This document shows, one piece after another, positions 1 to 64,000 of a stretch of 64,000 bases of DNA (its first letter is position 1; every line of letters begins with the position of its first letter). The stretch comes from Sipunculus nudus. Lineage: Eukaryota; Annelida; Sipuncula; Golfingiida; Sipunculidae. The notes beneath the pieces were generated by a model that searched no databases, was not told where the DNA came from, and saw only the letters and a program-made list of their open reading frames with translations. The position numbers and the translations under genes are program-made. The DNA is taken from assembly GCA_026874595.1 (NCBI GenBank), contig CM049307.1, forward strand, positions 79,646,643 to 79,710,642. The letters are read 5' to 3'.

Positions 1-452
1 CTGGTTGACATTAATCAATCGATTCAATAGACAATCAGTATGAACAGGTTTAGAACTCTGAAGTATGAAATATATAACCGAAGGAAGAGCGGCACATCCT
101 CCAAACTCAAGAGTGCTATTAAGACTTGTTTGCAGTTAAAGTATAATAAAAATACTATCTAATACTTATAAAAGGAATTCAGTTCACGTTTGTGCGCAAT
201 GTTCTCTAAAACCGCGCTGTGTACAATATTGTGCCATACATCATTTTAAAGGTTATTATCCCCGCAGTGACATAGGCGATATGAAAATAAATAATTTTTA
301 ATATACATATAATTTTGAGTGATTTTTCCATTTTTTTAACCGAGCACAACCGAACTGTCTTCGGCAATTACCGGAATGCGTGCATCGTGGTCACTTAACC
401 CCTAATACTAAGGACTATTGTTCATATGAATAGCGCATGCTTTCAATGAGGG
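1..452. repeat. Direct repeat, copy 1 (possibly cut by window edge)
   Basis: Near-identical to 1447-1893; both run from CTGGTTGACATT to TTTCAATGAGGGATT. Copy 1 carries a few extra bases near 54-61. The copies are about 1 kb apart. They could be LTR-like ends or a tandem duplication; no TG..CA ends or primer-binding site is evident, so the class is unresolved. Confidence 0.85.
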
Positions 453-650
453 ATTATAGATCTTGTTTTGATTGCAGCACGCTCTTAAGAGGGCATTTGT
501 TATGGGGTAACATAAAATCGGACCGAACATTCTCGCTAGCCAAGCTTGCTTTTCCTGGGAAGCGGTAGGTACGCCGGACTTGTGCGCCACCGACATATGT
601 TCGAATCCCGGAACGGCCAAGTACTTTTCCCCTTAGCAATTTGTCTTCGT

Positions 651-800
651 ACCCTAATCCTAATACTAAAAACCATAATCTAACCCTAACCTAAAACCAA
701 CTTATCTAACTTAACAAAAAAACCTAACCGAACCCTATAACCCTCACCCAACCCAAAACTAAAAACCTAACCTTTAACCCTTACTAAAACCTAACCCTAG
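651..800. repeat. Degenerate CCCTAA-like low-complexity block
   Basis: Repeated variants of CCTAACCCTAA, CCTAATCC and AACCTAACC fill this stretch. It resembles a decayed interstitial telomeric-type repeat (TTAGGG complement). The block is part of a dispersed repeat, because a truncated version recurs at 25426-25455 with the same downstream sequence. Confidence 0.6.
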
Positions 801-1296
801 TCCCAACTGCAGTAGTAATTCCCCAATTACCCTCCTTGAACTCCTTCTGACGTATCAAATTATATTGTCGTCTTCGGAATGTCTTCCATTCAGAATGTCG
901 TCAATCCCAGAGTCTTCAATCCCGAAGTCGTCCAGGTGGAATGACAGCTCCGTACACCCCCCCCCCCCCCCCCCCCCCGATCCGCCTCTAGCATTCCAAA
1001 CTCATGTCTCCAGAAAGCACATAAATGCCACACAGGTTGATGGCGGCGATTTAAATGATAAACACACAGATAGTATTATAGTAACGATGATCATGACGTA
1101 AACATATTTATGGCAGAACTTGATGTAAATACCGTTCAATCTTTATATTACTAATAGGTAATGGCCTAGTTTGTGTGTTGTAACCACTGTTTTTTGTTTG
1201 TTTGTTTGTTTTTACATTTTAAGTATCAAGGGAAAATATTTTCACATATGCCAATGTACTATTTTAATTTTGTAGTTGATCAGCAATGGCAGGCCA
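771..1296. repeat. Dispersed repeat, copy A
   Basis: Matches 25427-25887 in the same orientation, from the CCTAACC-rich head through CCTCCTTGAACTCCTTCT and a poly-C tract to GTTGATCAGCAATGGCA, where similarity stops abruptly. Both copies have a poly-C run of different length at the same place. Confidence 0.8.
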
Positions 1297-1446
1297 CCCT
1301 GAGCTATAAACACTCTGGTCCAGGTTACTGTGACCAGTAAGGCTTAATCATCCACTGGCATGCAGATGATTTTAAATACTACTGTGAATACTAGTGATGG
1401 GAATCAGTTGGAATTTAATTTTTAAGTTATGCAATGATGTTTCATT

Positions 1447-1893
1447 CTGGTTGACATTTATCAATCGATTCAATAGACAATCAGTATGAACAGGTTTAGA
1501 AGTATGAAATATATAACCGAAGGAAGGGCGGCACATCCTCCAAACTCAAGAGTTCTATTAAGACTTGTTTGCAGTTATAGTATAATAAAAATACTATCTA
1601 ATACTTATAAAAGGAATTCAGTTCACGTTTGTGCGCAATGTTCTCTAAAACCGCGCTGTGTACAATATTGTGCCATACATCATTTTAAAGGTTATTATCC
1701 CCGCAGTGACATAGGCGATATGAAAATAAATAATTTTTAATATACATATAATTTTGAGTGATTTTTCCATTTTTTTAACCGAGCACAACCCAACTATTTT
1801 CGGCAATTACCGGAATGCGTGCATCGTGGTCACTTAACCCCTAATACTAAGGACTATTGTTCATATGAATAGCGCATGCTTTCAATGAGGGAT
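1447..1893. repeat. Direct repeat, copy 2
   Basis: Second copy of the segment at 1-452, with only scattered substitutions. The short open frame inside it (from about 1486) has no recognisable protein features and I do not call it a gene. Confidence 0.85.
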
Positions 1894-4590
1894 TTGACCG
1901 ACGTGCGTGGTCAGTAAAAGAGAAAAACGCATGTTTCTCGCTTTATGAAATGGAGAGATCAACCCAGGAGGATTAATGACAAAACCTTATTCAAGGTCCC
2001 AATTTCAGGAACATGCGTCGGGTGGGGTCGAGTGGTGTCTGGGGTTTCAGGCCTCAAAATTTGACTGAAACGATGAAAAAAATAACATTGCGGCGGTTGA
2101 AAATGAATACGGACCCTCTGCATGGAATCCCGTTGGGTCCGCTTAATAAATCTTTCATGTGTTCCTCACATCAACCTAATCTTTATACGTCCACCTATAG
2201 AATCCAGTCACATATCATCGAAAACCTGAATGCCCCCGCGTCTTATTCCGGTTCGCAATGTCAACACCATCACTGGCCAGGACATCAAGGTTAACATAAC
2301 GGGGTATAAATTTCTTGCCACTAGGACAGAACCACAGAATGAATGTTAAAAATAATGTTGCGACTGCAGGATCACTCACGCACCGTCTCCACCAGATTAT
2401 ACGGAGTTTATACGGACGGAAGGTATGATGTTAAGGATTCATGTAATTTAAAAGTGGCAAAATTAAGATACAAGCAGCTGTACATAGAAACGTTTCTGTT
2501 CACAGAAGTGTTGTGCCTTAGAGAGGTGCGTGAGTTATTCTGCAGTCGTGCCAAAATGTTTATACATATCTTATGGAGATGGTTTCCCACTGAAAACCTA
2601 TATTTTCTGTTAACTTTTGGATTAAAAAAAATGAGCCAACATTTCACATCTCAGTTAATAAATCTCCCCAACCCCGGCAATAAGCCCGGTATACCGGGTC
2701 TATCAGCTAGTATTTGATAATGCTTATGCTATAGCCCAGATGTGTATGTAGTAAACTAAGGCATGCAGTTAACAGTAGTAGTTCTGTTAGTTCAGACATT
2801 TGTTGTGGTACTATGAGTAGAAACATTTGTATAGATTTTTTATTGTAAACATTTTCTCATGACAAAGAAATATATATCAGGAAAACTTTTTAATCCAATG
2901 CACTGCAACATTGATTATCTGATCGTTTAGCACCAACCAGCTGGTCATCAATTATAAAAGTGTGGAACCCATCACTACTGAATACACCAGTCAATAGCTG
3001 TATTTCACATGTTGGTCTGCGTTCAGGAGGTAATCCTCAGTTTAGTTCAAGCTTCAGCAGTGATATATAATATCATAACATTATTATTTACACTTGATTA
3101 AAACACAAATGACCCCCTATTGAGTACTTAGGTCCAGCCATTAGACAGATTGACGTCACACTTGATTTACAGTGTTTGATTGGTCTACAATGACAGATGA
3201 CCCTGATTACCCAGGTCCTGCTTGTCGACAGAACAGCATAACCGTATCACAATTGCTGCAATTAGAAACCAATAAGAGACTATTACCAAGTGACTTTACT
3301 AATGTGGTAGTATCGAAATAAGCTAAATTCTGCGGCAGAAAGCAACTTAATTAAAATGGTCTGCCGAAGTTTATTACCAAATTGGAAATTTACCATGATA
3401 ATTTTAAGATAGAAGAATATCATAAAAAAGAGTGTTGAAATGATTGCAGATTTCCGAACAAGATCAAGCAACCTGTAGGCCACGGAGACCGGAGAGTGGG
3501 TGAGAAACTGCCGGCGGACTGTGCCTTTCACTAATATGCAGTCAGCATTTTCCTGAATGCAGCCTAGACCGTACTGGACAGATTGTGAGGCTGGGAGAAG
3601 TTGCAGTACCGACAATATTTGATCTGCAAGAATATCTGCAGGTATGTACATAAAATGCCCCGTTATGTTAATAAGTTGAATGCAGAGCCATCTACTATAT
3701 TATTTTAGAAATTTTAGTTAAAAAAAACGTAGTCGTGACTGTCTCGAATTTTATACAAATACAGGATTTGATTAATTGATTCAATAATTTTTAAACAGAA
3801 CCTCACAATTCGAACATTGATTTATTTTATCTTAGATGTTAACATTGCATTTACATGGTGAAGAGGAAACAGATTCACAGTTTACAGTCTTTATATTTTT
3901 TTCAGGCTTTAGTGCTCGGTTTCACCTACCAATATGCCTATAGATATGCATAGCCAGGGTGTTCACAATACAAGTAATATCAAGCTTTACCTTAGTGCTC
4001 TTTGTAATCCAGTGGTAGACATAATCACATATACTCAAATTATCCTTTCCAGTGTTTCCATACATACAATTTTACCCTTATTTCTATTATCACTTTATTA
4101 AAATATGGTTGACCACTTTAAAATTGTAAAATGAAATATTTTGAAAAGATGGCTACAAATAGATCAAGAATTCATTATAAGTCCAGCCTGCATGAATCAC
4201 TACCTTTCTAAATAAAACTAAACAATATTTTCGGACAAAGAAATTTTTATGTTATTATAATTAGTTTATATATTTAATGCTTTAAGATGTTCATGTATTG
4301 ACAAGGTATCGATAGACAAGTGAACAAAAATTGTACTGGGAAGCCTAGTTCGATAAAATCACTAATAAGAAGTTTTAAAAGGAACTGAATATGTATATTC
4401 CCTGTGTTGTAGTAAAATTACTATACAACAAATATTTATCTTCATAAAAGTAATTGGTGTATACTAATTCCATTCGAGGTGCATTCTGTGAGATTATGTA
4501 CAGATCTACAAATATAGGAATAAATGTACAATGTGTAAATGAAATATTTTTTTTTTAGACTAAAGTGAAGCTCAGTCGGAATACAGAGAC
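1894..4590. other. No gene supported; possible coding remnant near 2.1-2.35 kb
   Basis: No complete gene is visible. Around 2100-2345 the frames give protein-like stretches broken by stops and frameshifts (for example ITGQDIKVNITGYKF). I do not recognise the family, so I leave it as unassigned possible remnant. The rest is AT-rich with no repeat that I could pair. Confidence 0.3.
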
Positions 4591-4594
4591 ATCC

Positions 4595-5515
4595 AAACGG
4601 CACACTGCGCAGACTCGGACTCTCAAGAGTACGACACTGCTGTCTAGGGATTGTTGGAGTCAAAATCTGACTCCAATAATGCACCGCGCGGCATCAACAT
4701 GTACTACACTGACAGCGGAAATACACAAGTGGCGAAAAGGAGCCAATGTAGTCCGTTAAATTGAATTTTGTGTAAAGTAGTTCTATGTCATGTAAAACGA
4801 ATTTACTTTGCGACTCTTTTGCCTTATTTATGCTGAAATACCGTGGTTGGCGTCTTATCGGCACTGCTGGACAGTACATTCCTCCATGGTACACTTTCAG
4901 TGTCTATGGCTGCGTTTTGTGTTCGTCAGACAACAGTGACGTCACAAAGACGTCACAATGTTCGGTCGCGCGTCACCATAATTGACTGACGTCATATGTT
5001 TTCACTGGCTTTTTTATTATCAGTTCTCAGACAAGGAATAATTCGTTAACACTGTAAACTGTTTTGTCATATTTTGGATTATTTGTCTCACACAAAATCA
5101 AAACAAGGTAAGGCATTACTTTTTACGCAGGTAGTCGGCGGAATAGCTCCTGCAACCATTGGACAAGAAAGGTTCACACTGCTTTATACGTATAAAAAAA
5201 TTCTCCCAGAAAAACATGTTGACACGGGTACTGGGACGTACTTTTAAATATAGGTGCATAATATATACGGGGCTAAACTTCGGCAAGTTAAGGGACCCAC
5301 AATTTTAGCTCAGCTGACGTCTGACTATTAGCTGATAAGTAACCCGGTATATATGTGCTGTAGTTATGGTTAATCGTCCGTCCGTCCGTTAATTTCGTGT
5401 TAAGAGAATTTGGTACCAGGCTTCACTTGTCAAGTAGTTCGGTCCTTCCCACAGTGCCCAAACAGAAGAGATTCGTTTTGAGTAGAAACGACCTCTGGCG
5501 GAAGGGTGATCCAAA
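4595..5515. repeat. Dispersed repeat, longer copy
   Basis: Two blocks are shared with 7778-8165: one around CACTGCGCAGACTCGGACTC / CGACACTGCTGTCTAGGGAT and one around AAACGACCTCTGGCGGAAGG. The copy at 7.8-8.2 kb lacks most of the middle. The element is unclassified. Confidence 0.55.
4937..4994. promoter_or_regulatory. Cluster of CRE-like sites (TGACGTCA)
   Basis: TGACGTCA occurs at 4937-4944 and 4987-4994, with GACGTCA at 4949-4955, giving three CREB/ATF-type palindromes in under 60 bp. About 110 bp downstream is a good splice donor (AACAAG|GTAAGG at about 5106). This could be the promoter and 5' non-coding exon of an unseen gene or part of the repeat it sits in. Confidence 0.35.
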
Positions 5516-5519
5516 CGGC

Positions 5520-6425
5520 ATGTCAACCATTGTTGATCCCAGACACTGTTAAGAGGTCAAGAACAGATTCAAACTCTCAATCCTTGGTATGTGCATTAAA
5601 CTTACTCTGTTTGCATTCACTGTCTCTTAAGTTTTGCATTTCTGACCTTAAAGAGCTTAACCCGGCCTACAACCTGCATGGCGTGTACACGCATAGCATG
5701 CATGCTCCACCTCTGTTTAAACAATTTACGTACTAAACAGCTAAAAAACAAATATGCCTTGACTCGGTGGAAATCGGAACATGAATCCATGTAAGCAAAG
5801 AGACAAATGTGATCACCAAACCATTCCGTAACTGAAGTTTTACAATCAAGATAATTACAAGACAGATCAATGAAGCTCTCGAATACATCTGAATGGGCAC
5901 TAAGCGTTACAAAGACAAAGCGAGGTCGTCGTCATTCAATAGTATCAGAGGACGTCTTTGTTCTGGCGGGCAGGGCCGAACTGTAGAGTTAGCCAAGCCT
6001 GGCACACACTTGTACGCCCGGCCTTTATAACACACAGAAATGTTTGATCAGGATGATGGTAATATTCTGGATCTGGTGACCTATTGTGTTCTCGGAGGTG
6101 GAAATGTGGTCTATAAGTGCGTTCTGTTTTTTCTTAACTGTTACTCTCAGGAGGTAGCGAACATGTATGTTAACCCTGAGGGTCAAAGGGTAAAGAAAAT
6201 CCTACAAATATGAGCCATTCGGTGGCCAAAGGACGTATTATGGGGAGTCGATAATTGTAATAAACCGCTTCAGTATTATTATTATTATTTAATTATACAG
6301 CGCTAAACTGGGGCATTTTTCTCAGTACATGTATTATGTGGCAGTTTACATGCCTTGAGAAAGATAGTTAAGAGTATATGCAATGAATTATATCCACTTA
6401 TAAACTTAATATTCATTAAATTAAA
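5520..6425. other. No gene or repeat supported
   Basis: AT-rich sequence with short unremarkable open frames and an ATT-rich stretch near 6276. No protein-like frame was recognised. Confidence 0.4.
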
Positions 6426-6429
6426 ATTA

Positions 6430-6905
6430 CTTAAATGCTTGGGCATTTCCTGAAGTTCTGAGTATTCTCGATCTGCCTGATCATTATTGGAAGATCAGTC
6501 CAATGGGTTGGGGGCAAATACACAGAGACTACGATCTGCAAAAGCTTATAAGCCTTTGTCTTTGGTACATATAGAACAATACCATTGGTGTGTGACCTTA
6601 ATGAATTATTAGATTTTCGTTTTAATTGCAACATATATTGCAAATATATTGGTGCTTGTTTTTGTAGGCATTTATGTACAAGAGTGAGAAATTTAAACAT
6701 TAAGCTAGACTGAATAGGAAGCCATTGCAAGGCGTTCAGTACCTCTCAACTGCTAACATACTTTATACCATTCAAGACCAATATTGCTGCTAAATTCTGT
6801 ATTCTTTGCATTCTATTAATATCTACCTTTGGTAGGCCGATAAAAATACCATTACAGAAATTTAGGTGAGAACGAACTAAACCATACACTAACTGCTTAT
6901 ACATG
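6430..6905 (-). pseudogene. Non-LTR retrotransposon reverse transcriptase C-terminal fragment
   Basis: The minus strand reads VRSHLNFCNGIFIGLPK, then MQRIQNLAA, then LQWLPIQSSLMFKFLTLVHK, ending near WTDLPIMIRQIENTQNFRK. This is the classic end of an L2/CR1/Jockey-like ORF2: the region after the catalytic fingers, with the LHWLPV-type motif and the closing LP..IR..E....F segment. Frame stops near 6760 and the lack of the catalytic domain show it is a dead 5'-truncated copy. Function in life would be target-primed reverse transcription. Assignment to an exact clade is not possible from this piece. Confidence 0.8.
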
Positions 6906-6943
6906 CCTCAACTGTCAATGAATTAGAATCAGAAAAGAAAGCA

Positions 6944-7241
6944 AGTCGTAAACATGGATTTCCTAGAGAAACATTACGAAGACAATTTATAAAAAGCCAG
7001 ATGTGGTGAAGGGGTTGAAAAGAAGTTTGGACGACCCGCAGTATTAAACACAGAACAGGAAGAAGGGTTGGCCGAAATAATTCTAGACATGGAAGCTCGC
7101 TTGTTTGGTCTTACCATAATGGACGTTCAGTATCTTGTATATTCATTTGGCGAGAAAAACAAAATAGACAATCCGTTCAACAAAGGAAAACAGGTGGCAG
7201 GTCCAGGCTGGCTGGGAGAGTTCCTTAGACTTAAAAAATAA
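6944..7241 (+). pseudogene. Pogo/Jerky-type transposase N-terminal fragment
   Basis: From 6944 the frame reads SRKHGFPRETLRRQF, typical of a psq-type helix-turn-helix. After a stop and frameshift near 7005, the frame from 7014 continues for 75 codons: KKFGRPAVLNTEQEEGLAEI, then ILDMEARLFGLT, NPFNKGKQVAG and GWLGEFLR. This matches the CENP-B-type DNA-binding N-terminus of Tc1/mariner-like pogo or Jerky transposases, which bind element ends before DDE cleavage. The DDE domain is absent and the open frame is broken, so it is a relic. It lies immediately beside an oppositely oriented reverse transcriptase relic. Confidence 0.75.
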
Positions 7242-7689
7242 ATGTCTATGGGCGTTTCAGGAAGACGAACCTGGGTTCCACAATACAAAACTAGTAAAAT
7301 TCTTTTCTCTTTCTGCTGATTGGGCGTCTGTTATTAGGGGGATTTAAACTGGTGTCACGACAGTCATACAGCAAGAATTCTCTGGTCTAGAGGTATTTTA
7401 CTGTTTTCTGATTGCACATAAGTTATACAACTAGTAGTAGTAGTGATTACAATCAAACCACTGTGCCAAGCAGAGCAGAATCTCAGATTAACGTAGACTG
7501 GCCCAGTCCATGCAATGGTTTAAACATAATTTCTCCCACTGTCAGGGGCAGCATACCTGCTTTTGCTGTGTCGCAACGCTCAGAACAGGTACTACCAATC
7601 GCGGTAAATTATATAAGTAAATTACGCCTTTGCCTTATTAATAAACATGATAATGCATTTTCTTCATGGGACTAACCATTGTCAAATGT

Positions 7690-7745
7690 CATTTTTTGAC
7701 TTTTCCAAATCTTTCAACCTTGTCTATCATTCTATTTAACGATTC
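7690..7745 (+). pseudogene. Tiny reverse-transcriptase motif remnant
   Basis: The frame reads IFDFSKSFNLVYHSI then stop, a degenerate form of the DFSKAFDxVxH motif of non-LTR reverse transcriptases. Confidence 0.45.
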
Positions 7746-7777
7746 ATTTCCACCATCGCTTGGAAATTGCATCAGCC

Positions 7778-8165
7778 ATACAAACTGCTGCGCAGACCAA
7801 GACTCCCAAGAGCATGACACTGCTGTTTAGAGATTATGAGCGTCACAGTCTGACCCCCACAATGGAATGCGGCTTTTGCATACACCAGCAGCACAGGTTA
7901 AAAAAATGTTGAAGAGGTTAAGGTAGTCGGTTCAAATATGCTGGATTAGAATTGTTTCAAGGCAAATTACACAAACATATTGTAAGGATTTCATGTTAAA
8001 AGTAATATTTTGTAAGCATCATCGTGTGAAATACAAACAAAATATTTCCTGCAAATGTAACAAATTTTTAAGTTTGACCATTGAGAGAAGTAGTTCTGGC
8101 CACAGTGTCTCACATGGATAGATTTGTTTCGTGTGAAATGATCTCTGGCGGAAGGATGTCAGGGA
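7778..8165. repeat. Dispersed repeat, shorter copy
   Basis: Shares its two ends with 4595-5515 (CTGCGCAGACCAAGACTC block and GATCTCTGGCGGAAGGATG block) but lacks the interior. Confidence 0.55.
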
Positions 8166-8194
8166 TATCACGACGGTGACCAAATAATGTCTTA

Positions 8195-8240
8195 TTTCTT
8201 GGACTATTCAAAGGTCTTTGACTATGTCCATAATAGCTTA
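8195..8240 (+). pseudogene. Tiny reverse-transcriptase motif remnant
   Basis: The frame reads FLDYSKVFDYVHNSLLF, a second DFSKAFDxVxH-like remnant, just upstream of the repeat at 8285-9215. Confidence 0.5.
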
Positions 8241-8284
8241 CTGTTCGTGTCCTACAGATTTAATGCAAAATTCATAGGTTTATT

Positions 8285-8407
8285 TTCATATTTATCAATT
8301 TGTATTTGATCAGTTGTGTGAATAACTATAATGACTGCTTGTTTGCCTTTTGATATAATATGTCAGTGGACCAAATTCTGTCATATGGAATACAGTTAAA
8401 TTAACGT

Positions 8408-8469
<62 letters not shown>

Positions 8470-9215
8470 AATACATAAAGGCTTGAACTTTTTAGCACCC
8501 TACTGGTTTCCATGTGTTAAAAGGATGCAATAAAATCAACAAACGGTCCTAAAAATTTGATCCTTAAAATGGAAATGTCACTTTTTTTTTCAAAGCAGAC
8601 TGTTATATTTAAAAATCACAATGGCAGGCCTACAAAAGTTCTCGTGAATATTTTGAGGCGTGTTCGTTGTCGACTTGGACCCTGCTGTTCAGTTTGAGCA
8701 AATGTAGTGTTAATTCATTAGTATCATATAATTTAACTAGGTTACCATTGTGATATATTCCAAACGCCCTGATGAAATCAAAGAATACACGGCGGAAATA
8801 TTTCAATGATTTATTTCTGTGATCATTCTATGTTTAAACATGTCATGTGATTTTTTTTTTTTTCTCGGGGGGGGGGGGGGGTTGGATAATAAAACTTTGA
8901 TGGTACATTACTAATTGTTGTTTCTATACTTGGCAGTATATTGTTACTGTCTATGCTTCAAGATAATGATTATAAGTTTGATGATCACTGGGTCTCGTTT
9001 TTTGTAGTATTAGTGAGGATTTACTCGTAGTCTATACTGATTGTCTGATTGAAGTTTATTTTTCGTGCTTTTTTTGATGTTATAAATGGGTCATTGGGCC
9101 CCTCTGTGAATCGCGTGTTTCTTGTAACTAATATTCATTCTCTATCCGTATTTCCGTTTTTACTGCTGCTTAATCAAGGACTGAAATGGTTTTTGTCTTG
9201 ACTGTTCCTGTCATT
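8285..9215 (+). repeat. Dispersed ~0.9-kb repeat, forward copy
   Basis: The reverse complement of 26950-27800 aligns along most of this stretch. Shared blocks are ATACAGTTAAATTAACGTTGATAT, the CTTGGACCCTGCTGTT block, a poly-G run near 8870/27270, GGATTTACTCGTAG, and a final CAAGG.TGAAATGGTTTT. A partial third copy of its centre lies at about 33150-33320. No coding capacity was seen. Confidence 0.75.
8409..8466. repeat. (TA)n microsatellite
   Basis: Uninterrupted TA dinucleotides of about 55 bp inside the 8285-9215 repeat; the homologous site in the 27-kb copy has only a short version. Confidence 0.95.
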
Positions 9216-9321
9216 CCATCTAACATGAAATTCAGTTATTATGTGATACCTTCAATGATCAAGTTATCGGCAATAGATTTTGAGCTGGTCAATGACAATG
9301 GTTTTTATAACAATAACGTTA

Positions 9322-9333
9322 CCCCCCCCCCCC

Positions 9334-9389
<56 letters not shown>

Positions 9390-9440
9390 ATTATATATAT
9401 ATATATATAAATATATATATATACACACACACACACACAA
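9322..9440. repeat. Poly-C followed by (TA)n and (CA)n
   Basis: A C15 run is followed directly by TA repeats, interrupted near 9385-9420, then ACACAC. Compound microsatellite; the open frames here are low-complexity artefacts. Confidence 0.95.
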
Positions 9441-9677
9441 GGCTTTCAAAAGGAAGAAAATTTGAAGATTCAGACAGGCATAAATTTTTGGGAGTCCCAT
9501 GTGAGTTTAGAACGTCCAAAGGGTAGATGATATATGTCCAGTATTAAGGGTTTTGTAAAACTTTGATTTTGTTACGTATTTTTTGTTTAGTAATTTTGTG
9601 TGATTATCATATTATTATTTGTTGATAAATTGTGTCGTCATAAGAATATATGTATGCTTATAGCGAAATGTAAACCG

Positions 9678-9679
<2 letters not shown>

Positions 9680-9738
<59 letters not shown>
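9680..9738. repeat. (TA)n(GA)n compound microsatellite
   Basis: About 33 bp of TA followed by about 25 bp of GA, some 50 bp before the left end of the integrase/HECT element. Confidence 0.95.
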
Positions 9739-10027
9739 TAAATATGAAATAAATAAAATGTCCTTTATATTTTCTGGAGTGTTTGTTAAGCTGTGTTTCC
9801 ATGTATCCACAAATATCGTTTCCGCAAAAGACGTACGTACGCTCCTTAGTGCGAAGTCCGCAAAGCCAAAAGCTGTTTCCATAAGTACGTACGTGAAAGA
9901 GGGTGAAAGACCTAAAAACGCACTGAAAAACGTATCTAATGGACACACATGCACAAATATCCGCATACGTATCCGCACCGCACACGCACCTACGGAAGCG
10001 TATATAGGACATGGGAAAAAAAAAAAT

Positions 10028-10206
10028 AATCCGCCCGGGCGGAATACTAATCTGCCCGGGCGGTTTAGTACTTCGCCCGGCGGATTGCTATTTCGCCCGG
10101 GCGGATTGCTATTCCGCCCGGGCAGATTACTATTCCGCCCGGGCGGATGAGTATTTCGCCCGGGCGGGTGAGTGTTCCGCCCGGGCGGAATATATAGTAT
10201 TCCGCT
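10028..10206. repeat. Left subterminal palindromic array (CCGCCCGGGCGG, ~21-bp period)
   Basis: About nine units of roughly 21 bp, consensus ATTCCGCCCGGGCGGATTAGT, the last one diverged (TTCCGCTTGAGCGAAATA). Each core is a perfect or near-perfect palindrome. The array ends about 50 bp upstream of the integrase start codon. By position these are likely transposase-binding sites and/or the promoter region (inference). Confidence 0.9.
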
Positions 10207-10256
10207 TGAGCGAAATAACAGGACTCAACATCGCACTAACGTTTCTGACTTGTAAG

Positions 10257-11158
10257 ATGGATCGACCGGAGATTATTCGTGTATATTTTAATCTGGGATT
10301 TACTCAGAAAGAAATACTTTTGTGTTTAGCACATAACCACAGAATCATCATTAGTCAGAGAAATCTGCGCAGACTGTTAAATAAACAAGGTCTATATCGA
10401 AGAAAAAGACAAACTGATTTAATGACAGTTGCTTTGTTTATTGAGGAGAACCTGCAGCATTGCAGCCAGCTTTATGGCTATCGATGGATGCATCAAAGGT
10501 GCTTACAACAAGGTTATGTTGTAACTCAGGATACTGTTCGGATATTGCAGCAAATACTTGATCCAGAAGGTGTTGAAGCTCGGAGAAGACGGAGACTGGT
10601 TCGTCGAAGATACAGAAGCGTTGGACCGAATGAAACGTGGCATATGGATGGATACGACAAACTAAAACCTTTTGGCTTAGCCATCAGTGGGTGTATAGAC
10701 GGGTTTTCTAGACAAATTATCTGGCTGGAAGCTTATTATACAAATAACAACCCAAAGGTTATATTAAGTTATTATTTAAGTGCAGTTATCGAAAAGGAAG
10801 GCTGTCCAAAAAGAGTGAGAGCTGATATGGGCACCGAGAACGGACGTGTGGAACAAGTGCAAAGATTTCTCCGCCGAAATTCCACAGACAGTTTTGCAGG
10901 ACAAAAGAGTTTTATGTATGGTACAAGCACAACAAACCAAAGGATAGAGGCATGGTGGGGTTTCCTACGAAAAAACTGTGTACAGTACTATATGGATATT
11001 TTGCATACGCTAAAGGAGGATGGTCATTTCACTGGTAATCAGCTGGATAAAGAACTGGTCCGGTTTTGTTTCATGAAACTGCTTCAGGTCAATTAATTAC
11101 ATGCATGTATAAAATTTGAAAAACATTACGACTAATTTATGTAAAATGATTTATGAAA

Positions 11159-11210
<52 letters not shown>

Positions 11211-12030
11211 GGAGAATTGAAACATATATTTACATGTTTTACAAAATAAGGCGCCAAGGCTCCACTGTTAAACTGTTAAGATGTTAACTTCCATCAAATA
11301 GCAGAATATAAAATAGAAAAGCAGAATGGAGGTATAAATTGTGCATGCAGCTAACAAAATGTGACATACTCTGCATAAAATTAAAAAGTCAAAGTCAATT
11401 GGAATGACATGTTAAATGAAAGTTCGTACACGATTTTCTATAAGTGGTACCCACTAGCTATGTCCCTATATTGCACTTATTTCCACATAATAATTAATTT
11501 GTTCAAGGGGAGTAAAAATAGCCAAGTCTTGCAATTGTGTCCACCGCAGTTCTGGGAAAGTGGCTGAACCCATTAGTTTCAAACTTTCCATAATGGTAGC
11601 ATAATATATAGGAGTGATAATATATAGGTGTGATAGTTAATCTTCAACATCACTCTGTGACTATAGTCATTAATATATTTGTATATCAATGTTTCAGAAT
11701 GACCTGGACCGAGTAAAACACACATGGAACACACACAAAATGAGAGTCAATAAAACGATAAACCATCCAGGAGGACGTCCACTGCTGTTCTATTCTCTTC
11801 CTGAATTGTACGGCATGCAAGACCAGATAATTGAAGTAAACTTGGACGAGGTTTATGAATGTGAAGCTGAATGTGTATACAAAGGACAGTATCCGTGTGA
11901 CAGCGACATTTTTGAGATATCGTGTATCCTGATGGACGAAAATGACTGGCAAGTTCCAAAAAGTGGATACGAGGCGGCACAACTATATATAAAACTCATA
12001 AATCAATTACACAATGACCTTGGTATGTGA
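10257..12030 (+). CDS. Integrase-like DDE transposase, two exons
   Basis: Exon 1 is 10257-11087, exon 2 is 11698-12030; donor CTTCAG|GTCAAT and acceptor TTTCAG|AATGAC join in phase 0, giving about 387 residues. Residues 1-52 form a helix-turn-helix-like region (FNLGFTQKEI ... ISQRNLRRLL ... GLYRRK). The RNase H-like catalytic core follows with D131 (WHMDGYDKL), D190 (RVRADMGTENG) and E231 (NQRIEAWWG), spacing D-58-D-40-E. Exon 2 encodes the C-terminal region (HTWNTHKMR, GGRPLLFY, LPELYG, PCDSDIFE). The overall plan matches the putative integrase-core family found scattered in fish, molluscs and other eukaryotes. The product should cut and join element ends in the nucleus. AATAAA at 12073-12078 fits a message ending after exon 2. 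All catalytic residues are intact and there are no frameshifts, so it may be active. An alternative splice past 12022 is treated separately. Confidence 0.88.
11088..11697 (+). other. Integrase intron 1
   Basis: GT at 11088, AG ending at 11697, about 610 bp, AT-rich, with a (TA)n microsatellite at 11164-11210. It falls after the DDE core and before the C-terminal block; the protein family reads continuously across the junction. Confidence 0.8.
11164..11210. repeat. (TA)n microsatellite
   Basis: TA dinucleotides of about 46 bp inside the integrase intron. Confidence 0.95.
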
Positions 12031-12072
12031 AAAGCGGAAATTCAATGCGTGGTCATTCTAATTTTACCGTCA

Positions 12073-12078
12073 AATAAA
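12073..12078 (+). terminator. Polyadenylation signal AATAAA
   Basis: Canonical hexamer 43 bp after the exon-2 stop codon of the integrase gene. Confidence 0.5.
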
Positions 12079-12548
12079 TCATAAACTTGGTTCCTCCCTG
12101 TGTGTTTACCGTTAATTGATTTTTAAAGGAGGAAAATAATATATTGCATTATTGATAATATAACAGTATATCTGGATTCACGAGTCTCACAGATTGCTTA
12201 TCTGGCTAGCTTTCTTATTTTGATCAAACTAAAAATGTTAATGACTCTACAAAGAGCAACACGCTGAATCAAATCGTTTACTGTAGATGTATAAAAGAAC
12301 AATATAAACTTAATCTGATCAAAGTGCATTAAGAATAAAACGTATTTAGCTCTTTTCTTGATTCGACAATTTTTCCATTTGTGTGTCTGTTATCATTTTT
12401 CTTATTTATACTCGTCGATTTAAGGTAGCGTGAGAGATGTATTAAGATATATTAAGTAGGTCAGAGGATGTGTCCTATAAAATTATCAAGACGTATCATA
12501 ACATGTTGTTTCATGATCATATAATATTAGGAAAAAAGAGCATACGGC

Positions 12549-12660
12549 TTTTAGCTCGTCTGGTTCGAAGGACCAATGAGCTTTCAGTATGAGTGGCATC
12601 TGGCGTAGTCCGTCTGTATGTCTGTTAAATTTTGGTATTTTCTTCTCCCAAAATGCTACC
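12549..12660. repeat. Bivalve-type hairpin repeat (AGCTC..GGTTCGAAGGACC..GAGCT)
   Basis: AGCTCGTCTGGTTCGAAGGA CCAATGAGCT forms a hairpin. It is followed by GGCGTAGTCCGTCTGTATGTCTGTTAA, a decayed GTCCGTC tract. This is the head of a repeat I recognise from bivalve genomes (memory-based). Confidence 0.5.
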
Positions 12661-12693
12661 TGAGGAATGGTTTCATATTATGTGTGTAAAATT

Positions 12694-12832
12694 AAACCAT
12701 CACCACTACCGCATTGATATCTGAGTGTTGTTTTAACAAGAGTGTATGGTTAACGGGGGCTCGATTAGTGTTTGTGGAATTTAGTGATGCGGGTTGGACG
12801 GCCAAACCTTGCGAATTTGGAGGTGATGGTTT
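12694..12832. repeat. Small inverted repeat (AAACCATCACC / GGTGATGGTTT)
   Basis: Exact 11-bp arms at 12694-12704 and 12822-12832, about 117 bp apart. It could be a very small non-autonomous element or chance; no clear target duplication. Confidence 0.35.
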
Positions 12833-13531
12833 GTGTATATATTGTGTTTGAATGTTGAAGTGGAGTGGTTTCAGTATTGCTTGGTGATGGGGTGATATGG
12901 CAGGCAGCAAATTCCCCAAGTCTTCCCCATTATCGGTAATGATGCAAAGTTAACAATTAACAGGAAGCGACTAGAATCTTATCTCGTGAAAATGACCGGA
13001 AATACTCCATGGTAAGTATATAGCCAATTTATTGATAACCAGTGCCGCATCACGGAATGGATTTACATCATACATGTTATAAAAACAGTCTCTTGTGATA
13101 GCATAGTTATTACTTATACATAACATATTCATGTGGATTGACAAACCAACAATGATGACAACCCTATCTTCGCATAGTAACAGCCTGATCTATTGATCCT
13201 TACGTGATTGATTCTATGAAAAACGAGCAACAAATTATCATTTATATTCGAAACTCTTATTGTAAAGTGATGCATGCTTTGCATTTATTAATCTTTGTAA
13301 GTCCTCTTTAAAATGATCATGGGGCGTAAGATGGGGCGTAAATCTTGTATCCAAATGGTCATGCGAAAGGTTTTCCTTATGATTAGTCCATAACTATAAC
13401 ATGAAATAAAAATGAAATTCTAGCACCACCACCCCCCCCCCCCCCACCCCATACGGTAAACTAAGATAAGCATTAAACATAACAACAATATCATTCAATT
13501 ACAACCTTTCAGACTCCTTGAAATTTTGTAG

Positions 13532-13633
13532 AGAGCGTACATGAGCGAGTAGGTCTATCTCTTGAACCATACATTGATGAATTAGACACTAATCGTGTTA
13601 ATGCTCTCTCAAGTTATAGAGTTGCTACTATTG
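13532..13633 (+). other. Possible alternative third exon of the integrase gene
   Basis: TTTTGTAG|AGAGCG opens a 102-bp segment ending ATTG|GTAAGT. Joined to a possible donor in exon 2 (CTTG|GTATGT, 12022/12023), the frame stays open and reads VHERVGLSLEPYIDELDTN and on. A further acceptor (ATATTCAG|GTTC, exon 16136-16260) would continue the same phase for about 41 codons to a stop. These exons would lie around and antisense to the HECT coding exon. The AATAAA after exon 2 argues for the shorter form. Confidence 0.3.
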
Positions 13634-13820
13634 GTAAGTCTGCTACACATTAAAGCACGGCAAATGAGGCTCAAATGCCAGATATATATCTAATGTGTAT
13701 TATATTTTATGCAAATGATGTCCGACATGATTAGTCTCTAACAATTACAAGAAATACAGCTTATTTCTATTAATCAGATCATAACAGGATTTCCCATAAA
13801 CCAGTAGGCCTATCACAAGT

Positions 13821-16800
13821 TCAGTCAATGTCAAACTTCCCAGAATGGCCTGCGAGAACATTCAAAAACTCATGCCTGAACTCTGGAAAAGAGGAGTAAG
13901 TACTTGAAAGCTCCAACATGGGCGTACAGGTGCGGGCAATTGGTGCTCTTGCTAAGCCCCGTGCTTTGTTGAATGAGATACTGATCTTCTCTACGCAAAT
14001 GACCCGCGCTCCAGTAACAAAATGCAGAAAATTGACCAGAATATCAGGGGCAAAACCTCTTATGAGCTGTTTCACATATCCAAACACTCTGTTTTCTTCA
14101 ACATCTGCAGGCGATGCCTGTAAAAGCTTCAGTACCTTTCGACATGATGGTTGTTTGGATTCATAAAGATCCAACAGACTTTTCGGATTAGGCAAATTTG
14201 GCAACAAAGCCCCTCTTACAATTGTTGCCATGGCATCGAGAGCATACTTGCTTTGCTGTATCAGTTCAGCCTGAGCGATTTGATTGAGAACTACCTTGAC
14301 ATGATCACCTGTAGGTACAGTATGGCAATCCATACGTGCCAACAAATCCTCGAAGTCTTCCTGATCGTCTTCGTCAACCAGGTTACTATCTAAAGCTTTC
14401 TTAATGACTACCCTCTCTGGTTCCGTTACATAAAGTAGAAAAGATTCCATTAGGAGATCCGTTGATACTTCATGTTCCCCAAACAACATGGCTACCAAAA
14501 AGGCCCTAGAAATCTGTATGGGAAACACTCCGTGATCAAAAAAACCCTTCACGAGAATGCGTCCAACAGCCTCCCATTCACCAAACTGTAAATGAGGCAT
14601 TATGGCTGGCACCCTCTCTTCCTCTCCCTTTGCAGACGAACTCAGGAACTGGTCCCAACAGCAGGTATATGCATCTCTTGAGACCCCATACACATCTACA
14701 CCTCTTTCATTCACAAATGTAAACGTAAGAGGAGTATCTAGTATGTTTGGGTCCATGAATCTGGTGATGATGTCATGCTGAAGCATGACTCTACGCACTC
14801 TGATTTCACCTTGAACTCCTTTAGCGACCACAGGCGATAAAGGTCCAGGCTGAAGTTGCTGTACAAATGCAGCCACGGAAACCTGGGGATCTTGCTCGGA
14901 TGAAAACTGATTAATTGGCTGTATGGATGATGGAGGCGGTGTTGGAGACCGTTGCTCGGGTGAAGACCTATTGGATGAGAAAGGAGTCGGGTCCCTTTCT
15001 GTGTCCTGAACGGATATCTTCTGTTCATCAAACGTCAGCGGGAGAGTATCCGATAAGTTAACATTGGAACACATGGGATCCGGTCCAAATGTGACCTCAT
15101 CGTCATTTGTAGGAGCAGAGCAACTTCCATCAATAACAATCTCCTGTTGGACCCAAGGCTCATCTAAATCAGGCAATGATTCAAAAACCGGACATTCACT
15201 TTGAATTTCGTTTGCCCTGGGCGCGCTGGTATTAACCGGTTGTTTGAAATTACAGGGAGATATCTGTATTGGTGACACCTCATGTTCAATAGGTCCCTGT
15301 AGGACATATACTTGGCTTTGGGTGGGCGTGCTTGCTGTACATATTTGGTTTTGGGTGGGCGTGCTTGTTGTAGCCGGGCGAACCACAGTATGAGACACCT
15401 CTGGTCTTGCAAACGTATCTTGTGTGTCTAACTTACAGTCTGTGACCTTTCTGAGAGGAGGGCCGGTTGAGTACAGAAAAAAACGGAGCTTTCCGCTCAT
15501 TTTCACCATGTCACAAAAATCTCCAACTGTTATATTCGGTGATAGTTCTTCCTGGGTAAAATCACGCACTGTAAAGGTACATTCTTCAACCTTTACAGAT
15601 TTACGACAGACCCCTTTTGGAAAGAATAAATTCTTGGCCTCATTTAACAAATCTTCATGGGTGCTGCTCTTGGCAATAGTTGTTTTTCTAGTCCCGCCAC
15701 CATTTGGCCTTCGAACATTAGTACCATTATGATACCACCCAAACTCTATTGTACGTGTTGATTTGGAAGCATTTTGATTTCCAATTAACTTGCTGGCCTT
15801 CGAGGATGTTTTTATTTCATCCTCAGAATGCTCATCACTATCTTCAAAAGAATCATTAGTGTTTAATCTCATTTTCTTTCGAATAGATGCGTAACATTTC
15901 CTCTTTCTTTGCTGTCTTGCACTTTCTTTGTGAAGAGCCTTTTCTTTCTGACAAAAATCCCTTAGAGCCAATCGGTCACCAATGCACAAGAATTTCGCGA
16001 GCTCATCACTGTTTGACCCCAGCTTTGTCACAACATCCACGTCGATCTAAAAATGAAAGAATCACCCACTGAAAATATATATCATGTACATGTACGTTTT
16101 ACATAAAAATACATATTTTTTCTTATAATATTCAGGTTCTACTCTGTTTCTGCTAAACGTGTTGACACCCCTGCCACTAATGAAGGATTTTTCTAAAGCT
16201 GTCAGACAAGCAAGTATTAAGATAGCAGTCGCTCCATTTAATCACGTACAATCAGCATAATCACAAAAATATACAGAACAAAACAGACGGACTCAACGCT
16301 ACTATTAAGTCATATCTTTAACCTGTGCACTTTAGGCCCCTTTTCCATGCGCGCGGAAACGCGCTGAAATAAATCGCGCATGTGTAAATCAGGTATACCT
16401 TTTCCATGCAGGCGGAAATGCGCGAGTTTAAACGCACCAGTGTTAATCATGTGTCCCTTTTCCATGCACGCGGAAACGCGCGCGGGTGAGCCTGCTTGTG
16501 GAGGTCAAGGACGCGAATGCAGTCTGCTTGAGGACGCCCCAGCATAGTCTTATATCATGCATGGCAACAAATCATACTTAACTGCTGTTATGCTTGTCTA
16601 CTTTAATGCATGATTATATATATATTATATAAACATATATATATATGTGCGGCGGGAGTGTTGAATATCTTATTACCGACTGCGGTAGTTAATAATCTTC
16701 TCATATATAACCTATATATGACCCCCGCCCTCCTGTCAATAGTACATGCACTACCGTAATAAAAACTATACGTTCCTGCAAATATAACGAAATTTTAAAT

Positions 16801-18101
16801 GTCTACATGCATGCAGTGAACAGACACATGCTTCACATGATGCCGGGAAGGCTGTGGGACGGGAATACCTTGTGAAAACAGGTCACGCGAAGGAGGGGAT
16901 TCTGCTGAAACGCGCGCGTTTCCGCGCAAATGGAAAAGCTAAATTCAGCGCGATTTTTTCAACGCGCGGAAACGCGCGCGTTTCCGCACGCATGTAAAAG
17001 GGGCCTTACTTCGGATTACAGATTATGTCATTTAAAGATTTTAATGATTTTGAGTTTAACTTTAAATGAGGTTTTATTTTTATTCTGGAAGATGTTTTTT
17101 TATATTAGGGAAAATGAACATGCGGGTCCTTATTATATATGGTAATATATTGCCTGATAGAAGTTGCGGTGGCGTAACAGGGACAATACATATATGCCAC
17201 TTGTTATATAGATAATGAAAGCGACTATGGATTGAACAATAATATTTAATTCTAAAAATCATAAACCAAAAACATATCTCTGACTCATACAATCACTTCT
17301 GATAGCATTCCTGTTTCGCAAGTCTCGTGTATATACACATGTATCCCTCTTTAAAACCTTGTCACTGACTGACTACTTGCTAGCTCCCCCAGGGACCTCT
17401 GACCCCATGCAGTCCTCCAGTATTCCGGCTAACGGGGAATTCTATTTACATGTATCTGCCGCTTATATCTTTGCCCTAAGGCGTAGACAGCAGTCTCGGT
17501 AACAAGTAGCATAGCAGGCCAGTGTAATATATATATTCAGAGTCGCCTATATCCCTGTAACATAGGCCTATGTCTGGCAGAGCCTATTAGGGTTATGAGA
17601 ACAGTGACAAACTTGGCGGGGTTGGGGTAGTCGGAGGAGCTGAAATCTCGTCTCCATCATTTTAAAACCTTATATCCCCACTGAACAGTATAGGTAAATG
17701 CGTATGTTGACGTTGGATCTTGTAAGGTGAAATATTTAAGTTCTACATTGCACAATTCAGGTTTTCTCTTACCCTAAAATCAAGCGTAATTATCCAACGA
17801 TCTCCACATTCAAATAGGTTTAACGTTATTGTACAAACAGTGTAAGCTACAATATTGACTACTATATTATTCAAGTAACACCAAAATATAAAACAAATAA
17901 TAAAGAAGACAACAGAATCATTTAATTGACTGTATCTTTTGACGTCTTGATTGTTTTTCAATTCTATACTTTTTTATAAGAGAGAACATGGTCTTAAAGT
18001 TCCAAAGCAGGCCTGTTTACCTTTTCATTCTTCATCTCTTGTATAACATCTTCTTTCAAGCCTCTTTTTCTTAAAAAAGTATATATTGGATCCTCTGCCA
18101 T
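13821..18101 (-). CDS. SAM-like/HECT E3 ubiquitin ligase-like protein, two exons
   Basis: Complement join: exon 1 18101-18021 (27 codons, ATG at 18101, ending NEK|GTAAAC), exon 2 16046-13821 (acceptor TTTTTAG|ATCGAC), phase 0, 768 residues. Residues 1-55 resemble a SAM-like helical bundle (FLRKRGLKEDVIQEMKNEK joined to IDVDVV ... LCIGDRLALRDF). About 60-105 is basic then acidic and probably disordered. About 110-220 holds a conserved block (FGWYHNG, GGGTRK, AKNLFFPKG). A Ser/Pro/Gln linker follows. From about 440 to the end is a HECT-like domain (FTFVNERGVDVYGVSRDAY, FPIQISRAF, FLHFVTGAR). The likely thioester cysteine is C734 in IARTC, 34 residues before the C-terminus as in true HECT ligases. 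Such proteins accept ubiquitin from E2 and pass it to substrates. It sits in the same TIR-bounded element as the integrase, convergent with it. Exon 1 is too short for ORF callers. Confidence 0.85.
16047..18020 (-). other. Intron of the HECT gene
   Basis: About 1.97 kb between the donor AAAG|GTAAACAG (minus strand, at 18020) and the acceptor CATTTTTAG (minus strand, at 16047). It houses a 671-bp MITE. The rest is AT-rich without coding signal on this strand. Confidence 0.75.
16335..17005. mobile_element. MITE with GGCCCCTTTTCCATG terminal repeats and TTA flanks
   Basis: Left end GGCCCCTTTTCCATGCGCGC and right end CGCACGCATGTAAAAGGGGCC are inverted copies, flanked by TTA at 16332-16334 and 17006-17008. 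The motif CCTTTTCCATGC..GCGGAAA recurs internally near 16400 and 16458, and GCGCGTTTCCGCG near 16915 and 16980. No coding capacity. A 3-bp TTA flank is what PIF/Harbinger-type MITEs show. The TTTCCATG theme also echoes the ends of the host element. Confidence 0.75.
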
Positions 18102-18204
18102 GTTGAAAACTTCCGCAGCGCTTTCATTCAGCCTTTATGCAACCACTCCCTATACCGCCTAACATCGATCTACGTTCCCGCCAATGTGCACTTTTTATTT
18201 ATAC

Positions 18205-18340
18205 CGGGCGAAATAGGATCCGGGCGAAATAGAATTCCGCCCAGGCAGATTAGTATTCCGCCTGGGCGGATTAGTATTCCGCCCGGGCGGACTAGTATTC
18301 CGCCCGGGCGGACTAGTATTCCGCCCGGGCGGATTATTTT
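18205..18340. repeat. Right subterminal palindromic array
   Basis: Same ~21-bp unit as the left array, here as TTCCGCCCGGGCGGACTAGTA. Five good units plus two decayed ones (CCGGGCGAAATAGG). It is followed by a T-rich run that mirrors the A-rich run before the left array. It starts about 100 bp upstream of the HECT gene start codon. Confidence 0.9.
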
Positions 18341-18739
18341 TTTTTTCAAATATGTCCTATATACGCTTCCGCGCACCGCATCCGTACAAGTGGACACGCG
18401 GCTTAACGCTTGACTCTTTTGAAACTGCACACATGCACGATTTCATTTTAATTGCACCCGGTGACCTGGCGCCGGGGCACAGTTTGGAAATGTAGCCATT
18501 TTTGCCATCCGCAAAACGGATGAATCGCTCACCGTTCCGTTTCGATGCGGTCCGTTTTTGCGGATACCTATGCGGAGCACGTTTACGTACACATGGAAAC
18601 AGTTCATCTTAAAAAGAGGCATACGATTATTTTGCGTACGAGACGTACGAGATTTACGTACATGGAAACACAGCTTACTGTAGAAGATACCACCTCCATA
18701 AACTCTTTATATTTTACTTACAAGTACTTTTCTCGAGTA

Positions 18740-18840
18740 AACAAGACCAGCTGTGACACTGAAATGTACAAGCCGAGTCCGGCGAGTGTTGTTAATTTCA
18801 ATGCCATGGACGGAAAGTACACCCGCACTGGTGTGTGAAA
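18740..18840 (+). repeat. Conserved dispersed ~100-bp repeat, copy 1
   Basis: Core CAGCTGTGACACTGAAATGT ACAAGCC, then GTTAATTTCAATGCC and GGAAAGTACACC. The same core recurs at about 19821, 26590 (reverse), 33567, 46840, 49980 and 59185. Confidence 0.8.
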
Positions 18841-18990
18841 TAAAAACCTATGTTAAAGAAAACAATCGTCTGCTGCGACAAATGATGTCTGCAGCTGGCA
18901 GCCATACTGAAGTATCACTCGACCCAGCGATTCTGGACCTAATGCGTTTGCCTCTCTTTAAGGGAGGGTGCAGTTGGAGCAAAAGATAAC
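18838..18990 (+). other. Coding-like stretch of unknown identity
   Basis: The frame reads EIKTYVKENNRLLRQMMSAA, then SLDPAILDLMRLPLF, with an amphipathic coiled-coil-like start and a good donor nearby (CAATG|GTATGC). A trace of the same sequence (GAAGAAAACAATCGTTTAAA) follows the related repeat at 33838. I cannot name a family; it may be an exon captured by, or belonging to, the repeat. Confidence 0.25.
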
Positions 18991-19170
18991 CCCAGCAGTG
19001 GCTGAAGCAATGGTATGCAGCAACTTATTTCTTATTTAGATATTTATAAAATACTGCATTCATTATTTTTTTATTCTAAAGAAAACAAGGGACCCATGAG
19101 TCACAGTGCTCAGCTGAAATTGATCATAAAAGTCATAAATAATAGATGTTATCATATAGAGATTAATGTA

Positions 19171-20251
19171 ATCCTCTGCCATGTTGAAAACTTCCGCAGC
19201 GCTTTCATTCAGCCTTTATGCAACCACTCCCTATACCGCCTAACATCGATCTACGTTCCCGCCAATGTGCACTTTTTATTTATACCGGGCGAAATAGGAT
19301 CCGGGCGAAATAGAATTCCGCCCAGGCAGATTAGTATTCCGCCTGGGCGGATTAGTATTCCGCCCGGGCGGACTAGTATTCCGCCCGGGCGGACTAGTAT
19401 TCCGCCCGGGCGGATTATTTTTTTTTTCAAATATGTCCTATATACGCTTCCGCGCACCGCATCCGTACAAGTGGACACGCGGCTTAACGCTTGACTCTTT
19501 TGAAACTGCACACATGCACGATTTCATTTTAATTGCACCCGGTGACCTGGCGCCGGGGCACAGTTTGGAAATGTAGCCATTTTTGCCATCCGCAAAACGG
19601 ATGAATCGCTCACCGTTCCGTTTCGATGCGGTCCGTTTTTGCGGATACCTATGCGGAGCACGTTTACGTACACATGGAAACAGTTCATCTTAAAAAGAGG
19701 CATACGATTATTTTGCGTACGAGACGTACGAGATTTACGTACATGGAAACACAGCTTACTGTAGAAGATACCACCTCCATAAACTCTTTATATTTTACTT
19801 ACAAGTACTTTTCTCGAGTAAACAAGACCAGCTGTGACACTGAAATGTACAAGCCGAGTCCGGCGAGTGTTGTTAATTTCAATGCCATGGACGGAAAGTA
19901 CACCCGCACTGGTGTGTGAAATAAAAACCTATGTTAAAGAAAACAATCGTCTGCTGCGACAAATGATGTCTGCAGCTGGCAGCCATACTGAAGTATCACT
20001 CGACCCAGCGATTCTGGACCTAATGCGTTTGCCTCTCTTTAAGGGAGGGTGCAGTTGGAGCAAAAGATAACCCCAGCAGTGGCTGAAGCAATGGTATGCA
20101 GCAACTTATTTCTTATTTAGATATTTATAAAATACTGCATTCATTATTTTTTTATTCTAAAGAAAACAAGGGACCCATGAGTCACAGTGCTCAGCTGAAA
20201 TTGATCATAAAAGTCATAAATAATAGATGTTATCATATAGAGATTAATGTA
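19171..20251. repeat. 1081-bp tandem duplication, unit 2
   Basis: Second unit. It carries an extra copy of the array (about 19286-19421) and of the terminal repeat (ends about 19755), and on the minus strand an orphan HECT start (ATG at 19182) cut off after four codons. The near-perfect identity implies a recent event or an assembly duplication. Confidence 0.95.
19821..19921 (+). repeat. Conserved dispersed ~100-bp repeat, copy 2
   Basis: Identical to copy 1 as part of the tandem duplication. Confidence 0.8.
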
Positions 20252-20399
20252 ATCAAAAGCGAATATTAGTTTAAATGTATCTGTTACATATTTGATGGTT
20301 TAGAAATTCAGGTTTCCAAGATGACTTTTCATGGGCCTCCCTGCATGTCATGATGGAAGATTCTAAAAAAAAACTGTCTGCAAAAACTTATGAATCACT

Positions 20400-22495
20400 C
20401 CATGATCAATATCCATACAAAGAATCATGGTGATCAATGCAATAGTTGTTCAGATACTTCAGCTTTTGTATCAAATTTTCCATTATTCCGGGGGTACTTC
20501 AGAGCCCCATAGCCCAAAGAATATGAGTAACAGAGACCTTATTCCAGGTTTCCAAAGAGACATTTCATGGGTCTCCCGGAATGTCAAGAGAGAAGATTCT
20601 AGGTCCAGTCCTTAGGATTTGTGCCCTGTTAACAGATGACCAAATCTTAAAGAGGTCTCAAAAATAGAGAAAACTAGTGGCCCATGGGCCATGCGCTCAG
20701 CTGAATTCATGGAATGTAGAACAATGAGCAAAATGACTGCCAGAGTGCCGAAAAATCATGAATTTTGTGAAGTCTTTAGAACTGTCAGGTTTATGAGAAA
20801 ACTCTCCAAGACAGATTGACATGCAAAATTTGAGACCGATATCTTGAACCACTCCTAAGATATGAGCAATTTTCACCCAAAGCACATGTAGGCGTGCAGA
20901 TGGCACCACCAGTCTTAAGTACAAGATGGAGGAGTCCAAGATCTATAGGTATGCACCAATTCAGGCCAATACAGCAAACACTCCTGAGAAAAGGGCATTA
21001 ATTTATTCTACAAAAACCGCGAAAGTATGTGGCACCACCTGTCTGGTTTACGAGAAAACTTTCCAAGATGGATGGACATGCAAAATTTCAGACCAATATC
21101 TTGAACCATTCCTGAGATATGAGCAATTTTCACCAAAAGCAAATAAACTGATGGACGCCACACGAAAACAACTGCAGACTGCACCACACTTCTTGTTTAC
21201 AAGATGTAGGTGTTGAGGATCTAAGAACATGCACAATTTTACCCAAATACATTGAAGAACCACTAAAACAAACAGATGGCAAATGCACTGATGGACCCTA
21301 TGCAAAAAGTATTGTAGATGGCCCCATCAGTCGCAAATATGAGATAGAGAGATCCAAGATCTATGAACATGCAAACTTTCAGCACAATACATTGAGCTTT
21401 TCCTGAGATATGGGCTGTTATCTAAAAGACACCCAGATTTTTACTGCACAGAAAGGACTGCTGGTGGTGCCACCTGTCTTTGTTAGGCACAACAACATAG
21501 GTAAAGGAACAACTATGCTCGGTTTCAGAAAGATTGGTCAAAGAGTCTCAATGGAGTTCTCTGGAAACTAGTGCAGAGTTTTTATATCTCATTTTTAATT
21601 ATTCTTGGGGGTATTTAAGAGCCCCATAGCTCAGAGGATATGGGTAACAAAGACTGTATTTCAGATTTCCAGAGACTTTTAATGGACCTCCCTTGTTGTC
21701 AAGTAAGAAGATTCAAGGTCTAGAAGTATCGATTTGTGCCCTGTTAACAGATGACACCTTCTTTAAAGGTATCAGAAATAGAGAAAAAAATTCGTAAAAA
21801 TTAGAAAAAACAGGTGGCACCACCAGTTTGCAGCAACTGACGGAACACTCCATGATCAATATTCATGCAAAGAATCATGGTGATCAATGCATTAGTTGTC
21901 AAGATAGTGCAGCTTTTGTATCAAATTTTTAATTATTCTGGGGGGTACTTATGAGCCCTAAATATCAGAGGATATGAGTAACCTAGACTTAATTATAGGT
22001 TTCCAAAGAGATTTTTCAGGGATCTCTCTGGATATCAAGTTAGTAGATTCAAGGTGGAATAGTTACAATTCCTGCCATGTTAATAGAAGAGCACTACTTT
22101 GGAGGTCCCAAAAATAGAAAAAAACACGTAAAAGTTCGACAAATTCCATGTGGCACCACCAGTTTGCAGGAATGAATGAAACACTCCATGATGAATACCA
22201 ATGCAAAAAATCATGGTGATCAATGCATCAGTTGTCCAGACAGTGCATCATGGTGGTCAAGGCAGTAGTTATTCAGGTACTGAAATTTTTGTTTCAAATT
22301 TTTTATTATTCTGGGGGGTACTAACGAGACCCATAGCTCAGAGAGACCTAATTTCAAGTTTCCCAGGAGATTTTTCATGGACCTCCCATGATGTCAATTT
22401 AGAAGATACCAGGCCCAGCGGTTACGATTTGTGCCCTGTTAACGGACGGACGGACAGACAGACGACAGACCAAGAGTGATCGCTATAGCTCAGCT
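20400..22495 (+). repeat. Long dispersed repeat array, forward orientation
   Basis: Composed of degenerate units of about 340 bp around ATCATGGTGATCAATGCA, a TCAAATTTT..ATTATTC-GGGGGTACT block and GAGTAACAGAGACCT, plus a 20.7-21.4 kb part built on AGATATGAGCAATTTTCACC. It has CTAGTGGCCCATGGGCCA near 20672 and ends in GGACGGACGG..ATAGCTCAGCTGACTG. No coding capacity. The same family occurs inverted at 29565-31455. Confidence 0.8.
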
Positions 22496-22499
22496 GACT

Positions 22500-22900
22500 G
22501 AAAGTAATGATAACAATCACTGCATAACACTTGGTGGGTTGGGTTTGTGGGGGAGGGGGGATTTGAGTGGTGATATGACAATAATTGTACACCGGTCACG
22601 GCAGAGGATCTCCCCCAGTGAATGTAACAATTCAGAAACCCTGGCATAGCTGACTTCCAATGACCTGGAGTGGGACCTTGCATCTGTAATCAAAGCAAAT
22701 GACTACAATAGAGCCTCAAGAAAAAAATCAATAACTAGCCTAATTTTCAAGCTTTTACTTTCAAATTTCAGATTTAAACAAATAAAATACTTATGTTTAC
22801 ATGATGTGAAAATAAAATCAATGGTACTTACAGGAAAAAAAGTGCCATGGTCAAAGTTTGGGCATAAAGTAAGGTACTGATTTTATTTTTATGTTAATAA
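22500..22900 (+). repeat. Direct repeat, copy 1
   Basis: Matches 23866-24270: shared CACTGCATAACACTTGGTGG, a G-rich run, AATCAGAAACCCTGGCATAG-like text and CATGGTCAAAGTT. Offset about 1.36 kb. Confidence 0.8.
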
Positions 22901-23865
22901 CTTAAACAAGGCACCCATGGGTCACTGTGCTCAGCTGAAGTTGATCTTGAAGGTAAAAATCTAAAATAATATCAAATGGAGATAAAGTGTAAGAGGAAGA
23001 GGTAATAAAAGCCATGGTTGGTTTTTATGATTGGTTTGTATTGATGAGCAAGAAATTGTTGCAAATAATATTTTGTGACCTGACCATGTGTTTCCTAATG
23101 TTGAAACTGAAGCATGTGAGCAGTTTGTGAACAAATGATCTGTACTATTACCATGATCATTAGTTGGCTTTTTCATTTTTGATTAACTGTTGACATTTCA
23201 GTAGTTTACACATTTGTTCAATTGAATCTATTTTTGTATAATGTATATTATTAAATATATATGTATTTTTTATGAAATGTATACAGTTGAAATACAACTA
23301 ATTAACAACATAAAACAGGACAAAGCCTGATCTCAAATTCTGCTGAGGCAGGAAAACAATGAACAAATGTTTGTATTAACTCCTCCTTTTTTATCATATC
23401 AATTTTTTTTTTAAATTTAAGTTTATATTTCTATACATTTCCAATATAACATATATATCTGAATATGAAAGTTGATTCATAATTCTCAACTGCATCATCA
23501 TAAATTTCAATCTTGTTAGATAACACCACATCATGCATACAAATGTTTATTTATTTTTTACCACAAAAATATATCTTTTAAATCTGCAAAACAATAAATA
23601 TCTAAAAATAATAGTTGATTTAGATATCATAAGTTTTAATTGTGTCTTTATTTATCCATAATGTGCTTCATATTTTATAATTAAAGCATACTGATGGATT
23701 CAAATATATTTGTTAAAATCATTTAAAAGAAAATTGATTTCTTTAAAAATGCTACATTACACAACATTGCATCTTCTGGATTACACCTTGAATTACTTTT
23801 TCAAGGAAAGTTTTGCATATCGGAGTGGAAAAAGCATTACAATTGAGGAGATACAGTGAAAATAA
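22900..23865. other. AT-rich stretch, no gene supported
   Basis: Starts with a short CCCATGGGTCAC..GCTCAGCTGA repeat tail near 22912, then very AT-rich sequence without a coding-like frame. Confidence 0.4.
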
Positions 23866-24270
23866 TAACAATTACTGCATAACACTTGGTGGGTTGGGTT
23901 TGATGGGGGGGGGGGGGGGGGGGGGGGGATGATTGGAGTGGTGATATGAGAATAACTGTACACCTGTCACAGCAGGGGACCTCCCCAGTGACTGTAGCAA
24001 ATCAGAAACCCTGGCATAGCTGACTTCCAGTGACCTGGAGTGGGACCCTGCATCTGTAAACAAAGCAAATAACTACTATAGAGCCTCAAGAAAAAAATCA
24101 ATAACTAGCTTTTTTTCAAGCTTTTATTTTCAAAATTCAGATTTAGACAAATTAAATATTTATGTTTACATGCTGTGAAAATTAAATCAATGGTATTACC
24201 AGGAGGAAAACGTGCCATGGTCAAAGTTGGGCAAAATTTAATGTACTGATTTTATTTTTATGCTAATAAC
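23866..24270 (+). repeat. Direct repeat, copy 2, with a ~27-bp poly-G
   Basis: Second copy of 22500-22900. The G-rich run has expanded to nearly pure G at about 23903-23929. Confidence 0.8.
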
Positions 24271-24280
24271 TTAAAAAAAT

Positions 24281-24480
24281 TACAAAATTCAGATCTAATT
24301 TTGGGTAAACAATTGAATCTTAATTAAACATAGTTATATACTTGGGAAAATTGACTCTAGTTTCAAAATTTTTGATGTTAAACGAGTAAATATTTTTCCT
24401 GATTTTTTACAAAGTCCATTATGTTCAGGCCCATAACTTAAAGAATTTAAACTTAACACACTTAATTTCTTGCATGTACG
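24281..24480 (+). repeat. Direct repeat, copy 1 (offset 528 bp)
   Basis: ACAAAATTCAGATCTAATTT TGGGTAAAC through CATAACTTAAAGAA is repeated at 24809-25010. Between the two lies a GGACAGACGGACGG tail ending AGCTCAGATGAATTATAGTC. Confidence 0.85.
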
Positions 24481-24808
24481 TAGGAACTATATAGAGGAAT
24501 ATTTATGGTAAATATGAGGAAAACAGTTAAGTTTTGAAATTAGGCAGTCCTGAAGTGTGAAAATATGTTTTTTAATAAAAAAATAAGGTTTTTCCTTAAT
24601 TTCTCAAAGGAACGAAGTAGCAAAGACCCAGTTTTTGGCTTAGTAGGAGATCTTGGGGACATCTAACATTATGCTGAATTTTGGATTCCTAGGTCTTACG
24701 GTTTCAAAACGTGCCACATCTACGGACAGACGGACGGACGGACAGAAGGACGACGGACAATGGACCACGACTACAGCTCAGATGAATTATAGTCAGCTGA
24801 TCCAGAAA

Positions 24809-25010
24809 TTTACAAAATTCAGATCTAATTTTGGGTAAACAATTGAATCTTACTTAAACATAGTTATATACTTGGGGAAAATAGACTCTAGTTTCAATTT
24901 TTTTTTATGTTAAGCGAGTAAATAATTTTCCTGATCTTTTACAAAGTCCATTATGTTCCGGCCCATAACTTAAAGAAATTATACTTAACAGAATTAATTT
25001 CTGGCATGTA
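24809..25010 (+). repeat. Direct repeat, copy 2
   Basis: See copy 1; roughly 93-95% similar by eye. Confidence 0.85.
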
Positions 25011-25426
25011 CATAGGTCTGTGGAGAATGTTATTTTAGGGTGCGATGATGATAACTGGATGAACTTTTTAACATTGATGGTAAAGAGGTATTTATATATT
25101 ACTAGATGTGGTAATGAAAAGCCAACGAAAGGGGGGGTTCAATATTTTATTAAAGCCACATTGAATATTGAAAAAGAAATTGCAATAAAAAATGACAAGT
25201 TAAACCAACACCATATTAAGTGGGCACCAATACTGTGTATACTCGAAGAGTAACTAAATATTTGTTTAATTTTATCAAAAAGGTAAACTTAGTTAAAAAG
25301 GATGCTGAAAATGATCGTATTATTGTGAAGGTTCAATATGTATTTGTATGTTTTTATATATGTGTGTATGTTGTATATTTTTTTTTTTTTTGTATAATAA
25401 TAATAATAAAAAAAAAAAAAAACTTA

Positions 25427-25887
25427 ACCTTAAACCCTTACTAAAACCTAACCTAGCCCTAACTACAGTAGTAATCCCCCAATTACCCTCCTTGAACTCC
25501 TTCTTACGTTTCAAATTATATTGTCGTCCATTCGGAATCCGAAGTCGTCCAGGTGGAATGACAGCTCCATACCCCCCCCCCCCCTCGTATCCGCCTCTAG
25601 CATTCCAAACTCATGTCTCCAGAAAGCACATAAATGCCACACAGGTAGATGGCGGTGATTTAAATGATAAACACACAGATAGTAACGATGATCATGACGT
25701 AAACATATTTACGGCAGAACTTGATATTAGTACCGTTCAATGTTTATATTACTAACAGGTAATGGCCTAGTTTGTGTGTTGTAACCATTTTTTTTTTTTT
25801 TTTTCTTTTTTTTTTTTTTATCAATGGGAAAATATTTTAAGATATGCCAATGTACTATTTTAATTTTGTAGTTGATCAGCAATGGCA
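25427..25887. repeat. Dispersed repeat, copy B
   Basis: Second copy of 771-1296, shorter in the CCCTAA-like head and in the poly-C. Confidence 0.8.
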
Positions 25888-26261
25888 ATCTGATTGGCTT
25901 AGCATGTAAACAAACACGGCTGCACCCGTGGCAAACTCGTGTAGCACCACAGGAAAGGATAACTGACCTCAGGCCACACTAGCAAGTCAGTATATAGCCC
26001 GATTTAATCGGACTCAATATTATTAGGCCCTGTCATATATAACGTTAGAGCACGATAGCCATATACAGTGAGTTTCTACAATATAACTCACGGACGATGC
26101 GACGGATCGGTTACATTTTCTTTGACTGCCAGTTTACTGCCTAACAACAAGACACAGGATAACAACACCAATAAGTATGGGTTTCATGGTTTCGAAAGCA
26201 ACTAAAATTAAAACTTGGATCATCGTTTGGTAGTGACGTCATAGTCTCACCCACTACAAGA

Positions 26262-26340
26262 GGCCAAGAGGACTAAGGCAGCCGCACCGGAAATCGAAAA
26301 TCGTGGGTTCGAATCCCACTGGCAGTGAACCACTTTTCTG
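26262..26340 (+). repeat. tRNA-like SINE head (Leu/Ser-like)
   Basis: GAGGCCAAGAGGACTAAGGC resembles the A-box region of a tRNA-Leu, and GTGGGTTCGAATCCCAC is a perfect T-arm with B box. The anticodon arm and acceptor stem do not pair properly, so this is a tRNA-derived SINE or pseudo-tRNA rather than a working tRNA. It runs into a (TA)n tract. Confidence 0.6.
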
Positions 26341-26349
26341 TGTATACCC

Positions 26350-26353
26350 TTTC

Positions 26354-26418
<65 letters not shown>
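26350..26418. repeat. (TA)n microsatellite
   Basis: About 68 bp of TA directly after the tRNA-like element. Confidence 0.95.
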
Positions 26419-26420
<2 letters not shown>

Positions 26421-26589
26421 CCGGTCCCGCGTGGTATCTATGAGCAACACTAATTTACGTGCCGGGACATCTGAAATTTCTCATTCCGCATGCCGTACAC
26501 CAGTAGCTTTGATCGAGATATGCACTATAGCAAAATGATTTGGGGATATGTATGTGTGCATTAACTAATGTATAATGTATTGTAGATTC

Positions 26590-26715
26590 AGTGTCACGCG
26601 GTTCATTTGAACGATCACACACCAGTACGGGTGTACTTTCCCTCCAGGTCATTGAAATACACAACACTCACCGGACTCAGCTAGTACATTTTAGTGTCAC
26701 AGTTAGTCTTGTTTA
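26590..26715 (-). repeat. Conserved dispersed repeat, reverse copy
   Basis: On the minus strand it reads CTGTGACACTAAAATGTACT, TTTCAATGACCTGG and GGAAAGTACACCCGTACTGG TG, then CGTTCAAATGAACCGCGTGA also found at 33685-33705. Confidence 0.75.
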
Positions 26716-26896
26716 CTCGATCCTGCTTTCAAGGTTGGCTACATGGATGGTGAATTTAAAGAATATTTGGAACTCATACACGCATTCCAGCTATATTCCT
26801 TTAAACGCTGCAAATAGTCCCTCTAATATTTCATCATATCCTTTTTGGATAAAACCTTAAAAATGAACATTTGGTTTTATTTTTTTTCCATAAGAA

Positions 26897-26899
<3 letters not shown>

Positions 26900-26955
<56 letters not shown>
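26900..26955. repeat. (TA)n microsatellite
   Basis: About 55 bp of TA at the edge of the reverse 0.9-kb repeat. Confidence 0.95.
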
Positions 26956-26956
<1 letters not shown>

Positions 26957-27800
26957 CGCCTAAACAAAACCATTTCAACCCTTGATTTAGCAGCAGCAAA
27001 CACAGAAAGAAATAAGGATAGAAAGAGACTCGAGATTCACAGAAAGGCCCAGTGACACTCCAATAACCTCCCAAAAGGTGCACGAAAAATCAACCTCAGT
27101 CTAGGCTACGAGTAAATCCTCATTAAAATTGCAACAAAGTGACCCAGTTATCACCGAACTAATAATCATTATCCTGAAGAATAGACGGTAGAAATATACA
27201 TTGCAAAGTAAAAACATTTTGTCATGTACCATCAGTTACACGAATAATCCAAATTATTTATAACCCCCCCCCCCCCCCCCGCGGGAAAAAAAAAACTCAA
27301 AAGACATAAAACTTAGATAAACCTCCTACAATTATCACAAAAAAAGAACATGGAAAAATCTTCCTCCGTGAATTCTTTGATTTCATGTGCGTTTGAAATA
27401 TATCTCCGGGGTATACTGGTTGAATTATATGATTCATATGAAAATAAGCACTATGTACAAACTTTGAACTAAACAGCAGGGTCCAAGTTGTCGATGGCAC
27501 GTCTGCTGAAAAAAAGACGCGACAACTCCTGCTGGTCTGCCAATGCCAGTGTGTTCCCTTCTTTGAAAAAATTGACATTTTTTATTTTAGGATCACATCT
27601 TATGGACCTTATTTTGAGTTGATTGCATCAATAAAAAAAAAAAAGGAACCAGTGGGGTGTTGAAAAGCTCAAGGCTTAATTTATATTGTATACATATCAA
27701 CGTTAATTTAACTGTATTCAATATGAAACAATTTGTCCATTTGACATTATATTAAACATGCAAAACATGTCAATAATAAGTTATTGACACAACTGGTTTT
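26956..27800 (-). repeat. Dispersed ~0.9-kb repeat, reverse copy
   Basis: Reverse complement of the 8285-9215 element, including its poly-G (poly-C here, 27265-27281). Moderately diverged. Confidence 0.75.
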
Positions 27801-29560
27801 ATTGACAAAGACAAATATATTAATATGATGACATACAAGGTTAAAACCCTCGGAAAAGTCCAAAAATGACATTCGTCAATGGTTGCTCTCATGAAAAAAA
27901 TGCATTATCTGAACACCAAATGTGAAGTGTGAACACGTCCGTGACAGTTACCCAATCGCACCAGTCCGCCTAGAATAAGTGCATGTACGCGAGTCATTCG
28001 ATTAGTTCAATTGCCTTGTTCTTTGAAAGCGTAGCCACATACACTTAATAGTAGGAAGATGCAGTAAACCCTTCCTTGTTTCATGCAGCGGATTTTTTTT
28101 AATTTCCCGGACAAAGGTTATTCAGTTCTAGCCCCCCCTTAAAAAAATCCAACCACCGCTCTCCCATTAAGAGCACATTCGGACTCTCATGAAAGTCAAT
28201 ACTAGGCAACCAAATGGTTTTCATTAATAGCAGCACAATATAATTTTCTTGAAAGTCTAGAAAAACGTTATTAACAGAATAGTCAAATTTATTTGAAAAT
28301 AAGAAAATGTATAACATGACTAGTATAATTTATTTTACCGAGCTTAATTCAACTTTTGCTACATTGGAACACAAGATAATGAATTTTCTTCATAACGGTG
28401 ATCATCTACGAAGTGTTCTCACGCTTTGGATTTTTCCAAGGCATTTGATATTGTCTATCATTATATTTCAGGCCATCCATTAAATAATATTGTTCTACGG
28501 AATTGCCGAATCTATTATGTTTTGCAACTGGAGACCGACCATGTCCCTGGTAATGTTCCCCATTTCTGCTGGGTTAAAAATTCCATTTTATGATACCTGA
28601 GGGTATGGAAAATGGACTAAATTTTGTTGATCATAATTATAACACCATCTCAATGATTGGAGCCAATTATAAGTTTTTTATGGCCTTACTCTTTTTTAAC
28701 ACTGACATTGAGATAGGACATATAAATAAATGTAATTATATGCATTTAAATTGTTCACAAAACGAACATGCATAAATTAATATATATAACAATAAACGTA
28801 TATAATAAATATATATATAGTCAATATTTCAGATTCTCGGTAAAATTCATTATATTATTCAATTTTAATAAGATTTTGTCCGTTTTTATCCAGCTGTGTA
28901 AATAGCTGGCTCACGGTTGACGATTGTTTGGTTTATATGTTTATTGTAATTTTTCAATGGGCTGAATCGTGTCTTGTTGAGTAAAAATAAATTAGCATTG
29001 TTATGCATGTCGCTACTGTATATAATATACAATAAGGGTAAAACTTAGTCGTATTATAGACATTTCTGTGCTTTTGTTTTGTAAACGGTTCAGTAAAATC
29101 AACGAATGAGACCCTGTTACAAACCTCCGTGATTCCTGAATACCATATAAATCGATTTATGTATTACATCATGGTCAAATGTGTCAAACACAACACATTG
29201 GACATTAATTGGATATAAAGCAAACAATGCACGAACATTTATGTTTTATTTCAATAAAAAAGATAAATGCATCAACCTTGTTGTCAATGCCTTGCAATAG
29301 ATTTATTTTGGTCAGTGTTTAAATAAATAAATTATTGTAAAGTTGTAAGTTAACATTATAGGAAGAAGGTATTTTACCTGTATTTTTTCTGATGCTTTAA
29401 ATTTTATGATTTACTAAAACACAACTTATTAGACAATTTACCCTGTGTTTTGCTGTTTCGCAGACAATAAGTTCAAGAATGGGACACTTCCCAGTTGTTA
29501 GTATTACGAAAGTATTTAAAATGTTTATCCAGTCATTGGTCGTAAATGAGGAGTTTCACC
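27801..29560. other. No intact gene; one reverse-transcriptase motif remnant at 28425-28470
   Basis: On the plus strand the frame reads ALDFSKAFDIVYHYI followed by HPLNNIVLRNCRIYY, a remnant of the DFSKAFDxVxH block of non-LTR reverse transcriptases. Nothing else coding was recognised. Confidence 0.5.
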
Positions 29561-29564
29561 TTTT

Positions 29565-31455
29565 TAACTCAGCTGACTGTAAGTCATCTGAGCTATAGCA
29601 ATCACTCTTTGTCCGTCGTCCGTCCGGCCGTTAACAGGCCACAAACTGTAACTGCTGGCCCTAGAATCTTGTATCTTGACATCCTGGGAGGTTCATAAAA
29701 AATCTCATTGGAAATTTGAAATTAGGTCTCTGTTACCCATATTCTTCAAGCTCTGGGGCTCAAAAGTACCCCCCCCCCCCAGAATAAAGGAAAATTTGAT
29801 ACAAAAGCTCAATTATCTGAACAACTAATGCAGTGATCACCATGATGTTTTGCATGGATATTGATCATTGGATGTTCCATCACTTTCTGCAGACTGGTGG
29901 CGCCACCTGGATTTTATTCCAATTTTTACGATTTTTTTTCTCTCTTTTTTTTTTAGACCTGCAACGAAACTGTCATATGTTAACAGGGCACAAATTGTAA
30001 CCACTGGACCTGGAATCTTCAAACTTGATATACAGGGAGGGCCATGAAAAAACTCCTTGAAAACCTGAAATTAGGTCTCTGTTACCCATATCCTTTGAGC
30101 TATGGGGCTCTGAAGTACCCCCTAGAATAATGCAAAATTTGATACAAAAGCTCAAGTATCTGAATAACTACTGCATTGATCACCATGATTCTTTGCATGA
30201 ATATTGATCATGGGATGTTACATCACTTTCTGCAGACTGGTGGCACCACCTGTATTTTTTCCAATTTTACGATTTTTTTCTATATATTTAAGATCTTCAA
30301 AGAAGCTGTCATCTGTTAACAGGGCACAAATCGTAACCACTGGACCTGGATTCTTCTAACTTAATATCCAGGGAGGTCCATGAAAAATCTCCTTGAAAAC
30401 CTGAAATTAGGTCTCTGTTACCCATATTCTTTGAGCTATGGGGCTCTGAAGTACCCCCCTCCCCCCAGAATAATGCAAAATTTGATACAAAAGCTCAAGT
30501 ATCTGAATAACTACTGCATTGATCACCATGATTCTTTGCATGAGTATTGATCACGGGATGTTACATCACTTTCTGCAGACTGGTGGCACCACCTGTATTT
30601 TTTCCAATTTTAAGATTTTTTTTCTATATATTTAAGATCTTCAAAGAAGCTGTCATCTGTTAACAGGGCACAAATCGTAACCGGTGGACCTGGATTCTTC
30701 TAACTTTACATCAGGAGAGGTCCATGAAAAGTCTCTATGGAAACCTGAAATTAGGTCTCTGTTACCCATATCCTTTTAGCTATGGGGCTTGTAAGTACTC
30801 CTTAGGATAATTTAAAATGTGATTCAAAAGCTGCAGTATCTGAATAACTAATGTACTGATGGCCATGATTTTTTGCATTTATATTGATCATGGAGTGTTT
30901 CATCAGTTCCTGCAGACTGGTGGCGCCACCTATTTTTTTTAAATTTGTACGCATTTTTTTCTCATTTTGAGACTTTCAAATAAAGCCTCATCTTGTAACA
31001 GGGCACAAATCATAACCACTTGACCTAGAATCTCCATACCTGACATCTAGGGAGCTCCATGAAAAGTCTTCATGGAAATCTGAAATTAGGTCTCTGTTAC
31101 CCATATCCTCTGAGATATCGGGCTCATAAGTACCCCCGAAATAATTAAAAATGTGATACTAAAACGGTGTTTGTTTCTGGAGAACTCCTCTGAGACCCTT
31201 GGACTGATCTTCCATAACCCGGCATAGTTGTTCCCTCACCTATGTAGTTGTGCATAACAAGACAGGTGGCACCACCTGCAATCCTTTCTGGGCAGTCTGA
31301 ATCTGGATGTCTTTTAGATAACAGCCGATATCTCACGAGTGGCTCAATGTATTGAGCTGAAAATTAGCATGTATATAGATCTTGGATCTCTCCATCTTGT
31401 AATCGAATTCAACAATCCTTGAATTCAGCTGAGCGTCATGGCCCATGGGCCACTA
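29565..31455 (-). repeat. Long dispersed repeat array, inverted orientation
   Basis: About five units of roughly 340 bp. The marker GAAATTAGGTCTCTGTTACC recurs at about 29718, 30067, 30402, 30747 and 31082. It begins CTCAGCTGACTG..GTCCGTCGTCCGTCC and ends CATGGCCCATGGGCCACTAG. It is the reverse complement of the 20400-22495 family. Confidence 0.85.
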
Positions 31456-31869
31456 GTTTTCAAAAGCAGGCTCCTCTTTATTCAACCATACCTATTGCCG
31501 TGTGCAGTACCTTTTGTGTATTTTGTAGACGCGTCATCGAATAATTGGACTGTATCGTTAACAGTTTTAGAACTGATTCATTAGTTCCATACTATGAACA
31601 TCCTTCGGGAACTAGTAAACCATGGTTTCAAGTGACAAACGCATGGGAGAAATAAAGTAGTAAACTATGGGGAAATTTTTCAAGATCTATTTCTGTAACA
31701 GGGCTCGAAGAATTTTGTAAAATCTACTGGTCCCGAGGACAGGACACTCAAAAACTAGTGGTCCTCCTGTATAAATTGGTTGCCCCCCGTAAAGTTTTTG
31801 TCCACATTTATCAGTGCATAATAGAAAAGTCTTTTCTTGGTTTGAAGTAAGGTGTCACACGAAATGAAA

Positions 31870-31919
<50 letters not shown>

Positions 31920-33560
31920 GGTATTTTATTATGGCTGTTTTAGGTTTGTGAACTACAAGAATAAATTTCAAATAATTTGAAGACCAACAATATTGGGCTT
32001 TGTTTTGTTGTTTCTTTTCTTGATTATCTTTGGTAAGTGTAGTAATATTATGAGCACATTTATTAATAAAATAAATTAAGGTTAAAACAGACATAATTAC
32101 GTTATTACACAGACTAGTTGTAAGGAATGCTGTGTTTTAATAATTTTGACTTGATTATTTCGGCGTGAACACCCGTGCAAGTGGCACCTTCAGTTTCACT
32201 GACGCCTTAGGTGACAGAGCCCGTCACACCGGGGCTAGGCGAAGTTTTGCTACATTTTGCTGGCTTAGTAAAAAACCTAAATAAGTCAGTCTGATTCTGA
32301 TCTGACCTCTTTAAATTTGAATGGTCCATTGTTTGCGGAATATATGCCTGAGATCCACAACAAGACGCTGACAAGACGCTCGCAAGCCACTTGATTATGG
32401 AGGCAAAGGAATAGTGTTAAAATTACAGAAAGACAGAATTCTCGGAGTACAGCGATCTGTAATTTGTGGACAGCGTGTTTTTAAATTAGCTAAACTTTGA
32501 TATTAAAATCCTTATTTTACATTTAAACGAAATTAAACTGTGAAAAGAGAATGATATTTTGAATATAACTAACATTTTTAAGATTTATATTTTATATCCT
32601 TTAAATAAAAATGTAGCTCCATAAATTAACACAGACCCTTCGCTATTTAAACGTGCTCAGAATTAATACTATATATAACCGACAGACGGCGCCAAAGACA
32701 ACCACGGCACATTCGGCTTTCCTCGGGTATCATTAGAAATCGACCGAGGACGTCCGGTATAAGACGAAAGAGCCGACAGGAGAACACGGCTGACATCAAT
32801 TTAAGTCTTACATCGTCCAAGAACCCTTACAAATTTACAGCTCTGTTTTGTTTTATGGCCATCAGAGGTTTCATATCAGTACTTTACATTGTCAGTAAAT
32901 GAGACTGGTGGACACTTATAGTTCTCTTAACGGACATGCAGCGTTTCATGACTCGCCCGCGCGGACGTTGCCATGAGCAAATACCGCCGCCCCCCAGATT
33001 TTTAACCCGGCTCGGACGTCGGACGGCCTGATTCTTCGAGCCCTGTGTAATCGTTTGATGAGGTGTGTCTAGGATTGCCTGCCATGTGGTCGATTTTATC
33101 GAATTGGTTGCCAGACAAATAGATAAGAAAAATATTCGTCCCATTGATGGTACATTAATAAAGATTTTATACTTGTCATTACTATGAGTAGGGTGATACA
33201 TATCTAGATCATGGTTATTGGTTTGGTTATCACTGAGTCAGTTTTTTTGTAGTATTGGAAATAACCCGGGGCCTATACTGATTGCCTGACTGAATTTTTA
33301 ATAACATGTTGTTCTTTGGACTATTTAATGGACCTTTTGAGCCTTCTGGCCATTTCATAGGGACTACAAACACAGTATTTTGAAGGGACAAATGATTTTA
33401 CAAGTGTGTTTGTTGTTATTCAGAACGCTAACGGCATATGCACAACAGCAAACAAATAAATTTGATATATTAATTTAAAAGTCTACTATATTCTGGAATG
33501 CATTCAAGAGATGCCACCTCCGTGAATTTTTTAAATTCAACTTTATTTAAACCTTTAAAG
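31456..33560. other. No gene supported
   Basis: Contains a (TA)n tract at 31875-31918, a partial copy of the 0.9-kb repeat at about 33150-33320, and an imperfect hairpin at about 32711-32775 (TCGGCTTTCCTCGG against CGAAAGAGCCGA). Short frames look non-coding. Confidence 0.4.
31875..31918. repeat. (TA)n microsatellite
   Basis: About 43 bp of TA. Confidence 0.95.
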
Positions 33561-33564
33561 CAGG

Positions 33565-33715
33565 AACAGTAAGCATGACCAGCTGTGACACTGAAATGTA
33601 CAAGCCGAGTGCGGAGTGAGTTGTAAATTTCAGTGGCCTGGATGGAAAGTACACCTCATGACCTGTGCCGCGGCGAGATCATTCAAATGAACCACGTGAA
33701 ACTGAATCCACACAA
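33565..33715 (+). repeat. Conserved dispersed repeat, copy
   Basis: CAGCTGTGACACTGAAATGT ACAAGCCGAG, then GTAAATTTCAGTGGCCTGGA and CATTCAAATGAACCACGTGA. Closest to the copies at 18.7 and 26.6 kb. Confidence 0.8.
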
Positions 33716-33889
33716 CACATCAGTCTAACCTACACACCACAAAGAGTGTGAATACACAATTTTGTTCCATTTTTTGTTCCAATTCTCTCTCAATAATTGG
33801 CCTTGACCTTAAAACTGACATTCACTTCACATTAATTGAAGAAAACAATCGTTTAAACTTGCACCTTTTCGCAATAAACGATATTTTTC

Positions 33890-33965
33890 TTTTTATACGC
33901 CCGTCGATGACGTTACGAATTATGGTACATACTTTCCGTCCGGCTGTCCGTCCGAAACCAGGGTA
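33890..33965 (+). repeat. TATACGCCCGTC..GTCCGTCCG repeat head
   Basis: TTTTTATACGCCCGTCGATG, then ATTATGGTACAT and CCGTCCGGCTGTCCGTCCG. A related head lies at 35465-35530 (TTTTTATACGCACGTC..TATTATGGTATACCC..GTCCGTCCG). It is a repeat type that I associate with molluscs. Confidence 0.55.
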
Positions 33966-35464
33966 ACCTCTAAAGTCCGTTTATCTCTTTTTTTAATAAA
34001 AAGTTCTTTAAAATTAAAATGCTCTTTGTTTGATCTTCTCCGTTTTTACTGCAAAAGCATTATATAGAACTACACACCTTCAACACACATTCCTGCTAAT
34101 AGAGCCTTATTTGTAAAGGTTACGCAGACATTTTAATTTCCCTCTATATCATTTTTACAAAATCCTCATATTGCTCATATATAGATCGAGATTTTTCATA
34201 ATACCCGTTTTGTTAGACGCCGCCAGTCATCTCCGCAATACATAAAACACAAGAAACATATATGCAATTTTCGAGCTACTGTGAGTTCAAGGCGCTACCA
34301 CTAGATGTCGCCGACGCCCGGTCAGAGGAACTGCAAATTTGCTCGTCGAGGACGTTCGAGGACGTCTGGTACCAACAGCGGTAGTTTAAAAATTTACAAA
34401 CCTTTTAAATAAAATCAATTTATTCCTATGCATTAACAACACGCACATTGATTGTCACGCGGATTACAAACGTGATGTACCTAGTAACCACGGTCTGGCC
34501 TTCTAACCCGGGCTTGTTAATTATAACTAGATCTTGCTTCGGATGTATTTGGCCATATAGCAATCTTACCAGGCTCAGCATGTGATTGATATAATGGCTC
34601 ATGATTAGGGAAAAGAGACTCGTATATTTATTGTCCTTCATGTATGAGGATAAAGTTGACGGTACCTGGTACGCTTTCTGACGTGAATATTAGGGCGTGT
34701 TTTGGCGCTCTGACCAAAATTTGGTTGTACGGTTGGTTACGACCAGATGCGTTTAGGCGCTCTAGTTCAGGACTTTTGTTGAACCAGTGGTCGGACCAAG
34801 CTGAACCGGGAACGGTTGTTGGTTCTGCGCAGATAGGAGATGGTATTTAAGGCTCTCTTTCAAAATCAAAGTTCCCGGGCCTAGACATCTGTAGAAGTGG
34901 CCCCAGAACAAACATAAGTGTAATTGGGCATTGGATGCAAACGGGTTGAAACCCAATCGCTTCAGGGTCATTTTGCCGTGAAAAACAAATCCATAACAAG
35001 CTAGTAGATAAACAACGCGCTTGTGCATGTATGCTTTTGTTTTTATTTTTCACATGCGACTCTAATTCTCAAATATTTTTCTGGGATCTGTCCAAATAGT
35101 CTGGACCATTCCCGATGACGTCTCAGCCGACGTCATACACACGTGTTCATAATTTATATATTTATGAGGAACTCTGAGACATGGAACACTTATGCTCATG
35201 GCGGTGCTTTTCACAATGTTATTAAGCATGATCAATTTTTTTAGCTCAGTTTACTATGTCATCTGAGATATAGCCATCACCCTTTGTAAGTCATACGACA
35301 GGCCACTAACAGGGCACAAATCTTAACCACTGGACCTGGAAACTTCTAACAATATATCCAGGGAGTTCAAGGAAATTCTTGATTGTATTCTTTCATTCCA
35401 TATTAATCACAGACAGTTTTATCAGTTCCTTAAGACCGGTAGTGCCAGCTGTATTATATTTTAA
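33966..35464. other. No gene supported
   Basis: Near 35250-35370 there is a short decayed piece of the 340-bp repeat family (GGGCACAAATCTTAACCACT GGACCTGG). The remainder shows no recognisable coding or repeat structure. Confidence 0.4.
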
Positions 35465-36130
35465 CGCATTTTTATACGCACGTCATATGACAGGAGTATT
35501 ATGGTATACCCACAGTCCGTCCGTAAAAACGTATGTCAGCTATTAGTGTCGCCGTGATAACTAACCAGGGCTCCGATGGATTTTGGCGATACTCACCATA
35601 AGTTCCTTCAAACAAATTATCTCCTCCGAGTTCGATTATGGGCAACATCCACACATAAATAATAAGGTCACCGGTCACTGGTCTGCTTTGTGGTGTCTCC
35701 ACGATATCTTAGAAGAATAAGAAGTATCTTCATAAAACTCATCAGAAATGTAAATCAATAAGATATCTCGCCAAAGTTCGATTTCCAGTGAAATCCATGC
35801 ATGTTTAATGAGGTCAGAGGTTACCGAACCTTGGAGGCACCTTGGTGACTTACCAAAAATATTGTGGATCTTCAAGAAAATCATTATACATATTTACTAA
35901 TACCGTTTCTCACCTAAATTACATTCTCAACATTCTCAATATATTATACTAGGTAAGAGGTCACCCCGTTTGGAGGCAAATTGATGACTTACCAAAAATC
36001 CTACGGATTTTCATGAAACTTATTCTTCATATTTATCAATAGTATCTCCCCTCAATTATGTTCTCATAAAAAAATCATGCATATTTAATAAGGTCAAAGG
36101 TTACCAAAAAACATGATGGCGTATGATGGA
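35465..36130 (+). repeat. Dispersed repeat with internal reiteration
   Basis: Starts with the TATACGCACGTC head. It then has reiterated blocks of about 160-170 bp built on GAGGTCA-GGTTACC..GGAGGCA..TGACTTACCAAAAAT..GGAT-TTCA (35810-35890, 35955-36030, 36090-36115). No coding capacity. Confidence 0.5.
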
Positions 36131-36419
36131 CGTTTGCGGTGCTCTTTTCCATTCTTGAGAACTTCAAATATAACAGGAATACAACAGAGCCATTTGAGCA
36201 CCCATTTAATCAGGTGGGGCTCCACTTGCATCCATTACCCAGAAACTAATGGAAATTCCAAGGGGTTCCTAGGCAAATCCCACAGCTTTTTAAAATAAAT
36301 CCAATGAAATTATTTCATAGAAACCAATTAATAGATTATTAAGAAATAAAATGCAGATATTCCCATTTTGTTATTTTTTAAGGTAATAGTATTACCCATC
36401 TCCTGTGAGGTCACCCGTA

Positions 36420-36840
36420 CCAAAGTTCAGCATATGCTGCTTTTTAAGCATATGCTGTATTTCTGCTGCGAATATACTCATATTATGCTGCAACCTGGAG
36501 CAGCAAAAGAGCAGATGTTACTATAGAGCATATGCTTTATTACTGCTTCACCGTAGTACATTCTGAGCAGATATACTGCAAATCTGCTCTCCTGAAATAG
36601 CCTCCGAGGGCGATGCTGTTTCTTGGAGATTTGACATAGAGTTCCTGGAGCAGATTTGGAGCATATGCTGATTCACTGCTCCATTGAGATAGATCCTGCC
36701 CCTTGCATTTATTATTTTTTTTCACAAGTGTAGACAGGTAGATTTGGAGCATATATACTAATTCACTGCTGCTATGAGATAGATCCTGCGCCCTCGCAAT
36801 TATTCATTTTATTTTTCTTTTCAGATTTGGACAGCAGTTT
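36420..36840. repeat. AGCATATGCT-rich palindromic repeat region
   Basis: AGCATATGCT or near variants occur at about 36429, 36446, 36522 and 36660, interleaved with CTGCT/AGCAG words. Two ~90-bp tandem units follow, each with AGATTTGGAGCATAT, CACTGCT and GAGATAGATCCTGC (from about 36645 and 36735). Confidence 0.65.
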
Positions 36841-39800
36841 CGAACCATTTGCTGACTTTCTGTTTCTATCATGATCGATCATCCATAAATACTATTTAAA
36901 ATCTTAAAATGATTCTCAAAATAAATCGGTTGTTTAAGAGTTTCAGGTAGAGTGATCTAGTTTCCCAACATCTGTAAATAGTAGCTAACCAGATGTATAA
37001 TAATTCAAATAGGTTTAATTCTTACAGGGTGTTTATATTTTGAAAATTTCAAATTTATTCATGAAAAAAAAAGATAAATTGCTGAAACCGTCATTGACAA
37101 AGTTATATAAGTTTTTTCCCCTAAATTTTATACCACATTGAACTGGATAATATTGAGAGCAGTGTTATAATGAATTAAGTTTGTTCAATGTATAATGAAA
37201 ACTGATAAAATATTTAATATTTAATATTTGTTTTCAGGCCACACAATAATATAACAATTCAGGGATCAAATGAAAACTTAAAAACGTTTAATTATTCTGT
37301 ATGCTGTCACACACGTCTTAAGTTACGTTTGTTTTAAATTGTAACTTGGTGAAAGCGTTAACCGGATTTCGTATATTTTCGTTATATAGATTACGCATTA
37401 GTTACGTAATTCTTTTTTTAACAAATAATTCGGGAGCAGGTATGCAACAATATCAATGTATGCAACAATAGATAAAAGGGTGCCTGTAGAGCATTCTTCT
37501 TTTTCTGGGGATGGGGGGGGGGGGGGGGGGGGAAGGGGTTGGAGATTGCCCTTACCTAGATTGTCCTAACCTTAACTTTTTTTTAACTGAAATGAAGAGC
37601 TTCTGCTGATTCAATACTTATGAGTGTTATTCTAAAATTGGGAAAGTCATGATTCCTAAAAACGAGGGAGGTAACACTTGTATATGGGTTTCCTAATATA
37701 TAAGCTTGCCAGATCAATTGACTCTCAATGAAGAAATTATGTTATAGTGACAAATAGAGAGAAATGACAAAAAAGACACGAATTCAGCACAAAAGTTTAA
37801 GTTTGAGTAAGTTTGCAATGAATTTCCTCTTGTTTTCTCCATAACAATCACAGTGTAAAACGCAGGAATTACATTGTGATTCCCACGTGTAGTGTTTTCT
37901 TCTTGGAAAATACCAGTAGCATGGGTTGTTACAGTTTGTTACAAATCCGTCATCATGCAAATCTACCAGAACATATCCGAGGACTACCCTTACATCTTCT
38001 CCAACACGTAGGTCTTTATATTAACCGTTAAATTGGTAACCGGGTCCGGTGGTATTATGAGTAATAATATTATAAAAAAATAGTATATGGGTTTTTGAAG
38101 CAAAATTAGAGAAAAATGCAAGAGTATATAAACCTTGAAGAACATTCTCAGCCAGATCTTTCTAGCATTTTCACGCTATTACATGACAGATTAACTGTTT
38201 TGTTCGTCAGCGTCAGGCAATTTGGCACTTGAAGACCCTAACTTTACTTGATTGTTGCCTGACGTTGACCTTACCAGTCCAGTAAATGACCATAGGAGGC
38301 TGGGCAAATTGAGCAGGGGGGCTACTGTCAACTTCCCTTGACCTGACCATAAAGACTTTAGTAATAGTGTATCACTAGCTTTGGCTTGTATATAGCAGTG
38401 TACAAAACAGTGTCACAGAGAGCACTGTGAACATGTTGTCATGCTGGCCTTCACTGGCAATCAAAAGCTTGTGTACTCAACAATGAACTCCCACATCAAG
38501 TACCCTCTATCACGCAAAGCTTATATATAAATATGTGCGTGTGTGTGTTGGCCAAATCAATTTTCTGTTTTATTCAATTAAATAATACTCGTGGAATAAT
38601 TGTCCTGCATATCTTACTATTTATATTGGACTAAGAATTACGAAAACTGCATTAGATATATTAAACAAATAAACTGCTCATATCAAGAAGTCATAGCTAT
38701 ACATGGTAATTATGTTCAGTAGATCAAAGTCTATAGATTTGGATATTCGCCTGTTTTTAATTTCATTGTGCTAACAGCTCCCGAATTGAAAAAAATATTA
38801 AAAAATGAAACAAATGGCCAAAAGGCTAGCATAACATAAAATCCATGTTAACGAAAAATGCAGCTCTAGACCATTACTGTCTACATTCTTTTGCTCTACA
38901 TATTATGAGTTTTATATCTTGATACATCCTTGACAGAGTATTGACTGTGAATTGACTTGACATGTGTAATAGCTGTAAATAGAGAAAAAAAATCTGAAAT
39001 GAAGGTGTTTTCAATTAATGGTCTTGAATATCTTAACAAAAGGAATCAAATGAGGTAAACACTCATACAATATACTTCATACAAACCGGATGCAGAGGTA
39101 TTGTTACCATAGCAAGCTTCACAATTATTTTTCACTCATCATCAACCGTCATTGAAATCCATTGCAAAAGGACAAAAAAGCCTATAGGTATAGTAATGAT
39201 AATACGCAAAGCATAATTAATAATCATTAAAAATATATTAATCATATTATACTCGAAATAACTAGTTAATATCATTCACTGGGTTTATTTCTGTTTTTTT
39301 TTTATTTAAGAAACAGTCTACATTTTACAACATTTCTGCGCAGATCCATTAATCGCGGTCAAATTCAATCGTCACATATAAAAAAACAGCCTAAGGTTAC
39401 AGCCTAAGCTTGTAAATGGATGAAATTATGTAAACACTCTAAAAGGGACGCATAAACGATCAAAACGTTGTGAAATATAAACTTGAGATATATTTTCAGT
39501 TTTATTTTCTTATTCGGCTGATGTAACGAGGAATAGAACTTTGATAACACTTCTGTGTGTGAGATTATTATATTTAGTCTGCACAACTTGTTTCAATAAA
39601 GTTTGTCGGAAGTTCGGTCTTAGGCTTGTATGCCTCTACTTTTTTATCATATTATTTAATCATTTAAGATATGGAGATTTGTTAAACATATGTTCCTAAT
39701 CTGATTGGTTGAGATGACATTGGTAAATTTAACCAACACATTGGGTATTTCAACCAACTCGTTGATCAGGTTCTAACACTACCAGACTACTGTCATTTTG

Positions 39801-41384
39801 AAAGTGCAGTATTTTGTTGTTGTTGACCATCTGATTACACATACTAGTAATTTGTTGAGTTAATATTGGTAGATTTTACCAACATATTAGCTATTTTTAC
39901 TAATTGAAAAAAATACAGTACAAAAATGTTCGGTTAAAAAATAAAGGGTATATTAGAAGAACATATATATCAGATTCGATCTTTAATCATTCAGGTCAAT
40001 AAGCAAGCTGTCAAAAACCGAGGAACCTATTAAACAAGTCCTGCCAGTAGTCCTGTGCTACTGGCTTCAATGTGTAACCGGTTGTCAAATAGTTTTCGCA
40101 GATTTACTGCATGGACTATAGTGGTCCGGACATTGATGCCTTTATATCCATGCCTGGGCAAGATATTCTTTTGTACCACAAGTTAATAATATTTTTCAAA
40201 CGGGATTATATTATAGAGATTATATTTCAATATAAATGTTTTTTATAGTTGCGTGAATTGTTTAATGAACGTATTTTTTTTCATTTATTAACTAAAATTT
40301 AACAAAATCTTTATTATAACGAGGTTTTTTCTTTATATATAAGATCGCAGTTTGTGTAAATTAGTAGGTGACATTCCTGAACTACGTCATGCAGTCTAAT
40401 GTTATCAAAAGCACTTGCAGTTACCGGAGCCAAGCATGAACAATTTTAGTGTGTACAAGGTTTGTCTAGTGCCGCGGATGCCCCTCGACCGTGCCGTCAC
40501 ACCCCGAACATCTCAGTCTGGGTATAAATAAATGAGCTGCTTTCAGTAGATCTTGATAAGAAGGCACAGGGTATGCTGGCACAAGACTGACCCTTGATTC
40601 AAGGACGCACTTGCATGTCACAAGCAGTCCTTAGTGACCCTTTATCGCCAGTGCATGGTATATAGACAGAAAACATTCTTGTATACTTAACATGCAGCTT
40701 ATACCTATCTAAATCTATATATCTATATCGATACGTCTGGTCTATATACTGAACAATAAAATAAATAATAATAAATTAAAAAATGAGATTTTATTTTATG
40801 AGACATTCCAGGAGGACAAATATATATTTTTTTCATGGTGTCCCTTTACACAAATGTTGAAGATATCGAGTGATATATACCATAGCATTCTCTAGCGGAA
40901 ATGCCCAGTGCTGTTGGCCTATGCCGTAAACTTAATAGATATAGACAAGTGCAAGAGCCTCCTTTACTTATATCCTCTTTCAGTAAAATCTAATCAAATT
41001 CCATTAGTTTATAATATTGTATAGATTAATATGGAATCGTATGCATTTTGATACTAGATACTGTATATCTTGGACATAAATTTGCATAAAGACCATACAA
41101 TACAAAATACGCTAAATCACTCGATAAATGTTCACACAAATTACTACAAATACCCGTAGTCATATTTGCTTACGTAGCACAGTAGCACAGTTGAGTAGCT
41201 TGCATAAAGTTAGACATTTAAGTCCATGTATTCCTGCTGCTTTCCTTTATATTATCTTTGCATAAGTTAAAAAGATACCTTAACACTGCTCTATATTTAA
41301 TTATTGATTTAGGGGCGGATACAGGATTTTGCCAGTGAATATGTGTGAGTGTATGTGTGTGGGGGGGGGGATAATGGATACTTA

Positions 41385-41390
<6 letters not shown>
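36841..41390. other. Long stretch without supported genes
   Basis: AT-rich, no coding-like frames. Noted within: a G-run of about 25 bp at 37508-37532, a short GT repeat near 38535, and a GGGGCGGATACAGG motif near 41311 of a type that recurs several times in the window. Confidence 0.4.

Positions 41391-41456
<66 letters not shown>
41391..41456. repeat. (TA)n microsatellite
   Basis: About 65 bp of TA abutting the Penelope-like fragment. Confidence 0.95.
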
Positions 41457-41457
<1 letters not shown>

Positions 41458-41458
<1 letters not shown>

Positions 41459-41700
41459 ATTCAGATTCAATAACCACCAAACCTCATTCAGAAACGCAGC
41501 CAGTAGACAAAAGCGCAGAACTCAGCAAATACATATGGAATTTAAAAGATAGAGCAACGTGCGCCATAATATAATTTGGAAAATACTGAAAAAGGAGAAA
41601 CCCTATTCTCCGGCAATAAATAGATGTAATCTATGTCTCTCGGAAAAAAACTTATTTTTTTTACTTTTGATGTTCAGAATGTTATAATGAGTGAATATAG
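41458..41700 (+). pseudogene. Penelope-like element GIY-YIG endonuclease remnant
   Basis: Across two frameshifts and stops the plus strand reads FRFNNHQTSFRNA, then ELSKYIWNLKD, then IIWKILKKEKPYSPAINRCN and LCLSEKN. This order (NHK.SF / ELSKYIW.LK / I.W.I....PYS.....CNLC..EK) is the second half of the GIY-YIG-type endonuclease domain of Penelope-like retroelements. The GIY-YIG motif itself and all reverse transcriptase sequence are missing, apparently replaced by the TA repeat. Confidence 0.7.
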
Positions 41701-42531
41701 GTCACTTTATACCTATATAAAAACTCATTTTAAAAATATAAACAGTAATTAATAGTTGAGAGAAAATAACAGCTATTAGATGTTACCAGTATCACATTCG
41801 AACTATTGTAAGCACCAAGTTTCAATCTAACATGCAGTAATTTTACATATGTTGGGATATTTTTGCAAATCTTGAAATAGTTGTAAATGCATGGGTTCAA
41901 ATGTGCAAAGTATAATATGTTCCCAAGACATATAGCTTACAGCTGGAAAACCATTGATAAATTTAGACAAAGTGTTAATTCAGACTTAAAAGTCAGGATA
42001 TTCATATTATGTGTATTTATTTTGGATATTTACAGCTTGTAGTGGAATATATAGGAATATATATTAATCCAAGCAAAGAGAGATGTAAGGTACAGTTCAC
42101 CAACTCAGTGGTTGAATCATAGGTCTGTTCATATTAATGAAAATATTTTGTAGATGATCCATTTAACCTCTAAACGTTTTTAAATGTTCTTTCTGGCACT
42201 ACGCGTCTCCTCAAAGTCCCTTTTTAATATGACATTTTAATATAGACGAATCAACCAAGCCGCTAAATGAATAATTAATTTTGCATGGGGGAGGGTTGTA
42301 CTTCCTCTTTAGCCGCCGCACCTTTTTTTAATCGTATCAGACCAATCAGAAAACTGGCAAAAAGAAAACTCAAAATGTTGTGTACATTAAAATTTATTTA
42401 TTCTCAAATCGGCGATGTCACCGTGGGAACAATAACTTTAAAATGAGGCATGGCACAGTGTCATATACGCAACGCGGTTTCAGAGAACATTGTGAAGAAA
42501 GGTGGACCGAATTTCTTTGATAAGTATAGAA

Positions 42532-42803
42532 GTTAACTAGTAGCTTAAATTATTTTTCCTTGTGTGCAGTCCGATGCAAACGTCCTATCTCTTTAGTGTA
42601 TAAATCTGGACGTATAATAACGTGTTTTTTTAATTTTTATGTATTATTGTGAACATATATGTGTATTTGATAAATGATACATTTGTGACCTTTAATAAAT
42701 GTTCCATAAAACGATACTGTTGGTTTCAAATGTTGTTAATTTACTAGTTTCTCTTACCGTTTATAAAGGATTATCTTTTCACCAGGGGGCTTGGAAAGTC
42801 ACG
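42532..42803. repeat. Duplicated block A, copy 1
   Basis: About 97-98% identical to 43895-44166 (AACTAG.AGCTTAAATTA to GGGGGCTTGGAAAGTCAC). Confidence 0.9.
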
Positions 42804-43490
42804 GTTGAGAAACCATGTATCTATAATTAGAAAAAAATTAATGTCTGACTCACGCATTTCTCACAGTATTTCATGCAGCTTTTGTTCGTGATGCAGTTGA
42901 AAGAGTGATTAAAGTTTCATACCTGGAAAATGCAAAGAAATATGGGTTTGTATATTTTTCTGAAAAAAAAAAACACACTGATTGCAGCTGGGGGGAGGGG
43001 GGCTTCAGCCCCTGAGCCCCCCCCCCCCTTCTGGATCCGCCATGGTGATTTACATATTATGCTATACTTCAATAAAGGCAACCGTCTTGAGGTTGCGTAA
43101 GTATACACTTTTTTGGTGTTTTTTAGTCATGTTTATGATTGTCAATTATGTGACAAGTTGTGATCATCCGCTGAGTTCAAGGGTCATCCAACAGACACCA
43201 AATCCAGTGACGTCAATTTTTCTTCAAGGGTTAGGAGGATGACTCGCAGGCGTATAGGAGGGTATTTTTGGACAACTTTTTTTTATAAACACACACACAC
43301 CTTTCATTATACGACACATTTTAAATATAGTACTAGTAGCCTACTAACATATAAGGTTTAAAAAAAAAGTTATAATGTTTCCATTCTATGTTATTTCGAA
43401 ACCAAGTTTATATATATAATATTTCATGGCAAACTCAAAATTGAACCCAAGTCTATAATTCTAATTCTGATATATGTCATTCCCGTATAT

Positions 43491-43597
43491 AATATAAACT
43501 TTATTTATTTTGCATGGATCATACAACTTGTTAACTAATACGAGGCACTCTCCATGGCTCAGATGTTGGCGTTCATGGTCGGTAAGGGTACAGGAAA
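43491..43597. repeat. Duplicated block B, copy 1
   Basis: Repeated at 44172-44279 from AATAT.AACTTTATTTATTT to GGTAAGGGTACAGGAAA. Its 3' part belongs to the SINE at 43548-43712. Confidence 0.9.
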
Positions 43598-43712
43598 CTG
43601 GAGGAAACCACCGACCTTTAACCTATGCACTCCTATAGCCACGCCGATAATCGAACTCATGTCACCAGCGGAGAGGGCCGATCGTTTTAACACTAAGCTG
43701 TCCAGGCCCCAT
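43548..43712 (-). repeat. tRNA-derived SINE, minus orientation
   Basis: On the minus strand it begins GGGGCCTGGACAGCTTAGTG TTAAAACG (A-box-like) and has ACATGAGTTCGATTATC (B-box-like). A conserved core CGGTGGTTTCCTCCAGT follows. No functional tRNA fold is expected. Confidence 0.6.
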
Positions 43713-43894
43713 ATATATTCCTGAATATCAGGGGGCGGTTACATTAACCCCCCCCCCTTCCTCCTCTTGCTAAAAAGGGGTGTTGATATATACGTACCCC
43801 GATCCATTGTGTTGACGCCTTGACCCAATTGATGCATGTTTAGAATGTTTACATACCATTTAAATGTTTTTAATGGCTGGGACACCTAGCTGAA

Positions 43895-44166
43895 ATTAAC
43901 TAGAAGCTTAAATTACTTTTCCTTGTGTGCAGTCCGATGCAAACGTCCTATCTCTTTTGTGTATAAATCTGGACGTATAATAACGTGTTTTTTTTATTTT
44001 TATGTATTATTGTGAACATATATGTGTATTTGATACAATGATACATTTGTGACCTTTAATAAATGTTCCATAAAACGAAACTGTTGGTTTCAAATGTTGT
44101 TAATTTACTAGTTTCTCTTACCGTTTATAAAGGATTATCTTTTCACCAGGGGGCTTGGAAAGTCAC
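43895..44166. repeat. Duplicated block A, copy 2
   Basis: Second copy of 42532-42803, joined here directly to a copy of block B. Confidence 0.9.
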
Positions 44167-44171
44167 TGTAA

Positions 44172-44279
44172 TAATATTAACTTTATTTATTTTGCATGGA
44201 TCATACAACTTGTTAACTAATACGAGGCACTCTCCATGGCTCAGATGTTGGCGTTCATGGTCGGTAAGGGTACAGGAAA
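44172..44279. repeat. Duplicated block B, copy 2
   Basis: Second copy of 43491-43597. It ends abruptly at CAGGAAA, where the CXC-domain exon sequence begins. Confidence 0.9.
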
Positions 44280-44297
44280 GCATTTGCAGAAAATGTT

Positions 44298-44654
44298 TAG
44301 CGCGTTCACCTTCAAGTGTGTATCTGGAGACAGGCCACAGATCCTGACCCTCCGCACCTCAACCCTACTCTAATCGGCTGGCAAAAGGATGAGTCTTCCA
44401 TGTCACTACTTCCAGTTCCTATTCCTAAAGGCACTAAGCCAGCTCCGGCAGAAGTCTTAGAAATGATCAAATGCGGTCGTGCCAGCGATACACCATGCAA
44501 GACTGCAAAATGCAGTTGTATGACAGCACAGATATCGTGTACAGTTTTCTGTGCATGCAATAGTGCTGGAAACTGTAACAACGGGTGGAAAAGACAGGAA
44601 AACATCAGTTGTGACTATGAAGATAGTGAGGAAGGGCTCCTCACAGAGGGTTAA
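44298..44654 (+). pseudogene. Exon or fragment encoding a cysteine-rich CXC-type domain
   Basis: The frame from about 44301 to the TAA at 44652-44654 reads VHLQVCIWRQA, PHLNPTLIGWQKDE, PAPAEVLEMIKCGRA, then a dense cysteine block (C.TAKCSCMTAQISCTVFCAC..AGNC). The Cys spacing resembles the CXC (tesmin/TSO1-like) zinc-binding module found at the C-terminus of a large family of uncharacterised proteins that are multicopy in invertebrates. A stop codon (TAG at 44298) lies just upstream and no start or good acceptor was found, so it is either a terminal exon whose upstream exons were lost or a retro-copy. It sits at the end of a patchwork duplication. Confidence 0.6.
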
Positions 44655-44894
44655 AACTTGAGAGTTACTGGCAGTTGGGACTTCATATAGAATAAATATA
44701 CTTGCCCTATGCCTGATGTCATATATTCTATAAGTTTTATATAATGTTTGGTGTGCTAAATATTTCGAGCATCAGTGGCCATCTTGGATGCTGAATTATT
44801 ATTTTCTAAATCTTATCAAAATCAGTACCTGGCTATATTAACTTTTACTTACTTTACTAGCCCAAGTGGTCTGGAGTAAATCTCAGTACTCTTT

Positions 44895-45175
44895 AGTCTT
44901 AGGAAGAGCACAGCACAAAGGTTGTGAGTTCAAATCTCAGCCTCAGCAGAGGTAAGAGTTTTATGGTTGGTCCCCATCCAGGCTGAATGCTCGGCAGGCT
45001 TAAAAGGAAACGTACAGGAGACCAAAACCCGTGTATCACTCACAAATGAGTGCGTCTTTGGGTGTTTTTCGGTCTTATGGACCACCAATGGGCTGTTTAC
45101 ACACACAGGACCAGCAGGCGCGGTAGACACCGATAAGATGTATATACTTAGATTAAGATTTATATAAAACAGCAT
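44895..45175 (+). repeat. tRNA-like SINE
   Basis: GGTTGTGAGTTCAAATCTCA GCC is a B-box T-arm. An A-box-like AGTCTTAGGAAGAGC lies upstream. It runs on into a T/G-rich body with a self-complementary CACTCACAAATGAGTG near 45038. Confidence 0.5.
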
Positions 45176-45179
45176 AAAA

Positions 45180-46510
45180 AGAGGCGGTTCCCTCCAACAA
45201 AAAAAAATTCTGTCTGTTCATAAACCCTTATATGAAATCAATGTCATCAAATGTCTGTACCTCTTTTTGCCAAAATATGCTTTTATTCAACTTGGTGGTC
45301 GCCTGACTGTCATTTTATCTTTAAAGGATAATCCTGGTTGTTTACAATAGCGTAAACTATTAATTTATGTACCAAAGACCACTCGAGTGCGAGTCATGCA
45401 CACCTCATTTTTATTTCCTTCAACATATATTTTCTTAATATGTTACGGCGGCCATTTTGGACGCCATTTTGCCTTAAAAAATCAAAAATATTTTTTAGTT
45501 GTTCACAGTATTGCACATAATTGATCTCCTTACCAAATTAATTGCAAATTTGCAGTACATATATACACCATATAATTGCAAATATATGGTGATTTCATAT
45601 TTGGCAGCCATCTTGGCGGCCATCTTGAATATCTCAAAACCCTCAAGGATGTCAGAGTGGCATCATCCAGATGTGAATTCAGCACCCTCAAAAGAGGGTA
45701 TAACCATCAAATAACATTGGGCAGACCATAAAACAAGGTTCCACCGCTGGCACCTGGACTACAATGCGCGTCCGGAACTCTGAACTGGCTAATTAGAGAT
45801 AGTAAGTAAGTGTACTGGGACGGTTTTGTTGGGAAATGTTTGCATATAACAATATACATATGTAGCCATATCCTGCATCAGATAAAATTATCCATATCAT
45901 TTCGTTTTGGAAAATCGCTGATTCGTTAAGTTTTGTCATTTCATAAAGAAAACAATGATAAATGAATCAAGATACTACCCCTTTTTATTCGTTCTTCAGA
46001 TTGATAATTATTTGTTGCCATAAAATTTGCAATATTATATTTGACTTTGCTAGTATAAGGTGATATTGCAGATATCTAAGTTCCAGTCGTGCTGTATTAA
46101 ACTTGTTTTAAAAAGAATAAATTACATGATTAATACCTGTCAGGTACACAACCGATAGCATTAACAGCAGTTAGATGAAGAGATGTGAGCAGACTGACTG
46201 TCATGTCCCTGTTAGTGTTGTCATAGTCAGCCGCTATGCTGTGATCTCTCCTAATGTTACATATGCAGATCTGAATGATTTCCTATGGCATTAAAGTATG
46301 AAGCAATATTTATCTGGAAAAATTTAAGAATTTAAGCCAATCTGAAAAGTGTTCATCTCCTAAAATCGTTTGAAATGAAAAATGGTGGACGAGCCGTGAA
46401 GTGATAGATCGAGGGAATCGTACAATCGAATAACAGCGTGTGTGGCTTGGCCGCGGTGTAAGTCTTAAATGAATAACCAAGTGAAGTGAAATTAACACCT
46501 TTGCGCCAGC
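45180..46510. other. No gene supported
   Basis: AT-rich sequence. CGGCCATTTTGGACGCCATT and GGCAGCCATCTTGGCGGCCA (45448, 45602) are simple reiterations. No coding-like frame. Confidence 0.4.
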
Positions 46511-46515
46511 ACTAA

Positions 46516-46818
46516 AGCTGCGTGTCCACTTATGCGGTACGGATACGGATGCGGATGCGTTTTTAATCGCGCATATGGAATAAAGAAGGAGTGTGTCCAC
46601 TTATGCGGTGCGGAAACGTATACGTTTGTTAAAAACCGGACCATGAAGCCCCGGGTACGGAAACGCATGCGGAAACATGCCATTTTGTAGAGGTTTAAGA
46701 GAGTGAAAGACCTAAAAACGCACTGAAAAACGTATCTAATGGACACACACATACAAAATATCCGCATACGTATCCGCACCGCACACGCACCGCATCCGTA
46801 CAAGTGGACACGCGGCTT
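46516..46818. mobile_element. 303-bp MITE related to the integrase/HECT element
   Basis: Ends AGCTGCGTGTCCACTTATGC and CAAGTGGACACGCGGCTT are inverted repeats, flanked by TAA (46513-46515 and 46819-46821). The segment GTGAAAGACCTAAAAACGCA through TATCCGCACCGCACACGCACC (about 46703-46790) is almost identical to 9901-9989 at the left end of the 9.8-18.7 kb element. The right end also equals the block GCATCCGTACAAGTGGACAC GCGGCTTA at 18378-18406. No coding capacity. Confidence 0.8.
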
Positions 46819-46837
46819 TAATCATAAATGACCTGAC

Positions 46838-46915
46838 TGATCAAACACAGCTGTGACACTAAAACTAACAAGATGAGATTTGTTAATTTCAAGTACCTTG
46901 ACGCACCTGGATGCG
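46838..46915 (+). repeat. Conserved dispersed repeat, copy
   Basis: CAGCTGTGACACTAAAACTA ACAAGATGAG then GTTAATTTCAAGTACCTTGA. It starts 20 bp after the MITE. Confidence 0.7.
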
Positions 46916-46917
46916 CT

Positions 46918-46990
46918 CGTGCGATTGTTAGGACCAAAAAGTGTGGTTCTCAGGAGATTGTTAGGACTAAAAAGTGTGGTTCTCAGGCAC
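46918..46990. repeat. Two tandem ~32-bp units
   Basis: GATTGTTAGGACCAAAAAGT GTGGTTCTCAG occurs twice in a row (second copy has ACTAAAAAG). Confidence 0.8.
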
Positions 46991-49960
46991 ATTTTTTTTA
47001 GAAATCTGTGCGGATGGGCGTTTTTTTCCCATTTTTTGGTATGTTTCGATAATAATGTCATGTCATTAGGATAAATGTATGATAATAACTCATTTTTTTC
47101 TCTGAACAGGTAAATGTACTACATTAGAAAGGAAAACTTATCACAATTGTTATATTTTATCTTCTTGAAGGGTGTAAATCAAAATAAAATTTTTTTGCGG
47201 GAGTTCAAATTGACACGGGCCGTGCCTGAGAACCGTACCTTTTATATTTTTGGCCTTAATCAATTTTATATGATATATGATGCTTGTGATGCTCATGATG
47301 AACCCAGCACCACCGGGCTTTAGAAAAATATTATTATTTGATTTGGAACTGGGGGGGGGGGGAGGAACTTAAAGCCTCAAATCAGACGTTAACAAATAAT
47401 AGGATAGCAAAGTTCGATTAAGAGAAGTATAATTTCACCACCAATGGCTGTGACGCCCCAGTCGGATTGGCGTCCAGGGTTTTTTTAATAATATTATGAA
47501 AAGAAGTGCTGACGTATGCTTGACTCAGACCAACGACACTGAAATTTAAAAAAAAAACAATATAATTATATGACAAGAAAATGTTGATCTGTGGTACAGA
47601 TCTGGTTTGTTCCCCGCCTGTTGTAGGCATACTCCTTCATGCGCAGTGTCTGTTAGCATTATCGCGTCATTTTCGGACCTTGACAAATGTTTCAAGGTCA
47701 TCCATATTCGGAGTTGACATAGCCCTTCATAAGGTGTATCAATACTACAGATTTTAGACAGCATGTTTCAAATTCTTTTCAAGTTATTGCGTTAACATCA
47801 TTTTAGCATTATCGCCTCTGTGATCTATAAATAATATTCAAGGTCAACTGTCATTCACAATTAGGTCAACCTCCATGCAGCACGGGATTAAGTTCTATTG
47901 TGCATGTGAATTAATCCGGGGGTGACAGTTCCACTTGTAGGGTGAGTAGATGTGAGCACAAGGTGTTATCGATCCCTTGGCACTAATTTCTTATGTCGGT
48001 ATACAACAATGATAGAAGCGGATCCGGGGGAGGGGGGGGGGGGTTCTCCCTTTTTTCAGGCACCGAATTCGTTTTTGATGAACCAAGATCACCCCCCCCC
48101 CCCCATTGAGCTCTGACATCTCTCATGTTATTCATTTCTTTTCGCAGTTTTTATTAATTAATTTTCATTTTTATCCCCCGCTCCCTATACCTACACTAAA
48201 TATTCTTCAGTTTAGGCCTACGCCACTACATCCAGATATTTTCAATACTGCAATTCATACTTTACTATCAACCATAATCTGATAATCTGCATCCCTCTTG
48301 ATCTGATATTGACGATTAACACACCCACCGGTTCACAATACTTCTTTTCGTATAACGTTTATGAATCTCTTTTCATTGCACGCACAACATTCCTCACTTC
48401 ATCCCCCCCCCCCTCCGCCCAGGGGTAATTCAAGGTCTTTTTTTTTTCAAATTTACTAAAAATCTGAAGAATTTGATATTATTTCGCCAAAAGTCTACAG
48501 AGGAACTACGGGCAAACCGGATGAAAGTTAAAGAGAAATAAATATCGTTTGTAACAGCCTACCACCTGTTCAATATATCGTATATGTTGGACTTGTGAAC
48601 CCCCTGCCAGCCTTGAACAACTGCATCACAATTCACACTTCCGGTGATATACATATATCCAGTTGATTAACAACATAAAAACTGGGTTTAACTGGATTTC
48701 AGTGGATTTAAATTTACTCCACCTGGTTAACTTGAATTAAGGCCAAAATAGTGTTTGTCGTCAGAATGGTTTATAAACCTTCGTATTTTCCCCCTTTTTT
48801 TGGGGGGGGGGGGGGGGGAGAAATTTGAAATACAAAGTATTCTGTACTGACCTTATTAATTTATTTCAGTTTTACATATACATAATGTGCAACATAAAAT
48901 CTTGCCTATGTATGATAAAATTAAACTGAATCTTTTAGCAGGAAGTTCCCACTCTTGAATGATCGACTGCAAATGAGTCGGAGAAAGGACTCATGGTTTC
49001 TGTCACAGCTGTAATAGTTATACTAACGTTACAAGAAAAGATTAGAGGATTCTAGTGAGCGACCACAGGATTATAGTAGTTCATGAAAATACGAAATATT
49101 AATGTTTCCAGACATTTTCTAACTACAATGTTTATATATATATGACCTAATACAGTGTATTATTCTCATTACTTTGCTGAAATTTCGACCACCTTCTGTC
49201 AAGGAGTGTTATCATTCACTTATTTGGCCCATATTCCCTGATTCACCCGTGCATAAGTCACTCTACATTTGTGAATATTCCTCGATGTATTTCCCGAATA
49301 TGGATCATGTGCCTGATACACCACAAGCTTATCAATTCTTCATTGGCCCATTCCTAAAATGTCCTGAAGTTTTCATGAGATTCCGTTTATGATTACATGA
49401 GTTATGTTTTGAACAAACACAAACACACACACGAACGTGGATAAACATATACGCTCCTGGCGGAAGCAAGTATAAGATGGTATAGCACTTTTAGCAAAAC
49501 TGTATACTTTTGATATCTTAAGGGCTATTTTGATATATAATTTTTTAATATTTCTCGGTGATACGGAGTGGTCTCTCATTGAGTGTATCTGTAACCTTCA
49601 TTTCGTCTTCCGATTTCATTTATACCAAAATCATGTAGCCCTTTTTGTTCATTTTTTAATGTCAGTCGTGGGTAATCTATTCCGCTTTGTGTGCCCGGGT
49701 GTGTGTGGTGTTCCCCGGGCATGTCTGCATGTAATTAAAAAATCAAGAAATGTCAATTTGCAGTAGTACACTCGCCAGGGATAAGTCAAACCGTGTCTTT
49801 TCCTGGTGGAATGAAAGTCAAAGATAAATAGGAGTGTTAAGCGACGCTTATTGAGTAAGATTATGTAAACACACACACAACTACATTGAACTGGAAAAGC
49901 ATAATGATACATGACACAGATAGTCAAAAAGCGAGAGAGAAATGAACACAAACAAGCAGA
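46991..49960. other. No gene supported
   Basis: Contains poly-G at about 47350 and 48800, and a G-run/C-run pair at 48027-48105. A GCGGATCCGGGGG motif lies near 48018. Open frames here are short and unlike proteins. Confidence 0.4.
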
Positions 49961-49969
49961 ATGACTTGA

Positions 49970-50050
49970 GTGGTAAACACCAGCTGTGACACTGAAACTT
50001 ACAAGGCCGGATTTGTTAATTTCAGGTGCTTGGTACATCTGTATGCATTC
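49970..50050 (+). repeat. Conserved dispersed repeat, copy
   Basis: CAGCTGTGACACTGAAACTT ACAAGGCCGG then GTTAATTTCAGGTGCTTGG. Confidence 0.7.
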
Positions 50051-50528
50051 AGGGTCAAGGTAAACTCGGCTGATGACGACAACAATGTACTAGAATATCT
50101 TCTAAAATATCAGAAGAGAAATTGAAGTTTCATCTGACATCTTTGCCTGTTTATAAATCATTACAAATGTGTATGAAACAATTTTAATCTTTGACAAATA
50201 TATAATTTTTCACCCGAAAGTCTTTTTTTTTAATGCACCCAAATAATATTTAATGTGCTAATATTTACTGATATGTTTGATAAAAATGATTACATATATA
50301 AACTTTGTGTTATTACAGGAAGTACTTACAGAGGTTTGAAAAGTCTAGGTTTATTTTTTTTAATCAATTGAAAAAGCAACAGGTTATCAAAATATGGATA
50401 ATGGTTTGGTTGATGATGATCAAGGGATGAAAAAAAAATCATATATCAGATATACTTAATTTTTACATATATATGTACATATTATATATTCATATATATA
50501 TATTCATATATATATTCATATATATATA

Positions 50529-50583
<55 letters not shown>

Positions 50584-51770
50584 CTTTTCTTTTCAGGTTT
50601 ACTCCGACAGAGTAAGAAAATATTAATCCAGTTCCTGAATCTAATGTCTTGGAGATATATTGTTTTAAAGAAATTGCTCACATTCTTCAGGTAAAGATCT
50701 CGATTGTTTGCCGGGAACATGAAAATGTTAGGTCTTACATGTTACCCCCGTGAAAATTAACACTTCGGTTAGATCTGGGTAACTTGCTCTAGACAAAGTA
50801 CGTGAACCAGCGTTGAGTTTTATTTCGCTGAGCGCCTCGGGAATGATCCCATTATTACGTGTTATTTTGCATGTAATATTATTTCAATTCAACAGTTTAT
50901 ATCCATTATGTCATGTGTAATGTTACCTGTAATTTACTTTTCAATTAGAGCTCCGGTACAATTTTTCATGAAATTTAACTCTATAGCACCCGTTACGGCT
51001 ATCAACCCGTGATGCTGGACTAAGACTTGTTTTGTGATCAGGGGCGTAGCCGAGGGGTGGGGTGGGGGGTGGGGGGGGGGGTCGCAAAGTGCCATGCCCC
51101 CCCCCCCCCGCCCGCCCCCTTCCCCGGTCGCACCCAGTACTCGCCGTCTTTTCTGAATTTCACTTATTCTATAAATGAATCAATAAATATATATATATTA
51201 TAAAACAACACTGTAAATTCACAACAGTCTGTTTCACGGGATGCGACCCGATCATCAGGTGAATGTTGTTAGAATGAAGCTAACGGCGTGGTTTGAAAAG
51301 CCGAGACTTTACGAGATTACAAGATTATGCTTTGTGCGTATCAGGTGGGGAGGGGGGGATCCTATTGGGGGCACTATAGGATTGGTCGGGGTATACGTGA
51401 CCAATAACAGGGCAAAGAGGTTTGTTGTTGTTTTAATGTTTATATTTGATACAAATATAATTTACCAGGATGCCCAATTAGCATAGTAAGATGATAAAAT
51501 GTGCATATATACGTGCATATTTGAATATGTGCAATAAAATGCCTTTGCTATCAATGGCGGATCCAGAGGGGGCGCCTTCGGCGACGGCCCCCGTTGAACT
51601 GCAATATATCTCATTTTATCTAATTTCCCAATTTTCATGATAAATTTTCATTTTTCATATTTCTTTTTATTAATTCATAATTAGCAATTATATTTTATAT
51701 CTGCAGTTTTTTACTTTCAAATTCATTAGTTGAGGATGAGGATATTTATGAACAGCTGCAGAACAAATGC
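50051..51770. other. No gene supported; (TA)n and G/C-rich runs
   Basis: A (TA)n tract lies at 50463-50581. A long purine-rich GGGGTGGGG run is followed by a C run at 51055-51112, next to AGGGGCGTAGCCG. GGCGGATCCAGAGGGGGC lies at 51557. No coding-like frame. Confidence 0.4.
50463..50581. repeat. (TA)n microsatellite
   Basis: Interrupted, then about 50 bp of pure TA. Confidence 0.95.
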
Positions 51771-51774
51771 AGAG

Positions 51775-51895
51775 CACCAGGGCCTGGTTGGGGTCGACTG
51801 TGAACAATCTCACGGCTCCTCTGCATGGCGATACCGGTACTCGAACTCGCGTTCTGTGCTGTAAGGAGGCCTGTGTGCTGTGGAGATAACTTCAA
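51775..51895 (-). repeat. tRNA-derived SINE, minus orientation
   Basis: The minus strand carries ACAGCACACAGGCCTCCTTA CAGCACAG, then GAACGCGAGTTCGAGTACC as a B box. Its distal part is CCTGGTGCTC. Confidence 0.5.
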
Positions 51896-51899
51896 TATT

Positions 51900-53930
51900 T
51901 ATGTTATTTTACTCCGAGCATTACAACTAAAATATAATATTTTTCAAATTATAAACGTAAATGCCCCTATGCGCCATTGACTTTTACACGTTGAAAAAAT
52001 ATAAAAAATTTGAAGAAATATAAAAATTAATATTGTACATCTCTACAGTATGACCACATGAAGAAAAGACACAGGAGAACATTTTTTCAGGAACAGAAAA
52101 TCCTTATATTTTTTTTTCATTGCCTCAAAATATCTTCCTAACATTGCATATTCAAAATAATCCCACACACCCTCCCCATGTACCTGTAATGAACCTTAAC
52201 AAAGCCATGGTTCATAATTGAAAATTAAAAAAATCTATATTTTTATAAATTAGATTATATAACGTATAATAATAGTTATAATTATTATATATATATATAA
52301 CACTTAGTTTTTATAAATATAAATACCAACACATATTAAAGCGCACCTTCCTCCCCCCCCCCCCCCCCCCCCAGCCGCCTCGGTTCTCGAATTTCTGGAT
52401 CCGCAATAGTAAGTCGATCCTATTTTAAGTTAAGTTCTTATTTCGTTAGAATGAATTTTTCCGACTATTGTGATTTAGAATGAGATGTAATGCGGTTCTG
52501 TTGTTCCTTATTACAAACATTAAAAATGTGGCTTACCCGTAACACTTCATATATCATACACAGATTAACGGCTGCGATTGTTTCGCGAGCTCATCGTAAC
52601 CAACATGAAACATCTGGCACTGCTGAACTCCTCCAGACTGTAAATATTACTTATCATCCGTCCTACCCTCGGAAAATTTCCAATGCAACAGTCAATTGTC
52701 TATAAAAGACCAGTTATATACCTGTTTCCAATGCGATACGTTCATTTTCTGAAGATTATGTAATAAAACACAGTTGTAATTCATCTGATAATACATGCGA
52801 GTTATATTTTTTCAAAACTATTCCCGTAAGTTCTGTTTAACTCTCGGTTCTTTTTACAGTACTCCGGTTGCTGAGACTGACAAATGAAGATTAACGACCA
52901 AAGATGCCTTATTTCTGTATCCCTTATCTCTCTTGTCTGTGTAACAGACAGTAAAAACACAAAGCCCTGAAGTTAATTGCGGAATTTTGGAACGTTATCT
53001 GAACCGGCTGTCTATACAGGCATAAACTTACATAACTGTGGCTTGTAAAATATTGACATTCACTCACTTATCGCATTAACGGCACTAATTACTGCGAGTA
53101 GATCATTTGTATACATACAGCTGGAAACTGCTGCTTCAAAGTGAAGTTTAACAACACGTGAAATGTCATTAATAACTCTCACCACAGATTAGCTTGTGGC
53201 CCACCACCACATGCACTAGATCCGGGGCTGCAGGTCCGGCTGGCAGCTACCAGCTTCAAACAAATACGCCAGCTTGCTGTTATTGAAGTGGTGTCTCGTT
53301 TCCGAAGCTAAGACCGAGTTCCCAGATCTAGAGGAGAAACGAACCACCAAACTGGCTATTACCAAGGTTTGCTGAACAATTATTTGTTTGACACTAGTTT
53401 TGGTTTCACGGATAATGCAAATTAATTCGCATGTAGTTAAATGATACGGAACGGATTGATTACAACGTTTGTGTGAAAGTCGGCATTTGTTAGCCAAAGC
53501 TCTATATGGATATTTAAACACGCTCCCAGATGGAATGTTAATATAACGTTTTTTGTCAGTTTTATAGGCACCCGATCGCCAGTGGTTCATCGAAACTATA
53601 TCAAGACAATGACAAATCTTCTTTGACGCACAACAGCGTGTATATACAAATTTCGGAAAAACGGTACGTATATTCTAACATATATAAAAATATTGACTTT
53701 TGTTACCAAGGTAACTGCCTTCTTGCAACAGTAGCTACTATCAGTTAGTATCAAATGACCAATCAATCTTATTTCGGAGATAAACCCATCATTTTTAAAA
53801 AGTTTGCAAATGGACTCTTACAATGTATTTTTAGATCTTACCAGACTCTTATCAGACGTAATATTGTGCCAGGAAAGAACTCAGAGGCGTTCAACAACTT
53901 TTATGAGAACCAAATGTAATAATATAACGT
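51900..53930. other. Upstream region of the GPCR gene; no other gene supported
   Basis: Includes a poly-C tract at about 52354-52372 beside CTGGATCCGCAATAG. A 124-codon minus-strand frame at 53216-53590 has no protein-like features. No TATA box or start site could be fixed for the GPCR. Confidence 0.4.
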
Positions 53931-53934
53931 CATC

Positions 53935-56163
53935 ATGAGTCTTTTGACTACAATCACGTATCCGGTGGTTACGTTTCTGGCTTTCTGTGTATTATGTATA
54001 AATAGCCAAGAAATATGTGATGTAGAACCACAAATACCACCCGGAGAAATATTCGCTTGCAAAATAAATGACAACGAAAGGAGAGACAATGGACAATTAA
54101 TGTGTGAATATTACCCACAATTTCAAACCCGTGGCTGTTTTTGTGACAAGCATTGCGCCTACTTTGGGGACTGTTGCGATGAGTATATCTCCAATATCAC
54201 AGCACTGGAGGACATTACGTTTTCCTGTAGCTCTGTGGACGGGGTTTACAGTCAGGGTGTTAGCGTTTACGTCGTGGATAGATGCCCATCTTTCTGGAAG
54301 GAAGAAGGAGTGAGGGAAGCTTGTGAAGACACACCGGGTATATGGTACAACTCGCCAGTAACAGGGGAACATGATATTTTGTACAAGAACGTGTACTGTG
54401 CGCAATGTAACGAAGAAAACATGGACAGTATTACTTACTGGCTTTCAAATTTCACGTGCGATTTTATGGATCAGGAACTAACAAACAGTACAAATATCGC
54501 AGATATTATCGATCAGCAAAATCAAACCAGTCCTTGCAATGTGTCATTTGTCCATCCTGACGCCTGGCACAAATATTCCACGTACAAACCATACCGCTTC
54601 TGTAAGCCCAATATTGGCCACTGTCCAGATTCGTGGAAAGATAAGTGTGTACGGAACAAATGTGAAGCTGAGAACGCGACAGAGTTGTACAGATACGACA
54701 AACAAAGAGAGGGCGTAACATACAAAAACCCACATTGTGCTCTCTGTAATAACGCTAACGTCACCTGTGTGGATACCTATACTAAGCAACACTTTAAAAT
54801 TGCTCCGTATTTTGAAACTGTCAGAGGAACATCACACCCACTGTGTATTGTAATAGATCTTAACCTTGGTTCCGGTGTTATCACACGAGAGGTAGGATAT
54901 ATGACAGGGACGCGAGTCAAAGTTGAAACCGAATTAGTGACCTGCCCATCAGGTAAAATATTTGATCCATACTCAGCAGTTTGTAAAGTTGTAAAATGTC
55001 CCCTTGAAGCCGAGTACCGAGACGGACAGTGCGTGAGTACCTCTACCTCCCCAAATAATAATAACACTTGTTCATATTATGCAAAAGTTAATGCCACAAG
55101 CTTTGAGTTTTACAACAATGGTTCCATCTTTGATCCGACTTCAGGTCGAATATACGGGAAGGACCTATATGTACTAGAGGAGCGTGGTATGTACCTATGT
55201 ATCGTTGATGCCATAAACATCACAGAAATAACACGCAATGTTACAGAGACATATCTCATTATGAAGTTTACCTACGCCCAGACGGTTGTTAGTAATTTAG
55301 GACAGAGTCTGTCAGTGATAGCGTTGCTCTTTCTCCTTGTGATCTACTGTTTCTATCCCGTTTTGAGGAATTTACCCGGCAAAAACCTCATGTGTCTGTC
55401 TGGTTCCTTGTTAATGTTTCAGCTGATGCAGATGACGTTGATGGGCGTGACCCACCTGCCGTTTTTCTGTATTATATCGGGAATTCTAATACACTTCAGT
55501 CTCCTTGCCGTGTTCTGTTGGATGAGTGTTCTCGCCTATGACATTTGGAGCACCTTTACCTCCAGGATTACAGTTTCAACAATTGTTAAATCAGACTTCC
55601 GGTTCCTCAAGTTTTCTCTGTATGCTTGGGGATGCCCCGCTCTGGTCATCCTTATAGGAGTACTGGTTAATTTCTGCGGTGGCAAAAGAAGTGACTTCTC
55701 CCCAGATTACGGTAAACACATTTGCTACATCTCAAACAGGTACGCTTTAATGCTGTATGTTGGAGTACCTCTTATCGGTCTGTTATTTGCTGACTGTGTA
55801 TTTTATACTCTAACAATCATAAGCATACACCGAACCAGCAACGTGACCACAGCGATCAGCGAGAACTGTCCAAACCGTCATAGGATGTGGTTGTACGTAA
55901 AGCTGACCTCCATCACGGGGTTGACATGGGTGTTTGGTCTGATCGGCTTCAGCACGGACCTTCAATTTCTCTGGTGGGTTTATATCCTCTTTAATTCTCT
56001 CCAAGGTGTTTTTATCTGCGTATCATTCGTTTGTACTCGAAAGGTATTTAAGATGATGCGCGAGACTTATCGGAGAAAACCTAGTGTGGACGCCAGTAAG
56101 AGTACTTCTTTACAGACTCAGCGCACCTCAGTTACGTCCGAAACCGCACATCGAACTCACTGA
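53935..56163 (+). CDS. Methuselah-like class B GPCR with somatomedin-B domain
   Basis: Single-exon, 742 residues, ATG at 53935. Residues 1-25 form a signal peptide. A somatomedin-B-like domain spans about 42-84 (CEYYPQ ... CFCDKHCAYFGDCCDEY). A cysteine-rich module of the form CP..W....(x)C....(x)Y.....YKN..CA.CN occurs twice (about 115-165 and 222-275), with several N-glycosylation sequons. Seven hydrophobic helices span about 452-700. They include TM3 FSLLAVFCWMSVLAYDIW, TM6 KLTSITGLTWVFG and TM7 WVYILFNSLQGVFICVSFV, hallmarks of the secretin/adhesion/Methuselah group. No clear GPS cleavage motif precedes TM1, favouring a Methuselah-like receptor over a classic adhesion GPCR. The tail is short, Ser/Thr-rich and basic. 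The receptor would sit in the plasma membrane; ligand unknown. The SMB-plus-Mth layout is, to my knowledge, an expanded mollusc type. Confidence 0.92.
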   Translation: MSLLTTITYPVVTFLAFCVLCINSQEICDVEPQIPPGEIFACKINDNERRDNGQLMCEYYPQFQTRGCFCDKHCAYFGDCCDEYISNITALEDITFSCSSVDGVYSQGVSVYVVDRCPSFWKEEGVREACEDTPGIWYNSPVTGEHDILYKNVYCAQCNEENMDSITYWLSNFTCDFMDQELTNSTNIADIIDQQNQTSPCNVSFVHPDAWHKYSTYKPYRFCKPNIGHCPDSWKDKCVRNKCEAENATELYRYDKQREGVTYKNPHCALCNNANVTCVDTYTKQHFKIAPYFETVRGTSHPLCIVIDLNLGSGVITREVGYMTGTRVKVETELVTCPSGKIFDPYSAVCKVVKCPLEAEYRDGQCVSTSTSPNNNNTCSYYAKVNATSFEFYNNGSIFDPTSGRIYGKDLYVLEERGMYLCIVDAINITEITRNVTETYLIMKFTYAQTVVSNLGQSLSVIALLFLLVIYCFYPVLRNLPGKNLMCLSGSLLMFQLMQMTLMGVTHLPFFCIISGILIHFSLLAVFCWMSVLAYDIWSTFTSRITVSTIVKSDFRFLKFSLYAWGCPALVILIGVLVNFCGGKRSDFSPDYGKHICYISNRYALMLYVGVPLIGLLFADCVFYTLTIISIHRTSNVTTAISENCPNRHRMWLYVKLTSITGLTWVFGLIGFSTDLQFLWWVYILFNSLQGVFICVSFVCTRKVFKMMRETYRRKPSVDASKSTSLQTQRTSVTSETAHRTH

Positions 56164-56192
56164 ATACTAAAATTTGTAAATGCATGTATGTT

Positions 56193-56198
56193 AATAAA
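56193..56198 (+). terminator. Polyadenylation signal AATAAA for the GPCR gene
   Basis: Canonical hexamer 30 bp after the stop codon, followed by a T/G-rich stretch (TTTGTGTGTGT). Confidence 0.55.
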
Positions 56199-56199
56199 T

Positions 56200-56985
56200 T
56201 CTACATTTGTGTGTGTATAACATGTCAGAAACCATACCATCGAGTTATGCAAGTTGTTAATCGTAAGAAGCAACACCTTTTTTAAAGTTAAATTCTGAGG
56301 GTCTTGCAATAAGGGAACTCACCTTTCTCCATGACTATTCTATTAAACGGAGGGTTAAAGGGGATAGGGTGATGACAAGTATTTTCAGAGTGGAAAGTTA
56401 TTTTATCTGTTGTGACTAATATATTGCGTTTTCCCTTTGTGACTGGAATAAAGTATCAAAATTTTATATACCTGAATTCTTTAAAATAATTCTGGCCAAC
56501 CGGACAGGAAGAACGATTTAGTTCACAGACACACCTGTGCTCAGGAAAGGGATGGTTATATAGGATAGATTTTGCTTTAACCTGTAGTAAAACTCACGTT
56601 TTAAATGATTAATTATCATGATCAGCAGCATCTGATGTTTTCATGTAAACAAATTTTCATTGTATATTTGCTAGATCTATTGGTCAAGATCTAGGGTAAT
56701 GATGATTAAGGCGGTATTGTTGTCCAGTTATAACAGAATGGTCGCACTACCACACGTTCACAAAAAAAAATTTCTACCATGAGATAATGAGATCTAGGAG
56801 CGGCGGGAAACTAATTAGTACTAACGATTGGTGGACTCGCCCACATGATCATGTCTGACCCTTTCCATGTTTTTATTGAGCCAGCCACATGATTTTGTCA
56901 AATATTGATTATGATACTCTCGTTTTATATATTTATATGTTACAGTTGAATTAGGGTGGCTATTGTACTTTCGTCATTGTATAGA
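56200..56985. other. No gene supported
   Basis: AT-rich spacer between the GPCR gene and the Tigger-like element. Confidence 0.4.
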
Positions 56986-56986
56986 C

Positions 56987-58197
56987 AGTGAAACCTCGTT
57001 GTGTCGAAGTCGAAGGGACTGGAAAATTTACCGGAGTTCGAGACAACCAATGTTCATTATATTTAACCTTCTTCAGCCTCTATTATCGATAAATAAATTA
57101 CATGAATAAGGCCTATGTTATGTTCTCACAAATGTTTTCGCGAAAGAACAACACAGAGTTTATATACATTTTTTATTAATAATTATAAAAAAACACATAA
57201 GTACCACCAGAACTAGGTTTAGGTAAATCAAGAAAGTGAAATAAGAACACATATATGTACGTTTATAAAAGCACACCAACCAATTAATGATTGGCTCTGA
57301 TCATTTTCGGTTCAACAGATCAGATCTTCAGATCGTTCCAGCCACCCATTGCTGCACTTGAAGTTGGCGCCCGCTAACTTGACTGCGAGGTCATTAGCCT
57401 TGGCATGCAGCATTGGTCCACTGACTGGGATGTCCTGTGCACGAGCAGAGTTGAACCACGTCAGCTTCGCACTTCTGTTCAATGGTCTTTACATGAAGTT
57501 TACGCTAAGCAGGCCGCGACGCCATAGCAAACATGACACGAACAATATAAAAGTGAAGCAGTGATACTGTATAACGTACCCTATGGTGAATAAGAGTCAG
57601 TCTGTTTTAGAACTCATCTTCCTCCCTTTATATATAGTCCTGTATGTTTATTCTAGACACATCTAAGGTAAGGATTGGATTGTGTTTGATTTATCAATAA
57701 TATCTCATTAATGCTTTGTCGGCGGGAAGAGAAAGGAATGATCATGACTTATTGGCCAAACAAGAATAGAACGGACTAGGTATGTTAGCCTTCGCGCTTG
57801 ATGAGTAAGATCCTTGCTGGTTTCAATTTTGTAACTAGTCATCGCGGCCGTAGGTATGATTGTTGGACCGTGCACAACTGTTGTCCAAACATTTAAGCGG
57901 CATGACCTTGATTCGACAGAGGCATCGCGCTTGGTGAGTTGGAGCCTGGTCATCACGGCCCAACAATGATTGACGGGCCCTGCATAACTGTTATCCAATC
58001 ATGACTTCGAGTTAAGCGGTAGAAGTATTAACTGGGGGCCAACAAAACACCTCGACATATCCGGTTTTTCGACACATCCGACTTCGACACAAGCGGAGTT
58101 CAATTAGTAAAGTTTTAACTATTTTATGCAGGGATCCCACGTTCGACTTCGACACATGCGGGAATTCGACTTAACCGAGACCGACACAACGAGGTTT

Positions 58198-58200
<3 letters not shown>
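56987..58200 (-). mobile_element. Decayed Tigger/pogo-like DNA transposon
   Basis: The left end CAGTGAAACCTCGTTGTGTC GAAGTCG (56989) and right end GACACAACGAGGTTTCATTG (ends 58200) are inverted repeats of the CAGT.AAACCTCGTTAT type seen in Tigger elements. The right end abuts TA. Further inner copies of TCGACTTCGACACA lie at 58087 and 58142. The element is about 1.2 kb, with transposase sequence only at 57310-57458. Confidence 0.75.
57310..57458 (-). pseudogene. Tigger-type transposase CENP-B DNA-binding fragment
   Basis: The minus strand from 57458 reads WFNSARAQDIPVSGPMLHAK, then ANDLAVKLAGANFKCSNGWL and ER, then a stop a few codons on. This is the second helix-turn-helix (CENP-B-type) of Tigger transposases, with the invariant WF, SGP, K.SNGWL and R. 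There is an in-frame stop upstream and no DDE catalytic domain, so the copy is dead. Confidence 0.8.

Positions 58201-58202
<2 letters not shown>

Positions 58203-58272
<70 letters not shown>
58203..58272. repeat. (TA)n microsatellite
   Basis: About 70 bp of TA directly at the right end of the Tigger-like element. Confidence 0.95.
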
Positions 58273-58276
<4 letters not shown>

Positions 58277-61200
58277 AAGAAAGAAAATGACACAAGACGC
58301 GAGATCAGGCGCTGCTTTCGGTATTTGGCGTATATTTTTTTCATTTACCAAATCTTTTAATCGTGAAAAAGAGGCCCCCAGTAATCCGCCCCTGATTTTA
58401 CTTCAGTTATTTAAAGGAGACCATTACCTACCTGCCCTTTATAAACATAAGGCAATCACTTGGAGCTTTTATAAACAAATACGTCAGGAAACGTAGAAAT
58501 CAACACACAGAGACTGTTTGTGTTGTTTATATTTTTAAGTGTTTATAATATTTAGGGACCCGCTAAAATAAAAAGAAATTCAACAAGGGCATCTGGCAAT
58601 AATTCTAGAGCTTTGCAAGTGGCTTTTTGCAAAGAGTGACCTTCTACCTCCGTATATATTCAACCTTCCACCTTAGGTTACATGTTTTGCCGTTTGTCAA
58701 CATTGTAGTGTTTACTGACATGTTGATAAACAGTTCATACATCCTTCTCGAAGGCGGTGTTGATAAACAAATTCATGCATCGTTCACGAAGGCGTTATAT
58801 ATTTTTTTTTCACAACCAAAATTACCCTTAGATCATTATAATATACACAGAGGAAGCCAGAAAAAGGGAGGTGTATGGGCACCTTTAAGATATTTCAAGC
58901 ACGGTCTTTAATAGGTTTGCATTTTGTTTCAATTTTCGTCAACAGACGCTGCCCTGTTGATAGAAAAACACTCATAATTTGAAAAAATGTTAATGATTTT
59001 ATACAAATGTTGTGTTTAGGATATCATTTGGAATATCTTTCAACGTAATAAATGATTATCAAGAAATCGTGAAATAGATCCAATAAAAACACATTTAACA
59101 CACACTCGAGAACATGGTTCGAAACAATATGTGTGAAAAGCTACGGTCAGTCCCGGCGGAGAGATTAATACATGTCAGAACGTATAGAAACTTACAACAC
59201 TGAAACTTACAACATGGCATGCCGTTAACTTGTTCATTTCAGAACCCTGGATGTCATGTACACCTGACCACTCGGCCGGTCAACGACCAACACCGCTGAA
59301 CTAAAATACATTGACAAGATATGTTCTGGTTTGATTCCAGGTTATTTTCTTCAATGAATCATCTGTATATAAAACATCTAATGAAATGAGAAAAAAGAAA
59401 GAAAATGTAACAGACGCTCATATCATAAAAATGTCTAAAATATCGAAGACAGAAAATAAGTCAGATACCACAACCTGAGCCAGGATCCTAATCAAACTTT
59501 GATGTGTACACAGCTGTTCAACAACTACATCCCATGTCACCTATAGAACTATGCCTCCCACTAATACAACAGTCCCATGTATTGGTTTGTAAATTTCAAT
59601 GATGCAGCTAGTGCTGACTGCCCGACCCTGTTTGCTTTAAATTTAATGTAAATGGCATAATTTTTAAGGAATATATAAGGAACAACAATTGATGAATCTA
59701 TATCTTTCTCCCCAAATCTGAATATTTTGCACTTGCGGTAACATCCCAAACTACCCTCACTTCCGCTGCGCCTTTCATTTTGAATTTCCGTTCTCCGTAA
59801 TAAAGTCGCTGTAATATGGGTAGGGGAGACTGGGGAAACCAATAACAAATAAATTAAACGATGTGTCCTTACCATCACAAAAGCACATTTTCTGGACGGA
59901 GACCGGGCTCCAGCTTTTTTGACTTTATTTAAAGTTAATATGGGGAAAGATGTCCGTTTCCAATGTTCAAGTGTCCGGAGGGCAGAACCCTAAACAATGA
60001 ATCGTCAGCTACGGAATGCGGAGCCAACCATTAATGCCGCAGTAATATACAGAACTATTTAGAAAAAAAAATTTCCCTTGTGTCTTAATTACCAAGCAGA
60101 ACTGCCAGAAACACAACAAGATCTCGTGCAGCATGTTATTCCCCATTAGGACTTGCTGCCAAACATCAGTAACAATTAACTGTCGCTCTATCAAATTTGG
60201 AAGAAAGGGCAACATCAGCCATTGTCTGTTATAAAGAGAATTCTAATTTGTATACTCTGTGATTATGTACTCATCATAACTTACTGATTACAAATTTTAT
60301 AGCATTTTTATGTAATCCAAAATTAAAATTAAATAAACCCCTGTCTGATGAAATGAACAATATACTGATTTAACATTCGCATATTGCGTATCGCGATTAA
60401 GTAAAAATATTTTTCGGTTACAAATAATGGGTTTATGACAGGCTTAAAGTGAAAGCCTTTGCCGTGTCTTTAGACGTGTAGTAGAAAATGTTCAAGTAGG
60501 TCTCATATACCATTGATCAAAGGTCTGTCCCAGGATATTTGCATGTATGCTTAATGACTTATCGGCATACGAATAATATTTCCATGCCACAATATAGAAA
60601 GAAGTGCTGAAAACGGTCATAATAATTAATCATTCATAAATATTCTCCCTTCACATCCGACGATAACTGCATTAAGAATGTCAGGTTTTGTTCAAGATCG
60701 GCAGCCCTGATGAGATTGTAGACAGTGCTTTTCTTTGCACACCAGTTCTTTGCCATATTTGGAAAGTCGCTATGCAACTTCACTTGCATGGTCACTTTTC
60801 ATGTCTCTGTGATGCAAGCAGATTTGAAAGTACAGTTAGAACAAAGGAAAATACGCCGCATGTGGGACAATAATAATTTATACTACCATGTTTTGTATTT
60901 AAAATAAACTGATATGCATAAACATTTTTTTTCTCATTACGTTCAATATGATAATTAATGATTTATAATAATAATAATAAGTTAATAATATTATAAACAA
61001 TAAAAACATTTATTTCCTATAAATTTATTACAATAGAAAACGTATCGCAATACGCTACCAAATATCGCAATAAATGGCTATACGAAGTTATTGGCGATAC
61101 CCAGCTCTTTTTAGAAGGTACAAGGTTTAAGTTGTGGTATTCGCCTTTTAATATTTTAAATAGGCCTCAGAAAGACTATGAAACAGAAAAATACTGAAAG

Positions 61201-63795
61201 CAAAAAGAACTAATCTTTTGAGAAATTACCTGGTGCATGGCCATAAGCATAAGTAACTCTGTTCGTGGACAAAGTAATCTCTACAATTGTCCGTATATAA
61301 TCCTTAATAATTGTAAATATATATTCATTTATTTTCTTTCTTAATCACATCAAACGGCTTATTCAAACCAAGATTTTTGTTTTGTGAAAACTATGGCTGT
61401 TATTTGTAAGTTATATTTGATAATGTTATGATCTTGTAGTCTGTTTAAGTGTATGGTATTATGAATTCTTTTATGAAATTTTAACCATGTTGTTTTCTCT
61501 TTATATTTCCAATAACTATTGTGAATTGGCGCATGTAGTAACAATACAAATGATGCATGAATGAATGGTGGTGTTTATTCCTGAGCATCATCAGTTTCCG
61601 ATCAACTGTTTTCTTTCTGTTTTTAGTTTTTTTTTTTCTGGTGGAGGTTACCGGCCTACTTTTTATGCTCTCTTATCTAGTTCCTTATCTAAGTCTGTAC
61701 ATCTGCAGAGTTCCATTTCGGTTTGGGACTACGTGACAGCGCGGTAGCACTCGATTCGTATTGTATTATTTTTGCATCCTTCTGTCACCCAGGCCCGCTG
61801 TATTCCGCACCTGCAGGTTAACAACTAAAATCATCGTTTCTGTGGTGTCCTTTGAGCTTCAGTTTATACATATTATCTGTCATTTTTTTTATATCCAGTC
61901 ATGTAATTTCTTCAATTTTTTCACAGTATACATGGCTTATATGTACAATCGCTATCACTCCGGCAATGAAGAAATCGTGCCTATGTTGTTAATCGGAAGA
62001 AAAAATCTCACGCAAATTTGCATATCCTATATATCCCTAACGTCTACTCCTTTGTTTGATATCCTGTATTTTTCTTTGTAATTACATACATTGCAATACA
62101 TATAAAATTATCAGCTTAACACGTTACAATTTGTTAAGACGGCACTGTTGCAGGCTGAGTATAAAAGAAACCAACGCTTGCAATTTTAATTTATACAAAA
62201 GTTTGATAACATATATTTAAATTAAAACCTATAGTTTTACACACCTTCGTATATACAGACACACAAGTACGTATCTCCTCATGGGGCTTACTCTTGTAAT
62301 AAACCAGCATCAAGGTAGGACCAAACACAGATAAAGTCAGATAAAAATTCAGTGAAACAGCATCTGTTTTTCTACTTGATATAATTATCAAAACTTTTAT
62401 TCATTTATAAAATTCCTATCATATATTGGATCGGAACACCCGTACCCCCCCCCCCCCCCCCCCCCATCGAGTGCACATGTTCTGAATACACGTTGTATTA
62501 TTACCCCCTAAATATACGCCACGTGTATGAGGACTTCAGGTAAGCCATGTTGTAAGACGCTGACATTATAATTATTATTATTTGAATCAGTAGTAGTCGT
62601 ATGCAAACCAATTCAGTTGGAAAACAAAACCTTAAAGGGTGTTCAAAGCGTGTCTCTATACCATGCTCATACCTGTATGTATGTTAAGAAGAATGCATTG
62701 GATACACACCCACAATGAATGCAGACATTAACATTTCTATCTTAACGATTTCTCTGCCATGACTTCCGCCGTCCACATGGCCGCCATTTTAATTTTTTTC
62801 AGGTTCTGGAAATACACTCTTGGTTTATTTTTACTGAATGATCTTGTATTGACTTTCAGTTAAAACAATATACAGTGTATGTTTATGCATGGTCTGTTTT
62901 ATGATTGCAGAAGTAAGTACTGAGAACGTATTGCCTCGTCATAAATAACATATAAAGTGGACCTAGAAAGGGGCTGTGTATATCGGTTCAAATTTTCGTA
63001 AGGGAACACATTTCTGAACGTATTTGTCCTTGCCGATGGTGAACTGATAAACTATTATTAAAAAGGGGGATTATAAAATTAGATATACTCACAGCATCGT
63101 TTTGTATTTGATATCGATCAAAATGTATTTACAAGTATTTATAAGTGTATAAATATTAAAGTGAGCGTTTAAAATACGTCAAGACGTACAAGCCACTGAT
63201 CAAATTACCCAAAAGGTGATAAGCTGCATAGATATAACAACAGAACACAGGCACGAGTGATGCAAGCTGCTGAATTATCAAATAAACCTAAGTGATTAAA
63301 GATTCGGCAGTGTAATTCGAGGATAACATCAATTATAACGAAGTATTGCTTAAACATGATTAATATATACATGTTGTTTTAATGTTGATTATTGCTTTTG
63401 GTAGTTCACGTTTGTCTCAATTTTATAAATGGGTAAACCATGTTTTGATCAATAATAAATGAACTGTTTAAGCTGGTCCCTTGCGCATACTCCGTTCCAT
63501 GCATGTTATCATAACGAGAGATAATTAAAAGGGCGTATAAGCTAGTGGTAGGGTAATTGCACTGGATCCTCCACTGGTTCCGGAGTGATTATTCTACAAT
63601 ATAGCAGATACGATATAAATATACTACACCATGAATATTCCATAGTAGCCTCCTTGCTGTGAATTATTAAATTTGCTTAAATTTGTTCTGATCACACTTC
63701 TTGAATGACGGATCAGAAGTGTCGCCACAGTCGTCACTTTACACATTATTTCGCATTACCTTGACTGACTGGGTAGAGATTATAAAGCCGGCACT

Positions 63796-63798
<3 letters not shown>
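58273..63798. other. No gene supported
   Basis: AT-rich. Contains a conserved dispersed repeat copy at 59185-59270 and poly-C at about 62445-62466. A weak tRNA-like string lies at 63541-63600 (GCTAGTGGTAGGGTAATTGC). Open frames are short and not protein-like. Confidence 0.4.
59185..59270 (+). repeat. Conserved dispersed repeat, diverged copy
   Basis: ACACTGAAACTTACAACATG, then TTCATTTCAGAACCCTGGAT and TGTACACCTG, in the same order as the better copies. Confidence 0.55.

Positions 63799-63839
<41 letters not shown>
63799..63839. repeat. (TA)n microsatellite
   Basis: About 40 bp of TA. Confidence 0.95.
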
Positions 63840-63842
<3 letters not shown>

Positions 63843-64000
63843 ACGGAACCTAATATAAACAGATCACGTATGCGTGATGAAAACAAATTCTGTAACGGAG
63901 ATAAAAAAAATCCTTTATATTAAAAGTGACCACGTAAGGTGTTTATGCACATTTTATTTTGTGAAACGTTCAGTATGTGAGAGTGGGTAGAATGTAATGG

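Follow-up and report, generated by a model that had tools for sequence, protein, structure and literature searches.

An IS3EU-like DNA transposon of Sipunculus nudus with a convergent gene for a predicted HECT-type E3 ligase

Introduction

Complete families of IS3EU transposons are described, in the accessible text of PMC10045372, as always having TA..TA termini and usually 6-bp target duplications, with the first catalytic aspartate 100-300 residues from the N-terminus of the transposase. For the IS3EU elements of rust fungi, the available portions of PMC12730594 report TAYGG..CCRTA ends, terminal inverted repeats (TIRs) of more than 30 bp and an alpha-kinase gene placed opposite to the transposase. 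In Ginger1, OTU or Ulp1 protease domains form part of the transposase, and a contribution of the ubiquitin pathway to transposition has been suggested by the authors (PMC2836005, in the excerpts available). The term HECT has no occurrence in the accessible text of PMC10045372 and PMC12730594. Literature searches gave no co-mention of HECT and IS3EU (Repbase was outside their scope and an entry may exist there), and among the top matches of the topic searches no HECT-carrying DNA transposon was described.

Here, an element from the genome of Sipunculus nudus is described in which a HECT-like gene faces the transposase gene. It lies in a window, the whole stretch of DNA analysed, of 64,000 nucleotides (C2:79646643-79710642 in the 1.43 Gb assembly), to which all positions refer unless another location is named. 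We think it probable, with considerable reservation, that this is an autonomous cut-and-paste IS3EU (GingerRoot) element of fixed layout, with a D-D-E transposase and a convergent HECT E3 ligase that tags a protein limiting transposition.

Results

A preliminary description of the window had proposed an element at 9789-18674, bounded by outer inverted repeats (AGCTGTGTTTCCATG) with TTA on each side. The transposase has at least 112 matches in the assembly. The proposed search for other copies with both open reading frames did succeed; the best other copy, on C6 (C6:9261046-9269454), is 99.6% identical across window positions 9990-18333, with no match outside the inner ends, and thus shares these and not the outer ones. 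The boundaries were therefore corrected to 9991-18371, with TACGG..CCG(TA) termini and the 6-bp target duplication CGCACC. The window copy (8381 bp) runs from TACGG at 9991 to CTTCCG at 18371 and lies between two copies of CGCACC; it lacks the right terminal TA. The C6 copy (8409 bp) starts with TACGGAAGCGTATATAGGACAT, ends with CGCTTCCGTA and has CATAAC on both sides. The features that define the ends are as follows.

9991-18371, no strand: whole transposable element, IS3EU-like; 99.6% identical C6 copy with the same ends, TACGG..CCG(TA), 6-bp duplication
9985-9990, no strand: left target site duplication CGCACC
18372-18377, no strand: right target site duplication CGCACC
9787-9990, no strand: left part of a host inverted-repeat element (the left TIR of the preliminary description)
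18378-18677, no strand: right part of the host inverted-repeat element (the right TIR of the preliminary description)
46697-46818, no strand: paralogous empty site in a related repeat; 117/122 alignment columns identical to the rejoined flanks
10017-10193, no strand: left palindromic array of CCGCCCGGGCGG units, which form inverted repeats both internally and with the right array
18220-18346, no strand: right palindromic array, mirrored; inverted repeats against the left array

The outer inverted repeat is present: TAAGCTGTGTTTCCATG begins at 9787, and the complementary copy has its last base at 18677. Removal of the element and one CGCACC leaves a unit of 504 bp with an exact inverted copy of its first 19 bases at the other end, and the supposed TIR was for this reason assigned to a host inverted-repeat element. 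The outer AGCTGTGTTTCCATG/TTA repeats are the ends of this host element of about 504 bp, into which the transposon inserted; as ends of the transposon itself they were rejected, both because the C6 copy matches between the inner ends only and because the rejoined flanks make up the host repeat. An empty site, suggested as a check of the boundaries, was found in paralogous form, since the related repeat in the same window has the same interior uninterrupted. The TTA, rejected as a target duplication, is part of the host unit's own TA..TA ends. A TTA duplication would presumably imply a PIF/Harbinger-like element, defined by a 3-bp TTA/TWA duplication; the duplications observed here are of 6 bp and the TTA lies in the host repeat. 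The outer TA..TA repeat was also considered as an IS3EU end without duplication and was rejected after comparison with the C6 copy. On the right side, a tandem duplication of the right end and its flank was observed, 19171-20254 being an exact repeat of 18090-19173.

Within the element, an open frame of 361 aa at 10011-11096 (+) matches the integrase core PF24764 in Pfam (E=2.8e-27), and an open frame of 739 aa at 13821-16040 (-) belongs to the one gene that the HECT profile finds in the window. Frames and Pfam matches bear out the convergent arrangement of a DDE integrase-type gene (+) and a HECT-like gene (-) that had been proposed, and comparison of the inverted repeats bears out that each starts just inside the mirrored CCGCCCGGGCGG arrays. 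Both genes had also been called intact in frame. Their coding exons are indeed stop-free, in the window as in the C6 copy, but each gene probably contains an intron. From splice sites and homology, the transposase is predicted to be encoded by 10257-11087 and 11698-12027 (387 aa, one intron) and the HECT protein by 18101-18021 and 16046-13824 on the reverse strand (768 aa, one intron). At the transposase donor site, the window has GTCAAT where C6 has GTAAAT. Read by eye, the HECT intron seems to hold an inverted-repeat insert.

10257-11087, + strand: transposase exon 1, HTH-like helices and D-D-E core; Pfam PF24764
11698-12030, + strand: predicted transposase exon 2, including the stop codon; from splice sites and an alignment to full-length animal homologs
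18021-18101, - strand: predicted HECT exon 1, first half of the SAM-like region; start, donor site, similar exons in families A and C (below)
13821-16046, - strand: HECT exon 2, with the rest of the SAM-like region, the GW..GGGTR domain, a disordered linker and the HECT domain

Ten transposase loci among the at least 112 matches were followed downstream: the window, C6, C10:24.4 Mb, C17, C10:16.9 Mb, C11, C16:48.1 Mb, C14, C2:43.6 Mb and C16:40.5 Mb. Loci L002-L031 were taken with about 1.5 kb of flank each. A convergent HECT gene or remnant was found at nine of the ten loci and in all six families examined (W, that of the window, and A, C, D, E and F), oriented toward the transposase in each of the nine. 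In family W the HECT gene is whole in the window and on C6, and a decayed copy at C10:24.4 Mb has the same TACGG end and convergent HECT remnants. The family A element at C17:22613458-22635653 (22.2 kb) has TACGGAAGCGTATTGCTGCC at both ends, the duplication AGTTCT, a transposase on the forward strand's complement (-) and a whole HECT frame of 646 aa (+); a second copy at C10:16.9 Mb is 99.5% identical across the 8.8 kb compared and has a HECT frame of the same length. The family C element on C11 (5747744-5771174, 23.4 kb) has TACGGTGGCTGATTTAGGACAC at both ends, the duplication CTAAGT, a transposase (+) and a whole HECT frame of 651 aa (-). At C16:48.1 Mb, also family C, no HECT sequence was found in the approximately 9.5 kb read, the gene of its family-mate lying about 12 kb away and so beyond reach. 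Groups B and C were rejected as two families, as they are one family on opposite strands. The HECT sequence is split into two frames by one stop in family D (C14), is in pieces in family E (C16:40.5 Mb) and is reduced to a C-lobe remnant in family F (C2:43.6 Mb).

Both ends were delimited in families W, A and C only. In these three, a self-complementary motif is repeated, in mirrored arrangement, inward of the ends, with exact copies per side of three and three in W (CCGCCCGGGCGG), 12 and 14 in A (CGTACGTACG) and three and three in C (CTCGAG). The terminal 120 bp of the left and right ends are 82% (W), 98% (A) and 94% (C) identical, and all four copies with both ends read have 6-bp duplications there (CGCACC, CATAAC, AGTTCT and CTAAGT). 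TA..TA termini are present at both ends in the copies on C6, C17 (family A) and C11 (family C), the TACGG ends are of the TAYGG..CCRTA type with TIRs longer than 30 bp, and the first catalytic aspartate of the window transposase is D131, within 100-300 residues of the N-terminus. By these features the elements can be classed as IS3EU-like, matching the published end features of that superfamily.

The proposal of one mobile unit with both genes is upheld by the two near-identical copies with 6-bp duplications and by the recurrence of the convergent pair, complete or in remnants, in six of six families. It had been held against this proposal if copies were found with closer, different ends and lacking the HECT gene; as far as this was followed, the ends are indeed closer and different, the HECT gene nonetheless lies inside them, and no copy was shown to be without it. 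That a transposase element and a HECT gene or element came to lie merely by chance between the outer repeats of the preliminary description is extremely improbable. Nesting is common here, the element sitting in a host repeat and an insert apparently in the HECT intron, which would make such an accident easier to imagine; against it, the same pair stands between the same ends in the window, on C6 and in families A and C, and it was on the delimited A and C copies with both genes that chance nesting of two units was rejected.

The search for homologs of the transposase yielded 1359 proteins, 120 of them listed. It aligns with six animal proteins (from fish, oyster, holothurian, firefly and acorn worm), five near full length and one without the N-terminus, and D131, D190 and E231 are invariant in an alignment of 19 sequences. 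The structure model of exon 1 (mean pLDDT 79, pTM 0.49) matches TnsB, IstA and retroviral integrase structures at low TM-scores.

For the window HECT protein, the Pfam HECT match is just below the cut-off (22.0 against 23.9 bits); the cut-off is passed by families A, D and E, and the family C frame has no Pfam match. Structure prediction gave mostly more than 90 pLDDT for the HECT domain and was fairly confident for a middle domain at the GW..GGGTR motif; a long linker, predicted as disordered, separates the two. All 50 rows listed by Foldseek are HECT proteins, the best being the HECT domain of HUWE1 (E=1e-11), at low to moderate TM-scores of 0.60 or less by target; the predicted structure thus shows a bilobed HECT fold. 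With solved HECT domains, the family profile gives matches in both lobes; the profile's TC motif aligns on the TC of TOM1, whose cysteine we take to be the catalytic one. This C-lobe cysteine is kept in all five families with an aligned C-lobe (W, A, C, D and E); the GVSR motif of the N-lobe is altered in families C and D. The SAM domain for which a profile search had been advised was not recovered: three N-termini matched no Pfam family up to E=10, and the best PDB profile match, SAMHD1 (E=0.089), is not significant. The N-terminal region may still be called SAM-like from its residue pattern. Its intron is at the same place in W and A, where the second HECT exon starts (ATCGACG and ATTGATC after AG), and an exon resembling the first exon of the window gene was found upstream in A and C.

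The whole HECT frames of W, A and C encode proteins that are just 27-37% identical between these families, and the HECT protein diverges faster than the transposase. Between families, percent identity in the one protein is correlated with that in the other (r 0.70, 21 non-independent pairs; 0.68 over 15 pairs without the truncated protein, P0127, which had been trimmed to its first 330 residues before alignment, the remainder being unrelated). These data bear on the alternative that the object of the HECT protein is the transposase itself, and not host defence, with regulation through turnover of the transposase or its removal from completed strand-transfer complexes. The pair being kept together across families and the correlated identities would fit such a role. 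Joint descent alone would give the same correlation, which is therefore no test of interaction, and the faster HECT divergence fits a changing partner at least as well. We regard regulation of the transposase as rather unlikely compared with action on a protein that limits transposition.

Comparison of the window and C6 elements gave 33 mismatches and six indels. This near-identity shows that the family moved fairly recently. Eleven of the 13 coding differences change an amino acid, so no purifying selection is visible between these two copies. The same count would suit a HECT gene that was captured from the host as a passenger, without role in transposition, and so would the broken or remnant HECT sequences in the copies read from D, E and F. 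Decayed copies have broken transposases too, however (e.g. C10:24.4 Mb), and the presence of the gene in six of six families at the same convergent place, in three of them with whole frames and the catalytic cysteine, points to one old acquisition and to retention. A passenger is accordingly judged improbable, and the HECT ligase looks like an old working part of the element.

Relatives of the HECT protein, among the best-scored candidates, are uncharacterized proteins of zebrafish, sea urchin, goby and killifish; both searches scored only candidates sharing most words. A zebrafish protein (P0131) has a related HECT domain and GW..GGGTR region. We take these fish and sea urchin relatives to be 'G2E3-like'. 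One unclassified repeat in a study of sculpin repeats matches G2E3 (PMC5638112, in the text available). Two of seven HECT matches come from contigs equal in size to that of a listed transposase match (120 of 1359 listed), namely P0122/P0118 (3,234,494 bases) and P0127/P0056 (34,240 bases), which suggests that both genes may lie on one contig in other organisms; P0127 is the N-terminal half of the HECT protein only and runs into an unrelated kinase. None of 12 further HECT matches was size-matched to a transposase contig among the 120 listed. Viral contigs, scanned with the two proteins and the two alignments, yielded no relatives, and the scan of genome contigs gave one distant match, in a Myxococcales MAG.

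Discussion

The element has exact ends, a 6-bp duplication and near-identical copies, and the same gene pair recurs in diverged families of the genome. The HECT ligase would then be an ancestral partner of these IS3EU-like elements. In weighing an element whose ligase tags a protein limiting transposition, the shared place of the intron in the N-terminal region in W and A was counted in favour; counted against it were the broken HECT genes of D and E and the C-lobe remnant in F, as well as the window protein falling below the Pfam cut-off and the family C protein going undetected by Pfam.

Under this favoured reading, the transposase would bind at the TACGG termini, with the mirrored palindromic arrays as possible further binding sites, cut at the TA..TA ends, excise the element and reinsert it by a cut staggered by 6 bp. 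With an active domain, the HECT protein would take ubiquitin from an E2 onto the conserved cysteine, and its N-terminal SAM-like and GW..GGGTR regions may guide it to its target. The protein tagged would most likely be a host silencing or repair factor; the preliminary description had likewise proposed, as a possibility, that the HECT protein modulates transposase turnover, host repair or silencing. A host factor as target is our guess; it is ranked above the transposase on the ground that, between families, the transposase changes more slowly than the HECT protein, which is a weak pointer.

More broadly, and tentatively, there may be a whole animal branch of IS3EU-like elements in which a HECT E3 ligase has been the regular second gene since before the families diverged, its ligase activity helping the elements to transpose. 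In fish and invertebrates, many HECT genes of this type that are so far unexplained may be transposon genes or their domesticated descendants. Retention of the ligase beside the transposase through deep divergence suggests a function needed by transposition. The pair offers a practical way to study how host defence or repair is dealt with by DNA transposons, and a set of HECT genes left unannotated in animal genomes may find its explanation here. Ubiquitin- and SUMO-removing proteases in transposons are already on record in the available text of PMC2836005; the top matches of the literature searches gave no description of a DNA transposon that brings a HECT ligase, which would add ubiquitin.

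Among the known systems, the RAG-like (RAGL) transposons of animals also have convergent genes, RAG1-like and RAG2-like (PMC7204232, available text), but their transposase belongs to another superfamily and RAG2-like is not a HECT protein, so that the analogy is one of layout only. The likeness to IS3EU, as far as the accessible descriptions go, extends to the TA..TA termini, TAYGG..CCRTA ends, 6-bp duplications, long TIRs and an integrase-like D-D-E transposase, and with the rust-fungus elements also to a second gene opposite to the transposase, an alpha-kinase there (PMC12730594, available portions). In the present elements the convergent second gene is of the HECT E3 ligase type, and mirrored palindromic arrays lie inside the ends. 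With Ginger1 they share the combination of an integrase-type DNA transposon and an enzyme of the ubiquitin/SUMO system; the Ginger1 domain, by the accessible text of PMC2836005, is a fused portion of the transposase and takes off ubiquitin or SUMO, whereas here a separate, convergent gene encodes a ligase predicted to add ubiquitin.

Inverted-repeat elements and flanking sequences

The insertion of the IS3EU-like element has parted a 504-bp host inverted-repeat unit into two segments, and about 120 bp of interior is common to this split element and an inverted-repeat element further along the window. Another inverted-repeat insert, noted by eye, appears to sit in the HECT intron.

9787-9990 and 18378-18677: split host inverted-repeat element, 504 bp, ends TAAGCTGTGTTTCCATGTA
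~16335-17008: putative second inverted-repeat insert, within the HECT intron, GGCCCCTTTTCCATGCGCGCGG.. ends
46515-46820: inverted-repeat element, GCGTGTCCACTT-type ends

At the right end of the IS3EU-like element, a copy of about 1.08 kb spanning this end and its flank (18090-19173) is repeated exactly and in tandem in the window, at 19171-20254, representing either a recent event or an assembly artefact. Degenerate 'aagatggatggacatgcaaaatt'-type repeats, noted by eye, adjoin the element at ~20300-22000, and by eye similar sequence also lies inside family A.

Other open reading frame

53935-56163, +: open frame of 742 aa

By eye, the product has the look of a seven-helix receptor. The sole domain match of the frame is a weak one to Somatomedin_B, under the cut-off.

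Related transposase sequences

L042 (locus holding a family F element), 7847-8320: inverted transposase fragments, within the element, near its HECT remnant
L001 (contig filed as a Myxococcales MAG), 1107-3077: open frame of 657 aa

Comparable opposite-strand transposase fragments recur at other family F loci, ~10 kb away. The 657-aa frame matches the transposase profile at ~30% identity and may be a bacterial relative or may lie on a misbinned eukaryotic contig.
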